Source of the DNA: a virus | Virus record (IMG/VR): IMGVR_UViG_3300026531_000001 | Span: 1-64,000 of that record | Reading direction: 5' to 3' (one strand) | DNA length: 64,000 nt | Shown: piece after piece, positions 1 to 64,000 of the stretch | Layout of the letters: every line of letters starts with the position of its first letter | Position numbering within the stretch: the stretch's first letter is position 1 | Translations under genes and position numbers: made by a program | Notes under the pieces: model-generated | Database searches by the model: none | What the model was told of the DNA's origin: nothing | Seen by the model: the letters and a program-made list of their open reading frames with translations, nothing else

Positions 1-1
1 C

Positions 2-304
2 GACCGGCCGGAGGTTGCCTACAACGGCCCAACCCGTAACGCACGCAGCGTGTGGACGATCGCCACCAAGCCGTTCCCGGGGGCGCACTCCGCCGTCATG
101 CCGCTCGAGCTCGCCGAGCGCGCGGTGCTGGCCGGGTGCCCCACCGGGGGGACGGTGTTAGACCCGTTCGCCGGCAGTGGCACGACGGGCGTGGCGGCGC
201 TGCGCAACGCCCGCTACTTCATCGGCATCGAGGCAAACCCAGAGTATGCGGAGATGGCACAGCAGCGGCTCGAGGCCACGCCTATGCCGTTGCTAGCGTT
301 CTAG
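2..304 (+). CDS. DNA methyltransferase, C-terminal part (N4-C or N6-A type)
   Basis: The reading frame is open from the first bases of the window, so the 5' end lies outside. The visible 100 residues hold the SAM-binding motif I as DPFAGSGTT near the C-terminus, preceded by a [17 protein letters not shown] stretch typical of class-beta amino-methyltransferases, in which the catalytic motif comes first and the SAM motif last. The catalytic (S/D)PPY motif is not visible and should lie upstream. The likely role is methylating phage DNA against host restriction. It is followed 8 nt later by a small membrane protein gene and then by a cytosine methyltransferase. Confidence 0.85.
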
Positions 305-312
305 GAGATTGC

Positions 313-471
313 ATGGTTCTGTTTTACCTGATCTACACCATCATTTCTTGGATCCTTATCTTCTGGCTCCTGCGCGATGTGCTGACCGGCCGGGAGCGGG
401 CATGGATAGCCCTGGTAGTGCTGGTTTTGGCCGGCGGGTTGGTGTGGTTGATGCGGGGGGTGGGCGTATGA
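313..471 (+). CDS. small two-helix membrane protein
   Basis: A 52-residue protein with two hydrophobic segments (about residues 2-19 and 29-45) separated by a short charged turn (RDVLTGRER). The ATG is preceded by GGAGATTG, a weak Shine-Dalgarno. Its stop overlaps the next start (ATGA). The small size and hairpin topology would fit a holin or other small membrane effector, but a separate holin gene lies in the lysis region, so no function is assigned. Confidence 0.6.
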   Translation: MVLFYLIYTIISWILIFWLLRDVLTGRERAWIALVVLVLAGGLVWLMRGVGV

Positions 472-833
472 ACGTACAGATGGCCAAGATAGACAAGGCG
501 GAGATCGTTGCCCAGCTCATGCGAGACGGGATTGAGCACGAGCTGGCAGAGTTGATGGTTGACGCTGCTACAAAGCTCATTCCGTCGGCAGCCGTCATTG
601 ATGGGAAACTCGATCCCCTGGCGCTGTTCATGTACGGCGCAGCGGCGGCGTTAGAGCAATCAGCAGCAATGTTCACTAGCGCAGTAAAGGGTGTTGACAG
701 CGGTGAGCCATGCGGTGCCGAAAAACGGGCCACAATGCGACAAACTGCATTCCTGCTCGGTGTGGCTGCAGTAATGACGGACGCCTTGGCTAAGTCGGTT
801 GGAGCTGAGGAACAGGTGGTGCCGCAAGCGTGA
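468..833 (+). CDS. hypothetical protein, mostly helical
   Basis: A 121-residue protein without a recognised domain. It starts in an ATGA overlap with the preceding membrane protein gene, and its stop overlaps the GTG start of the methyltransferase gene, so it is translationally coupled in the same operon. Sequence character is alternating charged and alanine-rich, suggesting an alpha-helical fold. Function unknown. Confidence 0.6.
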   Translation: MNVQMAKIDKAEIVAQLMRDGIEHELAELMVDAATKLIPSAAVIDGKLDPLALFMYGAAAALEQSAAMFTSAVKGVDSGEPCGAEKRATMRQTAFLLGVAAVMTDALAKSVGAEEQVVPQA

Positions 834-1861
834 GCATCAGTAGAGGCATCGCGACCCGCGCCTACTACAACGAGCATGACCCGTTCGCGGCGGCGTGGCT
901 ACGGAACCTGATCGCCGCCGGACTCATACCCGACGGCGACGTGGACGAGCGGGACATCAGGGAGGTGGACCCTAGTGAGCTGCACGGATACACCCAGTGG
1001 CACTATTTTGCTGGCATCGGAGGGTGGCCCTACGCCCTGCGACTCGCAGGATGGCCGGACGACTGGCCGGTCCTCACCGGGTCGCCGCCGTGCCAGCCGT
1101 TCTCGAGCGCCGGCAAGCGGCGCGGGGTCGAGGACGAGCGACACCTCGCCCCTATTTGGCTCCGGCACGTCCAGGAGCTCAAACCTAGCGTCCTCTTTGG
1201 TGAGCAGGTTGCAGCGGCGGTTACCCTCCACGACTGGCTCGACGATCTGCTCGATGCGCTGGAGCTGGCGGGCTACGCCGCGGGGGCGGTGGTATTGCCA
1301 GCTTGTAGCGTCGGCGCGCCCCATCTCCGGCAGCGCCTCTGGATCGTCGCAGACCGTTTGGGCGACGCCGGCAGCGCGAGACTGGCGGAGTGGGCGGGCA
1401 TCGCAGGAAACGCTCGCCCGCAACTCGAGGCCGCTCAACGAGCAAGTGGAGATGCTGGCCACATGGCCGACACCGATCGCCGGGGACGAGAGGGACAGCG
1501 ACAGGCACGGGAGCGGCAACCTCAAGCTGCTGGGAGCCGCGAGGCTGGCGGTTTGGCCGACGCCGCAGACGGACAGCTTCCGCAGCCGCGGCGGCGACCG
1601 GAAGCACGAAATGGGCTTGGACCAGCTGGCGCGCAGCATCCCCGAGATGGGGCCGGCGCGGATCACGGCGGATGGGCGGCTCCTGACTGGCTCCTGTGCC
1701 GGGACGGCGCATGGAGGCCGGTTGAGCCCGGCACATTCCCGCTGGTTGATGGGGTTCCCGCGCGTGTGGGACGATTGCGCGCCTACGGAAACGCCATCGT
1801 CCCGCAGGTCGCCGCAGAAGTGATCCGGGCTTGGATGGAAGTGCGCGGGTTGGCGGGGTGA
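830..1861 (+). CDS. DNA (cytosine-5) methyltransferase
   Basis: A 343-residue Dcm-type enzyme that methylates C5 of cytosine in DNA. Visible motifs: motif I FAGIGG (residues 60-65), motif IV GSPPCQPF with catalytic Cys88, motif VI FGEQVA (about 123-128, EQV for the usual ENV), motif VIII QRLWIVA (168-174), and motif X NAIVPQVA (about 321-328). The start is a GTG overlapping the previous stop. The middle region (about 185-290) is the variable target-recognition part. The same nucleotides in another frame encode a second stretch that looks like the C-terminus of other phage Dcm proteins (see findings). The likely role is protection from host restriction. Confidence 0.9.
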   Translation: MSISRGIATRAYYNEHDPFAAAWLRNLIAAGLIPDGDVDERDIREVDPSELHGYTQWHYFAGIGGWPYALRLAGWPDDWPVLTGSPPCQPFSSAGKRRGVEDERHLAPIWLRHVQELKPSVLFGEQVAAAVTLHDWLDDLLDALELAGYAAGAVVLPACSVGAPHLRQRLWIVADRLGDAGSARLAEWAGIAGNARPQLEAAQRASGDAGHMADTDRRGREGQRQARERQPQAAGSREAGGLADAADGQLPQPRRRPEARNGLGPAGAQHPRDGAGADHGGWAAPDWLLCRDGAWRPVEPGTFPLVDGVPARVGRLRAYGNAIVPQVAAEVIRAWMEVRGLAG

Positions 1862-1873
1862 GGGGGCGTAGCC

Positions 1874-2290
1874 ATGGACCACGCACCCATGACCATCGAG
1901 GAGTACGAGCGCCGCATCCCGCCGTGGTGCTCCTTGCGCACTGCGCAGGAGCACGTCGAAGAGATGCTGGGATGCTGGAGCGTGACCGCCGGGTTCGCGG
2001 AGCGCGAGGGCAACTGCAAGGGGTGCGAGTTCTACGCGCCCCAGGGGGTGACAAGAATGGAAAGTGAGAAGAAGCTGCTCGAGCTGGCGCGCGATCTGGC
2101 GCGCGCAAAAAGAGACCTAGCCGAGAAGGAAAAGCACCTGGACTGGTCGCGCGACTACGCCCTCCGGCGCTGGCAGGAGGCCAACGCGGAGGACATTCAC
2201 GAGCACGGCCAGCTCCAAACGGTCGTGGCCGAGCTCGAGCGCCAGCTGATCGAGACGGCGCAGGCGCTCGAGGCTCAGGAGCGGAGGTGA
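1874..2290 (+). CDS. hypothetical protein with Cys-rich N-terminus and coiled coil
   Basis: A 138-residue protein. The N-terminal 55 residues hold four cysteines (PPWCS, LGCWS, GNCKGCEF) that could bind a metal. The C-terminal 80 residues are a strongly charged heptad-like stretch (ESEKKLLELARDLARAKRDL and onward), predicted to form a coiled coil. No homologous family is recognised. It is the last gene before an intergenic hairpin and promoter. Confidence 0.55.
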   Translation: MDHAPMTIEEYERRIPPWCSLRTAQEHVEEMLGCWSVTAGFAEREGNCKGCEFYAPQGVTRMESEKKLLELARDLARAKRDLAEKEKHLDWSRDYALRRWQEANAEDIHEHGQLQTVVAELERQLIETAQALEAQERR

Positions 2291-2335
2291 TCCCCATGCG
2301 CAAGGTCTAAGCCGAGCACCCTACCTCCAGGCGAC

Positions 2336-2360
2336 CGCCCCCACCGCTACGGTGGGGGCG
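2336..2360 (+). promoter_or_regulatory. hairpin-embedded leaderless promoter
   Basis: A perfect 11-bp inverted repeat (CGCCCCCACCG and CGGTGGGGGCG, loop CTA) runs up to the first base of the GTG start at 2360. A -10-like TACGGT lies at 2348-2353, exactly 6 nt before the start, with no Shine-Dalgarno. The same hexamer-N6-start arrangement recurs at many genes in this window. Confidence 0.55.
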
Positions 2361-3250
2361 TGGCACGTTCGGGCAGCTACGACGTTCAGGTGCAGCTCGG
2401 GCTCCCGGGCAAGCTCGAGTCCATGCTGGCCCGGGCCATCGGCGACGTGGGGGCGGTCTTCCCCAACTCGCTACGCGCCATCAGCGCCCTCGCCGAGGCC
2501 GCGCAGCGCCGCTGGATCGCCTACGCTTCGGGGGAGCTTCCGCTGCCGAACGGCCACCGCATGCGGCGCCACACCGGGCAGTACGCCGAGAGCATCCAGA
2601 TCGAGGTGGACACGGGCGACGGCTATGTGCGCTACGTGGTCTACTCGGACGACCCAAAGGCGGCCAGCCTCGAGTGGGGCACCCCGGCGTGGGACATGCA
2701 CAAGCTCCTTTACAGCTCCCACAAGGCGCGGATCAGCAAGAAGGGGCACCGCTACCTGGTGATCCCCTTTCGTTGGGGCACCCCTGGCACGCTGGCCGTA
2801 GGGGCCTACGTTGGACGCGAGATGCCCCAGGCGGTGCACACCTGGTGGTTGCAGCAAGACCGCGAGGACTCATGGATCACCGGGGAATACGAAGAGCCCT
2901 CTATCCAGGACGAAAACGTCAAGGTGCGGCGGTTCACCTACCGCTGGGGCGACCGCCTCACCCCCAAGGACGTTGAGGAGCTGGGTCTCGACCCGAATGA
3001 GGGGGTGGGCAAGCGCCTCGTGGGAATGGTGCGGATGCGCAACCCCGAGTTCGGCTTCCTGCGCAGCGAGTACATGACCTTCCGCACCCTCTCCGAGGCC
3101 AACCCCGAGGGCTGGATGCACCCCGGGACCCCGGAGCTCGGCGTCGCCCGGGCGGTTTACGAGTGGGTGGAGCAGGTGTACCCGTCCATCATGGAGCAGG
3201 CGCTCGAGCACGACATCGAGCAGCTGAAGAAGCGCGTGGGCAACAAGTAA
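2360..3250 (+). CDS. phage virion protein, gp10-like neck/tail completion candidate
   Basis: A 296-residue protein starting at GTG in a leaderless context. The N-terminal half (residues 1-120) has the pattern of HK97 gp10-like and Mu-type virion morphogenesis proteins: early helices, then RHTGQYAESIQIE, then YVVYSDDPKAASLEWGTPAWDMHKLL. The C-terminal half is extra and unrecognised. Its place upstream of the tail terminator candidate and the sheath fits a head-tail connector or tail completion role. The family assignment is by pattern only. Confidence 0.5.
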   Translation: MARSGSYDVQVQLGLPGKLESMLARAIGDVGAVFPNSLRAISALAEAAQRRWIAYASGELPLPNGHRMRRHTGQYAESIQIEVDTGDGYVRYVVYSDDPKAASLEWGTPAWDMHKLLYSSHKARISKKGHRYLVIPFRWGTPGTLAVGAYVGREMPQAVHTWWLQQDREDSWITGEYEEPSIQDENVKVRRFTYRWGDRLTPKDVEELGLDPNEGVGKRLVGMVRMRNPEFGFLRSEYMTFRTLSEANPEGWMHPGTPELGVARAVYEWVEQVYPSIMEQALEHDIEQLKKRVGNK

Positions 3251-3279
3251 CGCGGGCGCGGCATGGAGCCACGCCCGCG
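3251..3279 (+). terminator. GC-rich hairpin downstream of the neck gene
   Basis: CGCGGGCG and CGCCCGCG form an 8-bp stem that extends inward past one mismatch to GGC/GCC. It starts directly after the TAA of the preceding gene. There is no T tract, so termination is uncertain. The rest of the 220-nt gap up to 3470 holds only the promoter-like hexamer at 3459 and no convincing gene. Confidence 0.4.
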
Positions 3280-3458
3280 GTGGGAGGTTGAACCCGGCTG
3301 GCGGGGAGGTCGCGCGCTGGCCAAGCGCGCCGCGCCGTTCGCATCGGGCTGGGCGGCCCGTGTCCCTATTTCCCCCTCCCAGGGTTGCGTACACGGGGGC
3401 GCCGCCGGGTTTGCTGGGGCTCGAGCACCCCGCAGCCCAAGCCTACCGCCGGCGGCCG

Positions 3459-3464
3459 TAGGGT
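3459..3464 (+). promoter_or_regulatory. leaderless promoter -10 element TAGGGT
   Basis: TAGGGT lies 6 nt before the ATG at 3471. No Shine-Dalgarno and no clear -35 element are present. It belongs to the recurring TANNNT-N6-start class. Confidence 0.5.
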
Positions 3465-3470
3465 GGCCTC

Positions 3471-4370
3471 ATGCCCGAGATGCGCTTCTACGTCCAGCCC
3501 ATGCCGTCCGGCGCCGCGACCCGGGTCGTGCTGGGCCTCGAGGACGGCCTCGACCCCTACGTCTACGTCACCCGGGACCCGGCACCCCCCGACCCCGCCA
3601 ACCCGGGGCCGGCGCGCGCGCTCGTCACCCCGTCGTCGCGCATCTACCCCGCCGAGGACCCCTTGCGGGTGCACCCCCACCCGCGCCTGAAGTTTCGCCA
3701 GGCCCTCGACCTGGACCGTGAGCTCGAGCTGGGACCGGTCTACTACCACCTCTTCGCCACCCCCGACCGCGGGGCCTCCTTCCTGGGCCCCGTGACCGTG
3801 AGCGTGGACGCGGCCACCCCGTCGCGCACCGCCGCCTCGTTCGCCACTCGCGACCTGGTGCGGCCGCGCCTCGACTACCACCTCGCCCGCTTCGTGGACG
3901 AAGGCCGCATCCAGCCGGCCGCCGGGTATGTTCCCGTGCTCGAGCAGGAGTCCCTGGCCAAGGACGACCCGTTGCCGGCGGTGCTCATCAAGGAGGCCAT
4001 CATCCCGACCACCTACGGGATCGGCCAGCACCGCGGGGAGTGGGTGGACAACGGCGACGGCACCGCCTACCGGGAGTTCGCCTACCGGTATCGGGCGCGC
4101 CTCGACATGCTCGTGGTCAGCGAGAACCCGGCTGAGCGCACCGAGCTCGCCAACGCCCTGCATGATGCCCTGCTCACCGACCAACCCCTGCTCGAGACCG
4201 TAGGGTATCGCGGCCTCACGATCCAGCGCATGACCCACGCCGCCCCCTCCCCTGAGGGCTTCATGGTCTACGGGGAGGAGATTACCCTTGACGGCGAAGT
4301 AGAAATGGTAGCGCGCGAAGAGCTGCGTTATGCAGTAGCCGAAATGGAGACCTTTTTCACACCGCTATGA
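3471..4370 (+). CDS. phage structural protein, tail-terminator-position candidate
   Basis: A 299-residue protein with no motif I can name with certainty. It has a proline-rich first third and an alpha/beta C-terminal part (RARLDMLVVSENPAERTELANALHDALL..LLETVGYRGLTIQRM). That C-terminal pattern resembles tail terminator or neck proteins, which handle short phage ends. It lies between a gp10-like gene and the sheath gene, where contractile-tail phages often carry such proteins. The role is inferred from position. Confidence 0.45.
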   Translation: MPEMRFYVQPMPSGAATRVVLGLEDGLDPYVYVTRDPAPPDPANPGPARALVTPSSRIYPAEDPLRVHPHPRLKFRQALDLDRELELGPVYYHLFATPDRGASFLGPVTVSVDAATPSRTAASFATRDLVRPRLDYHLARFVDEGRIQPAAGYVPVLEQESLAKDDPLPAVLIKEAIIPTTYGIGQHRGEWVDNGDGTAYREFAYRYRARLDMLVVSENPAERTELANALHDALLTDQPLLETVGYRGLTIQRMTHAAPSPEGFMVYGEEITLDGEVEMVAREELRYAVAEMETFFTPL

Positions 4371-4609
4371 CGCGAGGTGTCACCGTGCTCATACTTACCG
4401 ACCAACGCCACGTCTGCGTGGAGTGCAAGAGTGCTTACTTTGTTACCGCTGACGATACATATGCTGAAGGAGAAGACCTGCTAACCCATGATGTGCACCC
4501 CCTGGATCGTCACCCTACCGACCCCGCGCGCTTCCTATGCCCGGCGTGCGGTGGGGAACTCGTCAACGTCCATTGGGTAGACGAAGCACTCAGCTTGCAA
4601 GATTACTAG
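4367..4609 (+). CDS. small zinc-ribbon protein
   Basis: An 80-residue protein with two CxxC knuckles (CVECK near residue 18 and CPACG near 58), the hallmark of a zinc ribbon. It begins in an ATGA overlap with the structural gene; an in-frame GTG at 4385 is an alternative start. Such ribbons often bind nucleic acid or act as small adaptor subunits. It is the last gene before the tmRNA. Confidence 0.6.
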   Translation: MTRGVTVLILTDQRHVCVECKSAYFVTADDTYAEGEDLLTHDVHPLDRHPTDPARFLCPACGGELVNVHWVDEALSLQDY

Positions 4610-4630
4610 GCCGTCTTGTAAACTAGACAG
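4595..4630 (+). promoter_or_regulatory. tmRNA promoter with phage operator
   Basis: A -35 TTGCAA (4595-4600) and a -10 TAAACT (4619-4624) are 18 nt apart, upstream of the tmRNA 5' end at 4663. The -10 sits in the 8-bp spacer of an inverted repeat, CCGTCT-N8-AGACAG (4611-4630), one member of the operator family shared with six other promoters here. The leader between promoter and mature 5' end would be removed by processing. Confidence 0.6.
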
Positions 4631-4662
4631 CGAGGAGGGGCCACCCTGCCCCCCTTACAACT

Positions 4663-4958
4663 GGGGCCGAAATGGATTCGACGGGGAGGGGCGATTGGGC
4701 GCTGCGGGCCGAGGAGCCGGTGGCCTCGTAAAAACCGGCACGCCATAACTGGCAACCCCATGCTCAAAGCCGCTTAGCGGCGAACACTATCGGCAAGAGG
4801 CACTGAGACCCTAACCTTCTGGTAAACGTATGCTTGACACCGCCGCACAATGGAGTGCCCGCCCAGCGTGCGGAACACAACATCTGGTAGGGCTACGCTC
4901 GTAGACGCGCTCAGTCTCCCCTTTTCGGACGCGGGTTCGACCCCCGCCGGCTCCACCA
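4663..4958 (+). ncRNA. ssrA: transfer-messenger RNA (tmRNA) with an unusual tag
   Basis: The 296-nt gene begins GGGGCCGAAATGGATTCGAC, the classic tmRNA 5' end. It closes with a T-arm (GCGGGTTCGACCCCCGC) and GGCTCCACCA. The ends pair as an acceptor stem (GGGGCCG with CGGCTCC), and CCA is encoded. After GTGGCCTCGTAAAAA, the motif CATAACT precedes the resume codon as in Thermus. The tag is read from 4751: GGC AAC CCC ATG CTC AAA GCC GCT, stop TAG at 4775-4777, giving GNPMLKAA. Thermus uses ANTNYALAA, so the resume codon is Gly and the terminal Leu-Ala-Ala is Lys-Ala-Ala. tmRNA rescues stalled ribosomes and tags the nascent chain. The gene lies between virion genes, so it is phage-borne. It is shorter than the roughly 350 nt usual in bacteria. 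Confidence 0.93.
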
Positions 4959-4968
4959 GAAACTCACC

Positions 4969-4991
4969 GACCGCCCCGTAATGGGGCGGTC
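4969..4991 (+). terminator. hairpin after the tmRNA
   Basis: GACCGCCCC, loop GTAAT, GGGGCGGTC: a perfect 9-bp stem starting 10 nt after the tmRNA CCA. There is no T-run behind it, so it may be a U-independent terminator or an RNA-protecting hairpin. Confidence 0.55.
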
Positions 4992-5024
4992 TCACGTTAT
5001 CGGTGGCCAGACCGCACACGCCGC

Positions 5025-5030
5025 TAGAGT
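5025..5030 (+). promoter_or_regulatory. leaderless promoter -10 element TAGAGT
   Basis: TAGAGT lies 8 nt before the ATG at 5039, with CCGC/GCGG half-repeats around it. It supports 5039 rather than the in-frame upstream ATG at 5003 as the start of the small protein. Confidence 0.4.
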
Positions 5031-5038
5031 GGCGGTGT

Positions 5039-5233
5039 ATGGCACGGGATAAGGCGGCAAAAACCACGAAGGCACCCGCCCCGCCCGCAGTAATCAGCCT
5101 CGGTCTCTTCCTGCAAGTGCGGCCGCAGGCACCGATGGTCTCGGGCATTCTCCAGGCGCTACACGCCAACGAAAAACACACCCTGGAGGAGTGGGAGCAA
5201 CTGACGGCAGGCACCCTGAAGAAGCGTGTCTAA
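5039..5233 (+). CDS. small hypothetical protein upstream of the sheath gene
   Basis: A 64-residue protein, basic at the N-terminus (MARDKAAKTTKAPAPPAV), with no recognised motif. The chosen start follows a -10-like element. It ends 9 nt before the sheath start. Proteins of this size at this place can be tail assembly factors, but nothing in the sequence shows this. Confidence 0.5.
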   Translation: MARDKAAKTTKAPAPPAVISLGLFLQVRPQAPMVSGILQALHANEKHTLEEWEQLTAGTLKKRV

Positions 5234-5242
5234 GGAGGCAAG

Positions 5243-6982
5243 ATGAGCAAGTTTGGAGTGCTATTTGACGGCCGGGACATCGTACTCCCCGGGGTATATG
5301 CCCGCGTGCGCGCGGACAGCATGACCCCTGAGCGCGGCGTCCCCAGTCGGGCCTTGGCGATTATCGCCCCGGCCCAAGGCGGCGAAGTGGGCGGCATTAC
5401 CCGCGTCACCCGCTTCAACGACATCCGCAAGAAACTAGTCGGAGGTACTGGCGCCAAGCTGGCCGAAGTGGCCATGGGTCCCAGCGGCGAGGTGCCGGGT
5501 GCAACCGAAATCCACTTCGTACGCGTCAACAAGGCAGTGCCCGCGTCGCTCGACCTTGGCGACGTGCTGCTCGAGGCCAAGGTCGCCGGTCGCGTCGGAA
5601 ACGCCGTGCGCGTTCTGCGGGTGCCCAACGGCGGTGCCTATGACCTGCAGGTGGAGGATACCTACCGCGGCCTCTCCGAAACGTACAAGGGACTGGGGCC
5701 GGTGCTCGAGCTCACCTACAACGGCGCCAACTCCAGCCCCACCGTAGCCGTCACCGACAACGCCGGGGTGAAGACCCTCACTCTCACCGGAGACGCCACC
5801 GCAACCTTCGACTCTGACCAGCTCGACACCCTCGAGAAGCTGGCCGACGCGATCAATAACACCAGCGAGTGGAGCGCCCGCGTCGTAGGGCCGCTGGTCG
5901 GAGTGCGCACCGCCGACCTGCCCGCGCAGACCCCCACCCTCGCCGGCACCCCGCCCAAGACCACCCTCGACCTGCAGGGTAAAGCGTATGAGTACGCCCT
6001 CGCCGACAGCGCCATCATCCAGGCCACCGCGCAGGCCGCGGCCCCGAGCGCTACCGCCAGCTGGCAGTTCCTCTCAGCCGGCTCGGAAGGCCCGGCACCC
6101 ACGGTGCAGGACTGGCTTGACGCCCTGGCGCTGATCGAGTCGGTAGACGTATACGGCGTCGTCGTCGGCACGGGCGACCTCGCTGTGCTGGCAGCCGCCA
6201 AGCAGCATGTGCTCGACATGAGCAATACCAAGGCCCGCAAGGAGCGCCAGCTCTACGTCGGTCCCAATCTGCAAAGCAGCAAGACCGCACTCAAAGACGC
6301 GCTCACGCAGATGGCCCAGGTCCTGGGTAGCGCCCGCGTCGTCGTCGCCGGCTTCGAGCCGGAACTCATCAGCGCTACCACCGGCAAGGTGGAGCGCCAG
6401 CCGGCCTACTACTTTGCGGCCATGGCTGCGGGTATGAAAGCCGGAAACCGGCCGGAGATGCCCCTCACCAACAAAAGCGTATCGGTCTACGGCGGCACCA
6501 AGTGGACCACGGTCGAACTTGAGGAGCTGCTCGAGGCTGGCGTCATGCCGGCACACTACGACGCCCCTAACGGCCGCTGGGTCATCACTCACGGCATCAC
6601 GTCCTACACCCGCGACGCCAATGTCATCTACCGCAAGATTGCGGGCATGGACATCGCCGACTGGCTCAACAAGAAAATCCGCAAACGCCTGGGCCGCTTC
6701 GTGGGCCAGGTGGGCGACGCCCTCACTGTGAAGCAGATTCTCAACGCCGTGGTGGGCATGCTACAGGAAGAGGTCCGCGGCCCCAACAACCCCGACGGCG
6801 TACTCACCCCCGGGGTGGACCCGAATACCGGCCAGCCCACACCCGCCTTCCGCAATGTGGAGGCCATCATGGACGGGTTCGATCTGGTCGGCATCCGCTA
6901 TGAGGCACACCCGGTAGGCGAAATCGCCTACATCATGGCCACCGCAAACCTGACGCCCGTAAAGATCGTGGCCAGCGCCTAA
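5243..6982 (+). CDS. tail sheath protein
   Basis: A 579-residue contractile tail sheath, the outer cylinder that shortens to drive the tube into the host. The N-terminus (VLPGVYARVRADS...GVPSRALAIIAPAQGG) and the C-terminal sheath core (ITHGITSYTRDANVIYRKIAGMDIADWLN..IRKRLGRFVG, then EEVRGPNNPDGVL and a final VEAIMDGFDLVGIRYEAHPVGEIAYI) follow the family pattern. About residues 120-290 form the variable insertion domain. It is preceded by a strong AAGGAGG ribosome site and followed 14 nt later by the tube gene. Confidence 0.92.
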   Translation: MSKFGVLFDGRDIVLPGVYARVRADSMTPERGVPSRALAIIAPAQGGEVGGITRVTRFNDIRKKLVGGTGAKLAEVAMGPSGEVPGATEIHFVRVNKAVPASLDLGDVLLEAKVAGRVGNAVRVLRVPNGGAYDLQVEDTYRGLSETYKGLGPVLELTYNGANSSPTVAVTDNAGVKTLTLTGDATATFDSDQLDTLEKLADAINNTSEWSARVVGPLVGVRTADLPAQTPTLAGTPPKTTLDLQGKAYEYALADSAIIQATAQAAAPSATASWQFLSAGSEGPAPTVQDWLDALALIESVDVYGVVVGTGDLAVLAAAKQHVLDMSNTKARKERQLYVGPNLQSSKTALKDALTQMAQVLGSARVVVAGFEPELISATTGKVERQPAYYFAAMAAGMKAGNRPEMPLTNKSVSVYGGTKWTTVELEELLEAGVMPAHYDAPNGRWVITHGITSYTRDANVIYRKIAGMDIADWLNKKIRKRLGRFVGQVGDALTVKQILNAVVGMLQEEVRGPNNPDGVLTPGVDPNTGQPTPAFRNVEAIMDGFDLVGIRYEAHPVGEIAYIMATANLTPVKIVASA

Positions 6983-6996
6983 AGGAGGAGTGAACC

Positions 6997-7449
6997 GTGT
7001 CCCAGATCAGCACCCAGAACACCCGCCACGCCAACCGCTGCCGCATCATCATTGACGGCAAGATCATGGCGGAAGGAACCAGCTTGCAGGTCTCGGAGGC
7101 CGGCGGCACCTCGGGCGTCTACACCATCGGCTCCGAGTACCCGCACGAGCACATCCACAACCAGTACCAGGCGCAGGGCTCGATCAGCGCCCTCTACTGG
7201 AAGGAAGGGGCGATTGACGACCTCAGCCTCGGCGACGGCGAGCTCGTCGAAATCCCCACCTTCGACATCGAAGCGTACGACGAGAGCGACGGGGCCGTCC
7301 TCTTCGTCCTGCGTGGTTGCACCCTGTCCAACCGCTCGCTGGGCATCAACGCCAACCAGCCCGTCTCGCGCAACGTCCAGTTCATGGCCCTGCGCGTGGA
7401 CGACCGAGGCGCAGGCGGCGCCGCTACTCCGGGGCCCGTCACGATCTAA
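6997..7449 (+). CDS. tail tube protein
   Basis: A 150-residue protein starting at GTG behind AAAGGAGG. Size and place right after the sheath, and a beta-rich sequence (RCRIIIDGKIMAEGTSLQVSEAG..., then FDIEAYDESDGAVLFVLRGCTLSNRSLGI), fit the inner tube protein of contractile tails. It is followed by a strong terminator, consistent with high expression of sheath and tube as a unit. Confidence 0.85.
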   Translation: MSQISTQNTRHANRCRIIIDGKIMAEGTSLQVSEAGGTSGVYTIGSEYPHEHIHNQYQAQGSISALYWKEGAIDDLSLGDGELVEIPTFDIEAYDESDGAVLFVLRGCTLSNRSLGINANQPVSRNVQFMALRVDDRGAGGAATPGPVTI

Positions 7450-7466
7450 CCCCCACCGCCAGCGAT

Positions 7467-7499
7467 CCGCCGGGGCTAGGTCCCCGGCGGTTTTCTTTC
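7467..7499 (+). terminator. rho-independent terminator after sheath and tube genes
   Basis: A perfect 9-bp stem (CCGCCGGGG / CCCCGGCGG, loop CTAGGT) followed by TTTTCTTT. Confidence 0.85.
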
Positions 7500-7510
7500 A
7501 CGCCACGCCA

Positions 7511-7523
7511 GCACCTAGGGTGC
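7511..7523 (+). promoter_or_regulatory. leaderless promoter in a short hairpin
   Basis: TAGGGT (7516-7521) lies 6 nt before the ATG at 7528 and is embedded in the palindrome GCACC-TAG-GGTGC. There is no Shine-Dalgarno. It follows the strong terminator, so the chaperone gene needs its own promoter. Confidence 0.55.
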
Positions 7524-7527
7524 AGGT

Positions 7528-7914
7528 ATGGATCGCACCGCAACCGGAAGCGTCACTATTACTCACGACAATCCCGACCTAGCAGGGGAAGTCACTTTCC
7601 ACTTGGCCACCCTCTACGAGCAGGTGCGCATCGGCCGCCGCGTCGCGCAGATGTGCGCCCCGGCCCAGTGGGAGCAGCTGCCTCCTGATGACCGCGCTCT
7701 CACGCGCATGCTGGCTACGCTCGAGCACGTCATTGATACCGCCCCCAAAGGCTTCTATGTGGAGGACGGGGGTGGCAAGCCAGTGCTGGCGCCAGGCCAA
7801 CTGCTCGGGCCGGACGTAGACGTGCTATGGGCGATCTACACCGCCTATGTGCAGCTGGAGGATGACTTTCGTGGCCGAAGCCGAGCTACTGGCGGAGCTC
7901 AGGAAACGACCTGA
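7528..7914 (+). CDS. tail assembly chaperone candidate (upstream ORF)
   Basis: A 128-residue protein between the tube gene and the tape measure gene, the standard place of the G/GT-type tail assembly chaperone pair. It overlaps the next ORF by about 50 nt in a different frame, also typical. The sequence itself has no diagnostic motif (helical, with GPDVDVLWAIYTAYVQLEDDF near the end). The role is inferred from order. Confidence 0.6.
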   Translation: MDRTATGSVTITHDNPDLAGEVTFHLATLYEQVRIGRRVAQMCAPAQWEQLPPDDRALTRMLATLEHVIDTAPKGFYVEDGGGKPVLAPGQLLGPDVDVLWAIYTAYVQLEDDFRGRSRATGGAQETT

Positions 7915-8167
7915 GGCCCGCTGGATCTACGACGCAGCCAAGGCGCTGGGGCGTGACCCTCTGAAGGCACTCGGGATACATGGGCCGCTAACGCTCGAGC
8001 GCACGCGGTTCGTTCTCGAAATGGAAGATCCCAGACTCGCCCAGACCATCGCCGACGAAGAGGCTATTGACGAGTTCCGGCGCCGCGACCAGGCGGAGTC
8101 CGCATGGCGCGCCGCCCTTCCCGGGGGCAAGGGATACCGCGGCGAGCGCGGGGTAGTGGAGGTCTGA
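7862..8167 (+). CDS. tail assembly chaperone candidate (downstream ORF)
   Basis: A 101-residue ORF starting at an internal ATG (7862) preceded by GGAGG, overlapping the upstream ORF by 53 nt. The frame relation is +1 (or -2), so it may be made as a fusion by programmed frameshift as well as independently. No canonical -1 slippery heptamer is visible; the overlap ends AGGAAACGACCTGA. It lies directly before the tape measure gene. Confidence 0.55.
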   Translation: MTFVAEAELLAELRKRPEARWIYDAAKALGRDPLKALGIHGPLTLERTRFVLEMEDPRLAQTIADEEAIDEFRRRDQAESAWRAALPGGKGYRGERGVVEV

Positions 8168-8168
8168 G

Positions 8169-10763
8169 GTGGAGAAGCGAGTAGAGGTCAACATCGAAGG
8201 GCGCGTACGCGTCACGTCCGATGAGCAGTCCATCGAGGAGGCCAAGCGGCGCGCGGCTGAGGTAGAAGCCGTGGCCGAGAGCGCCGGCGACGGGCTCGAC
8301 CAGACCGCCGAGAAAGCCCGCCAGGTCGCCCGTGAGATTGAGCGCGCCTTCGAGGATGCCGCCAAGGGTATGGGCGACCGCATGCGCAAGGCCCTCGAGG
8401 AGGCCGCAGGCGGAACGACCAGGCCGGGCGCGCTGGGTAAGGTTGACCTAAGTCAGACCAACCCCGCAACCTTGCTATCCCGCGTAGACCGGGGTCTAAT
8501 CACTACCAGCGCCTCTCTAGCCGGAGCCCGTACCTATTCGGAGCTCGAGCGCATCCAAGGGCGTCTCTCGACACTCAGCACCTATCTGGAAGCAGCAAAA
8601 CACGCCGGCGCACCAGACGAACGCATTGAGAGTTTGGAGGAGGCCCTGAAGGAGCTCACCGAGGCGGTGAGCGAACACAAGGAGGCGCTGGAGAAAGAGA
8701 GCGAAAGGGGCACCGAACAGGGGCCCCAGCCGCCAGAAGACCGCTCGGACGATAGTATATTGCGCCGGTTGCTGGAGCGCTTTGGCGGTGGCTCCCTAGC
8801 TCAAATGGGCATGTTGGGGAATGCTATGCGTTTCCTCGGGCCGTTTGGTTTGGCTATCGGCGCCGGGGTCATGGGTTTCCGCATGCTCGAGGGGACGCTG
8901 ACCCGAGCCAATCAAGAGGGTCGCAATGAAGTAGAAATCGCGGCTGACCTGGCTCGCCAGTACGAATACGACCGCAATCCGCTACTCCTATTCCGGCGCC
9001 AGAAGGACTTGCTCACCGACAGGGACTTGCTCCGCCTCGGGTACACCGCTCAGGACGCCGAGCGCTACGCGGCCATGCTCGACCTTCCCGGGGGTATGCG
9101 CGGCGACGTGCGCGCCCTCCTGCGGTTCTCGAGCACCACCGGAATCAGTGAAGACCAGGCGGCCCAGCTCATGCACCAGCTGGGTATGGGCGGCACCTGG
9201 GAACGCGGCAGCCTCTCGCAACCGCTCGAGACCTTCAAGCTAGCCATGGCCGAGGGTGTGCGGCTCGGGATCAGCAAGTCTGACACCATGCAGGGCCTCC
9301 TGCGGGTAACCCAGGAGAGCGCTGCCCGCGGTGTACAGTCCACCCAGGCCACGCTCGCCTTCAACGCCGCTCTGCAGCAGGCGCTCGCCCAGACCGGTAA
9401 CCGCCTCCTTCAGGGGCAGGCGGGCGCGCAGGCGCAGTCCGGGATCAAGTCCGCGCTAGCGGGCGAGGGTGACTTCGGGCTGCAAATGCTGGCCCTGAAC
9501 GCGCTGGGCGGGCAACTTCCCACCGCAGAAGAGCTGGGTTTGAGCGGCGACGTGGCGCGCGGCTACGAAGAAATGGCCCGGGCCAACCCCATGCAGGCGC
9601 TGCCGATCGCGTTAAGGTACATCACCGAGGGCCGCAACCCGCAACTACTCGAGCGGCTGGCGGGCGGCATGGAGGGCGCGTTTGGGAGCGGTCCCCAGGG
9701 TACCTCCCTGATGGTCGCTTGGCTCCAGCAGTATGGCTTGCAGGGCGAGCAGCTGCTCAGCATCATCGGCGGCGGCGGCGTTAGCGGGATCGTCGAAAGG
9801 GCCGGGAAGATCACCCCCGCCATGGCTGAGGGGCAAGACCTCATTGAGGACGTTCAGGGAGCCAACCGCGTCTATTGGCAAACCCGCCAGAACGACGCCA
9901 TGAAGCGCGAGGCGGGCCTGCGCAAGTCCCTAGCTGCGCTTGACCTTACCGGCGACCTCGAGACCGGTATGCGTTCGCTGGCAAACCGGTTTACCATCAA
10001 CACCGCCCTCTTCATGAGCGGCCTCGGGGGAAACGATCTTACCCAGGGCGGGAGCCTGCAAGGACCGGCGGGCGAGATTGACACCGGGGCCTATATCCCG
10101 GGTATGGGACCGAAGCCGACGGCGCAGATGGGCATGGGATCGCTAACACCCGACGGCCGTATCGCCGTGACACTGCCCCCGGGAGCCGAGTACGACCGGG
10201 CCACGCTCGAAGCGTTGCGCGCCAAGGGCGTGGACACCTCCAAGCTGGGGCGGCACCTGGGGTACGACTTCGCCATTGGCGACCGCGGCAAGGGCGGCGA
10301 CCCCATCACCAACCCCTTCGCCCGAGCCACCGTAGCCAAGGTTGGCTATGACCCCGACGGGTACGGGAACTACGTCGTCCTCGACCTCGGCGGCGGGGTC
10401 CAGGCGCGCTTCGCTCACCTGCAAGAAACAAAACTTAAGGCCGGTCAGAAGTTGCATACCGGCGACCTGATCGGCCTCGAGGGGCAGACCGGCGCCGCAA
10501 CCGGCCCCCATCTGCATATGGAGATGATCAAGAACGGTCGCCCCATTCAGGACGCGCTCGATTGGCAAAAACTCTTCGAGCGGTACCTGGGGCGGCCGCA
10601 GGGCGATGCCGGGACCCAGCAGCCGCAAAAGGTGGTGGTGGAGGTGCAGGGCCTCGACAACATCCGCGTAGAGGGCGTGAGCGGCCCGCAGGCCGACCGC
10701 ATCCGCCAGGGCCTCGAGATGATCCTGGGTGCGGCGGTGCCGCAGAACCACCGGGGGGCGTAG
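8169..10763 (+). CDS. tail tape measure protein with C-terminal M23 peptidase domain
   Basis: An 864-residue protein starting at GTG two bases after the previous stop. Residues 1-190 are charged and coiled-coil-like; around 215-240 is a hydrophobic stretch (MRFLGPFGLAIGAGVMGFRML). The C-terminal part (about 690-800) is a LytM/M23 metallopeptidase: H696-x3-D700 (HLGYD), then GYGNYVVLDLGGG, FAHL, and TGPHLHMEM with H781 and H783 as zinc ligands. It sets tail length, and the peptidase probably opens the peptidoglycan during DNA injection. Confidence 0.9.
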   Translation: MEKRVEVNIEGRVRVTSDEQSIEEAKRRAAEVEAVAESAGDGLDQTAEKARQVAREIERAFEDAAKGMGDRMRKALEEAAGGTTRPGALGKVDLSQTNPATLLSRVDRGLITTSASLAGARTYSELERIQGRLSTLSTYLEAAKHAGAPDERIESLEEALKELTEAVSEHKEALEKESERGTEQGPQPPEDRSDDSILRRLLERFGGGSLAQMGMLGNAMRFLGPFGLAIGAGVMGFRMLEGTLTRANQEGRNEVEIAADLARQYEYDRNPLLLFRRQKDLLTDRDLLRLGYTAQDAERYAAMLDLPGGMRGDVRALLRFSSTTGISEDQAAQLMHQLGMGGTWERGSLSQPLETFKLAMAEGVRLGISKSDTMQGLLRVTQESAARGVQSTQATLAFNAALQQALAQTGNRLLQGQAGAQAQSGIKSALAGEGDFGLQMLALNALGGQLPTAEELGLSGDVARGYEEMARANPMQALPIALRYITEGRNPQLLERLAGGMEGAFGSGPQGTSLMVAWLQQYGLQGEQLLSIIGGGGVSGIVERAGKITPAMAEGQDLIEDVQGANRVYWQTRQNDAMKREAGLRKSLAALDLTGDLETGMRSLANRFTINTALFMSGLGGNDLTQGGSLQGPAGEIDTGAYIPGMGPKPTAQMGMGSLTPDGRIAVTLPPGAEYDRATLEALRAKGVDTSKLGRHLGYDFAIGDRGKGGDPITNPFARATVAKVGYDPDGYGNYVVLDLGGGVQARFAHLQETKLKAGQKLHTGDLIGLEGQTGAATGPHLHMEMIKNGRPIQDALDWQKLFERYLGRPQGDAGTQQPQKVVVEVQGLDNIRVEGVSGPQADRIRQGLEMILGAAVPQNHRGA

Positions 10764-10766
10764 CGC

Positions 10767-12170
10767 ATGGTCTCCGACGTACGCGTGCGGGTGCTCACCG
10801 ACGACGGCGAGCTCGAGCTCACCGACCACGTGCTCGGGCTCCAGGTCTCGGACGGGCTCGGGCAGGAAGCTCTACCGCAGGGCAATGTGACCCTACCCCG
10901 CTACCGCAGCCTCGACGCTAACACCCGGCATCCATACGCCGACCTAATCCGGGTCGGCGACCTGGTGACGGTGGAGGCGTACGCCTGGACCGGCACCCGC
11001 GGAGGCTGGGAGACGCTGCTCCATGGCCCCGTGACCGCTGTGGCCATTACCGAGGCGGTCAACGACGGCCTGCAGGCCACGGTGCAGCTCTCGGTCGCGT
11101 CCATGGCCCACATCCTGGCACAGGACGCGATCCGACAGTGGATGTACCTCGGCTCGGTGGAGGGCTGGAACCTGGTGCAAAGCAAGCTCACCACCGCCGA
11201 GATGAGCGGCACGCCGGCGGAGGTGGCCTTCCGTTACCTGACCCGCGTGGCGTTTCACCACGCCATGTACCGCTACCAGGGATTGGGGCTGGCCGACCTC
11301 ATGCACCTCGATTTCGACGGGCTCGAGGCCGTCGGGCCCCTGTTCACCGAGCTGGTGGCGGCAGAAGGCACCCACCTCGAGATCATCAGCCGGTTGCTCG
11401 ACTACCCCTTCCACGAGCTCTACGTCACCTCCATGCAGGAAGGCGACATTACCGGTCGCTGGCGCCACCTGGCCGCGAACGCCCCGGGACGGAACAACGG
11501 CGCCACCGCTGTGCGCTGGCGCGCGGCACCATATCCCTACGCCGACCGCAGCGGCCGTGGGGTGCTGAGCGCGTGGGAGGCCCTGCCCCTGCATACGCTC
11601 GAGCAGGATCTGCACTTGGTGCGCGGCCAAAGCCGGGCCCGCACCGACACCGCCGTGCGCAACTTCTTCATGGCCTACCCCGCCCTTTCGTTTACCGACG
11701 ATGAGTTCCTTTTTGGCCTTGGGGCCGTGATCGCGCACCGCGCCTCGATCCAGCGCTACGGCTACCGGCCGATGAACATCCGCACCCACCTCGTGCACAA
11801 CGACGGGCAGGACCGCGAAGGTGTAGCCGACTTCATGTTCGAGCTGACCTACCGCCTAGCCGGACAGTGGAACCGGCTGCATGAGATGATGAGCGGCACG
11901 CTGCAGGTGCCCTTCTACCCATGGATACGCCCCGGGGAACGGGTGCGCGCGCCGAGTCTGTGGGACGCTGAGGAGCTAGCCGAGTACCACGTACGCGGGC
12001 GCACGCTCTCCTGGCAACCCGAAAGCGGCGGCAGTATGACGCTGGCCGTCGAGCGCGGTCTGCCAGTACGGGTCTATGAAGACCCCGACTGGTTCGTGGC
12101 GGGGCTCGAGCGGGTGCGGGTGGGCAGCGACATATACGCCCGACCCTTCGCTTGGCGCGACGGGCGGTAG
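10767..12170 (+). CDS. baseplate hub protein (gp27/gpD-like)
   Basis: A 467-residue protein following the tape measure gene. The start (VRVRVLTDDGELELTDHVLGLQVSDGLGQ...) and the beta-rich domains with a final LSWQPESGGSMTLAVERGLPVRVYED fit hub proteins that sit between tube and spike. It precedes the gpV-like spike gene with one small gene between. The role rests on pattern and gene order. Confidence 0.65.
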   Translation: MVSDVRVRVLTDDGELELTDHVLGLQVSDGLGQEALPQGNVTLPRYRSLDANTRHPYADLIRVGDLVTVEAYAWTGTRGGWETLLHGPVTAVAITEAVNDGLQATVQLSVASMAHILAQDAIRQWMYLGSVEGWNLVQSKLTTAEMSGTPAEVAFRYLTRVAFHHAMYRYQGLGLADLMHLDFDGLEAVGPLFTELVAAEGTHLEIISRLLDYPFHELYVTSMQEGDITGRWRHLAANAPGRNNGATAVRWRAAPYPYADRSGRGVLSAWEALPLHTLEQDLHLVRGQSRARTDTAVRNFFMAYPALSFTDDEFLFGLGAVIAHRASIQRYGYRPMNIRTHLVHNDGQDREGVADFMFELTYRLAGQWNRLHEMMSGTLQVPFYPWIRPGERVRAPSLWDAEELAEYHVRGRTLSWQPESGGSMTLAVERGLPVRVYEDPDWFVAGLERVRVGSDIYARPFAWRDGR

Positions 12171-12173
12171 ACT
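12168..12173 (+). promoter_or_regulatory. leaderless promoter overlapping a stop codon
   Basis: TAGACT begins with the TAG stop of the hub gene and lies 6 nt before the ATG at 12180. There is no Shine-Dalgarno. Confidence 0.45.
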
Positions 12174-12179
12174 GAGTGC

Positions 12180-12632
12180 ATGAAACGCTTCCTTGCCGGA
12201 TTGCTGCTGCTCATGGCCTTTGCCGTGCTCGCGCAGCAGGGCCGCCCTGGGTCTCCCCTACTTGGCGTTGAGTGGGCGCGCCCGGCCGACCCCATCTTGC
12301 CCATGAATGAGGACATGCACGCGGCGGCCATGACCCACTTCGCCAACATGATCCGCGATCTCTTCGAGACGGAGTGCGCCGCGCAGGAGGAGTACACATG
12401 GGCCGAACCCAACCTGGACCGGCAGCTTGAGATCGTCGCCGAGATCAAAGAGGCCATGATCGCCGCCGGATGGACCGCGCCCGGGCCCATGATAGACACC
12501 TCCCCCTACTACGTTCCGCCTACGGGTTCCGCCCGCCTGCGGCTCTTCAAACGTGGCGGCGAACAGGCGTTGCTCAACGTAGCTGTGTACCTCTACCAGG
12601 GCGTCATGCTCGACATCTGCCTGCTCCCCTGA
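12180..12632 (+). CDS. secreted hypothetical protein in the baseplate cluster
   Basis: A 150-residue protein with a clear N-terminal signal peptide (MKRFLAGLLLLMAFAVLAQQ, cleavage likely after LAQ or nearby). The mature part holds two cysteines and a helical segment (NLDRQLEIVAEIKEAMIAAGW). Export of a protein encoded between hub and spike is unusual; it might act at the host envelope. Function unknown. Confidence 0.6.
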   Translation: MKRFLAGLLLLMAFAVLAQQGRPGSPLLGVEWARPADPILPMNEDMHAAAMTHFANMIRDLFETECAAQEEYTWAEPNLDRQLEIVAEIKEAMIAAGWTAPGPMIDTSPYYVPPTGSARLRLFKRGGEQALLNVAVYLYQGVMLDICLLP

Positions 12633-12641
12633 GACTGTCCT

Positions 12642-12660
12642 TGCCCCTACCGTAGGGGCA
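12642..12660 (+). promoter_or_regulatory. hairpin-embedded leaderless promoter
   Basis: TGCCCCTA-CCG-TAGGGGCA is a perfect 8-bp stem whose last base is the A of the ATG at 12660. TACCGT (12648-12653) across the loop lies 6 nt before the start. There is no Shine-Dalgarno. Confidence 0.5.
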
Positions 12661-13730
12661 TGATCAAGGGCATCCAGCTCGCGCAGGTTGTGGACACGCA
12701 CCCTAATGAATATGCGGTTTCCGTGTACTTCCCGCACATGGTCGCCCTGGCCGGTCGCGGCATCCGGGTCCGCGTCGCCGGGGCGCTCTTCCACCCGGAG
12801 GGGGGCGCGTTCGAGCTGCCCCAGCCAGGCGACTGGGGCTTGGTAGCCTTCTACACCGAGGATGAACGCGCGGGCATCTGGATTACCGGCATCCCCGACC
12901 GTGGCTGGAACTCCGTCCCCCAGGAGCTGCTGCAGCGCGACCCCGGGGCGCGGCTCGAGCAACACGCCTCGGGGCGCTACACGATCACCGAGGGCGACGG
13001 CTCGAGCGAAACCGTGTGGCCAGACGGCACATCACTGCAGGTCCTAGCCAAGAAGGACGGTCAGATCGGCAACCCAAGCTGGCTCGGGCGTTTGTGGGAC
13101 CGCTTCGTCACCCGGCGCCGCAAGCGCGCCTGGAACCCACCGGAGCGCGAAGCCTGGACCCCTAAGCCCCAACCCCCGGTGGACCTGTACCTCAAGCACT
13201 CGAGCGGGGCCGAGCTGCACCTGAGCGCCGACGGCAGCCTGCGGGTGCGTACCGCCGGCGGGCATGTGCTCGAGCTCGACGACGACACCGACGCCGCCCG
13301 CGACCCGGAAACGGGCGACATAACCGCCCAGGAAGACGGGACCCGCGCCGCCGTGCGTGTGACGACGGCCGGCGGCCACGCCCTCACTCTCTACGACGGG
13401 GACGGTACCGACGCCTACGCCGAGCTGGCCACCGACGGCGGCCACAAGCTGGTGCTCGACGACGGCGGCAAGAAGATCACGGCTGAGACCCCCGGGGGGC
13501 GGACCCTCGAGCTCGACGACCAGGGCGGGGCCACCACCGTACGTGATCCTGCAAAGGTCATCGTGGACGCTCCCGCGGTGGAGCTCGCCGGCGAAGGCGG
13601 GGCGGCCGTGGCCCGGGTGGGCGACCCCGTACAGGTCACAGTCAGTGTGCCCTGCTCGAGCGGTGGCACCTGCACTGGTACGGCCACCGGTCAGATCACC
13701 GGTGGATCGGCCAAGGTCAAGGCCCAGTAG
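12660..13730 (+). CDS. baseplate spike protein (gpV/gp5-like)
   Basis: A 356-residue protein. Residues 1-90 form an OB-fold-like domain (QVVDTHPNEYAVSVYFPHM..IRVRVAGALF..FELPQPGDWGLVAFYTEDERAGIWITGI). Residues about 175-300 hold a repeating pattern (ELHLSADGSLRVRTAGGHVLELDDD, GGHALTLYDGDG, GGHKLVLDDGGK, GGRTLELDDQGG), consistent with a trimeric beta-helix. The C-terminus (VARVGDPVQVTVSVPCSSGG..GQITGGSAKVKAQ) resembles the tip region of such spikes. It pierces the outer membrane. Confidence 0.85.
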   Translation: MIKGIQLAQVVDTHPNEYAVSVYFPHMVALAGRGIRVRVAGALFHPEGGAFELPQPGDWGLVAFYTEDERAGIWITGIPDRGWNSVPQELLQRDPGARLEQHASGRYTITEGDGSSETVWPDGTSLQVLAKKDGQIGNPSWLGRLWDRFVTRRRKRAWNPPEREAWTPKPQPPVDLYLKHSSGAELHLSADGSLRVRTAGGHVLELDDDTDAARDPETGDITAQEDGTRAAVRVTTAGGHALTLYDGDGTDAYAELATDGGHKLVLDDGGKKITAETPGGRTLELDDQGGATTVRDPAKVIVDAPAVELAGEGGAAVARVGDPVQVTVSVPCSSGGTCTGTATGQITGGSAKVKAQ

Positions 13731-13752
13731 ACCCACCCACCGCCCGGGAACC

Positions 13753-13758
13753 TAGGGT
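13753..13758 (+). promoter_or_regulatory. leaderless promoter -10 element TAGGGT
   Basis: TAGGGT 6 nt before the ATG at 13765. The last ten nt match the promoter at 7516 closely (TAGGGTGCAG..ATG). No Shine-Dalgarno. Confidence 0.5.
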
Positions 13759-13764
13759 GCAGAC

Positions 13765-14391
13765 ATGGCGCACCCGACCCAAACCCATCGCCAGCGGCTA
13801 CGGGAAGCTGCCTACGTGCTGCGCATCCGCGAGGACGGCGCCGCGCACCCGGTACCCGGACACCCCATCGCCGGGCGCGACGGAGTGTTTCCCCTTCCCA
13901 TCCCGCCGCAGTCCGTACGGGTCAACCAGCCCAGCCGCATCGGGGTCATGGACACCCGCTACGGGGCCCTGGCGGATGAGCAGGGCGCGGGGCCGCCGCA
14001 GTGGGAAATCGAGGGGCAGTTCCTGCTCACCCCCCGCAGCGTTGGAGGCGTGGTGCTGGACGCCTATGGGTTGCAGCGAGCGCTCGAGGACTACATCGGC
14101 TACTACCTCGAGGCCAACCGCGACCGGGCCCGGGAACAGCGCCCCCTGCTCACCCTCGAATGGCACGACACCTATCAGGGCCTGAGCTGGGAAGTGGTAC
14201 CGCTCGCCGTCCCCCGCGGGCAGCGGTCGAACGCTGCGCCGCTTGCCGAACGCTGGACGCTCAAGCTCCGGGGCCTGCGTCCCGTAGGCCCCCCGCCGAA
14301 ACCCGCCGACCCCGTTTCAAGCGGCCTCGAGGTCAACCCCGAACGCGTGATAAGTGACTTTTGTGCCGCACAGGAGGTAGCCGGTGGCTAA
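13765..14391 (+). CDS. baseplate-region tail protein
   Basis: A 208-residue protein between the spike and the gp25-like wedge. The segment FPLPIPPQSVRVNQPSRIGVMDTRYGALADEQGAGPPQWEIEGQF resembles tail proteins of contractile-tail phages that connect tube and baseplate. It also has a long amphipathic middle (LQRALEDYIGYYLEANRDRAREQRP). Exact role unknown. Confidence 0.5.
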   Translation: MAHPTQTHRQRLREAAYVLRIREDGAAHPVPGHPIAGRDGVFPLPIPPQSVRVNQPSRIGVMDTRYGALADEQGAGPPQWEIEGQFLLTPRSVGGVVLDAYGLQRALEDYIGYYLEANRDRAREQRPLLTLEWHDTYQGLSWEVVPLAVPRGQRSNAAPLAERWTLKLRGLRPVGPPPKPADPVSSGLEVNPERVISDFCAAQEVAGG

Positions 14392-15004
14392 GTGCAACCT
14401 GTGCCCCGCTTCTACTTCGCCCGAAACCGCCCAGATGGTGGAAGCCGCGGTTACGCCGCAGGTTGCGGCGCGCATGCGAGCGCGTGCAGCCATCAGCTTG
14501 CGCACCGATCGAAGCGGACGCGTGCGCGCAACCGGCTCAGTCAAGATCGAGGCGGCCAGCCAGCTAATAGAACGCGCCGCCGTGAATGTGACGAACACCG
14601 ATGCCCGGAACATCCTCAGCGGCGTAGCCGCAGTCATGGCTACCGCCAGTATCCGCCTGCGTGACGGCCAGCCCCCGGAGCTCGTGCTCGGGGCCGGCGC
14701 CGGGCTCACGCTGGGCACCTGGGATACCGCCCTCGCCGTTTCCGCGCTCACCAGCGCCCGCAACGAGATCGCCGTGAATGCTTCGCTGCGGGCGAGCTAT
14801 CGGCTCGTGGACAAGCTGCTCGAGCTCACCGTACGCGCCAATGAACGCGGTCTGAGTTGGGGCCTGGGCGTTGAGCTGCCCTTCCTGCAATATGTGACCT
14901 TTCGCGGCCTCTACCGCTGGCAGGCGGGGGGCAACGTCCGCACCGAGCTCACCCTGGGCTGGGCTTGGCGTCAGCAAATCCGCCTTGGAGGGAATAGCCA
15001 GTGA
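14384..15004 (+). CDS. hypothetical protein with outer-membrane-barrel-like C-terminus
   Basis: A 206-residue protein starting at GTG behind GAGGTAGCC, overlapping the previous gene by 8 nt. The N-terminus has a CNLC pair. Residues about 85-206 alternate polar and hydrophobic positions in strand-length blocks (NEIAVNASLRASYRLVDKLLELTVRANERGLSWGLGVELPF..FRGLYRWQAGGNVRTELTLGWAWRQQIRL), like beta hairpins of outer membrane proteins. No signal peptide is seen, so it may instead be a tail protein with a beta structure. Function unknown. Confidence 0.5.
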   Translation: MAKCNLCPASTSPETAQMVEAAVTPQVAARMRARAAISLRTDRSGRVRATGSVKIEAASQLIERAAVNVTNTDARNILSGVAAVMATASIRLRDGQPPELVLGAGAGLTLGTWDTALAVSALTSARNEIAVNASLRASYRLVDKLLELTVRANERGLSWGLGVELPFLQYVTFRGLYRWQAGGNVRTELTLGWAWRQQIRLGGNSQ

Positions 15005-15381
15005 CTGACACGCGCGACCTCGGATGGAGCAGCAAGACGCTCGAGCTAATCATGGAGGGCACCGCCCCGGCTATGGAAGGCGGCCACCAGCAGCTTGCCA
15101 AAGCCCTCTACCGGCGCCTTGTCACCTACCCCGGCGAGCTACCGGCCCACCCCACCTATGGCAGCCGCCTGCGGGACTATGTGGGCGAGGTGGCCAGCGA
15201 ATGGCGCGCGCGTCTGGCGGCGCTCGAAGCTAAGGTAGCCCTGGAAGCCGATCCGCGGGTGCGCGCCGTAACCGCGAGCACCGCCAAGTACCGCGCCGAC
15301 GGCGCGCTCGAGATCGCAGTCACCGTTGAACCCGTGGACGCTGAACCCTTGAGCATGACGATCATTGTGGAAGGACCCTGA
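15001..15381 (+). CDS. baseplate wedge protein, gp25/gpW-like
   Basis: A 126-residue protein with the typical gp25-like sequence: GGHQQLAKALYRRLVTYPGELPAHPTYGSRLRDYVGE, then an alpha/beta end (AVTASTAKYRADGALEIAVTVEPVDAEPLSMTIIV). The start is a GTG overlapping the previous stop. It joins sheath and baseplate wedges and directly precedes the J-like protein, as in most contractile tails. Confidence 0.85.
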   Translation: MTDTRDLGWSSKTLELIMEGTAPAMEGGHQQLAKALYRRLVTYPGELPAHPTYGSRLRDYVGEVASEWRARLAALEAKVALEADPRVRAVTASTAKYRADGALEIAVTVEPVDAEPLSMTIIVEGP

Positions 15382-16442
15382 TGCCGAACGCGACCTATAC
15401 CCCCCTGGAAGACGCCACGCTGGAGATGCTACGGTGGTTTTTCTATCGCACTGGTATTCCACCCAGCGCAGCGGACGGCGACATACTACGTACCATTTTC
15501 GAGGCCGTCGGGTTCGAGATCGAGGATGTGACCAGCCGCTTCGATGAGCAGCTCGAGCTGGCTGTGCCCGAAGCTGCGTTCCGGGCGTTCGGCCTGCCCC
15601 GGGAGACCTCAGTAGCCGCTGTGGTCACGTTGCGCTTCTCGCGCTCAAGCGCCGCCCCCGAGAGCTACCTGATCCCGGCCGGCACCCGCGCGCAGACCCC
15701 CAGCGGCGTACGCTTCGCAACTACCCAGGACACCAGCATTGCGCCAGGTGACACCTTCACCGACGTGCCCGCCCAGGCGGTCGAACCCGGATCGGCGGGG
15801 AATGTGCCGGCCGGCAGCGTGACCGAGCTCGTAGATCTGATCCCCGGCGTGGAAGCCGTCACGAACCCCCAGCCCGCTGTCGGGGGACGCGACCAGGAGG
15901 CCTTGGAGGACCAGCTCGAGCGCTTCGCCCGTTTCTTCGCCAGCTTGCAGAAGGGAACGCTGCAATCCCTCGAGGCCGCCGCGCTCGAGGCCACCAGTCC
16001 CACCGGCGAACGCATTACCCAGGTCCTTGCACGCGACATTACCCGTGATCCTGCTCTACCCCCAGCCGTGGTCGTGCTCTATGTGGACAACGGCTCGGGT
16101 AGCGTGACCCCGGAGATGGTGGCCTACCTGCAGACCGCTCTCGACGCCGGCCGGCCCGCCGGGGTATCTCTCGAGGTCGTCGCTGCAGCCCCGCACTATG
16201 TGGACATTCGCTTCCAGGTGGACGGCAGCGATGAGGCCCTAGCCGCTTGCTATGAGGCCGCGCGCCAGTACGTGCGGGGCCTGCAGATCGGCGAGAAGGT
16301 CAGCCGCGAGAACCTGATCACCGCTCTCACCAATGCCGACCCCGGCGTGCGTGAGATCACCCTGCTCGAGCCCGCCGCAGACGTAATGCTCTCCCCTACG
16401 GAGCGTGCTGTCATAGGTGCCCTGGACGGCACCACAATATAA
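15381..16442 (+). CDS. baseplate J/gp47-like protein
   Basis: A 353-residue protein with the family pattern: an N-terminal helix pair (SAADGDILRTIFEAVGFEIEDVTSRFDEQL), the motif YLIPAGTRAQTPSGVRFATTQD, EPGSAGNVPAGSVTELVDLIPGVEAVTNPQPAVGGRDQEA, and a C-terminal PHYVDIRFQVDGSDEA repeat. It forms baseplate wedges with the gp25-like protein. Stop and start share one base with the upstream gene. Confidence 0.9.
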   Translation: MPNATYTPLEDATLEMLRWFFYRTGIPPSAADGDILRTIFEAVGFEIEDVTSRFDEQLELAVPEAAFRAFGLPRETSVAAVVTLRFSRSSAAPESYLIPAGTRAQTPSGVRFATTQDTSIAPGDTFTDVPAQAVEPGSAGNVPAGSVTELVDLIPGVEAVTNPQPAVGGRDQEALEDQLERFARFFASLQKGTLQSLEAAALEATSPTGERITQVLARDITRDPALPPAVVVLYVDNGSGSVTPEMVAYLQTALDAGRPAGVSLEVVAAAPHYVDIRFQVDGSDEALAACYEAARQYVRGLQIGEKVSRENLITALTNADPGVREITLLEPAADVMLSPTERAVIGALDGTTI

Positions 16443-16451
16443 GGAGCAACC

Positions 16452-18425
16452 ATGCCGCAATCGTCTAAGTACGTACCCGCGCCGTTCAAGAAAACCGCCG
16501 GCGATCCGTATGGTGATCCCGAAGAGGTTTTCGCTAGCCGCCTAATGGAAGTGGCCGCTGCCGTCGGTTTGCAAAACGCCTTCTACCCCAGCGACACCGA
16601 CGTGGACAATGGCAGTCCCAACCTGCTCGACCACCCCGACCACACATTCTTCATGACCGGCCCGAAGGGGAAAGTGGTAACGGTCTTCAATCGTAGCAGC
16701 GGCGTAGACCCAACCCCCGGAGCGCCCAACAACTGGCTTCCTCAGCGCATATACAGCTCTTATATCTTCGGTGAAAACTACGGCGCAACGGATGACCTGC
16801 CGAGCGAACCGGCACCGCCAGCATGGTACAAGGGCGGTTCGGTGGACCTTTGGAACTCCAGCAATAATAACTATCTGCTGTGGGACTTTAGCCTAGAGCC
16901 AAACACTACGTACACATTCAGCTTCTACTACAAGAAGCTCGGCGACGACGACTGGACCGCTAACCTGGATGCTGGTTCTGGCACCAGCGGCTCGAGCGCC
17001 TATGACCTGTACCAGGATGCCGACGGCTTGCCAGCCGCGCTGGGCACCTGGGCGCGCAAGGTCATTACATTCACGACTACCAGTAGCGGGGTGGTGCACA
17101 TCTACCTGGGCGGGCGCGGATCGTGGGACGGCTCAGAACACCAGCGTGGTCTACGCGTCGCATTCCCCCAGCTGGAGCAGGGAGACAGCGCTACGGCGTG
17201 GCGGCCGCCGCGGTTCTGGGTATATCACGAGCTACCCGCCCCCATAACGATTGACGAAACGATAGACCCGAACACCAACTACGCGTCATTGCTAACCGTA
17301 GCGCTGCCGGGTAGCGCCGTGGCATTCAAGCTCGACGCGCGTCCCAACTGGACCGATGTGTCCATCTCTCCCCGGTCACGCCGCACCTGGCAAGGTCCGG
17401 TTGCCCCCAATACATCAGACACGACGACGATGGAGCCCAGCTATGACGTTGGTGGGGCCTCTCACCCTATGCTCGCCATGGTGGAACCGCGTCCTAACCC
17501 CGGGCTGGGGCTGCAGTTCTATTCCGTGGTGCGTTATGGATCGGACACCCCACGCACGCGCGTTGAGATACGCGGCGTCTGGGTCAAGCACAAACAGATA
17601 GGCGGCCTCCTAAAGGCCGACTCGAGCGCCACCTCCGGAGCGGGGCACACCAAAACGGTCGCGTGGCGGGTTACGGACCTCGGCAACCACCAATTCCGGG
17701 CGGTGTTCGCAACTACGAACCTCGGCCCATACGCTGAGCACACTCACGCCGTAGATGTCTACTGGCACAGCGCCGCCAATGAGCTGATATACGACAACTC
17801 GCAAAACTCGACCTCCAACCAGTCCGACGTGCGGCCGCATACCTCTATCGGAGTTCTCAGCTTGGACCTCCACCAGGATGAGGATCTCTTCATTGATGCA
17901 ATCGGCAATGCGCAGGGTCTCGCCCTGGCCTTCTACCAAGCCGGCGCATACAAGGTGCCTCTCGTCCTGGCCGACTTCCTCGACCCCCCGGCGCCGGGTG
18001 ACGACGGCAGCGTATGGGCGCGGTGGGGCATGCTAACACCGCACAACCGTGTGGGATACAAAATCGCGGCAGCCGGCCCACTGGCCCGTTCATACCAGAT
18101 CGCGGCCGGGCGCAATTTTCATACTCCCACCGGGTGGAACCACTCATATGCCACCGGGGAAGCGCCTATACCATACTTCGAGTTCACGCTCGGGGTCAGG
18201 GTCATGGATCGCTTGCACCTGTTTGAACCATACGTCGCTCGCTCCGACTCCGTTGCCTCTAACCGAGGGCGCCTAGCCAATATCCGCGTCGCTCGAGGTG
18301 ACGCCTTCAACGCCAACCTTGGCGACAGCTGGCTAGCTCAGGACGGCAGTCGCTATGTGTTCATCTGGAAAGAAGCGATGTTCTACGGCGAGTCGGATGA
18401 GCATTTGCTGTTCATCAAGCCATAG
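16452..18425 (+). CDS. large tail appendage protein with carbohydrate-binding-like segment
   Basis: A 657-residue protein behind AAGGAGC. Residues about 55-255 resemble the beta-sandwich segments of many tail fibres and collagen-like phage proteins (NLLDHPDH, PNTTYTFSFYYKKLGDDD, GVVHIYLGGRGSWDGSEH, VAFPQLEQGDSATAWRPPRF), the type that binds sugars. The rest is beta-rich and unrecognised. Its place after the J-like gene suggests a host-recognition or baseplate appendage role. Confidence 0.55.
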   Translation: MPQSSKYVPAPFKKTAGDPYGDPEEVFASRLMEVAAAVGLQNAFYPSDTDVDNGSPNLLDHPDHTFFMTGPKGKVVTVFNRSSGVDPTPGAPNNWLPQRIYSSYIFGENYGATDDLPSEPAPPAWYKGGSVDLWNSSNNNYLLWDFSLEPNTTYTFSFYYKKLGDDDWTANLDAGSGTSGSSAYDLYQDADGLPAALGTWARKVITFTTTSSGVVHIYLGGRGSWDGSEHQRGLRVAFPQLEQGDSATAWRPPRFWVYHELPAPITIDETIDPNTNYASLLTVALPGSAVAFKLDARPNWTDVSISPRSRRTWQGPVAPNTSDTTTMEPSYDVGGASHPMLAMVEPRPNPGLGLQFYSVVRYGSDTPRTRVEIRGVWVKHKQIGGLLKADSSATSGAGHTKTVAWRVTDLGNHQFRAVFATTNLGPYAEHTHAVDVYWHSAANELIYDNSQNSTSNQSDVRPHTSIGVLSLDLHQDEDLFIDAIGNAQGLALAFYQAGAYKVPLVLADFLDPPAPGDDGSVWARWGMLTPHNRVGYKIAAAGPLARSYQIAAGRNFHTPTGWNHSYATGEAPIPYFEFTLGVRVMDRLHLFEPYVARSDSVASNRGRLANIRVARGDAFNANLGDSWLAQDGSRYVFIWKEAMFYGESDEHLLFIKP

Positions 18426-18434
18426 GAGGCACGC

Positions 18435-20582
18435 ATGCCCAAGTATTCTGCAAACCTCGCATCCCCTTTCACCATCGGCCAGCTGGCCGATCAGTACAAG
18501 ACCGCCTTCGACACCCTTGGCTGGGGTACCGGCAAAGTTAGTATTCAGGGCGGCTACCGGTTCACCAGCCAGCAGGCCGACGACTCTGCCGACACGCCGA
18601 TCTCCATTACTCCCGACGGAGCGGTGGCAGCGCCCGACTCCATTACCAGCATCACGGGAGCCGACTGGGTAGACAACTACGCCGGCAAGGTCTACGTCTA
18701 CCCCGTTACCGACGGTCATCACCGCTGGCCGCTGCTCTTCTATCTGCCCGGCTTGCGGGCTTTCCGCATCACGTTTACGCCAGTGCACCGCGCCGACGGC
18801 GCCGACAGCGGCCCCTTTTCCGATCTGGACATACACGCGATGGATTCGGTGTACAGCAACAACGCCAGCGACATCACCACATCGGCTCGAGCCGCCAGCC
18901 TCAAAGACTCCAATTGGGGAAGCGATTACACGATCGGACAGTCCTACACAACGTTATGGAGCCACGACGCCCTTGGCGGCGACGCTGAGGTAGCCCAGCA
19001 CGCCCTGATTTACGCCAAGAACGTCGTCCTGCGGATTGACAAGATCGAGTACATCGTGACCCCGGACGCCTTCGGAGTGCAGGGCCCCAACCTCGACGGC
19101 CCGCTCTTCGAGTTCCGCTTTCTCGACGGTTCCGGCTACGCCTACGGGGTCATGCAGCCGCTACCGGTCAAAGACGCCTATCGGCCGCGCGTGATCCTAT
19201 TGCCCCCGCACTACCAACGCGAGAGCGGCTTTTCGCATCTGGATGATTGGAAGCCGACCCATCTAATAAACCTCCTCTTCAACGCCTTTCGTGAGGACGA
19301 CCTGCAACAGGTTGGCATCTTCAATAGCGGGCTTCCGGTTTATGCAGTAGTCAAGCACTATTCATACGGTGCCGACCTGAACGTGTTTTTGGCGTCCAAT
19401 GACGATCACCGGGGATTTGCCTTGCGCAGTGTCCAGTCCGGCTCGAGCTCCATTCACGTCGTTGCCGATCGGGTAGACAAGTCGTCAATCTATCCCGCCA
19501 ACCCTACGACCGTACCCGAACGGCGCGAACATCTGCGCTGGCTCTATACGGATTACGACAACTACAGCACGGCCACGCGCGCGCCGGCTCGTACCGGATG
19601 GCTCATCAAGGTAGAGGGGCAGACGCGCATACTGCAACGAGGCGGCGTGGATTTGGTGTTTGCTCCGTATAGCAATACCTACACATTCGCGTTATACAGG
19701 GTCAGCCGCAATACAGACGGCGAGCTGATCTATGAGGAAAAAGTGGCCGACATCGCCATGACAGGCAACGGCACTTCAGGCGTCGGCAAGATCAGTTTCG
19801 ATGCGCTTGGCTTGAGCCTCGACACCGGATACTACCTGCTCGTTCCGCCGTCCAACTTGCGACCGGTCGGCACGCGCGGTATTCCCAGCTCTAGGAGCCC
19901 GGTCGGCACCGGAGCGCGCATGCTGGGCCCGGTAGTATGCCGCGATCTATCCGACGACTCCGGCTGGACCGCTGGATCCACGGTGCTCAACGTCACCGGT
20001 AACGACTTTTCTATTGCTCCCAGCAACGCCTCCATACACGGCAGCTTGAGCTTATGGCTCGAGTTCGACGTGGGCGATACCCCAAGCAACCGGGTTACGT
20101 CATATGCCGAAGACTTGGCGCTGGTCACGCACTCGCCCGGTGACAGCACACCCAAACCCCACCAGTATGAGCTCTTGCCGCTGGAAAATACGGAATACAC
20201 CAGCAACGGCAACTGGGCCTATGGCGCCTTCATGCCGTTCATACTCGATCGCGCCCTAGCTGGCGTTGAACCCGGTTACGTCTGGCAACTCTCGCCGCTC
20301 CCTGGGTGGTTCAGCGGTGCTCGCGGCTACTATACGACTGCCCGAAGCGCACCCACACTCGAGTTCGAGCCCGACGTAACCGAGCGCTTCCCCGCCTGGA
20401 TGGACCGGCCGTACCGCGACAGCCTACCGCTCGAGCGGCTAGTTATGCGGCCAACAAGAGACGTCGCGGCTGGCAATAGCCATTCCAACGCCGACGGGTC
20501 GGAGGATTTCGTGGCTTTCATCAGCCGGCGCGACAGCAACCGCCCCTGGAGCGTCTGCTTCCACGTCGAAGCGGAGGACTAG
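18435..20582 (+). CDS. large tail appendage protein, unknown
   Basis: A 715-residue protein behind AGGAGGCACGC, with no recognised domain. It is rich in Tyr, Asp, Ser and Thr and appears mostly beta-structured, as expected for an exposed virion protein. It lies between two other large appendage genes with 3-9 nt spacing, so it belongs to the same late operon. It may bind the host surface. Confidence 0.5.
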   Translation: MPKYSANLASPFTIGQLADQYKTAFDTLGWGTGKVSIQGGYRFTSQQADDSADTPISITPDGAVAAPDSITSITGADWVDNYAGKVYVYPVTDGHHRWPLLFYLPGLRAFRITFTPVHRADGADSGPFSDLDIHAMDSVYSNNASDITTSARAASLKDSNWGSDYTIGQSYTTLWSHDALGGDAEVAQHALIYAKNVVLRIDKIEYIVTPDAFGVQGPNLDGPLFEFRFLDGSGYAYGVMQPLPVKDAYRPRVILLPPHYQRESGFSHLDDWKPTHLINLLFNAFREDDLQQVGIFNSGLPVYAVVKHYSYGADLNVFLASNDDHRGFALRSVQSGSSSIHVVADRVDKSSIYPANPTTVPERREHLRWLYTDYDNYSTATRAPARTGWLIKVEGQTRILQRGGVDLVFAPYSNTYTFALYRVSRNTDGELIYEEKVADIAMTGNGTSGVGKISFDALGLSLDTGYYLLVPPSNLRPVGTRGIPSSRSPVGTGARMLGPVVCRDLSDDSGWTAGSTVLNVTGNDFSIAPSNASIHGSLSLWLEFDVGDTPSNRVTSYAEDLALVTHSPGDSTPKPHQYELLPLENTEYTSNGNWAYGAFMPFILDRALAGVEPGYVWQLSPLPGWFSGARGYYTTARSAPTLEFEPDVTERFPAWMDRPYRDSLPLERLVMRPTRDVAAGNSHSNADGSEDFVAFISRRDSNRPWSVCFHVEAED

Positions 20583-20585
20583 ACC

Positions 20586-22784
20586 ATGCCCTTGTGGAGT
20601 CTCACACCGACCGATGAGGACGTACAGCATGCGCGCGCAGCCGCCGCATCTCGATCCCGCATCCAGGCCCGCTACTGGCGCAATGCCAGCACGCCGGGCC
20701 TCATGGACGACGGTACGGGTACCACGTTCCACTTGGCATTCCGGCGCCTAACGGACGCGCCTGCCGGTTCGGTTACCTGGCTCTACGACCAGACCAACGT
20801 AGTCAACTCGCTTTACCCGGCAATCACCCTGCGCAAGGCGCTCTCGCTACGCGCCGGCCTCGTGGCGGCGCTCGAGCCGGCGGTATTGAGCCTCGAGGTC
20901 ACCCCGGTAGATGACGACACCGCGCGACTTACAGTAGTGCTCGACAAACCAGGCTCGATCAGCATGTTCCTCAAGGGACTCGATGCCGATGGCAACGAAA
21001 CTGGCCTCATCACTGCTGGCGACGGGGCAGACGGCACCGGCTCCAAAACCCTCACCATGGACTTCCCCCGGCAGGACGGCCTCTACCGGATCGTGGTGCG
21101 TGCGGGTATGACCAAGTACGCCCGCGACTACAACGCCGACACCCCCACCAGCGCGCTCTCGACCTACGCCTCTGCCGCAAACGACGTGATGGGCGGGAGT
21201 TACCAGACCGGAGTGCTCGACGGGCGCTACGCCTTCGCCAGCGCTATCTATCCTCTGGCCGATCCGTACGGTTTTGATTCGGACGCAGTTCTCAACGGCC
21301 CCGACTGGGACACTGACGCCACCCGGCAGGCCATGGTGCAGACCATCGCCGACCGCTCGAGCATTGATACCGCCAAGCGCTTCCTCGACGCCATGGTGGA
21401 CAAGGGCGCTTCGCCGTATGACGCCAGCAACACTGACCCCGACTACTACAAGAACAAGGCGGTGCCCGCCACCGACGAAGTGTACCAGGCGGGCGGCGTC
21501 GGAGCCTATCACGATGTGTACGGTGCCTACCCGTCGTTTACCTATGACACCACCAGTAACGACGGCAGCTATTTGTCCGGCCTCAAAAACGACTTCATCA
21601 GCGCGATCCAAACAGACGCGGACGCCGCAGGCTACGATCGCGCCTACGGCGAGGTATACCAGGCCGCGCACGACGCCGAGATCACGGGCGGGCTTCCCGA
21701 GGGCGCGACCGCTTGGCCGACCACCACATCTTCGGGGCAGGCAGCGGCCGTCGCTAGGCATGTGTATGAGTCTGGCTTCGCTCGAGCGGCCCAGGAAATC
21801 TACGATGCCGGGCGCACCGACGGCTACGACTGGCGCGTAAGTGTAGACCCGGCGCTCGAGCCCGGCACCAGCGGCTACGTGACCCAGTACCGCAACCAGG
21901 CCGACCCCTACAAGGCCAAGATGCAAGCCACGGGCAAGATTGCGGGGCTCAAGTTCTTCCTGGATTACATCGCCGCACAGTACGCCTACAGCTACGATGC
22001 CAGCAACGCCGCGGGCCTCGACGACGCCGACTACACCACCTACCTCGAGGGCGAACGCAACGGCGCCGTGGGCGTGGTCTACGACACCGGCCGCGCCAAT
22101 GGCTACCGCGAGCTCTATGACGTGGGCGTCAGCCTCTTCAAGTTCAGCTACGACTCCCAGCTCGATGCTGCCGGACTGAGCTCGATCAAGGACTCTTTCC
22201 TGACCGCGGTGTACTCCTATGGGGTGACGGCGGCCCTCCAGGAGCAGTACGACCTCGGGACGAGCACCTACTTCAACGACCTGACCGACTACCCGACCGT
22301 GCGCGACCCCAGCTATGTGACCCGCACCCAGTACCTGGACACGCTGGCCGCGCACCTGCGGGGGCTACAGGGCGACTTTTTCACCCGCGTCTACGAATCG
22401 GGCGTGATCTACGTCTACCGCGACCGCATCTACCCCCTGGCCGAGCCTTTCGGGTTCACCTTCGACCGTACCCAGAAGCAGGCGAGCTACTACGCCGACC
22501 TCGAGCCCGACTTCATTGAGGCGCTCCGGGAAGGCTATGCGGGCGGTCACATCGTTCGCGTAATCCGTAACTACGACCCGGCAACCTACACCGCTCATGT
22601 GGAAGTGGAGCTCTCCCGGCCGGAAGGCGTGGTGCTTTATGTAACCGACGACAACGGCAACCAGATCGGTAGCGTGCTCGAGTCGCTAATCCCCCAAACC
22701 GTGCACACATTCGTCTTCCCCCTCGTTCCCAACGTGGATGAGGTGCTGCTGCACATAGAGCTCAGCAACCTGGAGGAGGATTGA
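20586..22784 (+). CDS. large tail protein with repeated Tyr/Asp-rich helical units
   Basis: A 732-residue protein. Residues about 180-680 contain recurring units with the pattern VYxxGxxxxYxxVYxxxxPFxFxYDxxxxxxxYxxxLExDFIxAL, for example IYPLADPYGFDSD, VYGAYPSFTYDTTSN, LYDVGVSLFKFSYDSQ and IYPLAEPFGFTFDRTQ. The two ends are beta-rich (LEVTPVDDDTARLTVVLDKPGSISMFL near 115; AHVEVELSRPEGVVLYV near 680). The repeats suggest a rod or fibre. Function unknown. Confidence 0.55.
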   Translation: MPLWSLTPTDEDVQHARAAAASRSRIQARYWRNASTPGLMDDGTGTTFHLAFRRLTDAPAGSVTWLYDQTNVVNSLYPAITLRKALSLRAGLVAALEPAVLSLEVTPVDDDTARLTVVLDKPGSISMFLKGLDADGNETGLITAGDGADGTGSKTLTMDFPRQDGLYRIVVRAGMTKYARDYNADTPTSALSTYASAANDVMGGSYQTGVLDGRYAFASAIYPLADPYGFDSDAVLNGPDWDTDATRQAMVQTIADRSSIDTAKRFLDAMVDKGASPYDASNTDPDYYKNKAVPATDEVYQAGGVGAYHDVYGAYPSFTYDTTSNDGSYLSGLKNDFISAIQTDADAAGYDRAYGEVYQAAHDAEITGGLPEGATAWPTTTSSGQAAAVARHVYESGFARAAQEIYDAGRTDGYDWRVSVDPALEPGTSGYVTQYRNQADPYKAKMQATGKIAGLKFFLDYIAAQYAYSYDASNAAGLDDADYTTYLEGERNGAVGVVYDTGRANGYRELYDVGVSLFKFSYDSQLDAAGLSSIKDSFLTAVYSYGVTAALQEQYDLGTSTYFNDLTDYPTVRDPSYVTRTQYLDTLAAHLRGLQGDFFTRVYESGVIYVYRDRIYPLAEPFGFTFDRTQKQASYYADLEPDFIEALREGYAGGHIVRVIRNYDPATYTAHVEVELSRPEGVVLYVTDDNGNQIGSVLESLIPQTVHTFVFPLVPNVDEVLLHIELSNLEED

Positions 22785-22805
22785 GCGATAGCCGACTACG
22801 GCGGC

Positions 22806-22811
22806 TAGGGT
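22806..22811 (+). promoter_or_regulatory. leaderless promoter -10 element TAGGGT
   Basis: TAGGGT lies 6 nt before the ATG at 22818. AGCCG/CGGCT half-repeats lie just upstream. No Shine-Dalgarno. Confidence 0.5.
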
Positions 22812-22817
22812 ACCCCT

Positions 22818-23525
22818 ATGGCAGATCCCACTCCCCTGACTAACCCGGGCCAGGATCATGTAGTCGTAACGCTGCCCCTGCAATCTGCGGCAGGAGTGGA
22901 TGAGACAACTACATCCGGGCGACAGTGGCGCCTCCCCCCGTGGCTGCCGCTCAAGGGGATCACGGCGGACCTCATGGACGCCCTCGACGCGGGTCTGCAG
23001 CGCGTGGACCTGGGGGCTCTAGACCAGCTCGACGTACAAACGGCTACCTGGGAGTGGCTGGACTACCACGCGCGCCTCTATGGGCTCGAGCCCCGCTTCC
23101 CGGGTGAGGCCGACGCAGTATTGCGCCAGCGCATCCTGGGCGAGCTGCGGCTGCCACGCACTACTCCTGAGGCCATCGAGACCGCCATCGAAATGGCCTT
23201 CCCGGGCACCACGGCCACCGTCTTCGACTGGACCACCGTCGAGACCAAGGGTGGGTACACCATCCGGCGATGGGACGGCACCTACCACTGGGACGGCGCC
23301 GTCAACTTCAACCCCGGGGGGCCCTATGAAAACTTGCGTTACTACCTTGGCGTATTGATAGTGCGGCTCGAGGGCGGCCCCTACGACCTCGAGGTGGTGC
23401 GGAGCATTGTGGACCGCTTCCGTCCCGCCGGGGCGCTGCCGCATTACGAGGTCCTGGGCTCGAGCACCATCCCGCTCGACGGCACCCGTATCCTCAACGG
23501 CAACTGGGTGCTCAACTCAACCTGA
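22818..23525 (+). CDS. tail protein I-like (P2 gpI / phage tail formation)
   Basis: A 235-residue protein with a DALDAGLQRVDLGALDQLDVQTATWEWLDYHARLYGLEPRFPGEADAVLRQRILGELRLPRTTPEAIETAIEMAFPG segment, the pattern of P2 gpI and related proteins linking baseplate and fibres. The C-terminal part is beta-rich (RRWDGTYHWDGAVNFN). It directly precedes the fibre genes. Confidence 0.65.
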   Translation: MADPTPLTNPGQDHVVVTLPLQSAAGVDETTTSGRQWRLPPWLPLKGITADLMDALDAGLQRVDLGALDQLDVQTATWEWLDYHARLYGLEPRFPGEADAVLRQRILGELRLPRTTPEAIETAIEMAFPGTTATVFDWTTVETKGGYTIRRWDGTYHWDGAVNFNPGGPYENLRYYLGVLIVRLEGGPYDLEVVRSIVDRFRPAGALPHYEVLGSSTIPLDGTRILNGNWVLNST

Positions 23526-23538
23526 CCGCGCGCGTGAA

Positions 23539-23544
23539 TAGGGT
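23539..23544 (+). promoter_or_regulatory. leaderless promoter -10 element TAGGGT
   Basis: TAGGGT 6 nt before the ATG at 23551. No Shine-Dalgarno. Confidence 0.5.
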
Positions 23545-23550
23545 GGCGGC

Positions 23551-24576
23551 ATGGCACTGACCGGCGACCCCAATGGGACTATGAGCCTGGAGCTCTACGA
23601 GGTCCAGACCACGGACCCCGTACATCCCAGCATGGTGAACCCCCAGCTACAAATGCTGGTGACGAACGACGCCGTGTTGAAGAAGCGACTCGACGTTATC
23701 GAGGCGGCCGGCGTGCTGGCGCTTCCAGGCCGCGTGAGCGCGCTCGAGGCCATCAACGCCGAGACCCGGCTGACCGCGCTTGAGGCGGTAAATGCCGGCA
23801 CCCGCTTGGACGCGCTCGAAGCGGTGCGCGCGAACGACCGCCTCAACGTCCTCGAGGGAGCCGTAAACACGCTGGACGGCCGCATCTCCGACCTGGAGGC
23901 CATAGATGCCGACGCGCGACTGGATGCGCTCGAGCAGGCGCAGGGGGCCACTATGGTCTACACCAGCAGTCCGCCCCTGGACGCCGCAATCGGGGCGCGC
24001 TGGCTTCGCCCCTTCAATGGCACGATCATCACGCTCACCAAAGCACGCGTAGAGGGAGGGCGTAACGTCTGGGTCACGGAGCCGCAGGCGATCAGCCTGC
24101 ACGCGGCTTCGATCGGCACCGACGCGGGCGTGAGCGACCGTTGGGCGCTTCCGGGCAGCATGTTCGGCATGACCGTAAACCGCGCCATTGCCACCCGCAT
24201 CAGATACAAATACACGGTGCAGGCGCTAGGTGTGGGGATGGACTATCGGGCTCGAGCGTGGTGGCGCGTTCCCGGGGGCGCGTCGCCGAAGGGTCGCGGC
24301 TCCAGCTCGGGTGTAGACCCCGGAGACGAAGGGGCGCCGAACAACACCTCAGGAGCCACCCTGGTCCTCAACGCCACTGCCAGCGGTTTTCAAAACCACC
24401 TCATAGATCATGAGCAGGGCGAATACACCGTAGACTCGCTCACGCCCCTGACTCCTGGCCTACAGATCTGGGTGCAGGCATGGCGCGACACGGCAGGGTG
24501 GGGGTCCGACAACAACATCCGCGGTAACACACAGGTATTCCTAGACGTGAGCTTCATAGTGGAGCTGCTGCAGTAA
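23551..24576 (+). CDS. tail fibre protein with 12-residue LEA repeats
   Basis: A 341-residue protein. Residues 1-60 resemble the start of the next gene's product (DPNGT...TTDPVHPSMVNPQLQMLVTNDAVL). Residues 64-130 are a run of near-exact 12-residue repeats (ALEAINAETRLT, ALEAVNAGTRLD, ALEAVRANDRLN) predicted to form a coiled stalk. The remainder is beta-rich and may be the receptor-binding head. It is probably a trimeric fibre. Confidence 0.65.
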   Translation: MALTGDPNGTMSLELYEVQTTDPVHPSMVNPQLQMLVTNDAVLKKRLDVIEAAGVLALPGRVSALEAINAETRLTALEAVNAGTRLDALEAVRANDRLNVLEGAVNTLDGRISDLEAIDADARLDALEQAQGATMVYTSSPPLDAAIGARWLRPFNGTIITLTKARVEGGRNVWVTEPQAISLHAASIGTDAGVSDRWALPGSMFGMTVNRAIATRIRYKYTVQALGVGMDYRARAWWRVPGGASPKGRGSSSGVDPGDEGAPNNTSGATLVLNATASGFQNHLIDHEQGEYTVDSLTPLTPGLQIWVQAWRDTAGWGSDNNIRGNTQVFLDVSFIVELLQ

Positions 24577-24587
24577 CGGAGGCCCTC

Positions 24588-25454
24588 ATGGACCTGATCG
24601 GCAACGAAAACGGAACCTTCAGAGACCGCGTGCGCGCGCTCGAGACGACCGACCCGGCACACCCGAACACCTGGAACCCGCAGTTCCAGGACCTGATCAA
24701 CAATGACGCCATCCTCTACCGGATGGTGCAGGAGCTGGGCGGCGCCGGGGGCTTGGCCCCACGGGTAGCCGCGCTTGAAGCCCTGAACATAGGCCCGCGG
24801 TTGGACGCGCTCGAGGCCATCAATGCCGACGCACGGCTGGATGCGCTCGAGGCGCTCAACCTGGGAGACATAAACAACACCCTCAGCTCCCTCTCCAATC
24901 GCATGGACTCGCTTGAGTCGTGGGCGGCAACGGTGGACCCGGACAACGACGGCATCGGCTGGGACGATGTGCAGAACAAGCCCTCCGAGTTCACCCCCGC
25001 CGCACACACCCACCCTCTCGCCGAAATCAGCGACTGGCCGACGGATGTGGACGCCACGGAAGTGGGCTACCTCGACGGCGTGACCGGTCCCATCCAGACC
25101 CAGCTCGACGCCAAGGCGGACCAGACCGCACTCAACGACCACCTGAACGCCGCCGATCCACACCCCCAGTACCTCACCGAGTCCGAAGGGGACGCGCGAT
25201 ACACCAGGACCAACGCTGCAACGCCGAACGCGCTCACGGTAGGCTCGAGCCCCTATGAGTACCAGAACCCGGGGCCCAACCCCGTCGCCGTGATCGTACA
25301 GGGCGGCGACCCGAGCCTGCTCGAGTTCAGCCGCGATGGGAACACCTACTACGACCTGGGGGTGACGGCGGGCATGGTCTATCTGGCACCCAGCGACCGC
25401 GTGCGAGTCACCTACGGCTCCAACGCGCCAACCATGACGGTAGTGCCGCTATAG
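24588..25454 (+). CDS. tail fibre protein, paralogue of the upstream fibre
   Basis: A 288-residue protein behind GGAGG. The N-terminal 80 residues are related to the preceding protein (NENGTF..TTDPAHPNTWNPQFQDLINNDAIL, then ALEALNIGPRLD, ALEAINADARLD). The middle has fibre-like segments (GWDDVQNKPSEFTPAAHTHPLAEISDWP; TQLDAKADQTALNDHLNAADPHPQYLTESEGDARY) of the kind seen in many tail fibres. The C-terminus is a short beta domain. The pair arose by duplication. Confidence 0.7.
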   Translation: MDLIGNENGTFRDRVRALETTDPAHPNTWNPQFQDLINNDAILYRMVQELGGAGGLAPRVAALEALNIGPRLDALEAINADARLDALEALNLGDINNTLSSLSNRMDSLESWAATVDPDNDGIGWDDVQNKPSEFTPAAHTHPLAEISDWPTDVDATEVGYLDGVTGPIQTQLDAKADQTALNDHLNAADPHPQYLTESEGDARYTRTNAATPNALTVGSSPYEYQNPGPNPVAVIVQGGDPSLLEFSRDGNTYYDLGVTAGMVYLAPSDRVRVTYGSNAPTMTVVPL

Positions 25455-25488
25455 CCCGTCTGACGGCTACAGACCTGAAGGTGCGGGC

Positions 25489-25938
25489 ATGGAACGCCTC
25501 ACCGCCTTCATTCTCTCGATCGCCGACAGCTTGAGCCGCCTCACCGACCTGCTACTCATCAAACTGATCGTAGGGGTACTGATCTGGGTATATTCCCCAT
25601 GGCGAGAGGCGTACGGCATTTTAGGTGCCCTTGTCGCCCTCGACTTCCTTACCGGCGTGGTAGCCGCCCGGCACAGGGGGCGCCACATCACCAGCGCCAT
25701 CATGGCCACCAAGACCGGCGCCAAGCTGGTGGTCTATGGTACCGCCCTGGCCGCAATCAATCTGGCTGAGCGCGGTGTCGGCCTCGGAGCCCTATTCACG
25801 AGCGTAGGCCTAGGCATGCTGATAGTGACCGAGGCCCTTTCCATCCTGGAAAACCTGCAACTCATCTATCCCGATCTACCCATTCTGCAACGCCTCGAGG
25901 CCATGCTACGAGATCGCGCACCGAGGTCCGACGTTTAG
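25489..25938 (+). CDS. holin (Phage_holin_4-type)
   Basis: A 149-residue membrane protein with three to four hydrophobic segments (about 22-38, 41-60, 80-95 and 100-125). The motif LGALVALDFLTGVVAARHRG, followed by KTGAKLVVYGTALAAINL, EALSILENLQLIYPDLP and a charged C-terminus, matches the toxin-secretion/phage lysis holin family. It opens the inner membrane at lysis. Upstream spacing resembles the leaderless class, but the hexamer (GAAGGT) is degenerate. Confidence 0.8.
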   Translation: MERLTAFILSIADSLSRLTDLLLIKLIVGVLIWVYSPWREAYGILGALVALDFLTGVVAARHRGRHITSAIMATKTGAKLVVYGTALAAINLAERGVGLGALFTSVGLGMLIVTEALSILENLQLIYPDLPILQRLEAMLRDRAPRSDV

Positions 25939-25947
25939 TAGCCTGAC

Positions 25948-25971
25948 CACCGCCGTTTCTACGGTGGCGGC
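25948..25971 (+). promoter_or_regulatory. hairpin-embedded leaderless promoter
   Basis: CCACCG and CGGTGG flank the loop, and TACGGT (25960-25965) lies 6 nt before the ATG at 25972. There is no Shine-Dalgarno. Confidence 0.5.
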
Positions 25972-26454
25972 ATGGCAAAGCGACTGAAAAACCCCCCTGG
26001 TACTCATACTGAGTTTCTCAAGCAACTCGAGCAAAGCATTAAGGAGGCCCATCTGGACGGCACCCCGGGCGGCATCCACGCCTTCATTCCCGGCACCCCC
26101 GCCGCAGACGCCATAATGTACATTTACGTTCCCACCGAGCGGGTGAAAATCCCGGCAAACGGCAACCACTTCATTTACGCCGATACGCCGCCGCAAAACG
26201 ACTGGACCGCCAGCATCGAAGGCGCCAGCGGGATCATAGTAGCCGGCATTCAGGCTGGCCAGGACGTGGGCAGCTTCGACTTTCCTATGGGCGACGCCTA
26301 CCTCGAGCCGGGCCAACCCCTGGTGATACTGGCACCGTCTACCGCCGACAGCGAAATCAAGGACATCGCAATCGCCATTGAGGTCCAGCGGGCCGAGCCC
26401 GGCGAAGGTCCTGCGGACGGCGGGCTTGGCGGGGTCGGCGTCATAGTCATGTAG
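25972..26454 (+). CDS. hypothetical protein between holin and endolysin genes
   Basis: A 160-residue, beta-rich protein without recognised motif and without signal peptide. It has a basic start (MAKRLKNPPGTH) and a glycine-rich end (GGLGGVGVIVM). It may be a virion decoration or fibre-tip protein or a lysis accessory; only its position in the lysis module can be stated. Confidence 0.5.
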   Translation: MAKRLKNPPGTHTEFLKQLEQSIKEAHLDGTPGGIHAFIPGTPAADAIMYIYVPTERVKIPANGNHFIYADTPPQNDWTASIEGASGIIVAGIQAGQDVGSFDFPMGDAYLEPGQPLVILAPSTADSEIKDIAIAIEVQRAEPGEGPADGGLGGVGVIVM

Positions 26455-26456
26455 CC

Positions 26457-27182
26457 ATGGACCCCACGACAGCCCTCCAGGACAAGGTGCTCCGCATGGT
26501 GCACGCCTTCGAGGGTGGGCACCTGGCCGGCAACTTCGACGGACAGGTGCTCTCCTGGGGGCCGCTGCAGTGGAACCTTGGGCAGGGGACCCTCGGGCCG
26601 GTGCTGCAGCGCATCGTGGAGCTCGAGCCCGAAGCGGCCGCGCGGATCATGGGTGAAGAGTTCGCCGAAGCTGCGCGCGCAGGCAACCTGGCCATGGTCC
26701 GCTTCGCCCGGGCGCGCATCCTCGACCACCGGGGCCGCCCGAAGGCCGAGTGGCGGGACGCCTTCCGCAGGCTGGGCGAGCTCGAGGGCACGCACCGGGC
26801 CTTCCGTGAGGCCGCCCAGCCCTACCTCAAACGCGGGCAGCGCCTCGCTGAGGCCCTGGGATTCGAGACCGAACGCGGCTACGCCCTGGGCGTGGACGTG
26901 GCGGTGCAGAACGGCGCCCCCCGGCGCGACCACATCCGCGAGTACCGGCGCCGCCTGGGGAGCGGCAAGCGCTACCCCATGGAGTGGCAGCGGCTGAAAC
27001 TCTTCGCCCACGTGGTCGCCGACGCCGCCAACCCGCGCTGGCACGACGACGTGCTGAGCCGCAAGCTCACCATCGCCGTGGGACGCGGCCGGGTGCACGG
27101 CAAGGACTACGTGCTCGAGCGCGACTTCGGCATCAGCTACTGGCGCAAATGGTGGGAGGACCCCGACCGCCCCCGTGCGTAG
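26457..27182 (+). CDS. endolysin candidate (lysozyme-like fold)
   Basis: A 241-residue protein. The N-terminal segment HAFEGGHLAGNFDGQVLSWGPLQWNLGQGTLGPVLQ is typical of lysozyme/chitosanase-like peptidoglycan hydrolases, with the Glu of FEGG (residue 20) a plausible catalytic acid. The rest is helical (VDVAVQNGAPRRDHIREYRRR). It lies downstream of the holin gene, so it is the best endolysin candidate. There is no signal peptide, consistent with holin-dependent release. Confidence 0.7.
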   Translation: MDPTTALQDKVLRMVHAFEGGHLAGNFDGQVLSWGPLQWNLGQGTLGPVLQRIVELEPEAAARIMGEEFAEAARAGNLAMVRFARARILDHRGRPKAEWRDAFRRLGELEGTHRAFREAAQPYLKRGQRLAEALGFETERGYALGVDVAVQNGAPRRDHIREYRRRLGSGKRYPMEWQRLKLFAHVVADAANPRWHDDVLSRKLTIAVGRGRVHGKDYVLERDFGISYWRKWWEDPDRPRA

Positions 27183-27201
27183 GGTGCCATAGGAGGTGAA
27201 C

Positions 27202-27474
27202 ATGAAGCGACTGATCTCGATCTTGCAGGCGCTAATCCAGGCCGCCGGTCTGGCCGTGACCATCGTGGAGCTGACCGCTGAGGGAACCGGCGAGAAGGGC
27301 AAGGCCAAGGAGGACAAAGCCGTCGCCCAGATGCGCGAGCTCTTCCCCCCGGAGATGCTGCCGGAGGCGTTCCGCGACAGCTACGACATCATTGCGCGCA
27401 TGGTGATCCGCGCCATCGTCGCATTCTTCAACGCCACGGGTTTTTTCGAGAAGTCCGGCGCGCCGCCCAGCTAG
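27202..27474 (+). CDS. small protein with hydrophobic N-terminus, lysis module
   Basis: A 90-residue protein. The ATG at 27202 follows AGGAGGTGAAC, a strong ribosome site, and a TAGGGT (27180-27185) lies 16 nt before it, overlapping the stop of the endolysin gene. The N-terminal segment (ISILQALIQAAGLAVTIVEL) and a C-terminal segment (ARMVIRAIVAFFNATGFF) are hydrophobic with a charged middle. A second holin or lysis accessory is possible. Confidence 0.55.
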   Translation: MKRLISILQALIQAAGLAVTIVELTAEGTGEKGKAKEDKAVAQMRELFPPEMLPEAFRDSYDIIARMVIRAIVAFFNATGFFEKSGAPPS

Positions 27475-27520
27475 GCGCGGGCCGGGCACGCAAGCGACCG
27501 CGCAGGCCAGGACTACGCAG

Positions 27521-27546
27521 GTAAGGCGGGCTCGAGCCCGCCTTAC
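27521..27546 (+). terminator. perfect palindrome ending the tail-lysis operon
   Basis: A 26-bp perfect palindrome centred on CTCGAG (arms GTAAGGCGGGCTC and its complement), 47 nt after the last lysis gene and followed by CCTTT. It probably terminates in both directions, although the hairpin loop would be very tight. Confidence 0.6.
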
Positions 27547-27603
27547 CCTTTGATACCCGACCGTTACCGCACTGTTCCGCCCCCGCTGCACCCCCTTCCA
27601 CCC

Positions 27604-27623
27604 TTGTCTGTAGAATAAGACGC
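27604..27623 (+). promoter_or_regulatory. phage operator with -10 element inside
   Basis: TTGTCT-GTAGAATA-AGACGC: inverted GTCT/AGAC half-sites 8 bp apart with the -10 TAGAAT (27611-27616) inside, 7 nt before the ATG at 27624. It is nearly the same as the operator at 39617-39636 read on the other strand (CTGTCTGTAAAATAAGACAC). No good -35 is seen. Confidence 0.6.
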
Positions 27624-28013
27624 ATGATAAAGCACCTTATCGCCCCATTGGTGCTGGCGGCTGGCCTCGCTTGGGCCTCGAGTCCTGATGCGGCCGGTTG
27701 GACTGGCTGGGATGTGGAGCTCGGGTGGGAGTGGAGCAACCCCGCCCCGGCCATCACGCAGCCGCCAGACAGCCGCATGCCCTTCTCAGGGCATTATTTG
27801 CGCCTGGACGCCTACTATTTGCTGGGATCGAGCTGGGGCGTGGACGTTTACCTCATGCCGCAGGCCGCTTTCTATCCGGGCTCGCTAGGCCGTTCCTGGA
27901 TAGGGATCCAAGCGCTGGCGGACAGTCCCGATATAACCCTGGGCGTTGAGGCCCAGTACCAACCCGCAGGCACCTACGTGTTCCGCGCCTATGTACGCCT
28001 GGGGGGACGGTAA
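27624..28013 (+). CDS. secreted, outer-membrane-like beta protein
   Basis: A 129-residue protein with a signal peptide (MIKHLIAPLVLAAGLAWASS). The mature part consists of strand-like alternating blocks (HYLRLDAYYLLGSSWGVDVYLMPQAAFYPG, SWIGIQALADSPDITLGVEAQYQPAGTYVFRAYVRLGGR), ending in an aromatic/arginine-rich strand like small outer membrane proteins. Carrying its own operator-type promoter, it may be expressed apart from the late operon, for example to change the host surface. That role is inference. Confidence 0.6.
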   Translation: MIKHLIAPLVLAAGLAWASSPDAAGWTGWDVELGWEWSNPAPAITQPPDSRMPFSGHYLRLDAYYLLGSSWGVDVYLMPQAAFYPGSLGRSWIGIQALADSPDITLGVEAQYQPAGTYVFRAYVRLGGR

Positions 28014-29479
28014 TGGCCGGGCCTAAGCGACCCAAGTGGCTCACCCCTGAGCTCGAGCAGGCCGCCCGGGCGTACCTGGCCGCCCACCCGGGCCACGGGC
28101 CCCAGTACCTGAAGAACCACCTGACCGCCAACGGCCATGAGCTCACCTACTACCGCTCGCGGGAGCTCTACCACTTCGTCACCGCCTACACCCCGGAGGG
28201 CATGCCCGCGCCGGCGGCGCCGAAGCCACCAGCACCCAAGGCGGCGGCCGAGCCGAAGCGCCCCGACGTGCGTTTCGAGGAGACCGCCGCGGGCAACGCG
28301 TCCCTCACCTACAAGGGCGAACGGCCGCTCAGCCTCGAGGACGTGCTGCGGCTGGCCCGGGTAGACACCACCGTGTGGGAAGTCGAGCGCTATGTGGTGA
28401 ATACCTGGGAGATGGGCCGGGCCCACACGAAGAAATCGCTCGAGTGGGACGACAGCCGCATGAGCGGCATGATCGAGGACGAAGGCGAGATCAAGAAGGC
28501 CCCCCTGTGGCAAATCAAGGTCTGGCTCCGGCGCAAGAAGGACGTGGACCTCAAGACCGTCTTCGAGGGGCTGATTGAGGACCTGGCCTCACGCGCTACG
28601 CCCCGGCCCACGGGAACGCCAGTACGCGTCAAGCGGCTCGAGCGCGACACCGGCTACCTGGCCGAGATCAGCGTCTACGACCTGCACGTCGGGAAGCTGG
28701 CCGCCATCGAGGAGACCGGCAACGCCTACGACACCAAGCGCGCCCTGCGCGTCTGGCAGGAGGCGGTGGCCTACCTGCTCGAGCAGGTGGCCCTCTACCC
28801 GCTCGAGCGGATCGTCATCCCCCTGGGGAACGACCTGTTCCATGTGGACACCCTCGACAACACCACCACCAAGGGCACGCGCGTGGACGTGGACACCCGC
28901 TGGCAGACCGCGTTCCGGCGAGCCGTAGCCCTTCTGACCGGCGACCTGATAGACCGCGCCCGGGCCATCGCCCCGGTGCAGATCATCATGGTGCCCGGCA
29001 ACCACGACCACCAGCGGACGTACTACCTCGGAGAGGTGCTGCGCGCCTACTACGCCGCGACCCCCGACGTGGAGGTAGACAACGACCCCACGACGCGCAA
29101 GTACCTGCGCTGGGGGCAGGTCATGATCGGCTACACCCACGGCAATGAGGAGAAGCACGCCGACCTGCCGCTGATCATGGCCAACGAGCGCCCCGAGGAC
29201 TGGGCCGGAACCCGCTACCGCGAGTGGCACGTCGGGCACCTGCACCGCAAGAGCGAGCGGGCTTTCCAGCCCCTCGCCGAGAACGGCGGGGTGCGGGTGC
29301 GGGTCCTGCCCTCCCTCTCGGGCACGGACGCCTGGCACCACCGGAAAGGCTTCGTGGCCAACCTGCGCAGCGCCGAGGCCCACGTATTCCACCGGGAGCG
29401 TGGCTACACCGCCATGTTCCCCTACTTCGCCGACCCCGCCCTGTACGGCGGGCTCGAGCACGAGGAGGAAACCGCATGA
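28013..29479 (+). CDS. metallophosphoesterase
   Basis: A 488-residue protein. Residues about 215-450 carry the calcineurin-like metal-binding signature: D223-x-H225 (VYDLHVGK), GND (PLGNDLFH), G329-N-H-D332 (VPGNHDH), a TYTHG-like GYTHGNE, and the final GHLH. The N-terminal 200 residues are an extra helical, proline/alanine-linked part found in phage versions. It is a likely phosphoesterase or nuclease acting on DNA or nucleotides. It starts one codon over the stop of the secreted protein gene, followed by three coupled genes. Confidence 0.85.
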   Translation: MAGPKRPKWLTPELEQAARAYLAAHPGHGPQYLKNHLTANGHELTYYRSRELYHFVTAYTPEGMPAPAAPKPPAPKAAAEPKRPDVRFEETAAGNASLTYKGERPLSLEDVLRLARVDTTVWEVERYVVNTWEMGRAHTKKSLEWDDSRMSGMIEDEGEIKKAPLWQIKVWLRRKKDVDLKTVFEGLIEDLASRATPRPTGTPVRVKRLERDTGYLAEISVYDLHVGKLAAIEETGNAYDTKRALRVWQEAVAYLLEQVALYPLERIVIPLGNDLFHVDTLDNTTTKGTRVDVDTRWQTAFRRAVALLTGDLIDRARAIAPVQIIMVPGNHDHQRTYYLGEVLRAYYAATPDVEVDNDPTTRKYLRWGQVMIGYTHGNEEKHADLPLIMANERPEDWAGTRYREWHVGHLHRKSERAFQPLAENGGVRVRVLPSLSGTDAWHHRKGFVANLRSAEAHVFHRERGYTAMFPYFADPALYGGLEHEEETA

Positions 29480-29832
29480 GGAAGTTCTACCGCCGCCTGC
29501 GCGCCAAGCTGGGCCTCTACCCCGAGGCCTACGTCGCGCGCGAGCTCGACCGGCGCGCGCAGGTCTACATGAGCGTGCGCAGCGCCTTTCTCAAGGGCCT
29601 CAGCGACCCCAACAAGTCCAGCGAGGAGCACGCGCACGTCGCAGCGGTCCTCTACCGCGCTGCCGCCAGCTTCGACGAGCTGGTGGCCGAAGAGCTCGAG
29701 CTGGTGCAGGCCCTGGCACCGAACCTGATCGGCCTCACGGCCGGCATGGGCACCGCCCCGGCGTTGATCGTCACCGGTAACCCGGCGGCGCAGGCGTACG
29801 CGCCGCCCGCGCGCTCGGGGGTGGAAGCGTGA
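29476..29832 (+). CDS. hypothetical helical protein
   Basis: A 118-residue protein in an ATGA overlap with the metallophosphoesterase gene and overlapping the next GTG start. It is basic at the N-terminus (MRKFYRRLRAKLG), then helical and acidic. No family is recognised. Confidence 0.55.
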   Translation: MRKFYRRLRAKLGLYPEAYVARELDRRAQVYMSVRSAFLKGLSDPNKSSEEHAHVAAVLYRAAASFDELVAEELELVQALAPNLIGLTAGMGTAPALIVTGNPAAQAYAPPARSGVEA

Positions 29833-30473
29833 TCGCCCTCGACCTCGACGGCGTGGTCGCCCTGCTCACCCCTGTGGTGCTGCGGCGCTTGGCAGAACAA
29901 GTGGGCCTCGACCTCGACCAGGTGCGCTACTGGGACCCCGCGCATTACGACGACCTGCTCGCCGAGCTGCCGGAGCCTTACCGCACTGAGGAGGTGGAGC
30001 GCATGGTCTCGGAGCTCTACTGGGACCCTGAGACCTACCGGCAGGCCATGCCCATCCCCGGTGCGCTCGAGGCCGCCCAGTGGCTCGCCCGACGCAAGCT
30101 GCTCACCGCCTACATCACCCGACGCAAGTCCCACACCGAGGCCGTGACCAAAGCGTGGCTGCAAGAGCGCGGCTTTCCCCTGCGACCAGTGCACCACGTG
30201 GAGCGCCCGGCAACCAAGGCCGACGTAGCGGAGCGGATCGGGGCCCGGGTACTCGTGGACGACAGCCCCCGGGAAGCGCTCGAGTTCGCCGAGGCCGGCC
30301 TAGTGCCCATCTTGCTGGCGCACCGCTACAACCGGCACGTGGACGACCCGCGCGTCATGCGCGCGGAGGGCTGGCCGGCGCTGCTCGGGCTCTTGAAGGC
30401 CCTGCCCTTGGACTACCGCGAGCGGCGCGACCCGCTCGGGTACGGGAACAAGCGTGGGAGGAGAAACGGATGA
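29829..30473 (+). CDS. HAD-superfamily phosphatase
   Basis: A 214-residue protein starting at GTG. The HAD signature is visible: motif I DLDGVV (Asp5, Asp7), motif II around AYITRRKS, a conserved Lys in PATKADVAERIG, and motif IV VLVDDSPREAL. The length and layout fit small phage nucleotidase-like HAD enzymes, which dephosphorylate nucleotides or DNA ends. The adjacent dNMP kinase suggests a nucleotide-metabolism unit. Confidence 0.8.
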   Translation: MIALDLDGVVALLTPVVLRRLAEQVGLDLDQVRYWDPAHYDDLLAELPEPYRTEEVERMVSELYWDPETYRQAMPIPGALEAAQWLARRKLLTAYITRRKSHTEAVTKAWLQERGFPLRPVHHVERPATKADVAERIGARVLVDDSPREALEFAEAGLVPILLAHRYNRHVDDPRVMRAEGWPALLGLLKALPLDYRERRDPLGYGNKRGRRNG

Positions 30474-31282
30474 AGCAAGAAAGACTGATCGGCATCTCTG
30501 GCAAGGCTCGAGCGGGCAAGGACAGCTTCTACCGGCTGGTGCTCGCCCCCCGGGGCTACACCCGCATCGCCCTGGCCGACCCCCTGAAGGGGCTGGCGCT
30601 GGCGCTCGAGGCCCTGACCGTCCCCATGACCACCCCGGGGCTCATGGAACAGGTGGCCCGGTACACCACGGAGCTCGCTGAGCGCGAGAAGCGCACGCCG
30701 GAGCCCCAGGAGATCGTGGGCATCTACCTGAAGCCGGTGCTCTCGATGGTGGCCGAGCGCTACTATGCCTACTACGGCGCCCGGAAGGGACCGCGGGAGC
30801 GCCACCTGCTGCAGCACCTGGGTACCGAGATTGGCCGCAACCTGGACCCCGGGCTCTGGCTGATCCCGGCGCTCACCGAAGCCCGCCGCGTCCTGGCCGC
30901 CGGCGGCCGCGTGGCCATCACCGACGTGCGCTTTCCCAACGAGGCGTACGCCGTGCAGGGGAACGTCGAGGCTATGCGCCACTTCTATGAGGCCCACGAA
31001 GCCCTCGAGGGGCATGTGCTCGAGCCGGTGAAGCACGCCCTGACCCACACCTGGGACGAAGAGGGCGGCCTGCTGCCGCCCCCGGGCCTCGGGGCGGTGG
31101 TGCGGGTGGAACGCCCGGACGCCCCCGAGGTTCTGGACCCCGAGGCGCGGCAGCACGCCAGCGAGCGCATGGTGGACGCCATCGAGCCCGACTGGATCCT
31201 CACCGCCAACACGCTCGCCGAGCTCAAAGCGCGCGGCGATGAACTCTTCGGAGACGCCGCAGGCTACCTAGCCGACGCCTAG
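30470..31282 (+). CDS. deoxynucleoside monophosphate kinase
   Basis: A 270-residue P-loop kinase: G11-KARAG-K17-D18 (IGISGKARAGKDSFYR), then IALADPLKG, LLQHLGTEIGR, and ITDVRFPNEA, the hallmark of T4 gp1-like dNMP kinases. It phosphorylates dNMPs to dNDPs, possibly also modified ones. The ATG lies behind GGGAGGAG and overlaps the previous stop. It is the last gene before a strong terminator. Confidence 0.85.
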   Translation: MKQERLIGISGKARAGKDSFYRLVLAPRGYTRIALADPLKGLALALEALTVPMTTPGLMEQVARYTTELAEREKRTPEPQEIVGIYLKPVLSMVAERYYAYYGARKGPRERHLLQHLGTEIGRNLDPGLWLIPALTEARRVLAAGGRVAITDVRFPNEAYAVQGNVEAMRHFYEAHEALEGHVLEPVKHALTHTWDEEGGLLPPPGLGAVVRVERPDAPEVLDPEARQHASERMVDAIEPDWILTANTLAELKARGDELFGDAAGYLADA

Positions 31283-31295
31283 CCTTCGTCTCATT

Positions 31296-31337
31296 AGACG
31301 GCCAAGCAACACGTCTTGCATGCTTGGCCGTCTCTCT
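31296..31337 (+). terminator. rho-independent terminator of the rightward operon
   Basis: AGACGGCCAAGC and GCTTGGCCGTCT form a perfect 12-bp stem with a 14-nt loop, followed by CTCTTTT. It separates the rightward late operon from the leftward terminase operon. The remaining bases to 31396 hold a CCTTACA/TGTAAGG inverted repeat (31357-31387), possibly the opposing terminator. Confidence 0.85.
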
Positions 31338-31396
31338 TTTGCCCCCGCCCCCCCGACCTTACACGCCGAGGCCCTGCGGTTGTAAGGCTCGAGCCC

Positions 31397-33418
31397 CTAC
31401 CGGCGCCGCCACAGCGGGCAGTGGGGCTGATCCTCACCCACTGAAAGATTGATCACGATGTTCTGAGGGTGCGTGCACTTGCCACGGCCACCGGAGAGGG
31501 CGGAGTAATAGCGACATTCCCCGCAGGTGCGGCTGAGCGCCCGTTTGCGCTCGAGCTCGAGGTCGGCAGGTCTGACCCCCCCAGGAACCACGGCATCGAG
31601 CTGGCGAGGCGGCTCAGGCGAGCTCTCAGGCCCCATGTGAATGCCCGTGCCACCCATGCGCCGGGCCAAACCCGCAAGGGCGTAGAGGTGGGCGTGGGCG
31701 AAGTGGGGGTCGAGGGCTAGGTGGCGGTAGATTTGCCGGACCTCACCAGAGTGTACCCGCTCCCCCGTGGGCAGCGTACGGTAAACCGGGATAGTAGCTC
31801 GAGCGATGTTCTCGAGGTGGGTCACGTACTCCTTGGCCACCGGCCATTTTTGGAGCACGCCGCCGATCCGCCGCGGCTGGGTCTTCTCATAGAAGTCCAC
31901 CGGGATACGGATGCGGCGCCGCTGGAACTGGATCAGCGCCCAATCGAGGGCCTTGTAGCGGTCCAGGAGCACCCGGTACTCATACTTAACCTCACCGGTG
32001 GACTTCTGGATGTCCGACCGGCGCCGCTCGTCCTTCCAGGTGATGGCGTGGGGAGAGTCAGCATAGTCTGCTAGCCAAACTACGCCCCGGGGCAGGCGAC
32101 GGGCTAGGTCTACGGCCAGGTCATAAGACGGCTCGCCGTCTATTACCACGATCTTCGCGTGCCAACGCCGCGCTAGGAGTTCGAGCGCCCGGGCCGCCTC
32201 GGAGCCCGACGCCTCGATGACCTCGAGGTGCACCAGGTCGAAGGTGTTCCCGGGACCTAGCTTGTAGACCACGGCGTGCTTTTCCGGGGCGCGCTGGTCT
32301 ATCCCAACGGCCACCCATTCACCCTTGAGGTCTTCTGGGTCGGGCCAGTGGTACTGAGGGTCCATGCATGCCTCAACGGTTTCTCGCGGTGCCGGCACTG
32401 CATCAGGGTCGCGGTAGGGCAACCCCAGGCGCGAGTTATAGAACTCGGGCAGGTTGTCTCCACGCTCCCACGCCTCCCACAGCTCTGGCAGGTACTTGTT
32501 CCCACGTAGGATTTGCGAAAACTGGTAGCCCTCCCATTCGGCACCGGGGTTTTCGGGAACGTAGAAGCCGTGCTTGAGTAGCACGTCGTCGGTGATCTCG
32601 GTCTTGCACTCGGGGCACTGGTAGTGGAGCCTCGAGCCGTCCCGTCCCACTACGTCCGGCCAGCGCAGGGGCATGATGATCCCCTCGCGGTGCAGCTTGC
32701 AGGCCGGGTTCGGGCAGGGGGTGCGCCAGTAGTTCATCGTGGACCGCTGGAACCAGCGGTCTATGTCCATGCCGGGGAAGCCGGCCGTACTGTTCAGCTC
32801 GATCAGGCCCTTGCGCCCCTCCCACTCGAACCTCGAGGCCGAAACGCGCACGAAGGTGCGCTCGATGGTGGCTAGGTCCATGAGGCGCACCTCATCGAAG
32901 AGCAAGGCGTCCGCCGGGAAGGAGTCCACGCCGATCCCGGAGCGCATGCCGCGGAACCGCATCGTGGACACGCCAACGCGCACCAACCCCACAGCGTCCA
33001 CGTCCCCGATCAGCTTCATCATCTTGCTCGAGGACTGCATCATCGGCCGGAAGCGGGACTTGTGCAGATCCAGCACGGCCTCGAGCGTCGGGAACATGAG
33101 GGCGACGTTGAAGCGCACATTCGAGTCTGCCGTCAACCAGCCGGCGCGGTACAGCAGCTTGACCGTGAGGCCCATCTGGGCCGCTTTCATGATCACGAGC
33201 CGGGAATACGGCTTGTCCCGGCGCTCAGCATAGAGATCCCTCAAGTAGGGCCGCCCCTCGAGCGAAAAACGCGGTCCACCAACGCCTTCGGGCCGGATGC
33301 CGGAGGCGTTGGCGAAACCAACCAACGTTTCCAGCTCGGATGCGCTGAAAACGGGCGGCGGCCGGAACATGACCTCAGCCGCAGCGCGTGCAAACTCAGG
33401 CTCGAGCGCCACGCTCAC
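31397..33418 (-). CDS. terL: terminase large subunit (GpA-like)
   Basis: A 673-residue DNA-packaging ATPase/nuclease. The N-terminal ATPase has a variant Walker A, K78-AAQMGLT-85, and Walker B LLFDE (172-176). A zinc-knuckle insertion has Cys at 235, 240, 268 and 271, typical of the lambda gpA type. The nuclease part shows VAVGIDQRAP and KIVVIDGEPSYD. The end bears four more cysteines (632, 635, 648, 667; CGECRYYS..GKCTHP..HCPLW), an unusual metal-binding extension. It lies in a short leftward operon behind the RuvC-like gene, overlapping it, and 15 kb from the portal gene on the other strand. Confidence 0.9.
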   Translation of the reverse strand: MSVALEPEFARAAAEVMFRPPPVFSASELETLVGFANASGIRPEGVGGPRFSLEGRPYLRDLYAERRDKPYSRLVIMKAAQMGLTVKLLYRAGWLTADSNVRFNVALMFPTLEAVLDLHKSRFRPMMQSSSKMMKLIGDVDAVGLVRVGVSTMRFRGMRSGIGVDSFPADALLFDEVRLMDLATIERTFVRVSASRFEWEGRKGLIELNSTAGFPGMDIDRWFQRSTMNYWRTPCPNPACKLHREGIIMPLRWPDVVGRDGSRLHYQCPECKTEITDDVLLKHGFYVPENPGAEWEGYQFSQILRGNKYLPELWEAWERGDNLPEFYNSRLGLPYRDPDAVPAPRETVEACMDPQYHWPDPEDLKGEWVAVGIDQRAPEKHAVVYKLGPGNTFDLVHLEVIEASGSEAARALELLARRWHAKIVVIDGEPSYDLAVDLARRLPRGVVWLADYADSPHAITWKDERRRSDIQKSTGEVKYEYRVLLDRYKALDWALIQFQRRRIRIPVDFYEKTQPRRIGGVLQKWPVAKEYVTHLENIARATIPVYRTLPTGERVHSGEVRQIYRHLALDPHFAHAHLYALAGLARRMGGTGIHMGPESSPEPPRQLDAVVPGGVRPADLELERKRALSRTCGECRYYSALSGGRGKCTHPQNIVINLSVGEDQPHCPLWRRR

Positions 33419-33920
33419 GCAACCACCCCCATACGGCCAGGCCGAGCGCGTCTATGACGTGGGGCCAGTCACGACGTGCCAGATCCTGGAAAGCAGCCGC
33501 CGGCCAACCCTCGAGCTCGAGCGCCAGCCGGTTGGCGATGGCTTGGTCATCTTTGCGCACCTTGGGCACGCCGTAGGCGTCCCGGCGGATCATGGCAGCC
33601 CCTGAGCGCATGGCGGGTTTCCAGCGGGAGGCGTAGGTCTCGACCAAGGGCACATTGTAGACCGCAGCCAGGGCCTGGACGTTGCCGAGCACCTGATTGG
33701 CATAGGCGCCGTGGATGTTCGGGCGGCGACCCTGATTTTCCCAGCCCTCGAGCACGACCAGGGTCGGGCGATAATCCCGAAACACTTCATGCAGTCGCTC
33801 AAGTGCCTCACCCCGGGGCACGGCCCCGAGCGCCAGAACCTCACGTCCATGCAGGACGGCATAGCCAGTGGTACCCCCAGGGTCTACGGCGAGAATGCGG
33901 GGAGATCGTCGTCTACTCAC
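33396..33920 (-). CDS. RuvC-like Holliday junction resolvase
   Basis: A 174-residue protein of the RNase H fold. Acidic residues are in the expected places: D13 in ILAVDPGGTTGYAV, a Glu in TLVVLEGWENQG, and Asp in DAYGVPKVRKDDQA and HVIDALGLAVWG. It cuts branched DNA, useful before packaging. The start is GTG preceded by AGGGGAG, with TACGCT 9 nt upstream as a possible -10. It overlaps the terL start by 23 nt, so the two are coupled. Confidence 0.75.
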   Translation of the reverse strand: MSRRRSPRILAVDPGGTTGYAVLHGREVLALGAVPRGEALERLHEVFRDYRPTLVVLEGWENQGRRPNIHGAYANQVLGNVQALAAVYNVPLVETYASRWKPAMRSGAAMIRRDAYGVPKVRKDDQAIANRLALELEGWPAAAFQDLARRDWPHVIDALGLAVWGWLRERGARA

Positions 33921-33968
33921 GTCTCCCCTAGCGTACGGACGGGGGCCGTCAGGGACGGCCCCAGCCGG

Positions 33969-34184
33969 TTATTGAAGCAACCCCTGTATGAGCTCGATTA
34001 TGTAGTGGCAGACGCTCGGGTGCCGCACACACCAGCGCAATATGGTCTCAAGCAGCCGCTTGGCTCGAGCGCCGGCCTTGGAAGGCTCCCGTTTTGGGTG
34101 CCGGGGCCTTGGTCGGGTTTGATACTTCGGTTTGCGTGCCTTTTGCCTTGTTCCGCGTCCTCCTTTACTTTGGCTTTTATACAT
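33969..34184 (-). CDS. small basic protein
   Basis: A 71-residue protein, strongly basic in its first half (MYKSQSKGGRGTRQKARKPKYQTRPRPRHPKR), then a hydrophobic helix (RLLETILRWCVRHPSVCHYIIELIQGLL). The ATG at 34184 is preferred over an upstream TTG. Local AT content is higher than around it. A promoter with good spacing lies upstream. It may bind nucleic acid or the membrane; function unknown. Confidence 0.5.
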   Translation of the reverse strand: MYKSQSKGGRGTRQKARKPKYQTRPRPRHPKREPSKAGARAKRLLETILRWCVRHPSVCHYIIELIQGLLQ

Positions 34185-34196
34185 TTTGTTCAACCA

Positions 34197-34226
34197 TCTA
34201 TAATCTTAGCGTACCCAGATGAACAA
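34197..34226 (-). promoter_or_regulatory. promoter for the small basic protein gene
   Basis: On the minus strand, TTGTTC (34221-34226) and TATAGA (34197-34202) are 18 nt apart, 12 nt before the ATG at 34184, in an AT-rich stretch. Confidence 0.5.
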
Positions 34227-34256
34227 TTCTGCGAAGGTCGCTAGCATAAGCTGTTA

Positions 34257-34288
34257 AAAATCCCGGTAAGCGTCATTAACGGGATTTT
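34257..34288. terminator. bidirectional terminator-like hairpin
   Basis: AAAATCCCG and CGGGATTTT form a 9-bp inverted repeat with a 14-nt loop; each strand ends in a T run. It lies downstream of the acidic protein gene and upstream of the basic protein promoter. Confidence 0.65.
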
Positions 34289-34302
34289 CCAGCGCAAGAG
34301 AA

Positions 34303-34322
34303 GCCGCCCCCGAAGGGGCGGC
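34303..34322 (-). terminator. hairpin with TTCG loop after the acidic protein gene
   Basis: On the minus strand, GCCGCCCC-TTCG-GGGGCGGC followed by TTCTCTT, 22 nt past the stop of the acidic protein gene: a very stable UUCG tetraloop hairpin. Confidence 0.8.
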
Positions 34323-34344
34323 GATCCGCAGGTGGTGAGTCGGG

Positions 34345-35025
34345 TCAGGCGGACGCGAAGCGGGCCTCGTACTCGCGTCGGTGCTCGCCCGTGAGCGCGT
34401 CGGGGTCCTCATCGCCGACCATTTCCAGCGCCTCCAGCAGCTCGGCCTCAAGGTCGCCGTCCAGGAGGTAGCCGTCGCTCGTGGCGTCGGCCTCGAGGGA
34501 CGCGACCGCCTCATCGAGCGGAACGTCCGGGCTCCAGAGGCTGCTCAGCCCGTCGAGGGAGCGTGTGTGCGCGTCCCACAGCCAGCGGCCCGCGTCCGCG
34601 ATCTTGACGAGGCAACTGTCGCACTCGTTGTACTCGCGCTCAAGCAGCGCCTCGAGCTCCTCACTGGCGGCCTCGGCGTCGTCGCTCAGGCGGCCCACGC
34701 GGTTGCTGCCGTCCCACTCGGAGCTCAGGCCGGCGTAGACCCGCTCGAGCAGGGACGCCACCCGATCGTCGTTAGCGAGCGCACGCAGGGCCTCGCGCGT
34801 GAGGCGCGGGTTGAGGGACCAAAGGAGGTCCCGGCCGTGCCAGACCGGCTCCGGCGTGCCGTCCGAGTAGTTAACCCAGAACCCGACCTCGCCGTCCTCG
34901 TTGAGGCGCAGGTAGGCCGGCCGCGGGTGAAGGTCGTTACCGACCCGGTCGTACAGGGGCGCGAGACCGTCACCGAGGGCATCGAGGGCCTTGTTCAACG
35001 CGTTTTTCATCGCTTCTTTCTTCAT
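34345..35025 (-). CDS. acidic hypothetical protein
   Basis: A 226-residue protein rich in Asp and Glu, above all in the C-terminal half (DVPLDEAVASLEADATSDGYLLDGDLEAELLEALEMVGDEDPDALTG). The start chosen is ATG 35025 behind GGGAGGTTGACG; a longer frame upstream crosses the promoter. It has a perfect -35/-10 pair, suggesting strong early expression. Short acidic early phage proteins are sometimes DNA mimics or inhibitors; here that is only a suggestion. Confidence 0.65.
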   Translation of the reverse strand: MKKEAMKNALNKALDALGDGLAPLYDRVGNDLHPRPAYLRLNEDGEVGFWVNYSDGTPEPVWHGRDLLWSLNPRLTREALRALANDDRVASLLERVYAGLSSEWDGSNRVGRLSDDAEAASEELEALLEREYNECDSCLVKIADAGRWLWDAHTRSLDGLSSLWSPDVPLDEAVASLEADATSDGYLLDGDLEAELLEALEMVGDEDPDALTGEHRREYEARFASA

Positions 35026-35046
35026 CGTCAACCTCCCTACGTCTGT

Positions 35047-35109
35047 ATTGTAGTACGGTACGCGTACCCGTGTCAATACTTGCGCACGGTACGCGCCCCG
35101 TGATACGGT
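35047..35109. promoter_or_regulatory. divergent promoter region with repeated operator-like motif
   Basis: Leftward: TTGACA (minus, 35071-35076) and TACAAT (35047-35052), spacing 18. Rightward: TTGCGC (35080-35085) and TACGGT (35104-35109), spacing 18, leading to the gene at 35128. The direct repeat ACGGTACGCG occurs at 35055-35064 and 35086-35095, 31 bp (three helical turns) apart, and GGTACGCGTACC (35057-35068) is a perfect palindrome between the leftward -10 and -35. This looks like a regulator-binding site, different from the GTCY-N8-RGAC family. Confidence 0.7.
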
Positions 35110-35127
35110 GAGGGCGGAGGTGCGATC

Positions 35128-35589
35128 ATGCCGATGGAAAACGCCCTGAGAGTCAACACGTCGTTGAGCCCGGAGGTGCGCCCCGGGGCAGACCTGATCC
35201 AGCGCGCCCGCGAGCTCTCCCCTACCGAGGTCGCCCGCCGCGACCTGGCCCGCTACTACGCGATGCTCGAGCGGGCCCGGCGGTCGTTGCGCGGTCGGTT
35301 TTCGGCCCGCGAGCTCGAGGCCCTGGCCCATGCACTCGACTCGATGGCCGGCGTCGAGGCCCCCGAGCTCATCTACCTGGTGCCGGCGACGGTCGAGGAG
35401 GCAGTCGGCGAGGAGCGCCTGTGCGAGCAGGCCGGCCTCGAGGACTGCGGCGGCTTTCTCGAGCGCGTGCGGGGCCTCGACCTGGCCGAGCGGTACGCGC
35501 TGGTGGATGCGGTTGGGGTGTACCTGAGCCTCAAGCCAAGCGAGCGCAGCGCCGACACCTGGGGCGAGCTGGGGCTGCTCTCGAGCTAG
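35128..35589 (+). CDS. hypothetical protein, paralogue of the gene at 45225-45668
   Basis: A 153-residue helical protein behind GGAGGTGCGATC. It shares with the product of 45225-45668 the core VARRDLxRYYAxLExxRRxLxGRFSxxxLE and a similar end (ALVDAVGVYLSLKPSERSADTWGELG versus ALVDAAELVANGRLRWDELG). The family is not one I can name. Its stop overlaps the stop of the convergent next gene within CTAG. Confidence 0.6.
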   Translation: MPMENALRVNTSLSPEVRPGADLIQRARELSPTEVARRDLARYYAMLERARRSLRGRFSARELEALAHALDSMAGVEAPELIYLVPATVEEAVGEERLCEQAGLEDCGGFLERVRGLDLAERYALVDAVGVYLSLKPSERSADTWGELGLLSS

Positions 35590-36329
35590 TCGGTGCCCTC
35601 CGTCCGTTCAGGGAGCTGCAGGCGCTTCGGCGCCAGCAGCTCCCTTCGCAGACGGTCCTCAAAGACGTTTAACGTTTCTTCGTCTGTCAAATCCCACACG
35701 ATGTCCCGCACGCCCTGGGCGAGCTTGACGAACTGCTCGAGGGCGCGGGTCTCAGCCAGCTTCGCGCGGGTCTCGGCGCGCTGCTTTACCGCGTTGATCA
35801 CCTTGATCGCGCCCTCGACCAAGCGGTCGGTCCAGGCGGCGAGCTCGGTAGCAAGCCGCAGCGCTGCGCGGATGTCCTGCCCGATCTCGCGGGCGGTGCT
35901 GGGGTCCTCATACATGCGGGCGTTCTCGGCGGCTTGGGCTAAGGCCTCAGTGAGCTTGTCGAACTTTTCGGCCCTCTCCTTCTGGGTATCCGCTAGGTCC
36001 AGCAGCCACTCGAGGGTGGCCTTGAGCGTAGCTAGGGCGGTGTCGGTCTCGTCGAGCTTTTCTGTGGCGCGCAGGAGCTCGTCACGCAGCTCGCGGATTG
36101 AGGTCATGCCCTTCTTGGTATAGAGACCGTGCACCGGTGGGCGGCCCGGGGGCTTCTTCTTGCCTTCGCGCTCGCGCTTCGCCGAGCCCGCGCCGTGCTT
36201 CCAGCACACGTCATAGCCCTTACGCGCCGGATTTGAGCAGCGTTTCCCAGATTTGAGGATCGCTTTACAGCGTCGAGCGCGGCCGCCATTGGGCAGCTCG
36301 ATGTAGTCCTCGGAACGGTCGCCCATCAT
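35586..36329 (-). CDS. zinc-knuckle and coiled-coil protein, small terminase candidate
   Basis: A 247-residue protein. The N-terminal part (RRCKAILKSGKRCSNPARKGYDVCWKHGAGSAKREREGKKKPPGRPPVHGLY) is a Cys/His knuckle with a basic tail, a pattern seen at the start of phage small-terminase-like and other DNA-binding phage proteins. The remainder is long helices. Being in the leftward region with terL, it could be the small terminase subunit, but it is not adjacent to terL. Confidence 0.45.
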   Translation of the reverse strand: MMGDRSEDYIELPNGGRARRCKAILKSGKRCSNPARKGYDVCWKHGAGSAKREREGKKKPPGRPPVHGLYTKKGMTSIRELRDELLRATEKLDETDTALATLKATLEWLLDLADTQKERAEKFDKLTEALAQAAENARMYEDPSTAREIGQDIRAALRLATELAAWTDRLVEGAIKVINAVKQRAETRAKLAETRALEQFVKLAQGVRDIVWDLTDEETLNVFEDRLRRELLAPKRLQLPERTEGTD

Positions 36330-36334
36330 GACCT

Positions 36335-36340
36335 ACCGTA
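36335..36340 (-). promoter_or_regulatory. leaderless promoter -10 element TACGGT
   Basis: On the minus strand TACGGT lies 5 nt before the first of two ATGs (8 nt before the second). A second TACGGT is 15 nt further upstream (36350-36355). Confidence 0.5.
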
Positions 36341-36399
36341 TGCCGCGATACCGTAGGAGTTTTTGCCAAGTTGAGCGGTACATGGGATGTGGTTCAAAT

Positions 36400-36433
36400 G
36401 GTAGACCCTACGGCTGGAACCGTAGGGTCTACC
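36400..36433 (-). terminator. perfect hairpin after dnaN
   Basis: GGTAGACCCTACGG and its complement flank a 6-nt loop: a perfect 14-bp stem, 25 nt beyond the dnaN stop. No T-run follows on the minus strand. Confidence 0.6.
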
Positions 36434-36458
36434 GCGATTAGCGGTTGTCGAACCGCGG

Positions 36459-37532
36459 TTAAACGCGGAGCGGTACCACAATAGCCCAGGAAGTTTGCCC
36501 CTTTACCAGCGAGGGCGTTGCGGCGCCGCTGAGCTGAATGGTTACCACGTCGTTCTCCTCGGTTTCCAAATGCTGCAGGGCCTCGAGCATGTAATGCAGG
36601 TTGTAAATGGCAGTGATGGGCTCGCCGTGGGACTCCTCGAGCAGCACCTGATCCTGAGCCCGACCATAGTCGCCTTCGGCCGTGATGCGAACCGCCCGCG
36701 AGTCGAACTCGAGGTCAACCCGCGCGGTCTGACGATCCACCAGCGGCGTCATGCGCTTGAGCGCCGCGATCAGGTCGCTCCGAACCACCTCGTAGTAGTT
36801 CGGATAGTCGGCGGGCACCACGCGCTCATATTCGGGGAACTGGCCCTCCATGAGCGCGGCGACAAAACGCACACCATCCCAGGTCAGGTGCATATGCCCG
36901 CGCCCGAATGCCACCTCAATCAGCTCATCACCATCGGGCAAGAGCTTGGCCATGAGGTCCAACGCCTTTCGCGGGACCACCCATGCTTGCTCTCGCTCGC
37001 CGTCTCGGTCAGGGGTGTCGTAAACCGCCAGCCGGAACCCGTCGGACGCTACCGCGCGCAGCCCTGTTTCGTACTTCTCGAACTGGACACCGCGGAAAAT
37101 GGCGCGGTAATCCTCGCTGCTCGCGGCATAGCGCACGGCCAAGGCCGCCCGCAGTTGGCTGGCCATTGTCTTGAAGCGCGCGTCTTCCTTGTCGGGATCG
37201 AGGGCTGCCGGAAAATCCGCAGGATCCGCTGTGTGGAACTGAGCGCGCGCAGAACCGCTACGCACCGCCAGCACATGCTGCTCAGCATCGAACTCGATAT
37301 GCGGATCAGCCAAGCCAGAAATGAAGCGGTGGAAGCCCTCAACAGGCACTAGCCGGGGCTCTGGCATATCTAGCTCCGACTCGAGCCTGATAGTCAGATC
37401 CACCTCACCATTTGATGCGCGCCCTACCAGCTCCCCATCCCTTCCGCCCAGCCAGATGTGCGTCAAGACCGGGTTTGCGGAACGCGATGGGGCAATGCCC
37501 GCCAGATGTCCTATCGCCTCTTTCAGTTTCAT
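36459..37532 (-). CDS. dnaN: DNA polymerase III sliding clamp (beta subunit)
   Basis: A 357-residue protein of normal beta-clamp length with three repeated clamp domains. Visible family features include AVRSGSARAQFHTADPADFPAL, ASDGFRLAVYDT, VVPRKALDLMAKLL, LMEGQFPEYERVVP, and the C-terminal YMLEALQHLE..VTIQLSGAATPSLVKG..WAIVVPLRV. It holds the replicative polymerase on DNA. Phage genomes seldom carry a bacterial-type clamp; here it presumably works with the host Pol III. It is last in a three-gene operon with ATGA overlaps, behind an operator-controlled promoter. Confidence 0.93.
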   Translation of the reverse strand: MKLKEAIGHLAGIAPSRSANPVLTHIWLGGRDGELVGRASNGEVDLTIRLESELDMPEPRLVPVEGFHRFISGLADPHIEFDAEQHVLAVRSGSARAQFHTADPADFPAALDPDKEDARFKTMASQLRAALAVRYAASSEDYRAIFRGVQFEKYETGLRAVASDGFRLAVYDTPDRDGEREQAWVVPRKALDLMAKLLPDGDELIEVAFGRGHMHLTWDGVRFVAALMEGQFPEYERVVPADYPNYYEVVRSDLIAALKRMTPLVDRQTARVDLEFDSRAVRITAEGDYGRAQDQVLLEESHGEPITAIYNLHYMLEALQHLETEENDVVTIQLSGAATPSLVKGQTSWAIVVPLRV

Positions 37533-37774
37533 CTTTCCCCCCTGTAGACATACCGTTTGAACCCTGCTATTTCGTTCGCTGGCCGGAGCCTGTCACCATC
37601 GGCAACGATCCCGATACCGTGACTGCCCTCGAACTGCCACACCACCACCGGGCGGATTGTGCCGTTCTCATATACGGCGCGCCACCCGGATGCGGGAATG
37701 CGCTGAATGAACGCAGCCATTTCCGCAGGAGGCCCCGAAAGGCCTGGCGTCTTTGCCATTTCTGGCGTCTTCAT
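37529..37774 (-). CDS. small hypothetical protein upstream of dnaN
   Basis: An 81-residue protein (MKTPEMAKTPGLSGPPAEMAAFIQRIPASGWRAVYENG...) overlapping dnaN by ATGA and the upstream membrane gene in the same way. The beta-like second half (VVVWQFEGSHGIGIVADGDRLRPAN) is not a family I recognise. Confidence 0.55.
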   Translation of the reverse strand: MKTPEMAKTPGLSGPPAEMAAFIQRIPASGWRAVYENGTIRPVVVWQFEGSHGIGIVADGDRLRPANEIAGFKRYVYRGER

Positions 37775-37974
37775 ACGGCACCCCCTCTGTGTTCATGCAT
37801 GAGCGAAACCGCCAGCACCCCCACGAACGCCAAGAGCACGAGTGGACCGAGTACGGCATACACGATCCACCACCCCCAATGCACCCGGCTCTCGAACGTC
37901 AGCTTGACCAGCGCCAAGGAGACCACGCCGGTGAGCGCCCACGCGGCTCCGTAGATGAGGTTTAGGTCGTGCAT
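37771..37974 (-). CDS. small two-helix membrane protein
   Basis: A 67-residue protein with two hydrophobic segments (about 6-25 and 34-58) around a WGWW motif. It is the first gene of the clamp operon and starts leaderlessly, 6 nt after a TAGACT -10 element. Function unknown. Confidence 0.6.
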   Translation of the reverse strand: MHDLNLIYGAAWALTGVVSLALVKLTFESRVHWGWWIVYAVLGPLVLLAFVGVLAVSLMHEHRGGAV

Positions 37975-38010
37975 GTGTCTAGTCTATCGGACACGTGAAA
38001 CAGCAGTCAA
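37975..38010 (-). promoter_or_regulatory. clamp-operon promoter with phage operator
   Basis: On the minus strand: -35 TTGACT (38005-38010), 18-nt spacer, -10 TAGACT (37981-37986), 6 nt, ATG. The -10 lies inside the inverted repeat GTGTCTAGTCTATCGGACAC (plus strand, 37975-37994). It differs at three positions from the reverse complement of the operator at 51628-51647. Confidence 0.8.
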
Positions 38011-38033
38011 GCTGCGTGGCTTGTCTGTCTGTC

Positions 38034-38513
38034 CTACCACCGCTTCCAGGCCGTCCAGCGGCGCCGGCGCTCCGGTGTGGGCGTGGAGGGGTTTGGCACC
38101 AGCGCCTCCCCCAGCCGGCGATACCAACGACGCGCGGCCCGACGCATGCGGTGATGGAGGCTCCGGGCGTAACCGCGCATCCTCTTGCGGGCCCGAATCG
38201 CCAGCCACCCGCAGCGCTCGCGCAGGGCCGCCGCCAGTTTCGCAGCCCGGGCCATGCGGCGCCGCAGCCCCCACGGCAATGAGCCAGGCACGGTGTACCC
38301 GTTCTTCAGGCCCACTTGGTACCAACGGCGGTAGCGCGCGTTGTGCCGGACCGCCCAACGGTAGGCGATCCGCGCCAGGGGTGCCGGCAGCGTGCCCGTG
38401 ATGCGCTCGAAACGCCACGACCCACCCGCATAGCGCGGGGGCAGGATACCGATCACCTGGGCGGTCAGCACCAGCTGCCGCCGACCAGTATGTGGGTCTT
38501 TCCAGATGTACAT
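38034..38513 (-). CDS. basic hypothetical protein
   Basis: A 159-residue, arginine-rich protein (MYIWKDPHTGRRQLVLTAQVIGILPPRYAGGSWRFERITG..., ending RRRRWTAWKRW). The start follows AAGAAGGATTGC. The high positive charge suggests nucleic-acid binding. No family recognised. It is the last gene of the leftward regulator operon. Confidence 0.5.
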   Translation of the reverse strand: MYIWKDPHTGRRQLVLTAQVIGILPPRYAGGSWRFERITGTLPAPLARIAYRWAVRHNARYRRWYQVGLKNGYTVPGSLPWGLRRRMARAAKLAAALRERCGWLAIRARKRMRGYARSLHHRMRRAARRWYRRLGEALVPNPSTPTPERRRRWTAWKRW

Positions 38514-38545
38514 GCAATCCTTCTTTCTGGCTTGCTCATCTCTCC

Positions 38546-38761
38546 CTATAGACGTATGTCCAGGGCCTCTGCCAAGCCGATGATGTGATGCAGCACTCGC
38601 TCCCCCTTCGGGGTTAGGCGGTCAGCCTCCACTAGACCCTCTTCTTCCCAGAGGAGCCACATAATAGGCGGGCTGACTAAAGTACCGGCACGGGCCGCGA
38701 GCAGATACGGCAGCCCATTCGCCAAATCGAGGCGTTGAATGAGGTCCAGGAGCTCCTTCAT
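38546..38761 (-). CDS. small hypothetical protein, winged-helix-like
   Basis: A 71-residue protein (MKELLDLIQRLDLANGLPYLLAARAG..IMWLLWEEEGLVEADRLTPKGERVLHHIIG) whose LLWEEEGLVEADRLTPKGERVL end looks like a winged-helix wing plus helix. It overlaps the upstream regulator gene by ATGA. Confidence 0.5.
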   Translation of the reverse strand: MKELLDLIQRLDLANGLPYLLAARAGTLVSPPIMWLLWEEEGLVEADRLTPKGERVLHHIIGLAEALDIRL

Positions 38762-39405
38762 ACCGCCTCCAAGTAGTGGGCCCGCTCCGGAAACATGGCG
38801 CGCAGAACGGGCTCGGCTACGCGCTGGTAGGCCGTAATCCCCAACGCGCGCAGCGCTTTGCGCAAGGTCTCTTCACGCACGTCTAGCGCATCGGCGGCAG
38901 CGTGCATCGGCAACGTCCGCGGTAGGGGCTCGAGTAGCCGATACATGAGGTTGCTACGGCTCCACCGCGCCGGAACAACGGCACCATGCTCTGGAATGAT
39001 GACCTCGTCTACACCGCCTTCCACCTCACGGTGGCGGCGAATGCCGTTGTAGCGCTCGCCCCCGTATCCGATGACCACCACCTGATCACCCGGGCGCGGT
39101 ATGAAGCTCATACCAAACTCGCGCAGGTAGTAGTAAATCTTTGACGCCGGAATGTCGAGGTCGCGCTCAACTTCCTCAACGGTGCGCCCATCACGCCGCA
39201 GCAAGGCGTTAATGAGGTGCGCTCGGGCGGGGACGGACGACCACCATATTGTGGCTGCATGGTTGTCCTCACGCGGGCGTTCAGCACGAATAAACCCCAC
39301 CGATTCGGCGTAGGTGGGGCGCTGTTTGACTACAAAGTCGGCCACATCGGGATTGCGCTCAGGATCCCGCCACTCACCCCAAGGGTCCAGATCCCTAGGT
39401 AGCAT
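38758..39405 (-). CDS. DNA-binding regulator with two helix-turn-helix segments
   Basis: A 215-residue protein. HTH-like segments lie at about residues 66-95 (HLINALLRRDGRTVEEVERDLDIPASKIYYYLREFG) and 168-200 (MHAAADALDVREETLRKALRALGITAYQ), separated by a beta-rich part (GDQVVVIGYGGERYNG). It probably regulates early phage genes together with the small HTH protein encoded just upstream, whose stop it overlaps. Confidence 0.55.
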   Translation of the reverse strand: MLPRDLDPWGEWRDPERNPDVADFVVKQRPTYAESVGFIRAERPREDNHAATIWWSSVPARAHLINALLRRDGRTVEEVERDLDIPASKIYYYLREFGMSFIPRPGDQVVVIGYGGERYNGIRRHREVEGGVDEVIIPEHGAVVPARWSRSNLMYRLLEPLPRTLPMHAAADALDVREETLRKALRALGITAYQRVAEPVLRAMFPERAHYLEAV

Positions 39406-39616
39406 CCGCCCCCCTGAGAGCCCTTTGCAGCTTGAGCAGCGTACTGCCCCTAGCCCGCTTCAGTGCGTCGGGGCTGCTCCGGTACTGATACAAGGTCGAG
39501 CGCCCGATACCGGTTTGCGCCGCCAGCGCGTCAACCTCTGCGCCATCCATGGCAGCCAAAGCCCTATAAATCGCCCCCAGGCGGATTGTGTCGTCATTGG
39601 AAGTCTGCTGCTTCAT
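39395..39616 (-). CDS. small helix-turn-helix regulator (Cro-like position)
   Basis: A 73-residue protein with an HTH near residues 26-55 (EVDALAAQTGIGRSTLYQYRSSPDALKRARGSTLLKLQRAL). The start is ATG 39616 (a longer frame upstream is discounted): a TAAAAT -10 lies 7 nt before it. It is divergent from the CI-like repressor gene, the standard Cro arrangement. It may bind the operators at 39617-39636 and 39681-39700. Confidence 0.65.
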   Translation of the reverse strand: MKQQTSNDDTIRLGAIYRALAAMDGAEVDALAAQTGIGRSTLYQYRSSPDALKRARGSTLLKLQRALRGADAT

Positions 39617-39652
39617 GTGTCTTATTTTACAGACAGACAGACAGGCGGGCAA
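39617..39652 (-). promoter_or_regulatory. leftward regulator promoter with phage operator
   Basis: On the minus strand: -35 TTGCCC (39647-39652), 17 nt, -10 TAAAAT (39624-39629), 7 nt, ATG. The inverted repeat GTGTCT-N8-AGACAG (plus strand 39617-39636) encloses the -10. GACA tetramers repeat three times next to it (ACAGACAGACAGACAG). Confidence 0.75.
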
Positions 39653-39675
39653 GATGGCCAGCATAGCCATTCGTC

Positions 39676-39704
39676 TTGAATAATCCGATATACTGGACTA
39701 AACT
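39676..39704 (+). promoter_or_regulatory. repressor gene promoter with phage operator
   Basis: TTGAAT (39676-39681), 17 nt, TAAACT (39699-39704). The operator-like TAATCC-GATATACT-GGACTA (39681-39700) lies between, with an alternative -10 TATACT in its 8-bp spacer. Its core TCCGATA..CTGGAC is the same as in the operator at 51628. The transcript would have a leader of about 40 nt with a G-rich ribosome site. Confidence 0.6.
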
Positions 39705-39748
39705 AGTAAACAAGACGCGCGTGAGAGCGCATAGCCAGGGGGGGGCTA

Positions 39749-40381
39749 ATGACACAACGACGACCGCTAGGGCAACTAATACGCGAACGGATGGAGTCGC
39801 GCAAGCTCAGTTTGCGCGACGTTGATGCACTCAGCCGGGGTTTGGCCGAAAAACAACCAGAGCTGTACGAAAGAATATCGCGGCCGACACTGCATGCGCT
39901 CATTCAGGATGAGGGGGCAACGCGAACGCTATCGCCGGCGCGCCTACGCACGCTTGTAGCGCTCCTATGGGACGGCCACTACGAAGACTTCGTGAGCGAA
40001 ACGGGCCTCGCCATCGTGGCCCCCGGAGAAGAACCAACGACCGGTCGCGTTGCGGTTACTGTGCCCGTATATCTCGAGGGCGAATCGGCGGCGGCCGGAG
40101 CCCCGAGGCGGGAGGAGCCAACGTACCCATGCGACATGCTCTATGTGGCCACATCACGCCGCATCCGCTGCTTGCCTGAGGGCGAACCGGTGGGCGTGCG
40201 CGCTACCGACCGCATCGAGAAGGGCGACTTGGTGATCATCGAGCGCTTGGGCAACGGCCTCGAGGCGGTGTGGTCCACGGAGTCAGGGTTTGTGTACGAT
40301 GACGAGCCAGCGGCACCTCCAAAACCGAGCGACCGTGTGGTAGGGGTGGTCGCATGGATCGTGCCAAAGCGGACGGAATGA
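39749..40381 (+). CDS. CI-like phage repressor with degenerate S24-type C-terminal domain
   Basis: A 210-residue protein. The N-terminal 85 residues are helical with an HTH-like segment (LSLRDVDALSRGLAEKQPELYERISRPTLHALIQ). A hinge with an Ala-Gly pair (EGESAAAGAPRR) precedes a beta-rich domain (RIRCLPEGEPVGVRATDRIEKGDLVIIERLGNG...VVGVVAWIVPK) like LexA/CI peptidases. The catalytic Ser usually seen before the GDLV segment is not visible. Behind the divergent promoter region and ahead of parA, it is the best candidate for the maintenance repressor. Confidence 0.65.
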   Translation: MTQRRPLGQLIRERMESRKLSLRDVDALSRGLAEKQPELYERISRPTLHALIQDEGATRTLSPARLRTLVALLWDGHYEDFVSETGLAIVAPGEEPTTGRVAVTVPVYLEGESAAAGAPRREEPTYPCDMLYVATSRRIRCLPEGEPVGVRATDRIEKGDLVIIERLGNGLEAVWSTESGFVYDDEPAAPPKPSDRVVGVVAWIVPKRTE

Positions 40382-41190
40382 TGATCATCGCCATCGCAGC
40401 CGAGAAGGGCGGGGTAGGGAAGACCACCACCGCCGTCAACCTTTCCGCCTACTTAGCCGAACGCGCAGGCAAAGTGCTACTGGTAGACATGGACTCACAG
40501 GGGCAGGCAGGCATGTTCCTGGGGTTCACTACAGAGGGCGAAGACCGTGCGGGCATGTATGAACTGCTCGTATTTTCGGACCCCCTTTCGCCCATCTATC
40601 GCCCCGCAGAAGAACTCATCACACTAAGCGTGCGGCCTGGGCTCGACCTGATCCCCAACAACCCGCGCATTGCTCAAGCCGAGTTGGAGATCGCCGGGCG
40701 CGAGAACAGGCACATGATCCTGGCCGACCGCTTGCGCGAGGTGAGCGACCGGTACAAGGCCGTGGTGATTGACGTGGGCCCCACAGTCAACCTGGCCAGC
40801 CTGTTGGCCCTGTACGCGGCAGACGCCGTGATCGTGCCCGTAGCTCCCGGTGCCGCCACGCGCGCGGGTGTAGAGGGGCTCAGGACGCGGCTCAGGGCCA
40901 TGCGCGACCGGTTGGAGTACGCCCCGGCGCTCATGGGGGTGCTCGCCACCATGATTGACCGGCGCGAAAAGCTCTCGCGCAACTTGATCCCAGATCTGCA
41001 AGAGAACTACGGTCCCCTCTACGCCGGCCACATCCGCCGCAACGTCCACCTAGCCGAAGCACCGGAGCGGGGCTTGACCATCTTCGAGTACAAACCCAAC
41101 TCGCCCGGGGCCATTGACTACATGGCGCTAGGCGACTGGGTGCTCGAGCGCCTGAACCGCGCGGAGGGAGGAGAGCAGCATGCCCAATAA
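40378..41190 (+). CDS. parA: ParA-family partition ATPase
   Basis: A 270-residue protein (start chosen in the ATGATG overlapping the repressor stop) with the deviant Walker A K10-GGVGKTTT (AAEKGGVGKTTTAVNLSAYLA), the A' motif LLVDMDSQGQA, and Walker B VVIDVGPTVN. It ends with typical HIRRNVHLAEAPERGLTIFEYKPNSPGA. It moves plasmid or prophage copies to daughter cells with a centromere-binding partner encoded by the next gene. Finding it next to the repressor gene implies maintenance as a plasmid. Confidence 0.9.
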   Translation: MMIIAIAAEKGGVGKTTTAVNLSAYLAERAGKVLLVDMDSQGQAGMFLGFTTEGEDRAGMYELLVFSDPLSPIYRPAEELITLSVRPGLDLIPNNPRIAQAELEIAGRENRHMILADRLREVSDRYKAVVIDVGPTVNLASLLALYAADAVIVPVAPGAATRAGVEGLRTRLRAMRDRLEYAPALMGVLATMIDRREKLSRNLIPDLQENYGPLYAGHIRRNVHLAEAPERGLTIFEYKPNSPGAIDYMALGDWVLERLNRAEGGEQHAQ

Positions 41191-41596
41191 ATACCAGTAC
41201 GAAGGGCTTATGGGCAGCGATGCTGGTAAGCCGACCGGCCCGAAAGGGCAGCTGCGCCGGGTCGTGTCCTACAAGGTGCCTGAGGATCTGTATACCGAAC
41301 TAAAGCTCGCCGCGCTGGCCGAAGGACTAACCATTCAGGGTTTCGTCGAACGAGCCCTTGCCGACTTCTTGCGGGAAATCCGCCGCAAGCCCGACGCCCT
41401 GCCACGTTATCTGCGCAACCCGCGCCCCTACGACTCGGTACGCAGCCAGCGGCTGCCGGTGGAGCTGGTTAACGTCCTGCACGATACGGTAGAGCGGCTG
41501 AACAAGCAGCGCAAAGAAAAGATCACGCAGAACAGCGTGATCCTCACGGCCATTGAGCGGGCGGTTAGATCCCGCAACGCTACAAAAGCGTCCTAA
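41180..41596 (+). CDS. ribbon-helix-helix partner of ParA (centromere-binding candidate)
   Basis: A 138-residue protein overlapping parA by 11 nt. The segment LRRVVSYKVPEDLYTELKLAALAEGLTIQGFVERALADFLREI is a ribbon-helix-helix (strand, two helices), and a second similar unit follows (SQRLPVELVNVLHDTVERLNKQRKEKITQNSVILTAIERAVR). Small RHH proteins serve as ParB in type Ib partition systems. The DNA site bound is not known. Confidence 0.75.
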   Translation: MPNKYQYEGLMGSDAGKPTGPKGQLRRVVSYKVPEDLYTELKLAALAEGLTIQGFVERALADFLREIRRKPDALPRYLRNPRPYDSVRSQRLPVELVNVLHDTVERLNKQRKEKITQNSVILTAIERAVRSRNATKAS

Positions 41597-41784
41597 ATCT
41601 GAGCCAATAGCTTTCTTACCTTCGCTTGCGCGGCAGGGGGGAGGGTTTGCATTTTTTTCTGAACTACTTGAACCGCCGCAAGGATGTCAAACGTGGTTAG
41701 CTCGTGTGTCAGATGGCCCTCAGTTGCGTTTATCAACTCCCGCGCCTCGCTAGTTTCGGCTATGTTTATATCTTTCACGTTCAT
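41593..41784 (-). CDS. small hypothetical protein
   Basis: A 63-residue helical protein (MNVKDINIAETSEARELINATEG...QKKMQTLPPAAQAKVRKLLAQI) whose stop overlaps the stop of the convergent RHH gene. A TACGAT -10 lies 6 nt before its ATG. Function unknown. Confidence 0.5.
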   Translation of the reverse strand: MNVKDINIAETSEARELINATEGHLTHELTTFDILAAVQVVQKKMQTLPPAAQAKVRKLLAQI

Positions 41785-41790
41785 GGCCTA

Positions 41791-41796
41791 ATCGTA
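41791..41796 (-). promoter_or_regulatory. leaderless promoter -10 element TACGAT
   Basis: On the minus strand TACGAT lies 6 nt before the ATG at 41784. No -35 at normal spacing is seen. Confidence 0.4.
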
Positions 41797-41823
41797 GCAC
41801 CCACTGCATGGGCAATGGGTGCT
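41797..41823. terminator. hairpin downstream of parA/RHH operon
   Basis: GCACCCA and TGGGTGC with partly paired inner bases, followed on the plus strand by TTTTGG. It may end the partition operon after reading through the small antisense gene. Confidence 0.4.
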
Positions 41824-41839
41824 TTTGGTGCACGAATAA

Positions 41840-41870
41840 TAACAGTCCCGTAACAGTCGTTTAGTAACAG
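41840..41870. repeat. three TAACAG direct repeats
   Basis: TAACAGTC at 41840 and 41851 and TAACAG at 41865, 245-275 bp beyond the RHH gene. Short direct repeats are what RHH partition proteins can bind, but three copies of six bases are weak evidence. Confidence 0.3.
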
Positions 41871-41953
41871 CCAGGGCACGGATCCGCCAAAACGTGCGAG
41901 AGCATGAGACCTAGAGCCAGTAGAAGGAGTACGGTTGCAGCTACTCGTTTCAT
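41861..41953 (-). CDS. 30-residue signal-peptide-like peptide
   Basis: A very short frame, MKRVAATVLLLLALGLMLSH then VLADPCPGCY and stop: a basic start, a hydrophobic core, and a C-P-G-C end. The ATG at 41953 lies exactly 6 nt after a TAGGGT -10 that overlaps the TAG stop of the upstream gene, the same context as many real genes in this window. It could be a membrane or exported peptide, or the remnant of a larger secreted protein. Confidence 0.5.
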   Translation of the reverse strand: MKRVAATVLLLLALGLMLSHVLADPCPGCY

Positions 41954-41959
41954 GGCTGT

Positions 41960-41965
41960 ACCCTA
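41960..41965 (-). promoter_or_regulatory. leaderless promoter -10 overlapping a stop codon
   Basis: On the minus strand TAGGGT (its TAG is the stop of the 478-residue gene) is followed by 6 nt and the ATG at 41953. Confidence 0.45.
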
Positions 41966-43399
41966 GACGCTCTTGTGGACAGAACGCAACACAGGGGCGC
42001 GGCCTTCGATCTCATCGAGGACACTAGACCACGCAGACGCCTGCCTGCGGTGCAATTCGCTGGCCCGGTGGTACATTGCCCGGGCCACCCGGTGCAGCGT
42101 TCCCAGGTTCACCACGCGCTCAGGGGAAAGCCCCTCACGCTCGAGGTAACGGCGGTAGCGAGACACTTGGGCATTGTATGCCTTCGGCAGGTCTTCTGTC
42201 GCCCCGCCGGCGGCCTCGAGGAGCATGCGGCGCGTTAGGTTGTCGGGCGCCTTGATTGTAGACCCGTTACGCACGACCTTGCCTTCGGTCAGAAGCGGCA
42301 ACGATGCAAAGGCACCGGCCAAATCGGGGTGCGCTTCGGGGTGAATGGATAACGCCCCAAGTGCGTCGGGCATATATACCGCCATCGCTCGCAAAACACC
42401 GGTAGCCGACACTAGTTCGCCCATGGCATCATTAGCGGTATATATCACCTGCAGCGGGTCATACGGCGTGAACGCATCGCCGCCCACGGCACCGAAGGCA
42501 ACGAGTGCGACCCCAGCCCAGAAGATGCGCTGGTCGGGGTAGGCCGGCGGTTTTTCGCCGATGTGCCGTACGGCCGCGCTGGGATGCCCACGGCGGATCA
42601 TCCCGTAGGCGCGCAACACACGGGCATAGTCGTGATAGGGGGGTGTTTCGATCAGCCCCGGCATAAACGACCGGTCAAGAAGCGCACGCGCTAGTCGTTC
42701 CTGGTGGCTGTCTCCCTCCGGGGGTTCGATTCCTTCGATACACGCTAGCGCACCAGCCAAGGCGCGGATCGGCGGGTCTTCGTTTGCGTCGCGATATGCG
42801 CGCTCATAATCCCCGCGACCGAGCCGCATCTCAACCAAGGTTCGTAACCCCCAGCTACGCAGTCGCGGGTGCTTGCTGCGCAACTCAGCCCATACCCTGG
42901 CCATGGCGTCGGGGTCAGGTGCTCCCATCAGACCCCGAATGCGCAGTTCGTCTGCTCGCAGCATCGGCATGCGCTGCGTGAGCCGCAGCACTCGAGCTAT
43001 ATACGACGCCACGAAGTAGTAACCAAGTGCCTCATAGAAGCGTTTAAGTTCAGTGGCCGCCAACCCGCGCGCCACGGCATCGTACATGGAGTCTTCGAGC
43101 TCGAGGGGGGTCAATACGTCTACCGGGGCCGGCTCAGACGCTAGCACGCGCTCATACGCCCCGACACCCACCCGGGCCAACCGCCGGAGCCCATAAGCCG
43201 GCGGCCCTTCGGCCGGATCGAGTTCGTGAAGGGCATCGTAAAAGCGCCCTTCGCGCATTAGCAATATGGCGCGGCGAGCACGCACGATTGAGTCGTTGTG
43301 GTCAAACCCGTCTAAGTCGCTCAGTTTGAGCGTGTACCCGATAGCGTCCCAGCGGGCAGGATCTTGCAAGTCGTCATAAGTTATCGCTGCTACTGCCAT
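41963..43399 (-). CDS. large helical protein, TPR-like, replication module
   Basis: A 478-residue protein made of helix pairs resembling degenerate tetratricopeptide repeats (SIVRARRAILLMREGRFYDALHELDPAEG, ATELKRFYEALGYYFVASYIARVLRL, RLGRGDYERAYRDANEDPPIRALAGALACIEG). No enzyme motif is seen. It overlaps the helicase-loader gene by 10 nt, so it is translated with the replication proteins and may be a scaffold for them. Confidence 0.55.
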   Translation of the reverse strand: MAVAAITYDDLQDPARWDAIGYTLKLSDLDGFDHNDSIVRARRAILLMREGRFYDALHELDPAEGPPAYGLRRLARVGVGAYERVLASEPAPVDVLTPLELEDSMYDAVARGLAATELKRFYEALGYYFVASYIARVLRLTQRMPMLRADELRIRGLMGAPDPDAMARVWAELRSKHPRLRSWGLRTLVEMRLGRGDYERAYRDANEDPPIRALAGALACIEGIEPPEGDSHQERLARALLDRSFMPGLIETPPYHDYARVLRAYGMIRRGHPSAAVRHIGEKPPAYPDQRIFWAGVALVAFGAVGGDAFTPYDPLQVIYTANDAMGELVSATGVLRAMAVYMPDALGALSIHPEAHPDLAGAFASLPLLTEGKVVRNGSTIKAPDNLTRRMLLEAAGGATEDLPKAYNAQVSRYRRYLEREGLSPERVVNLGTLHRVARAMYHRASELHRRQASAWSSVLDEIEGRAPVLRSVHKSV

Positions 43400-44175
43400 A
43401 CTGTGATCTCACGCTCCCTGAAGTTTTTACCATGTTTGAACGCCAAAACCACTACGGGCTTGAGACGATCCCATATCCGCCCCCCAAGGTACTGCTCGAG
43501 GGAGCCGCTGCGGGTGCTTTTTGCACCAACCGGCAAGTTGGTGGTGATGAGCGTGGGGCGCTGTGCCTGGTTGCGCGCCTCGAGCGCTAGGTAGAGCAGG
43601 CGCCGCTCGAGTTCCGCATTGCGCGTTTCGCCGGCCCCCACATCATCGAGGAGCAGCAGGTCAGGGGCGCTCATGAGCCGTATGGCCTCATTTTCGGAAA
43701 TGCCCTTCCCACCATTCCAGGTCGAGCGCACCTCAACCCCCAAACGACCAATATTGACCACGCGCGCCTCATAACCTGCGCGCACCGCCGCCTTTATCAA
43801 GAGCAGCGCGCTTTGCGTTTTTCCTGATCCGACGGGACCCGTGAACACAGCCGATTCGCCCCGCTGGATCAGATCGCCGACCTTTTCGGCTACCCGCCGT
43901 ATCTTCGGTAGCGGCGGCACCATTTCCAGGTCGTCCCACTCGATTTCTAAGTAACGTTCAGCGATGCCTGCATTCTGCAAACGGCGTTTGAGCATGGCCT
44001 CTGCCTTGCGCGCTTGGCAAATGGGGCAAACCACCCATTGGCCCTCTTCGTTCTCAATCATGCCGTCAGAACATACGTGGTCGCTCTCGGGCGGCTGTGT
44101 TTGTTGTACCGTTCGAGTTTTTAGCTCGGCCAGGAAGGGGTTGATCGTTTCCGCCGCGCGCTTCGCCTCACCCAT
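43390..44175 (-). CDS. DnaC-like helicase loader ATPase
   Basis: A 261-residue AAA+ protein. A Cys cluster near the N-terminus (C35, C50, C53) is followed by Walker A G113-PVGSGKT-120, Walker B LLLLDDVG, and the sensor-like PTLITTNLPVG, LEQYLGGRIWDRL. The start is ATG 44175 behind GAGGAGGAG; a longer frame upstream has no ribosome site. It loads the host replicative helicase at the phage origin, working with the initiator encoded just upstream. Confidence 0.85.
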   Translation of the reverse strand: MGEAKRAAETINPFLAELKTRTVQQTQPPESDHVCSDGMIENEEGQWVVCPICQARKAEAMLKRRLQNAGIAERYLEIEWDDLEMVPPLPKIRRVAEKVGDLIQRGESAVFTGPVGSGKTQSALLLIKAAVRAGYEARVVNIGRLGVEVRSTWNGGKGISENEAIRLMSAPDLLLLDDVGAGETRNAELERRLLYLALEARNQAQRPTLITTNLPVGAKSTRSGSLEQYLGGRIWDRLKPVVVLAFKHGKNFREREITVWQ

Positions 44176-44176
44176 G

Positions 44177-45223
44177 TCACTCCTCCTCGATGTAAACGCC
44201 CCGCATGTCCACATCTACGCCGTCGGAGGCGGCGGCAGGAGCCACGACCGCCCCCGATCGTCGAACCCGGCGGCCCGATTTCGGATCGTCACGAACGACG
44301 CTGATGATCCAGGAAAACGGGTGCTGCACGTCAGGCGCGAGCGCCAAACGCTCGACTGCGGTTTTTACCCTCTCGGCGCCGTCGTCATAGTCCGCAACGA
44401 CGCGCGAGAGCTGATCCAGCCAGTCATGCCATGCACGCGCCGAGCGCGCCTCGCGGCGGAGCGCCTTTAAGCCATCCCAGGCATCCGCTTCGAGCAGGGC
44501 GGCCAACATCTGAGCGCGAAGTTCTGGCGCGCCGCGCAGCGCATCATGGAGTACGCGGTCGGCCATCGCCTCCGGGCGCGCGAAGGCGGCGCGGAACGTT
44601 TGAATCGCCGCCAAGGGTTCGCGCGCGCTCCCGTGGTGGGAACCCTGCGCCCCTGGGTCGGGTTGAGCGGGCGTGTCCCTCGATGTTTCATGAGCTGGAT
44701 GAGTGGAGGTAACATCTTCTTCTTCTTCTTCCTTTGTCTTTTTCTCTAGGTCTTTTTCTATTTGTTTTTTTCGGCCGGGATTTTGGGCCTGTTTTTCCCG
44801 TCCAGCACGCGCGCTGTCATGCGCACCATAGGTCTCTCTCTGAGACCCATTAGGTCTCTCTCTGAGACCTATGGGGTCTCTGTGTGATACGTATCCCCCT
44901 GATACGTCTCTCTCTGAGACCTGTTTCACGGTTGGAGTTTGGAGGATTTGATAGACGTTCCGCTTCCCGTCGCGCCAACGGGACACATAGCCGTGCTCTT
45001 CAAGTTGCTTCAGGGCGCGGAACACGGCCGCTCGGCTGATGCCCGTCAAGCGCTCAATGGTTTCGATTTTCGGCCATGCCTGGCGGTCTCGATCCGAGAA
45101 CCGGAGCAGGACGATGTATACCACCGCAGCATGCGGGCCCATTTGCGCCAGGTGGCCATGGTCTACGAAGTCGTTGGGGGCCCACCAAAACCCGCGTGTC
45201 CTGCCATCCTCAAGCCGATCCAT
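44177..45223 (-). CDS. replication initiator protein (lambda O-like) with internal origin
   Basis: A 348-residue protein. Residues 8-100 are a winged-helix domain (FWWAPNDFVDHGHLAQMGPHAAVVYIVLLRFSDRD..WPKIETIERLTGISRAAVFRALKQLEEHGYVSRWRDGKRNVYQI), as in phage and plasmid replication initiators. The middle is a low-complexity linker (repeats at the DNA level; KKQIEKDLEKKTKEEEEEDV). The C-terminal part (about 190-330) is helical and probably contacts the loader. The start at ATG 45223 follows the upstream stop (TGACATG). The gene order initiator-loader and an iteron array inside the gene match lambda O/P. Confidence 0.75.
   Translation of the reverse strand: MDRLEDGRTRGFWWAPNDFVDHGHLAQMGPHAAVVYIVLLRFSDRDRQAWPKIETIERLTGISRAAVFRALKQLEEHGYVSRWRDGKRNVYQILQTPTVKQVSERDVSGGYVSHRDPIGLRERPNGSQRETYGAHDSARAGREKQAQNPGRKKQIEKDLEKKTKEEEEEDVTSTHPAHETSRDTPAQPDPGAQGSHHGSAREPLAAIQTFRAAFARPEAMADRVLHDALRGAPELRAQMLAALLEADAWDGLKALRREARSARAWHDWLDQLSRVVADYDDGAERVKTAVERLALAPDVQHPFSWIISVVRDDPKSGRRVRRSGAVVAPAAASDGVDVDMRGVYIEEE
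44711..44771. other. AT/pyrimidine-rich tract, candidate DNA unwinding element
   Basis: Within the initiator gene, about 60 bp of nearly pure pyrimidine (plus strand CTTCTTCTTCTTCCTTTG... TTTGTTTTTTT), by far the most T-rich stretch of the region. It lies about 60 bp beside the iterons. In lambda an AT-rich tract flanks the O-binding iterons in the same way. Confidence 0.55.
44831..44921. repeat. iterons of the candidate replication origin
   Basis: The 17-bp imperfect palindrome GGTCTCTCTCTGAGACC occurs at 44831-44847 and 44853-44869, a degenerate copy begins at 44875 (GGTCTCTGTGTGATAC), and a further copy lies at 44905-44921 (CGTCTCTCTCTGAGACC). Start-to-start distances are 22, 22 and 30 bp. 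As 22 is not a multiple of 3, the copies are read in different frames of the initiator gene, so conservation is at the DNA level. Confidence 0.75.
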
Positions 45224-45224
45224 G

Positions 45225-45668
45225 TCACGCCCCCAGTTCGTCCCACCGCAAGCGGCCGTTGGCAACGAGCTCAGCCGCGTCAACGAGGGCCCAGATTTCC
45301 GCCGAGGACAGCGCGCGAATGCCATCCGCTGGAACGGAAATATCCCCGCGCTCAGCAGCTTCGATGAGGATGTGCGGCGCGACTGCTAGGGCCTCAGGGA
45401 GATCGAGGATTGGGTTAGCGACGAGGACGCGCCCCATTTGTTCGAGCGCGTCCTGCGAAAAACGGCCGACCAGCTCGCGGCGACCGGTTTCGAGGAGGGC
45501 GTAGTAGCGCCCGAGGTCGCGCCGCGCAACGGCCGAATAGCCGCTATCGGCGGTCGTTCGCAGTTCGATGTCGGGGCCAGGCCGCACGCTGGTGATGCGC
45601 ACAGCGGCCGTCGGGACGCGCCTAGCTGGAGCGGTTGTATCTTTCGGTGATTTGTGCGTCGTCTCCAT
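45225..45668 (-). CDS. hypothetical protein, first gene of the replication operon
   Basis: A 147-residue protein related to the product of 35128-35589 through the core VARRDLGRYYALLETGRRELVGRFSQDALE and the end AEIWALVDAAELVANGRLRWDELG. It precedes the initiator gene with its TGA one base before the initiator ATG. Function unknown; the duplicate copy is in the divergent early region. Confidence 0.6.
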   Translation of the reverse strand: METTHKSPKDTTAPARRVPTAAVRITSVRPGPDIELRTTADSGYSAVARRDLGRYYALLETGRRELVGRFSQDALEQMGRVLVANPILDLPEALAVAPHILIEAAERGDISVPADGIRALSSAEIWALVDAAELVANGRLRWDELGA

Positions 45669-45707
45669 TTCGAGACCAGTCTATGCACATGCCTAGGCGT
45701 CTGTCAA
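45661..45707 (-). promoter_or_regulatory. replication-operon promoter with GTCTC inverted repeat
   Basis: On the minus strand: perfect -35 TTGACA (45702-45707), 18 nt, -10 TAGACT (45678-45683), 9 nt, ATG. An inverted repeat GTCTC-N6-GAGAC lies at 45662-45677 over the start codon, with the same half-sites as the iterons, which suggests autoregulation by the initiator. Confidence 0.75.
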
Positions 45708-45722
45708 CCCCGCGTCAAATGC

Positions 45723-45751
45723 TTGCAATCCAGAGTAGTGGACGGTAGATT
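45723..45751 (+). promoter_or_regulatory. promoter for the gene at 45767
   Basis: TTGCAA (45723-45728), 17 nt, TAGATT (45746-45751), then GAAGGAGGGGG and the ATG at 45767. Divergent from the replication-operon promoter. Confidence 0.6.
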
Positions 45752-45766
45752 GAAGGAGGGGGTCGA

Positions 45767-46177
45767 ATGGACAGACAAACAAGCAGCCAAGCAAGCAAGA
45801 TTGGCCCGTACCCGAGACTGCGCGGAGGGCGGCAGCTATTTACGCGCGACGGGGAAACGCTTCTTGTCGAAGACGATCTGCCGCGGGCGCTCTATGTTGT
45901 TTCTGTTGGTGCGGACGGGGAAAATGCACGTATTCTCTCAGGGCCCTTTAGCGAAGAGCGGCGTGCCATTTACCGCGCGCTACTTGATGAGAGCTTTCTT
46001 GGCATTAGCGGAGTGGCCATTCTCGACCTGCGTGAACACGATGCGGAAGGGAACCCGATAGACTGGGTGGATCCAGAACAGGAGGCTAGGCGGCGTGCAA
46101 TAGAGCGCGACCTTGATCGGGGCTCATGGGCGGAGGGCGACTATTGGCAACTAGTCGAAGCGGGGGAGATAGCATAA
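45767..46177 (+). CDS. hypothetical acidic protein
   Basis: A 136-residue protein with a strong ribosome site (GGAGGGGG). The middle is beta-like (LYVVSVGADGENARILSGPFSEERRAIYRALL), the end helical and acidic (DPEQEARRRAIERDLDRGSWAEGDYWQLVEAGEIA). No family is recognised. It stands alone between the replication promoter and the tRNA cluster. Confidence 0.55.
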   Translation: MDRQTSSQASKIGPYPRLRGGRQLFTRDGETLLVEDDLPRALYVVSVGADGENARILSGPFSEERRAIYRALLDESFLGISGVAILDLREHDAEGNPIDWVDPEQEARRRAIERDLDRGSWAEGDYWQLVEAGEIA

Positions 46178-46268
46178 TCTGATAATCCCTCTTATCGTCA
46201 GACGGCACCACTAGATACGTTGAATGCAATAAAGCCCCGGTGCAATAGGCGCGACAGGGGACACAGAG

Positions 46269-46300
46269 GAAGCAGGGCCTGAAATACCCGGCCCTGCTTC
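46269..46300. terminator. terminator hairpin of the tRNA cluster
   Basis: GAAGCAGGGCC, 10-nt loop, GGCCCTGCTTC: a perfect 11-bp stem starting 4 nt after the initiator tRNA CCA on the minus strand. It can also end transcription from 45767 on the plus strand (GTTTT follows). The 90 nt between 46178 and 46268 show no gene. Confidence 0.7.
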
Positions 46301-46304
46301 GTTT

Positions 46305-46379
46305 TGGTAGCGGGAGCGGGAATCGAACCCGCGACCTCCAGGGTATGGGCCTGGCGAGCTACCGCTGCTCCATCCCGCA
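46305..46379 (-). tRNA. initiator-type tRNA-Met (CAT)
   Basis: A 75-nt cloverleaf with encoded CCA. Hallmarks of initiator tRNA: position 1 (T) does not pair with 72 (T) while 2-7 pair perfectly, and the D stem is GAGC/GCTC (A11:T24), the reverse of elongator tRNAs. The anticodon stem CCAGG/CCTGG has two G:C pairs next to the loop instead of the usual three. The loop CCCATAC gives anticodon CAT but has C at position 33 where T is nearly universal. The T arm is GCGGG-TTCGATT-CCCGC. Confidence 0.85.
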
Positions 46380-46383
46380 GCAT

Positions 46384-46473
46384 TGGCGGTGGGGGCAGGA
46401 TTTGAACCTGCGGCGCCCCAGAGGGCGCGCCCGGTTAGCAACCGGGTGCCTTAAGCCGCTCAGCCACCCCACC
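46384..46473 (-). tRNA. tRNA-Ser (GCT)
   Basis: A 90-nt class II tRNA: acceptor GGTGGGG/CCCCACC, discriminator G, CCA encoded, anticodon stem CCCGG-TTGCTAA-CCGGG giving GCT, and a long variable arm (GCGCCC-TCT-GGGGCGC), as expected for serine. It reads AGC/AGT codons. The gap to the initiator tRNA is only 4 nt. Confidence 0.9.
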
Positions 46474-46486
46474 GGAGCCCCGTTCA

Positions 46487-46560
46487 CCCCTACGCCTAGC
46501 CACCTGGGGGGGGGTGGACAAGGCGGCAAGCCGGCATACACCGACGGTTCGGCGTAGGGG
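46487..46560. repeat. inverted repeat between two tRNA genes
   Basis: CCCCTACGCC (46487-46496) and GGCGTAGGGG (46551-46560) are exact complements flanking about 54 nt that contain a run of nine or more G and a further CCGAC/GTCGG-type pairing. It may be a processing structure for the tRNA precursor. No gene is seen. Confidence 0.45.
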
Positions 46561-46568
46561 GTAGGGGT

Positions 46569-46644
46569 TGGTGGACGCGACAGGATTTGAACCTGCAACC
46601 TGCCGGGTGCAAACCGGCCGCTCTCCCGTTAGAGCTACGCGCCC
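46569..46644 (-). tRNA. tRNA-Ala (TGC)
   Basis: A 76-nt tRNA: acceptor GGGCGCG with CGCGTCC, including the G3:T70 pair that is the alanine identity element. The anticodon stem GCCGG-TTTGCAC-CCGGC gives TGC. The T arm is GCAGG-TTCAAAT-CCTGT, and CCA is encoded. Confidence 0.9.
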
Positions 46645-46646
46645 AT

Positions 46647-46732
46647 TGGCGGAGGGGGCAGGACTCGAACCTGCAACGGCTACGCCGCCCCGATTTTCGA
46701 GACCGGTTGCCGCACCTACTGGCGACCCCTCC
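46647..46732 (-). tRNA. tRNA-Ser (CGA)
   Basis: An 86-nt class II tRNA: acceptor GGAGGGG/CCCCTCC, discriminator G, CCA encoded. The anticodon stem CCGGT/ATCGG with loop CTCGAAA gives CGA. A variable arm (CGGC-GTA-GCCG) confirms serine. It is the first gene of the leftward tRNA cluster; the region 46733-46913 upstream holds no clear gene or strong promoter. Confidence 0.88.
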
Positions 46733-46913
46733 AAGAGCATCCGAGGGCACCCACCTGCCGACCCGGATAAGGGCGGGGCCCCATGCGTCTGCGCGCTGCC
46801 CCGCTTCCCACAAGCGGCGGTCGTGCTCCCACAACCCAAACCGCAGTCTTTAGGGTAGCGACCAGTGCCGTAGGGTGGCCAACCCCATGGAGCTGAAAAC
46901 GAGACAGACAACC

Positions 46914-46957
46914 TTGACAGATTGAATGCTTGGTCAATAGTCTATAATCATGGACAG
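46914..46957 (+). promoter_or_regulatory. promoter with phage operator, leaderless start
   Basis: Perfect -35 TTGACA (46914-46919), 18 nt, -10 TAGTCT (46938-46943), 6 nt, ATG 46950. A TATAAT (46943-46948) overlaps. The inverted half-sites TAGTCT-N8-GGACAG (46938-46957) belong to the operator family, here covering the start codon. Confidence 0.7.
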
Positions 46958-47456
46958 ATTAACAAACAGCCTGCGTTTGCTGGCCACGATCGTTTTGGTC
47001 GTTCTTGCAGTGGCGCTCATCCAGTTCATGACTGCGCTAATCGCGCTGGCTCCCCACCGCTCGAGCGACGGACCGGGCACCATCGCCGCCCCCGGTGAGG
47101 TCTGGGTACTGCAGCCGGCACCGAAGAGGGAAACGGCACCTCAACGTATACGGGTACAGCGAGTTAGCTTCTACCAGGCGGTGCCGAGCCAGACGGATGG
47201 CGACCCGGAGTTTTCCGCGTGTGGCCGGACCCGCCAGCCGTGGACGCAGGTCGCGGTGAGCCGCGACCTGTTCGCTGAGCTCGGGTGCGGAACGCGGGTG
47301 CGGTTGATCCTCGACGACGGCCGGGTGATCGATGCGGTGGTGTGGGATACCATGGCACCCCGCTGGCGGGAGACCGTAGATGTGCTCGTCGCTCCCCATG
47401 AGCCCGCCATGGCCTACGGCGTGCGCGCTGGGGTGCTGGAGGTGGCGCGGCAGTGA
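46950..47456 (+). CDS. membrane-anchored 3D-domain (RlpA-like) protein
   Basis: A 168-residue protein with one N-terminal membrane segment (residues 8-34). The C-terminal part (about 68-165) matches the 3D/double-psi beta-barrel pattern of cell-wall-active proteins: RVSFYQAVPSQTDGDPEFSACGRTRQPWTQVAVSRDLFAELGCGTRVRL...VVWDTMAPRWRETVDVLV, with Asp residues in TDGDP, WDTM and VDVLV. It may trim or bind peptidoglycan. It starts leaderlessly under an operator-type promoter, apart from the lysis genes. Confidence 0.75.
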   Translation: MDRLTNSLRLLATIVLVVLAVALIQFMTALIALAPHRSSDGPGTIAAPGEVWVLQPAPKRETAPQRIRVQRVSFYQAVPSQTDGDPEFSACGRTRQPWTQVAVSRDLFAELGCGTRVRLILDDGRVIDAVVWDTMAPRWRETVDVLVAPHEPAMAYGVRAGVLEVARQ

Positions 47457-48046
47457 TCGCTATTCCCGTGACCGTTCAGGGCCGCCTACGCCACCTTGCG
47501 ACTGGGCGGGATGGAGGACACCGGTACGCGGTAGGCCCATTTGAGCTGCGTTCGCGGACGCGCCTACAACGAGGTGTGCCAGTAATCGCCACACCGTTTT
47601 ACGGCCCCGATGGGCTACTGGCAGGTATGGACCTTTATCCGCACGATGGGGAGGCTGAGGCCGTGCTCGAGGTGCACAACTCCGGTCTATACACCTTGCC
47701 GCTGAACCGCGTTGCCCAGGTCGTAGCCGTGCGCGACCGCCACACGCTTGTGGTGCACGCTCCGTACCCTGAGCGGACCGTTGTGGTACCACCCACATCA
47801 GTGACGCGACATGCCATAGTGCGCTACCGCCAACGGGTATTGGGTACTCGCGGCACGCTATCCGCCGCCGAAGAGGAGCTGCGCCGCGTCATGACAAATG
47901 CCACGCTTGCACCACCTGCGCTAGCGCAGCAAATGCACCTCAAGCCGCCAGCGGAAAGTCTATGGGTGGCGAACAACGGCTCAGCAAAAATAGGCCTATT
48001 CGTGGACGGAGTAGGCAACGTCGTCACGATCGTTCATCTGCGATAG
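47453..48046 (+). CDS. hypothetical protein
   Basis: A 197-residue protein starting in an overlap with the 3D-domain gene. The first half is beta-rich (VTVQGRLRHLATGRDGGHRYAVGPFELRSRTRL...YTLPLNRVAQVVAVRDRHTLVV); the second has TRHAIVRYRQRVLGTRGTLSAAEEELRRVM and ends IGLFVDGVGNVVTIVHL. No family is recognised with confidence. Confidence 0.55.
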   Translation: MIAIPVTVQGRLRHLATGRDGGHRYAVGPFELRSRTRLQRGVPVIATPFYGPDGLLAGMDLYPHDGEAEAVLEVHNSGLYTLPLNRVAQVVAVRDRHTLVVHAPYPERTVVVPPTSVTRHAIVRYRQRVLGTRGTLSAAEEELRRVMTNATLAPPALAQQMHLKPPAESLWVANNGSAKIGLFVDGVGNVVTIVHLR

Positions 48047-48056
48047 CAAGAACCGG

Positions 48057-48062
48057 TATACT
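48057..48062 (+). promoter_or_regulatory. candidate -10 element TATACT upstream of a terminator
   Basis: TATACT with a weak -35 TTCATC (48033-48038), 18 nt apart, directly ahead of the terminator at 48076-48130. It could drive a short RNA of about 60 nt. Confidence 0.3.
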
Positions 48063-48075
48063 GAGATCAAGAAAA

Positions 48076-48130
48076 CCCCTTCTGCTAGGAAAGCCGTCGC
48101 GCTTGACCAGCTCAGAAGGGGGAGTTTTTT
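48076..48130 (+). terminator. rho-independent terminator before the portal gene
   Basis: CCCCTTCTG (48076-48084) and CAGAAGGGG (48113-48121) with a 28-nt loop, followed by GAGTTTTTT. It separates the 3D-domain operon from the head operon. Confidence 0.75.
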
Positions 48131-48171
48131 GCAGCGACGTATCCGATTATCAGACCGACGGCACCGAGACG

Positions 48172-48177
48172 TAGGGT
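48172..48177 (+). promoter_or_regulatory. leaderless promoter -10 element TAGGGT (head operon)
   Basis: TAGGGT lies 7 nt before the ATG at 48185. It follows a strong terminator, so this is the likely start of head-gene transcription. Confidence 0.5.
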
Positions 48178-48184
48178 ACATGGC

Positions 48185-50017
48185 ATGATGAAGCCCAAGG
48201 CCCGGCGCCTTTATTACCCGAACAAGGCGTACCTCGAGGCGGCGCGTACCGCCACCCGGCAGGATGCGCCACCTGATGAGCGCCAGGAGGCAGCGGCGCG
48301 TGCCGCCAAAGAGCTTGTCCCCCTGGCGAAGGCCGTGCCCGTGAATGAAGTGATGCGGTGGGCCCAGGCCCATGCGCCGAAGGAGCTACCCGGGGCGCAG
48401 CTCAATCGCATGGCAAAGGTAAGCCTCGACCTCGAGGACCCCAACTCGCGGTCTGTCTGGTTGGTGCGACCGGTGGGTCTCGATTGGCCGCAGTTGCGCG
48501 CCATCGTCAAAGAAGACCCGGTGCTCAAGAGTGTGATCTGGACGCGCATCAGCCAGGTGCAGCGGTTTCTGCGGCCGTCGCGGCAGGAGTGGAAGCCGGG
48601 GTACCGCATCCGCTTGCGGGATCGCCACCGCAAACCAACCCCTGAGGATGAAGCTCGTATCAGCTGGCTCGAGCAATACATCCTCAACGCCGGAGCCGAG
48701 TTCGACCCGCGCAAGCGCCGTGCGCTCCGGCGCGACAACCTGTGGGACTGGGCCTCGAAGCACCTGCAGGACTCACTCACCCTCGACGCGGCGCCGGTCG
48801 AGCTGGTTTCGACCCCCTCAGGACGCACGCACGGCTGGGTACACGTGGACGGGGGCATGGTCTACCTAGTGGACCCGAATATCGGGGCCGCCGACCGCGA
48901 GCCCCCGAGCCTGCACCAGCGTTACGGGCTCGACATCCCTGATCCCCAGGAGGTTGTGGCGATCCTAGCCCACGAAGGCCGGGTTCAGGCATGGTATACC
49001 CACGAGGACCTGCTCTACCGCGTGCGCCGCCCACATTCCGAGGCCCTAGCGCTGGGCTATGGCCAGCCGGAGCCCGAAGACCTGATCCGCATTGTCACCG
49101 GGTTCGTCAACGCGCTCACCCTAAACCTGCGCGGTTTTACGCACAACTCGATTCCCAAAGGCATCCTGGCGGTGTGGGGCGACTTCAACGGGGATGATGT
49201 AGAGCAGTTCCGCATGGAGTGGGACGCCTACGTCACCGGGGTCACTAACCGCTGGCGCCTACCCGTGCTGATCTCCGAGGACGGATCGCAGAATGCTGGG
49301 GCCAGCTTTATCCCCATTGGCCAAGATTTCAATGAGATGTACTTCGCCCGCTGGATGACGTTCCTCGTAGCCATCAAGGCGGCCCTCTACGGTATGGACC
49401 CTGAGGAGATCAACTTTGAGTCGTTCAGCGCCAAGCCGAGTACGCTTTCGGGCAGCGACACCGAGGAGCGGTTGGCAAGCTCGAAGGACAAGGGCTTGTG
49501 GCCGTTGCTGCAGTTCCTGGCCCAGACCCTCAACGAAATCCTGTACACGGTAGACCCAGACTTCGAGCTCTACTGGACGGGCCTCGAGCAGGACCAGCAA
49601 CTCGCCAAAGCGGACGAAGAGAAGATGCTCACCCTGGGCGAGTTCCGCCGGCGCCGCGGCGAACCCGAGCCGGATTCGGAGGTCCTCGCCAACGCGCCGA
49701 TGAACCCCGCGCTGCTCTCGCTGTACCAGATGGAGCTGCAGGAACAGCAAGCCCAGGAGCAGCAGGCCGCAGGCGTCCCGGACGGGGGGGCGATGCCCCC
49801 CGGGGCCGAAGCGGCCCCGGGGCAGGAGGAAGAGGGGGCTCAGCCCGAAGAGGCCCAGGGCGCGCCGGGTCAGGAAGAGGACGCGCCCCCGGCCGATCCG
49901 CAAGAGGCGGAAGAGTGGGCCCTCGAGCACCATCTGCCGCAGACCCCGGGAGCGGGAGATGAGGACCTGGCCAAGGCCGTGACCGAGATCGAGGTGTGGC
50001 CGGAGGAGGCCGAGTAA
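48185..50017 (+). CDS. portal protein
   Basis: A 610-residue protein at the start of the head operon. The central part has portal-like features (EDPVLKSVIWTRISQVQRF, WAYTHEDLLY-like AWYTHEDLLYRVRRPHSEALALGYGQPEPEDLIRIVTGFVNAL, GFTHNSIPKGILAVWGDFN, FARWMTFLVAIKAALYGMDPEEI). The last 110 residues are a Glu/Gln/Pro-rich tail. It forms the ring for DNA passage. It is followed by pyrophosphatase-like and MuF-like genes, a known portal neighbourhood. Confidence 0.88.
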   Translation: MMKPKARRLYYPNKAYLEAARTATRQDAPPDERQEAAARAAKELVPLAKAVPVNEVMRWAQAHAPKELPGAQLNRMAKVSLDLEDPNSRSVWLVRPVGLDWPQLRAIVKEDPVLKSVIWTRISQVQRFLRPSRQEWKPGYRIRLRDRHRKPTPEDEARISWLEQYILNAGAEFDPRKRRALRRDNLWDWASKHLQDSLTLDAAPVELVSTPSGRTHGWVHVDGGMVYLVDPNIGAADREPPSLHQRYGLDIPDPQEVVAILAHEGRVQAWYTHEDLLYRVRRPHSEALALGYGQPEPEDLIRIVTGFVNALTLNLRGFTHNSIPKGILAVWGDFNGDDVEQFRMEWDAYVTGVTNRWRLPVLISEDGSQNAGASFIPIGQDFNEMYFARWMTFLVAIKAALYGMDPEEINFESFSAKPSTLSGSDTEERLASSKDKGLWPLLQFLAQTLNEILYTVDPDFELYWTGLEQDQQLAKADEEKMLTLGEFRRRRGEPEPDSEVLANAPMNPALLSLYQMELQEQQAQEQQAAGVPDGGAMPPGAEAAPGQEEEGAQPEEAQGAPGQEEDAPPADPQEAEEWALEHHLPQTPGAGDEDLAKAVTEIEVWPEEAE

Positions 50018-50592
50018 TGCCGCGGTACGTTGTGTACCTCGCCAAGGCGCACGCGACCGGCTACCCCCTCGCCGGCCGCCGCCGCTGGCGCGGGCTCGAG
50101 ATCAGCATAGAGGCCAAGGCCGGCCAGTACCGCCCATGGAAAGATGACCAGGGGCGTGAGGGCAAGACCCTCATGCGCTACGACTACGGGTACATCCGTG
50201 GCACCGAGGGGGTGGACAAGGCCCCGCACAAGAAGCGCCCGGACCACCTCGACTGCTACGTCGGGCCCTATGAGGGCGCGCGCTGGGTCTACATCGTGCA
50301 CCAGATCGTCCCCAAAACGGGCGAGCACGACGAGGACAAGGTGATGCTGGGCTTCCGCTCGGCACGCGACGCCAAGGCCGCCTACCTTGCCCACATCCCG
50401 CGCAGCTACTACGGCGGGATGAGCCGCATGCCGGCTGAGACCTTTGTGCGCCTGGTCAAGGAGGGGAGGCTGCGAGGGCGCGTGGTCCTGGGCGAGCCGG
50501 TGCCGGGGGCCCGGGCCAAGGAGCTGCGCACCCTGCTCGAAATCGCCCGTCGCGGGCGGCTGGCCCGGGTGCCAGATAGGGGAGAGGTATGA
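50017..50592 (+). CDS. inorganic-pyrophosphatase-like phage protein
   Basis: A 191-residue protein. GLEISIEAKAGQYRPWKDDQGREGKTLMRYDYGYIRGTEGVDK...DHLDCYVGPYEGARWVYIVHQIVPKTGEHDEDKVMLGFRSARDAKAAYLAHIP matches the pyrophosphatase-like domain seen in phage polyvalent proteins and next to MuF-type head proteins. Its conserved Asp residues and YDYGYI fit a phosphate-binding site. The stop and start of the portal gene share one base. Confidence 0.75.
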   Translation: MPRYVVYLAKAHATGYPLAGRRRWRGLEISIEAKAGQYRPWKDDQGREGKTLMRYDYGYIRGTEGVDKAPHKKRPDHLDCYVGPYEGARWVYIVHQIVPKTGEHDEDKVMLGFRSARDAKAAYLAHIPRSYYGGMSRMPAETFVRLVKEGRLRGRVVLGEPVPGARAKELRTLLEIARRGRLARVPDRGEV

Positions 50593-51593
50593 GCGTGCTG
50601 GCGGCTTCCGAACGCGACGTATGGAGCCCCGACCCCGACCCGTTCGTGGCCGCGCTCGAGCGCGGCATGACGGCGCTCGGGACGAGCTACCTGTACCACG
50701 TGCACCGCGACCTGCACCGCGTGCTCAAGCTGCCCCCTTTGCCGGCCAGCTACATCCGGGAGCTCTACCATGTGGACACCCTCGCCAAGGCGAGCCAGGC
50801 CGAGGCGCGGCGTAAGGCCCTCGAGCGCGCCCGGGAAACCTACGAGCGGGTGCTGGCCGGGCGATCCCCGGGCGAAGCAGTGCCCCCGGAGGTTTACCGC
50901 GACCTGGTGCAGGCGATCACGGATGAATGGTACGGCCGCGGGCGGCTCGAAACGCGCGCCCAGCAGCGGGCCGTTGCCAGTTACATCACAGGGTTGCTGC
51001 AAGCGGGGTACATGACCCAGGCCAACCCCAAGGCCCTACTCGAGCGGTATGCCGGCGTCCTCGGCGAGCGGCACGCCATGCGCATCGAGTTCGCCCGCGC
51101 CCGAGCAGCCGAGCATATACGCCACCTGGATGAGAATACCCGCCACGCCATCGTGCAGGTGATCTACGCCTGGGAGGAGGACCGCCGCCAGCCCATGGAC
51201 CTAGCCCGGGCACTCGCCGACCAGTTCGGTCGCCTCAACCGCGACTGGCGCCGGGTTGCGCTTACGGAAGTGGCTCGCAACCGCGCGGCCGGCTACCTAG
51301 CAGGGCTCCCCGATGGGGCCGTGGTGGAGTGGAGCGCTGCGAGGGACGCCTGCGACAAGTGCCGCAAGCTCCACGGCCGGCGCTTCACGGTGGTGCCGGG
51401 CCCGGGCGACCCCAAGCTGGACGTATGGCCGGGCAAGAACCCCATCGGCCGGCGCGACCCCGTAGAGCACGCCGCGATCCCGTTGCACCCCCACTGCCGT
51501 TGCCGCTGGATCCACGTCAGCCGCGCCGGGGAGGGTGTGAACCCCGAGTTTGAGCGAAAGCTGCAGGGGCTGATTGCGCTCGCTACTCGATAG
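50589..51593 (+). CDS. phage head morphogenesis protein (MuF / SPP1 gp7-like)
   Basis: A 334-residue protein. The C-terminal MuF-like domain shows RVALTEVARNRAAGYLAGLPDG..VEWSAARDACDKCRKLHGRRF....IPLHPHCRCRW, with the CxxC and HPHCRC residues of the family. The N-terminal part is helical. These minor head proteins join portal and capsid and can be injected. The start overlaps the previous stop by ATGA. Confidence 0.88.
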   Translation: MSVLAASERDVWSPDPDPFVAALERGMTALGTSYLYHVHRDLHRVLKLPPLPASYIRELYHVDTLAKASQAEARRKALERARETYERVLAGRSPGEAVPPEVYRDLVQAITDEWYGRGRLETRAQQRAVASYITGLLQAGYMTQANPKALLERYAGVLGERHAMRIEFARARAAEHIRHLDENTRHAIVQVIYAWEEDRRQPMDLARALADQFGRLNRDWRRVALTEVARNRAAGYLAGLPDGAVVEWSAARDACDKCRKLHGRRFTVVPGPGDPKLDVWPGKNPIGRRDPVEHAAIPLHPHCRCRWIHVSRAGEGVNPEFERKLQGLIALATR

Positions 51594-51611
51594 ACAGACG
51601 CCCTTGCCAGC

Positions 51612-51647
51612 TTGACAGCTTTTCCATGTGTCCGATAAGCTGGACAC
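51612..51647 (+). promoter_or_regulatory. promoter with phage operator ahead of the small-protein operon
   Basis: Perfect -35 TTGACA (51612-51617), 18 nt, -10 TAAGCT (51636-51641). GTGTCC-GATAAGCT-GGACAC (51628-51647) is a perfect inverted repeat with the -10 in its spacer. A GGGAGGT ribosome site follows before the ATG at 51662. Confidence 0.85.
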
Positions 51648-51661
51648 GTGGGAGGTTGCCT

Positions 51662-52108
51662 ATGAAATCAAAAAAGGTGGTAGCCGAGCATCGGTGTGCC
51701 CTGTGCGGACGCCCGATCAAGGGTACCCGCCGCGCCGTGCCTGGCATCGGCATGCTGGGGCCGCGGTGCTACGCAAAGTTCGGCGCGTACGAGACGGTCT
51801 TAGCGCAGTACGGAGCAGAAGAGCTCTTCCTCACCGGGTCCATGCGGGTGGGGGAGAACGAGGGGCCAGATCGCACCCGTCAGGTGAATGCCCTACTCGA
51901 TCGCTTGAAGAGGGGCGGTGTCCGCTACCAGGTCGAGCACGGCCGCGATGAGAGCACGGGCGAAGGGTATGCGGTGATACGGGTTCTCGGACTACCCAAA
52001 AAAGCCAAATTGCGGAAGCGCGCCATGGATGTATGGACGGAGTGGGCGAAGGAGGTTGAACGCCGCGACATCGAGCGCAAGTTCGGGTTCGGGGAGGTAG
52101 ACAAATGA
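51662..52108 (+). CDS. zinc-finger protein, first gene of the small-protein operon
   Basis: A 148-residue protein with an N-terminal CxxC...C knuckle (RCALCGRPIKGTRRAVPGIGMLGPRCYAKFG), a treble-clef-like pattern, then a mixed alpha/beta part (GVRYQVEHGRDESTGEGYAVIRVLGLPKKAKLRK). The leaderless alternative is excluded by a clear ribosome site. Early regulated expression is likely from its operator promoter. Function unknown. Confidence 0.6.
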   Translation: MKSKKVVAEHRCALCGRPIKGTRRAVPGIGMLGPRCYAKFGAYETVLAQYGAEELFLTGSMRVGENEGPDRTRQVNALLDRLKRGGVRYQVEHGRDESTGEGYAVIRVLGLPKKAKLRKRAMDVWTEWAKEVERRDIERKFGFGEVDK

Positions 52109-52443
52109 ACGCGATCGGATGGGCAATTACCGGCCCGCGGAACAATGCGCAGTTAGTTTTGTGGTCCAAAGAGCAGGGCTGGACGTATCGCACCAGAGGG
52201 GAGCGAAGCGAGCTGGAAGAGCTGGCGCGCGATTTCGCCGATGTGCGCATCGGGGTTGACCCGCTAGAGGCAGAGGTTCGAGCAAAAACCCGCACATTTT
52301 CCGTGCGCTACGATTCCGAGCTCGGGTACTACGGCGAGGCGGAAACGCGCGACGGGCGCACGCTACGCACAAACCGTCAGCCAGAACCTAAAGCGGTCCT
52401 GCGCTACTTCCTGAACCAGCTCAGGGGAGGTATTTCGGCATGA
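52105..52443 (+). CDS. hypothetical protein
   Basis: A 112-residue protein coupled by overlap to the genes on both sides. NAQLVLWSKEQGWTYRTRGERSELEELARDFADVRIG and TFSVRYDSELGYYGEAETRDGRTLRTNR suggest a small alpha/beta fold. No family recognised. Confidence 0.5.
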   Translation: MNAIGWAITGPRNNAQLVLWSKEQGWTYRTRGERSELEELARDFADVRIGVDPLEAEVRAKTRTFSVRYDSELGYYGEAETRDGRTLRTNRQPEPKAVLRYFLNQLRGGISA

Positions 52444-53285
52444 GAGCACAGCGGAGATCGCGTGGCGTGCGGCCAAAAGATCCCACGCTGCGCAACCCGT
52501 GTGGCCGGGCACTGGGGGAGTATGTAGAGGTTGCATGGGTCATTTCTGAGGCCGGCGTTAGCTACGCCGCTTTTCGTGATTGGCGCGTACACCGCGGGTA
52601 TACAAAATGCCCTTCATTTTGGCGGTCTAGCGGTCGCACATTCGTGCGGTGGGAGGTGGCGGAGGAATATCTCAATGGCGACGGGATACCGCGCGTGCCT
52701 AATCCGCCGACGGGATGGGTGCCGATTGCGCGCGCGAAAGAGCTCATGGGAGTCAGCGGTGAGTATTTGACAAAGGCAGCACGGCGGGGAGAGCTAACTG
52801 CCGTTCGTTGCCGCCAGCAGTTTTATTTCGAGCCAGACGCACTAAATCAGATGCGTGAAAACCACAACATACCCGGGGGATGGAAGACGACGGCTGATTT
52901 GGCGCGAGAGTTAGGGCTTGACCCGCGGACAATTCTCAGCCGGGCAAAGGCATTGGGGATAAACAAGCGGCTTGCGCCAGATCGCAGAGCGCAAAGGCGG
53001 GTACGGTGGTTTTCTCCCCTCGAGGCGGAAATGGTGAGGAGTTACCGGGACATACGGCGTAGCGTTCCTGACGGATGGGTGCGATGCGCAGATGAGGCAG
53101 AAAAGCTCGGTTGGAACCGTCGTAGCCCGCTAGCGTGGGCGAAACACCATGGGTACCCGATGGCCTATGTCAGCGTTCCGGGACAGCGCGGAACGGCTAG
53201 CTACTGCCCCAAGTGGGTGTGGGACGAATACGTAAAGCAGCGCAGGCGTAACGAAAGGAAGCGGCGCAGGAGGGAGGCGGCATGA
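52440..53285 (+). CDS. DNA-binding protein with tandem helix-turn-helix modules
   Basis: A 281-residue basic protein that appears to hold several MerR/excisionase-like modules, each a helix pair followed by a wing: VAWVISEAGVSYAAFRDWRVHRGYTKCPSFW.., GWVPIARAKELMGVSGEYLTKAARRGELTAVRCRQQFYF, GWKTTADLARELGLDPRTILSRAKALGINKR, GWVRCADEAEKLGWNRRSPLAWAKHHGYPMAYV. It is probably a sequence-specific DNA-binding protein. It lacks integrase or resolvase motifs. Confidence 0.6.
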   Translation: MRAQRRSRGVRPKDPTLRNPCGRALGEYVEVAWVISEAGVSYAAFRDWRVHRGYTKCPSFWRSSGRTFVRWEVAEEYLNGDGIPRVPNPPTGWVPIARAKELMGVSGEYLTKAARRGELTAVRCRQQFYFEPDALNQMRENHNIPGGWKTTADLARELGLDPRTILSRAKALGINKRLAPDRRAQRRVRWFSPLEAEMVRSYRDIRRSVPDGWVRCADEAEKLGWNRRSPLAWAKHHGYPMAYVSVPGQRGTASYCPKWVWDEYVKQRRRNERKRRRREAA

Positions 53286-53590
53286 CGGCAGCTAAGCCAA
53301 AGCTGGTGGAGCTTGCGGGCATGGTTTCCCGCGCGCGTGAGGCACTGCAGGGGCCGGCGACGGAAGCGATCGAGCGGGCCCTGGATGCGATCAAGGTCGT
53401 GGACGGTAGCACCGAAGGCGAACGCGGCGAAGCGCTAGAGGACGCCGTCAGGCATGCCAGGGAAGTGGTGACGAGCGCCTACGGCCAGCTGCGGGCGGCG
53501 GAAACGGTGATGTGGACCCTGCACCACGCCTTGATGGAAGAGCAACGCCACCACCCGGAGGAGCAAGGGGAGTCATCCGATGAGCGTTGA
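53282..53590 (+). CDS. small helical protein
   Basis: A 102-residue protein, nearly all helix (LVELAGMVSRAREALQGPATEAIERALDAIKVVDG...). It overlaps both neighbours (ATGA at 53282). No function can be given. Confidence 0.5.
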   Translation: MTAAKPKLVELAGMVSRAREALQGPATEAIERALDAIKVVDGSTEGERGEALEDAVRHAREVVTSAYGQLRAAETVMWTLHHALMEEQRHHPEEQGESSDER

Positions 53591-54092
53591 CGTGCGCGAC
53601 GAGCTGCGTACGGTGCTGGGCGAACTGGCCCGGGTCAGGAGCGAAGCGCAGTCCCTGGGCGCGCGCCTACGTGATCGGGAAGCCGAGTGGCGGGAGCGCT
53701 TCGAGCGCCAGCATGCGGATGAGATCGCTAGACGCGACGCCGCAAGCCAGCGCGCAGCTGAGCTCGAAGAGCGCGCCAAGGAGCTGGCAGTGCAGATCGC
53801 ACGCGAGCGAGGCGACAAGTCACCAGCTCGCGGCATCCGGGTGAAAGTCGTGCGCAAGATTCAGTACGACCCCGACAAGGCGGTTCGGTGGGCCCTCGAG
53901 CGCCGAGCGACGGAGGTTCTGGCGCTGGCGGGGCGCCGCGCCTTTCTCGACTACCTCAAACGGGCGGGTGAAAAGCCCGATTTCATCGAGGAGGAAGAGG
54001 TCTACCAGGCCATGATCACCAAGGAACTGGGTGCCGAGGAACAGGCACCCGCAAAGGAGGAACATAGTGAAGCGAGCGACCTTCCCTTTTGA
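53580..54092 (+). CDS. coiled-coil protein with SSB-like C-terminal tip
   Basis: A 170-residue protein. Residues 5-80 form a long coiled coil (RTVLGELARVRSEAQSLGARLRDREAEW...). A compact helical part follows (IQYDPDKAVRWALERRATEVLALAGRRAFLDYLKR). The acidic C-terminus ends in EASDLPF, like the tip of single-stranded DNA-binding proteins that recruits repair enzymes. A role in recombination is possible but not shown. Confidence 0.5.
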   Translation: MSVDVRDELRTVLGELARVRSEAQSLGARLRDREAEWRERFERQHADEIARRDAASQRAAELEERAKELAVQIARERGDKSPARGIRVKVVRKIQYDPDKAVRWALERRATEVLALAGRRAFLDYLKRAGEKPDFIEEEEVYQAMITKELGAEEQAPAKEEHSEASDLPF

Positions 54093-54282
54093 CCCGCGCC
54101 TCATCGCCCTGCTCGGCCGCGCTGCGCGGCGGTCGGCACCTGGCGAGCGCGAGCGCAAAGACCGGCGCAAGGGCAGCAAGCGGCCATTCCGGGCACTGAG
54201 TGGCCGGAAGAGGGCCGCGCGCAAGCGCCAGCGCCAGGCGCGCCGCGCCGCAGCGCGCCTGCGGCGCGTGAGGGGGCGCTAG
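54067..54282 (+). CDS. very basic small protein
   Basis: A 71-residue Arg/Lys-rich protein (KRATFPFDPRLIALLGRAARRS...RKRAARKRQRQARRAAARLRRVRGR). The GTG at 54067 follows AAAGGAGG at normal spacing and is chosen over upstream in-frame starts inside the previous gene. It probably binds nucleic acid. Confidence 0.5.
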   Translation: MKRATFPFDPRLIALLGRAARRSAPGERERKDRRKGSKRPFRALSGRKRAARKRQRQARRAAARLRRVRGR

Positions 54283-54284
54283 CC

Positions 54285-54773
54285 ATGCGGCTCATGCGCG
54301 AGATGTGCGAGAAGACCACCTGCCCGACCTGTGGCGGCGAACGGGTGGTTGCGGACCCCTTCGGTTTCTGGAGCGAAGCGGACAAGCGCGGCATTCAAAG
54401 CGACGACATGGTTGCCCTGCGCCTCCTCGCCGCTGAGCTGGGCATTGCCGACGACCAGTACCCCGATCGCAACCCGGGGTGGCTTCCACCTGAGGAGGAG
54501 CAGTGCCACGCTTGCGGCGGCTCCGGGGAGGTTTGCCAGGAGCGCACGGCCCTGGCCTACGACCGGGATGGCCAGGTGATCGTAGTGCGCGGCGTACCGG
54601 GCGTGGTCGCTGACGACGGGGAGTTCCTTGGGTACTCCGAGGCCACCGTAGAGCGCTTGCAGACACTGGTTCACCGGGCGCGGAGTGAGCACTCGGGCAC
54701 CGAGCTCGTCATGGTCGAGTTTGAGAGCGGGTGCCTCATTCCCATGGAGCGCCAAACCCGGGAGGTGGGATGA
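54285..54773 (+). CDS. DnaJ-type zinc-finger protein
   Basis: A 162-residue protein with two CxxCxG knuckles (TTCPTCGGERVV near residue 12 and EQCHACGGSGEVC near 74), the spacing of DnaJ-like zinc domains. No J domain is present. The C-terminal half is alpha/beta. Function unknown. Confidence 0.6.
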   Translation: MRLMREMCEKTTCPTCGGERVVADPFGFWSEADKRGIQSDDMVALRLLAAELGIADDQYPDRNPGWLPPEEEQCHACGGSGEVCQERTALAYDRDGQVIVVRGVPGVVADDGEFLGYSEATVERLQTLVHRARSEHSGTELVMVEFESGCLIPMERQTREVG

Positions 54774-55240
54774 TGCCGCGCTTGCGCACAATGCTGAACC
54801 GGGCCGTCGGCCACTTCCTGAACTTCACGCGGTTGGGCCAGTGGATCATGGCCCACCGTTTCAAGCTCTTGTACCGCAATGCGCAGAACGACTATGTACG
54901 CGTCGTACTCAGCAACTACTGCCGCTATGTGCTCAGTTACCCCATCATGCCGATGCGGAGCGCACTTTTCCGCCACATGTGCAAGGAGCTGGCTGAGCTG
55001 GACGGGAACCCGTGGGGCAGCGGCCCGCCCACTTTCACGCGTTCCCACGCCGAGCAGCTGGGCTGGCTCGAGCGCGAAGAAGACTGGATCGAGCAAAAGC
55101 TCGCCCTGGGAAACCTTAGCGCGAGCGAGGCGGCGCGGCACCTGGACCGGCTCGAGCGCGTCCGCGCACGCATCGAGGAGCTGCGGCTGCTGCGAAGGGA
55201 AACGCGCGCTCAGGGGGGTTGCAATGACAACAACACGTAA
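54770..55240 (+). CDS. hypothetical helical protein
   Basis: A 156-residue protein (MMPRLRTMLNRAVGHFLNFTRLGQWIMAHRFKLLYRN...), ending in a charged coiled coil (EREEDWIEQKLALGNLSASEAARHLDRLERVRARIEELRLLRRE). The start is the ATGATG behind GGGAGGTGGG. The N-terminal part could be membrane-associated. No family recognised. Confidence 0.5.
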   Translation: MMPRLRTMLNRAVGHFLNFTRLGQWIMAHRFKLLYRNAQNDYVRVVLSNYCRYVLSYPIMPMRSALFRHMCKELAELDGNPWGSGPPTFTRSHAEQLGWLEREEDWIEQKLALGNLSASEAARHLDRLERVRARIEELRLLRRETRAQGGCNDNNT

Positions 55241-55568
55241 AAAAACTTATTTACTCATCTCATTCAAAGGTGAAAACGACATACCAGAGCAACTAAGTAG
55301 CCGGAAAGTAGGCACCTACCTAAGAGGCTATTCGTGGCCAATTATAGCTACCACAGGCCATGAGTGGATTGCGAGTGACGCACGACGCATGGGCGGTGGT
55401 CGCCAGTATGCTGTGGCGGCATACGAACTATCCGGCTGTTTCGATGGGAGCCTGCAGGGACAGCTGGCGTGGGTCATCTACCCCGGTAAAATACACGGCC
55501 GCTGGATACCAGGAATGAGGCCTCCGAAAGGCCCTTTTACTCAGGAGGCAGAGCATGATCGGCAGTAG
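55224..55568 (+). CDS. hypothetical protein, paralogue of the gene at 55976
   Basis: A 114-residue protein starting inside the previous gene behind GGGGGGTTGCA. Its core (LSSRKVGTYLRGYSWPIIATTGHEWIASDARRMGGGRQYAVAAYELSGCFDGSLQGQLAWVIYPGKIHGRW) aligns with that of the product of 55976-56365 (LVGRQVRDLLGSRVWPEVMTTYRMWLEPHAHKMGMNGKYTVAAYELRGCLHGEL). Its first 80 bases are AT-rich relative to its neighbours. Function unknown. Confidence 0.6.
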   Translation: MTTTRKKTYLLISFKGENDIPEQLSSRKVGTYLRGYSWPIIATTGHEWIASDARRMGGGRQYAVAAYELSGCFDGSLQGQLAWVIYPGKIHGRWIPGMRPPKGPFTQEAEHDRQ

Positions 55569-56004
55569 CTGCCCGATGGATGCAGATCCAGTGGAGCTTT
55601 ACACTCCTGTGGTGCGTAAGGCGCGAAAACCGCACCTTTGCTACGAGTGCAGCCAGGTGATTGCGCCCGGGACAACGTACACGTACGTGAGCTACAAGGC
55701 AGAAGGCGAGTTTTTCAATCACAAGTTTTGCGGAACGTGCTGGGAGCTTTCGCAGTTTGCCGTTCGGATCGGGATCGAGGTGGTGTTCGGCGAACTGTGG
55801 GAAGCGCTACACGCATGCGGCCGGGACCTGATTGCGCGGCGGTTCGCGCTCTTCAACTATGACCGCGCCTACGCGCACCGGCAACTTGTGCAGCGGGGGA
55901 AGCTGAGCGAAGAAGCTGCCGATGTATTGCTCAACAGGGTGTACAAGCTTGCATTCAGGGAGGAGGGCGATCGGGATGGGAAAGACAACGATCGAGTGGG
56001 TTGA
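55555..56004 (+). CDS. zinc-finger protein
   Basis: A 149-residue protein with paired cysteines (HLCYECSQVIAPGTTYTYVSYKAEGEFFNHKFCGTCWELSQ), a CxxC-x(n)-CxxC zinc site, followed by helices. It overlaps the genes on both sides. Probably DNA- or protein-binding. Confidence 0.6.
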   Translation: MIGSSCPMDADPVELYTPVVRKARKPHLCYECSQVIAPGTTYTYVSYKAEGEFFNHKFCGTCWELSQFAVRIGIEVVFGELWEALHACGRDLIARRFALFNYDRAYAHRQLVQRGKLSEEAADVLLNRVYKLAFREEGDRDGKDNDRVG

Positions 56005-56365
56005 GGAGACTGGGAACCCGCCGACGCATGACCAGCTGTACTTGCTCGTCCTCTACCACGAAGGCGACACCCCGCCTGAAGTGCTTGTGGGCCGGCAGGT
56101 CAGGGACCTGCTCGGTTCGCGTGTATGGCCGGAGGTTATGACCACATACCGGATGTGGCTGGAGCCGCACGCCCACAAGATGGGGATGAATGGCAAATAC
56201 ACCGTGGCGGCGTATGAGCTGCGTGGATGCTTGCACGGCGAGCTGAGAGCAACGTTGGCGCGGGTCTACTGGGCAGGCGGGCGCGTAGGTCGCCTGAAGA
56301 CCACGCTGCAGCCGCCCAGCTGGGTGGCGGAGAGGGGGGAGGACCATGGGCAAGACGGCGATTGA
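55976..56365 (+). CDS. hypothetical protein with N-terminus copied from the DUF5131 gene
   Basis: A 129-residue protein. Residues 1-15 (MGKTTIEWVEETGNP) nearly repeat the start of the next gene's product (MGKTAIEWAEETWNP), including most codons. Residues about 37-105 are a paralogue of the protein at 55224-55568. It looks like a chimera made by local duplication. Function unknown. Confidence 0.6.
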   Translation: MGKTTIEWVEETGNPPTHDQLYLLVLYHEGDTPPEVLVGRQVRDLLGSRVWPEVMTTYRMWLEPHAHKMGMNGKYTVAAYELRGCLHGELRATLARVYWAGGRVGRLKTTLQPPSWVAERGEDHGQDGD

Positions 56366-57347
56366 GTGGGCAGAGGAGACCTGGAACCCCGTCGTTGGCT
56401 GTACGAAGGCCTCAACCGAATGCAAAAACTGCTACGCCGAACGGCTGCACAGAACGCGGTACCGGGCGTGGCTAGACGGTTGGACGGACGCACCGGAGCA
56501 GTACCATGAGCCCTTTGAGCGCGTGCGTCTTATCGAGCGGCGGCTGGACGAGCCGAAGCGCTGGCGCAAGCCTAGGGCGGTGTTCTGCTGCTCGATGGGC
56601 GATCTGTTCCATGAGGACGTGCCGGCGCGCGACGTGCTGGCCGTCCTGAACACGATGGAGCAGGTCAACACCGACCGCATCCACGCCGGGCGGGAGCCAC
56701 ACCGGTTCATGGTGCTCACCAAGCGCTCGCGGCGCATGCGCGACATCCTGGAGACCTGGTTCGACGAGTTCCTGGCCAATAGCGTTGAGCCCACGGGCGT
56801 GTACTCGATCTGGTTCGGAGTCTCGGTGGGCGTACAGGGGTCGGTAGACCGCGCCTTCGATCTGGCGAGCATTCGCAGCCCCGTGCCGCTGGTGCGGTTC
56901 GTGAGCGCCGAGCCGCTGCTGGGGCCCGTGGGATTCGCGCAGGCGCAGCGTCGGTGCTGCGACGGCGAGTTTTACAACCTGCTCACCGGCGAACCCCTGG
57001 GGCATGACGGACAACCGCTTCCGGGGCGGATTAACTGGATCATCGTCGGTGGAGAGACTGGGCCGGGCGCGCGGCCCATGCACCCTGATTGGGCGCAGAG
57101 CTTGCGAGACGAAGCAGGCTACTATGGCGTTCCGTTTTTCTTCAAGCAGTGGGGGGAGTATGTACCGGCGTGGGGCGAAAACGATCCCACCATCTGGCTC
57201 GATAGGTACGGGGGGATTGCGACCGATCCGCATGAGCTCAGCGATCTGGAGAACCCGATCCCAATGCGGCGCGTAGGCCGCCGGGCCGCCGGACGCGAGC
57301 TCGACGGGCTCGTGTGGGAGCAGTATCCCGCTCAGGTCACGCCCTAA
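56346..57347 (+). CDS. DUF5131 / phage Gp37-Gp68 family protein (radical-SAM-like)
   Basis: A 333-residue protein of full family length. [31 protein letters not shown] carries the Cys cluster (C-x7-C-x2-C) proposed to bind an iron-sulfur cluster; [11 protein letters not shown]-like [56 protein letters not shown] and FFFKQWGEY are all family hallmarks. It is common in phages; the substrate is unknown. It overlaps the preceding gene. Confidence 0.88.
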   Translation: [333 protein letters not shown]

Positions 57348-57360
57348 GCCCACCTTCGTC

Positions 57361-57398
57361 TCTCACCGCCCCAATCTCTACGGTGGGGGGCGGTGAGA
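57361..57398 (+). promoter_or_regulatory. hairpin-embedded promoter with start codon in the stem
   Basis: TCTCACCGCCCC and GGGGCGGTGAGA are perfect 12-bp arms. The -10-like TACGGT (57379-57384) is in the loop and the GTG start (57393) in the 3' arm, 8 nt after the hexamer. Read-through RNA would bury the start codon in the stem; RNA made from this promoter would not contain the 5' arm. Confidence 0.5.
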
Positions 57399-58016
57399 GG
57401 ACGAGCACCAGCTAGCGCAGCAGTGATGGCGCGACGCAATGAGGGCCGCGCTGATTCGCTTGACTATTACCCAACGCCTCCAGGGGCAACGCGCGCACTC
57501 CTGGATTGGCTTGAGGGGCGTGGGCACGCGCTTTCGGAAGCAAGGGTATTTGAGCCGGCGGCTGGTGGCGGGCACATGGCCCAAGTGCTGGCTGAGCGTT
57601 TCGCGGAAGTGACAACAGCCGATATTGTAGATTACGGCTATCCGCTTAATTGTGTAGGTGATTTTCTAAGGGGGCAGTGTGGTCAAGACGCTGATTGGTT
57701 GATTACCAACCCCCCGTTTGTACTGTTTGATGATTTTGCGATCCGGGCCGTTCGCCAGTACCCGAACGTCGCGCTGTTGGCGCGGCTACAAGCGCTTGAA
57801 GGGCAGCGGCGCTTTGCTCGCTTGTGGTCCCAGAATCCCCCATCCGACGTGCTGGTGTTTGTTAACCGCGTTTCCATGGCGAAGGGCGGTATGCCGTGGG
57901 AGGTTGGTACTAGCCATTCTGCCGTCGCGTACGCATGGTTTGTGTGGCGCCAAGCCGCAACCGGGCGCGCCGCAATAGACTGGCTGCATTATTCCGAAGA
58001 CAAACCGCTTCTTTAG
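57393..58016 (+). CDS. N6-adenine DNA methyltransferase
   Basis: A 207-residue protein. The SAM-binding region is VFEPAAGGGHMAQVLAERFAEVTTADIVDYG (motif I plus the acidic end of strand 2), and the catalytic motif IV is DWLITNPPFVLFDDFAIRA (NPPF). An early YYPTPPGAT segment is common in small phage adenine methyltransferases. A GTG at 57393 is taken as the start; an in-frame ATG at 57426 is the alternative. It is probably antirestriction, the third methyltransferase in the window. Confidence 0.85.
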   Translation: MRGRAPASAAVMARRNEGRADSLDYYPTPPGATRALLDWLEGRGHALSEARVFEPAAGGGHMAQVLAERFAEVTTADIVDYGYPLNCVGDFLRGQCGQDADWLITNPPFVLFDDFAIRAVRQYPNVALLARLQALEGQRRFARLWSQNPPSDVLVFVNRVSMAKGGMPWEVGTSHSAVAYAWFVWRQAATGRAAIDWLHYSEDKPLL

Positions 58017-58036
58017 CGACTTACCACCCCCGCCCC

Positions 58037-58042
58037 TACGGT
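58037..58042 (+). promoter_or_regulatory. leaderless promoter -10 element TACGGT
   Basis: TACGGT 7 nt before the ATG at 58050, in a GCCCC/GGGGC inverted repeat. It supports 58050 over the upstream in-frame GTG at 58041. Confidence 0.5.
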
Positions 58043-58049
58043 GGGGGCA

Positions 58050-61000
58050 ATGCCATGGACTGCAGACCGCTACCCCGACGCTATGCGCCACCTCTCGCCA
58101 CCGGTGCGTAGGCGCGCCATTCGCATCGCCAACTCATTGCTGCGCAACGGCTACGGCGAGGGGGAGGCCATACGGATCGCTATAGCCCAGGCCAAGCACC
58201 AGCTGGCCAAGGGATACTACTTGGCCTACGACCCCAATGGGTTCGCCCTGGTCTTTTGGCTCGAGCCTGAGGCACCGCTCGCCAAAGCTGAAGGGGGATC
58301 GGACCTAGGCCCGAACGAGCGCTGGGTTACGCTCAAGCCCCATGGACCCGACCATCCCGACTATGTGCACGTCAAGATCAAGGTCAACCCCGACGGCAGC
58401 GCCCATGTGGTCTCCGGCCCAAAGGGGTTGCACGGCTTGCGACTGACGCGCATCGGTGGGAAGAAGGACGGCCGACGCGAGAAGGCCGACGTGCCCCCCG
58501 AGGAGATGGCGCGCCGCAAAGAGCTGGCGCAGCGACTGCAAGAGCACATCCAGGAGGCCCACCGCGCGGCCTTGGCCGCCGCCGCCCGCATCACCGGGAA
58601 CCCCCACCTCGAGCGCTTGCTCGACGACGACACCCGTGAGCAGCTGCGTACGATCGCGCAGCAGGCGGTGGGGGAGGGCCCCGAGGCGAGCCTCGGGGCG
58701 GGCCTGGCCACCGCGCGCCACGTGCGCGCCGCTACCCAAGCGATCAAGCGCATCGAACGCCAAGTGCTCAAGCACCTGGTACGCGACCCCGATCTACGGA
58801 GCGCGGTCCTTGGCGAGCACGACGCAATCCAGCCGGAGGAGGTTCCCGGGGCGGAACCGACCCCAACCCCCAGCCGCGGCTACGGGGGGTCCATGCGCCA
58901 GATGGCCGAAGAGCACGGGCTCACGGATGAGGAGTTCGAGCGCGAGGCCGAGGACGCTTTCCAGGCCCGGCTCGCCCAGTACGCCCCCGAGGTGCAGGCG
59001 CGCATCCTGGCGGCGCGGGAGCGCATGCGGGCTGCGCAGCCCCTGGCGCGCGAAGCCGGCGCCGCCCTGGAGGAAGCGGCACCGAAGCCCGCCGCCCCCA
59101 CCCCCGAAGAGCTGCGCCAGCATGCGGACGACGTGCGCACCTTCCTGGCCGCGTCCCGCAAGCTGCGCCAGCTGCAAAGGGCGAAGCGCCGCGCCCTGCT
59201 CGGGCATGACCCCGAGGCGACCGAAGCCGAGATCAAGGCCCTGGAGGAGGCCCAGCGCGCCGAGGACGGGAGCCCGCTGGTGGTCCACGCCGAAGAGGTA
59301 GACCCCGAGCTGGCCCGCGAGCTGCAGGCGAGGATCGCCGACCTGGCCAAGGAGGACCTGACCCGCAGCTTCCTCGACACCGTGCAGCGCGCCGCTGAGC
59401 CCGGTTGGAGCTACGGGGAGCTGCGGAAGGCCCTCTACAAGCACTACGCAGCCGGAGCCTACGCGCACCTGAGCAATGTGGGTCTGGCCGTACTGGGGCA
59501 CGACACCCTGGACCGGCTGGCCCTGGACGCCCTGGGCCTCGACGCCGGGGCGAAGCTCATGGCCCACGCGCTGCGCCGCGGCCTCAGCGACGAAGAGGTG
59601 GCCAAGGTGCGCAAGGCCCTTGCGGAGCATCACGACCAGACCCTCGAGCCCATGCTCAAGGAGGCCATGGAGTGGGGCACCAAGGCGCTGGAGGCCGCCA
59701 GAGCGATCGAAATCCCGGCGATTACGGCCACCACCGACGCCCTGATGGTCATGGACCTGGTGCGCAAAAAGCGGCGCCTGCTCGAAGAGGCGTACCGCCA
59801 CCTGGGGACCGCGCTCGGGAAAATGGAGGCGTCCGCCGCTCTCAACTACGCCCTGGGGCAACCTCCAAGCGACCACCTCGAGCTCGAGTTCGGCAAGAGC
59901 GCGCGCGAGGTGATCCCGGCGCTGCGGGCCCTGGGTCTGCAGCCGGGCGACTACACCTACGACTGGGAGGGCGACCGCTTCAAGGTGCGCGTCAACCGCG
60001 CCGGCATGGACCGGCTCACCCCCGAAGCCGATCCCGAGGAGCGCGCCCGCGCCGACCGCGTGAAGGCGATCAAAGCGGGCTTGCACGACGAAGCGGACTG
60101 GCTGCCCGCCGGCTTCGCCCGGTACCCAGCCACGGCCTTCGACCAGCAGGAACCCCCGAAGGCCAAGCGCTTGGCTCGGGCCCCCGACTTCAGCCGCGAC
60201 GTGCGCGCCGGCCTTGAGGAGGCCATCGCCAGCCGGTTGGCGGACGGGTGGACCCCCACCGAGCTAAAGCGGCTGCTCACGTCCGCGAGCTTCATCCGCG
60301 ACTGGGTGCCGCCGGAGAAGATGGAGGCGTACGACCAGCACCTTGAGGAGCTACTTCCGACGTGGGCGGGGGAAGAGGTCCGGCGCAACAAGCAGGGTGA
60401 GGAGTACCGGGTGCCGATCCCGGTGGACTACGACCGCCTCGAGGAGAAGCACCCCGAGCTGCACGAGCGGTTGCAGGGCATGGCCCGGGCATTCGTGGAG
60501 AAGGAGCACCCTGGCGAAGCCGACTTCTACAGCCAGACCGTTGCCGACACCCCCGAGGTGCGAAAGGCCCTCTACCTCACCGTCCTCGAGGACCCGCGCA
60601 CTCAGGTGGCCCTCAAGCCGCTGGGCGACCTGACCCACCGCGATCAGCGGGCGATCCGCCACTACTACCTGACCGAGGTCTTGGGCAAGAGCCCCGAGGA
60701 GCTGGCGGCGCGCAAGGAGTCGGTGCGCAAGGCCCTGGCCGCGTACGACGCCAAGCACCCCATGCCCGACAAGTGGGGCGCGCCGTCTGATGGCGGCCTC
60801 TTCGGCGACCCGCAGCCCGTGGACCCCGAGGCCCCGGTGACGCTGCGCTTTCGCCAGCACGTCGCCGCCGACCCCGACCTCAAGGCGGAGACGCTGCGCG
60901 CCATGGGCCTGGGCCACGGCGACTACGTGGAGAACGACGACGGCAGCGTCACCCTCACCGAGGACGGCAAGGCCAACCTCCGGGGCAACCCCTACCCGGA

Positions 61001-63278
61001 CCGGCTGGAGAGCGACCTGCCCCTGAACCCGGACTGGGTGCGGTGGCACCGCGAGCGGCAGCAGACGGCCACCGACGCGCTCGGGGAGCAGGAGGAGCTG
61101 GTCGAGTGGAACAAGTTCGTGGAGGGCCTGGGCGGGCCGCAGCGTGCGTACGAGGCCATCCAGGAGCACATGCGCGGCCAGCTCGCCAGCCGCTACGCCC
61201 ACTACCACGCCAAGCTCACCGGCCAGCCGCTGCGCCTCTCCAAGGTGGCCAACCGCTGGGGCGAGCACTTGTGGGCCGTGCATGACCCGGCCAGCTACCG
61301 CGCCTTCAAGGACGAGATCGCCCGCCAGCAGCACGCCCTGCGCGAGCGCCAGGGTGGGAAGTTCGCCTACATGGGCGGGCGCGGCTCGCTCCTCGAGGCG
61401 TGGCGCAAGAAGAAGGAGGAGGAGCGGGCTGCGCGCATGGCGCAGGGGAGCCTGTTCGCCGGAGCGGGCGATGAGGCCCTGGACCCTGAGGCCCCGGTGC
61501 CGCACCTGGAGCGCCACGCCCTGCCCCCCGCCGTCGAGAAGCGCCTGGCCGCGATCCTGCCGGAGGTCGCCGGCAGCGTGCACTCCGGGATGAGCCCCGT
61601 CCAGATGTACCCCGTAACCATGGGGAAGGGCACCAAGTACGTCAAGCAGCAGCGGGCGATAAAGGCCATTATCGAAGGCCAGAAGCTCGCAGCCTTCCTG
61701 GGAACGGGAAGCGGAAAGACCTCCGTCGCCATCGGCGGTTTCACCGAGCTGCACCACCGCGGCGAGGCCCAGAAGGGCTTCTTCGTCGTGCCCTCGATCG
61801 TGCGCGACCAGTTCGGGGAGGAAATGGCGCGCGTGCTCGAGCCGGGCAAGTACCGCTGGCACGCGCAGGAAGCCGACGGCGAGCAGCGCCGCGCGGCGTA
61901 CAAGGCCCGCGACGTGCACATGGTTGCGGTCACGCACCAAGCGTTCCGCGACGATATGCTGCGCCTCATGGCGGAGCACCACGGGGAAGACCCCGAGGCG
62001 TTCAAGCAGCGCTTCCTCGACGCCGACCTGAGCGAACGCCAGCGCCTGATGCGCGAGGCCCTGGACGCCCACGGCATCCCGCTGCACTACCTGGCCGTGG
62101 ACGAGGCCCACGACGCCCTGAACCGCCAGGGGAAGGCGGAGAGCCTGCTAACGGCGGTGCTGGATACCGCGATGAGCCTTTCCAGGTACGGCACCCTCAT
62201 GACCGGGAGCCCGGTCAAGAACGACGCTTCCGAGATCGGCGACTGGCTGCGCAAGCTGGACCCGAAGCGCTTCGGTGACCCGGCGGAGTTCCGGCGCCGT
62301 TACGGTGTGGACGCGCTCACCGCGCGCGAGGCCCTGAAACGGCTGGCTGACCGCTACGTCTACCACGACGTGGTGCCCTCGGGCGTCACCAAGCGGGTGG
62401 TTTGGGGGGCAGACGGCACGCAGGGCGACACGCCCAGCGGTCATGCCCCCATCCCCCTGCACCCCCAGCAGCAGGCAGGGCTCGAGGCCGTGCGCCATGC
62501 CTACCAGCGGGCCGTGCGCGCCCGCGACCGTGGCGACGTGGACGTGGACGCCCTCAAGCAGCTTTCGCCCCGGTCCTTCGAGGGCGTGCCCGAGGCCCAG
62601 CACGAGGAGATCGCTCGGCGCCTGAACCGCAGCCTGGGCGTGCTGCACGAGGCGGCCAAGGCGCGGGTGATCAACGAAACGCCGGCCGACCAGAACGCCA
62701 AAATCCAGCACCTGCTCAAGCTGGCGGACCAGCGCCGCGGCAAGGGCGGGGTGATCTTCGCCCACAACCGCCGCGCGGTGCACGAGATCGCCCAGGCCCT
62801 CGAGCGCGCGGGTCACAAGGTGGCCGTGCTGCACGGCGGCCACAGCGCCCAGGACAAGGCCCGCATTCGGCAGCGCTTCGATCGCGGCGAGGTGGACGTG
62901 ATCGTCGCCTCGGACGCCGGGGCGACGGGGGCAAACCTGCAGCACCGGGGTGAGTGGCTGGTTCACTACGACCTTCCCATGACGCACAAGACGTGGGAGC
63001 AGCGCTCGGCGCGCATTGACCGGCTGGGGCAGAAGCGGCCGATCGAAATCCACACGCTGATGACCGACTCCGACCACGACCGCACCAGCCTCGAGCGCTT
63101 GGAGCGCAAGCGCCTGCTCGGGACGATCTTCCAGGGGCCCTATGAGCACATGGACGATACCGGCCTGGCGCTGCAGCTGCAGCTGGCTGGCCTCTCCCGC
63201 CCGGAACGTCCCCGGGACGACGACCCGACGCCGCCGCCCGTGCCCCCGCCACCGCAGCAAGGGGCCCTGTTCGGGTAG
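58050..63278 (+). CDS. giant polyvalent protein with C-terminal SF2 helicase
   Basis: A very long protein, about 1740 residues. The first 50 residues (MPWTADRYPDAMRHLSPPVRRRAIRIANSLLRNGYGEGEAIRIAIAQAK) form a small helical domain also known as a stand-alone protein. A short beta segment follows (ERWVTLKPHGPDHPDYVHVKIKVNPDGSAHVVSGPKG). Residues 150-1180 are mostly alpha-helical with no enzyme motif I can name. The end is an SF2/SNF2-like helicase: G1218-TGSGKT (motif I), D1351-EAH (motif II), LMTGSPVKN (III), and the second RecA domain GVIFAHNRRAVHEIAQAL..VAVLHGG..VIVASDAGATGANLQ..EQRSARIDRLGQ. Such proteins near head genes are thought to be packaged and injected with the DNA. Confidence 0.85.
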   Translation: MPWTADRYPDAMRHLSPPVRRRAIRIANSLLRNGYGEGEAIRIAIAQAKHQLAKGYYLAYDPNGFALVFWLEPEAPLAKAEGGSDLGPNERWVTLKPHGPDHPDYVHVKIKVNPDGSAHVVSGPKGLHGLRLTRIGGKKDGRREKADVPPEEMARRKELAQRLQEHIQEAHRAALAAAARITGNPHLERLLDDDTREQLRTIAQQAVGEGPEASLGAGLATARHVRAATQAIKRIERQVLKHLVRDPDLRSAVLGEHDAIQPEEVPGAEPTPTPSRGYGGSMRQMAEEHGLTDEEFEREAEDAFQARLAQYAPEVQARILAARERMRAAQPLAREAGAALEEAAPKPAAPTPEELRQHADDVRTFLAASRKLRQLQRAKRRALLGHDPEATEAEIKALEEAQRAEDGSPLVVHAEEVDPELARELQARIADLAKEDLTRSFLDTVQRAAEPGWSYGELRKALYKHYAAGAYAHLSNVGLAVLGHDTLDRLALDALGLDAGAKLMAHALRRGLSDEEVAKVRKALAEHHDQTLEPMLKEAMEWGTKALEAARAIEIPAITATTDALMVMDLVRKKRRLLEEAYRHLGTALGKMEASAALNYALGQPPSDHLELEFGKSAREVIPALRALGLQPGDYTYDWEGDRFKVRVNRAGMDRLTPEADPEERARADRVKAIKAGLHDEADWLPAGFARYPATAFDQQEPPKAKRLARAPDFSRDVRAGLEEAIASRLADGWTPTELKRLLTSASFIRDWVPPEKMEAYDQHLEELLPTWAGEEVRRNKQGEEYRVPIPVDYDRLEEKHPELHERLQGMARAFVEKEHPGEADFYSQTVADTPEVRKALYLTVLEDPRTQVALKPLGDLTHRDQRAIRHYYLTEVLGKSPEELAARKESVRKALAAYDAKHPMPDKWGAPSDGGLFGDPQPVDPEAPVTLRFRQHVAADPDLKAETLRAMGLGHGDYVENDDGSVTLTEDGKANLRGNPYPDRLESDLPLNPDWVRWHRERQQTATDALGEQEELVEWNKFVEGLGGPQRAYEAIQEHMRGQLASRYAHYHAKLTGQPLRLSKVANRWGEHLWAVHDPASYRAFKDEIARQQHALRERQGGKFAYMGGRGSLLEAWRKKKEEERAARMAQGSLFAGAGDEALDPEAPVPHLERHALPPAVEKRLAAILPEVAGSVHSGMSPVQMYPVTMGKGTKYVKQQRAIKAIIEGQKLAAFLGTGSGKTSVAIGGFTELHHRGEAQKGFFVVPSIVRDQFGEEMARVLEPGKYRWHAQEADGEQRRAAYKARDVHMVAVTHQAFRDDMLRLMAEHHGEDPEAFKQRFLDADLSERQRLMREALDAHGIPLHYLAVDEAHDALNRQGKAESLLTAVLDTAMSLSRYGTLMTGSPVKNDASEIGDWLRKLDPKRFGDPAEFRRRYGVDALTAREALKRLADRYVYHDVVPSGVTKRVVWGADGTQGDTPSGHAPIPLHPQQQAGLEAVRHAYQRAVRARDRGDVDVDALKQLSPRSFEGVPEAQHEEIARRLNRSLGVLHEAAKARVINETPADQNAKIQHLLKLADQRRGKGGVIFAHNRRAVHEIAQALERAGHKVAVLHGGHSAQDKARIRQRFDRGEVDVIVASDAGATGANLQHRGEWLVHYDLPMTHKTWEQRSARIDRLGQKRPIEIHTLMTDSDHDRTSLERLERKRLLGTIFQGPYEHMDDTGLALQLQLAGLSRPERPRDDDPTPPPVPPPPQQGALFG

Positions 63279-63303
63279 TCGGATTACCGACCACGACGGC
63301 GTA

Positions 63304-63309
63304 TAAGGT
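63304..63309 (+). promoter_or_regulatory. leaderless promoter -10 element TAAGGT
   Basis: TAAGGT 7 nt before the ATG at 63317. No Shine-Dalgarno. Confidence 0.4.
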
Positions 63310-63316
63310 GGGCGCC

Positions 63317-63550
63317 ATGAAGGATGACGCCAAGCGCATACTGGCCGAGCTCCGCGCCGAGCTCGGCCGCGCGCGCATTGAGGAGGCCGCCGCCCGCGGT
63401 GCCGCCCGCGCCGTTGCGGAGCGGCACCAGGCCGCCGCCGCCGAAGCCGCCGGGGGCATCGAAGCGCCCCGCGGCAGCGCCCTCGAAGACGAGTACCTGG
63501 AGCACGTACTGAGACGCGGAACCGCCCGCGCACTGGAGGCAGCCGAATGA
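63317..63550 (+). CDS. small alanine-rich helical protein
   Basis: A 77-residue protein (MKDDAKRILAELRAELGRARIEEAAARGAARAVAERHQ...), nearly all helix. It follows a -10-like element and overlaps the next start by ATGA. Function unknown. Confidence 0.5.
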   Translation: MKDDAKRILAELRAELGRARIEEAAARGAARAVAERHQAAAAEAAGGIEAPRGSALEDEYLEHVLRRGTARALEAAE

Positions 63551-64000
63551 CGCTACGCGAGATCTACGATCTGATCAAGGCCCAGGCCCAGGCCCTGTTC
63601 AACCTGCCCGAACCGCCGGCGAAGCGCACGCGCCCGCGGCGCTCCACTCGGCGCACCCGCAAGCCGAAGGGGGCACCCCCGGACCAGCCCGCCCTGTTCG
63701 GCGACGGGGGCAGCAAGCCGGTCGAGCAACCGGCGCTCCCGTTCGGGAAGCGCGACAAGACGCGCCTGAAACCGGTCAAGAAGGTCGTGCGCGAGAAGGG
63801 CGGGAAAACCCACACGCAGACCTACTGGGAGAAGGTGGGCGACGCGGAACCGGCGCCCAAGCCGGCCGCGCCGAAGCCCGAAGAGAGACAGGAGCCCAAC
63901 CCCGGGGACGCGTTCCGAGCGAAGCTGAGCCAGGACCCGCACGCCGCCCTCGACGAGCTCGAGCGCGAGGTGGAGGGCCTGTTCACCACCCGCAGTGCGG
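63547..64000 (+). CDS. hypothetical protein, 3' end beyond the window
   Basis: The frame from ATG 63547 is open to the last base (151 codons seen). The start is MTLREIYDLIKAQAQALFNLPEPP, then a basic linker (KRTRPRRSTRRTRKPKG) and two short PALFG and PALPFG motifs that also occur at the end of the giant protein (GALFG). A later segment is KKVVREKGGKTHTQTYWEKVGD. It is probably a head-operon protein; the function is not recognised. Confidence 0.6.
   Translation, partial: MTLREIYDLIKAQAQALFNLPEPPAKRTRPRRSTRRTRKPKGAPPDQPALFGDGGSKPVEQPALPFGKRDKTRLKPVKKVVREKGGKTHTQTYWEKVGDAEPAPKPAAPKPEERQEPNPGDAFRAKLSQDPHAALDELEREVEGLFTTRSA

Follow-up and report, generated by a model that had tools for sequence, protein, structure and literature searches.

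The window, a stretch of 64,000 nucleotides, is part of an 80,753-base (80.8 kb) virus record, which is that of a myovirus related to the Thermus phages Lalka8, Lalka27a and Lalka27b. A one-piece tmRNA (ssrA) gene lies in its tail gene block, and the next genes after it encode a tail sheath protein, which shares 65% identity with the sheaths of the three Lalka myophages, and a tape-measure/M23 protein. Other genes of the record encode a terminase large subunit, a portal protein, a replication initiation protein, a DnaC-like helicase loader and a ParA-like protein. No SmpB gene was found in the 80,753-base record. The closest relative found, L248, carries a tmRNA at the same place, and the features of the locus are as follows.

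3471-4370: structural gene, on the upstream side of the tmRNA
4367-4609 (+): 80-aa ORF with two Cys-x2-Cys pairs (zinc-ribbon-like), beside the tmRNA in both tmRNA-bearing phages
4595-4624 (+): promoter-like TTGCAA-18-TAAACT, partly within the end of ORF 4367-4609; L248 counterpart TTGCAT-18-TACACT
4613-4628 (+): 16-bp palindrome GTCTnGTnnACnAGAC spanning the -10 element and conserved in L248
4663-4958 (+): one-piece tmRNA gene, 296 nt with encoded CCA (ARAGORN, Rfam RF00023, homologue at the L248 locus)
4663-4669 (+): P1 acceptor stem, 5' strand, pairing with 4948-4954 (7/7 pairs in both phages) and containing a G3:U pair
4693-4702 (+): P2, 5' strand, pairing with 4907-4916 (10/10 pairs in both phages)
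4710-4739 (+): pseudoknot 1, 4710-4714 with 4724-4728 and 4716-4720 with 4735-4739 (Rfam alignment; every pair in both phages)
4744-4750 (+): entry motif CATAACT, identical in L248
4751-4777 (+): tag frame GNPMLKAA and stop TAG (ARAGORN), set by the A at 4747
4769-4781 (+): P5-like hairpin, the stop codon lying partly in the loop and partly next to it (from the sequence, counted in both phages)
4931-4947 (+): T arm (Rfam alignment and pairing count)
4948-4958 (+): P1, 3' strand, then ACCA (sequence and pairing count)
4971-4989 (+): GC-rich hairpin CCGCCCC-GTAAT-GGGGCGG downstream of the tmRNA, lacking a T run; a hairpin lies at the corresponding place in L248
5243-6982 (+): tail sheath gene (PHROG tail sheath, E 6.9e-54), marking the locus downstream of the tmRNA

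The tmRNA gene is complete and conserved in a related phage

ARAGORN run on the window predicted a one-piece tmRNA at 4663-4958 (+) with the tag GNPMLKAA followed by a stop, and the Rfam tmRNA covariance model RF00023 matched the same bases at 136.5 bits (gathering threshold 47, E 2.6e-53), with an alignment that covered model positions 1-374 of 374 and was not truncated. The first-pass annotation had placed a complete phage tmRNA gene between structural genes, and both methods reproduced its coordinates and strand exactly. It had proposed a covariance model as a check on the acceptor and pseudoknot parts; the acceptor and pseudoknot 1 were present in the full-length match, and only the region of pseudoknots 2-4 was shortened, where the alignment was loose and of low posterior. 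The G3:U pair of the acceptor stem is the one expected for alanylation. Minimum-free-energy folding alone gave z-scores of -1.45 and -0.47, which do not count as evidence.

The sheath of L248 is 87% identical to that of this phage, and its tmRNA scored 134.4 bits with RF00023 and encodes the tag GNTQPQLRAA. The E-value of the RF00023 match, together with this homologous but diverged tmRNA at the same position, excludes a chance match. The ends of the two tmRNAs are nearly identical while the interior has strongly diverged. In the inner helix of P2, all 10 pairs are kept although seven of them differ between the phages, two on both sides. A covariation count as high was reached in 111 of 500 shuffles, and this comparison of two sequences is supportive of the helix, not proof of it. 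No near-identical tmRNA was found among viral contigs by DNA pattern search.

The tag ends in a basic residue followed by Ala-Ala

The motif CATAACT directly abuts the resume codon GGC at 4751, and the codons from 4751 to 4774 (GGC AAC CCC ATG CTC AAA GCC GCT) are followed by the stop TAG at 4775-4777, giving the tag that the first-pass annotation had read, with a Gly resume codon and a Lys-Ala-Ala end. The A at 4747 is at -4 from the resume codon and is the equivalent of A86 in E. coli tmRNA, which sets the tag frame (PMC2481249). ATAACT ahead of GGC is also present in further viral tmRNAs, for example L028 and L048. The remaining two frames read WQPHAQSRLAANTIGKRH and ATPCSKPLSGEHYRQEALRP, each up to a stop, and neither ends in LAA; a resume codon in another frame with a tag ending in LAA was the outcome named beforehand as telling against the tag.

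One of the two features of ssrA-type degrons, the C-terminal Ala-Ala, is present in GNPMLKAA, and the other, a hydrophobic Leu at -3, is replaced by Lys here and by Arg in L248. L248 has the same codons GGC AAC and CTC, but CGC (Arg) in place of AAA (Lys), the two Ala codons GCC GCT swapped synonymously to GCT GCC, and TGA in place of the stop TAG. Both tags therefore end in L-[K/R]-A-A while codons and stop have changed, and the survival of this end where the nucleotides do not survive suggests selection on the peptide. In particular, the Arg reached through an unrelated codon in L248 suggests, from two sequences, that a basic residue at -3 has been selected.

In order to judge how unusual this end is, viral contigs were fetched by patterns for tmRNA ends and their tags read with ARAGORN. 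At least 85 distinct one-piece viral tags were present among the matches listed, including one evident miscall (L120). Fewer than half of these ended in LAA (39), followed by MAA (11), VAA (8), IAA (5), KAA (2) and RAA (2), again among the matches listed, while 16 of the 85 began with Gly and 11 were eight residues long. These frequencies are only rough, since they cover the matches listed and may include host ssrA genes in prophage flanks. The four tags ending in Lys- or Arg-Ala-Ala among the matches listed were those of this phage and L248, together with ANTYRKAA (L034) and DEPMLRAA (L125), which showed no convincing relation to this pair. Myxococcota ssrA genes were read as a bacterial yardstick; 0 of 29 tags had a basic residue at -3, and ends in MAA or IAA were ordinary there also.

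The survey counts make the Gly resume residue and a residue other than Leu at -3 ordinary, and a basic residue at -3 uncommon but recurrent. The tag had been called non-canonical, and it does differ from the Thermus thermophilus tag ANTNYALAA (PMC6133939), a literature tag that may not be that of the host, but a telling difference is not supported, as Gly and the ends MAA, VAA, IAA, KAA and RAA recur across viral tmRNAs. The survey also showed that viral contigs of one family, L005-L011, which bear large tRNA clusters, have a tmRNA in common, with a 23-residue tag, DKNETIIAFHPAFMACVAERAAA. In addition, ARAGORN read a tmRNA with the tag VNTNVFGSQMMAAA in Myxococcus phage Mx1 (L384:1459-1835), which is missing from the annotation of that record.

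Sequences flanking the tmRNA

The first-pass annotation had proposed an operator-type promoter that may be switched with the lytic cycle. The sigma-70-like TTGCAA-18-TAAACT is conserved in L248, where a 24-base block that surrounds the -10 element and includes GTCTnGTnnACnAGAC is nearly identical, but a strict promoter scan found none, and it is therefore graded as weak. A promoter belonging to the tmRNA itself is moderately supported. An operator at GTCTnGTnnACnAGAC is weakly indicated, and the support for its being switched stops at this one conserved palindrome. A shared phage operator was rejected, as the window holds one exact site and two sites with two mismatches at chance level, with no second clear copy of GTCTnGTnnACnAGAC. 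The hairpin at 4971-4989 is a possible terminator. A further GC-rich hairpin lies directly 5' of the tmRNA (4632-4656, +), and L248 has a hairpin of different sequence at the same place.

The tmRNA is an accessory gene in this group of phages

In Lalka8, the one Lalka phage examined for the tmRNA and the ORF, the structural and sheath genes lie close together and no tmRNA is present. Six other loci, with sheaths of 55-65% identity, likewise yielded no tmRNA; several of these loci are short fragments. The neighboring 80-aa ORF has a 66% identical copy in L248, is absent from the Lalka8 locus and the other tmRNA-less sheath-bearing loci compared, and had no match in Pfam, PHROG or the phage collection. 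Since Lalka8 and the other sheath loci lack both, the tmRNA and the ORF are an accessory feature of one branch.

T. thermophilus is the host of the isolated Lalka relatives (PMC11437467), while the contig of the closest relative, of 79,030 bases, was binned in a Polyangiaceae MAG. Host assignment through sheath homologues failed: across 141 Myxococcota genomes the single match was the MAG contig itself, so a binning artefact may explain the Polyangiaceae label of L249. Three other parts of the record were noted. A ParA-like partition gene (40354-41190, +; PHROG 164, E 1.7e-56) may indicate that the phage is kept as a plasmid prophage. The 1745-aa helicase-containing protein encoded at 58041-63278 (+) likely corresponds to the DarB-like protein that has been reported in the Lalka phages (PMC11437467). 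A cluster of four tRNAs, Met(CAT), Ser(GCT), Ala(TGC) and Ser(CGA), is located at 46305-46732 (-).

Predicted role in ribosome rescue

From the observed gene, its structure, the tag frame and their conservation, we infer how the RNA might be expressed, charged and used with host SmpB, and what would become of tagged proteins. Whether transcribed from its own promoter or excised from the late structural transcript, the phage tmRNA would receive alanine from the host enzyme by way of its G3:U acceptor pair and reach stalled ribosomes with host SmpB and EF-Tu. Translation would then resume at GGC and add (A)GNPMLKAA. Most likely the RNA would serve to raise rescue capacity when late genes are heavily translated or mRNA decays in the infected cell. 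The freeing of ribosomes can in itself be of use to a phage: in phage lambda-immP22 grown in E. coli, it is ribosome release that is needed, not destruction of the peptide (PMC2481249). It had been suggested that the phage RNA replaces host rescue, but full replacement is ruled out because the phage record has no SmpB.

A tag ending in Ala-Ala would most likely still lead to proteolysis. ClpX binds the Ala-Ala-COO- end (PMC10638403) and also takes substrates ending in VAA (RseA) and RRKKAI (MuA) (PMC8138137), and with this end intact in GNPMLKAA degradation is the default expectation. The lysine at -3 may adjust how fast tagged protein is degraded, or by which protease. We consider it probable that the gene is a working phage copy of ssrA, charged by the host and delivered by SmpB and EF-Tu, which adds its tag and raises rescue capacity, and that the tag is still degraded.

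A putative change in the rate or route of degradation of GNPMLKAA-tagged protein is possible. The stronger reading, that tagged proteins are degraded more slowly than those with the host LAA tag, or by another protease, which would spare phage proteins or shift the proteolytic load, we regard as unlikely. The suggestion of the first-pass annotation that such tags may escape degradation, sparing phage proteins or depleting host control, is speculative. It would account for the basic residue at -3 being kept by different codons in two related phages, recurring in the tags ANTYRKAA and DEPMLRAA of two viral contigs that appear unrelated, and missing from all 29 Myxococcota bacterial tags, as well as for the contrast with the Thermus tag, which ends in ALAA (PMC6133939). 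However, Ala-Ala-COO- is intact, ClpX accepts several residues at -3 elsewhere, and the MuA degron is itself lysine-rich (PMC8138137). That a lineage of phage tmRNAs selected the basic residue so that the host protease pathway treats phage-tagged and host-tagged proteins differently is quite unlikely.

Prophages can integrate at ssrA and carry fragments of it (PMC9004378), and a short gene with reduced pseudoknots 2-4 is what might be expected of a host ssrA captured in this manner, for example by imprecise excision, and now decaying. This is very unlikely, as two clearly diverged phages keep all the core helices, the A at -4, the CCA, the tag frame and the upstream motif, and their tags share one and the same departure from the usual LAA form. 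Also very unlikely is a decoy that titrates host SmpB or blocks host rescue, as might be proposed from the tRNA-like-domain-only tmRNA of phage DS6A, which is similar to a molecule for which inhibition of tmRNA has been shown (PMC4131195), since the gene here is complete, unlike that of DS6A, and a decoy would need neither the conserved open tag frame nor the stop hairpin.

Phages with a rescue RNA of their own that use host SmpB, as this one would, are a natural setting in which to test whether the sequence of the tag matters to a virus. The L-[K/R]-A-A end, for which two related phages use different codons, is a concrete and inexpensive case on which the protease specificity of thermophiles can be tested.

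Comparison with known tmRNAs

Bacterial one-piece tmRNAs (RF00023, Thermus thermophilus) share with the phage gene P1, P2, the T arm, pseudoknot 1, the stop hairpin, the CCA end and an ATAACT-type entry sequence. The phage gene differs in its length of 296 nt, its reduced pseudoknot 2-4 region, its Gly resume residue and its eight-residue tag ending in KAA. Short or unusual tags are common in phage tmRNAs. Complete one-piece tmRNAs are also carried on the genomes of Wildcat, Bxz1 and relatives, phage G and Myxococcus phage Mx1; no sequence relation to these was found beyond the conserved tmRNA ends, and here the gene lies in the tail gene block beside the sheath, not in a tRNA cluster. Lalka8, Lalka27a and Lalka27b share with this phage the order of the tail block as well as the 65% identical sheath, whereas Lalka8 has neither the tmRNA nor the adjacent 80-aa ORF. 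No description of a Thermus phage with a tmRNA turned up in the literature searched. A 2014 list named ten phages with ssrA (PMC4131195); in 2021 there were 402 among 18,146 genomes, and about 2.3% of isolated phages carry tmRNAs (PMC9004378). Phage-borne tmRNA is thus already well known, and what is mildly unusual here is the basic residue at -3 of the tag, common to this phage and L248.
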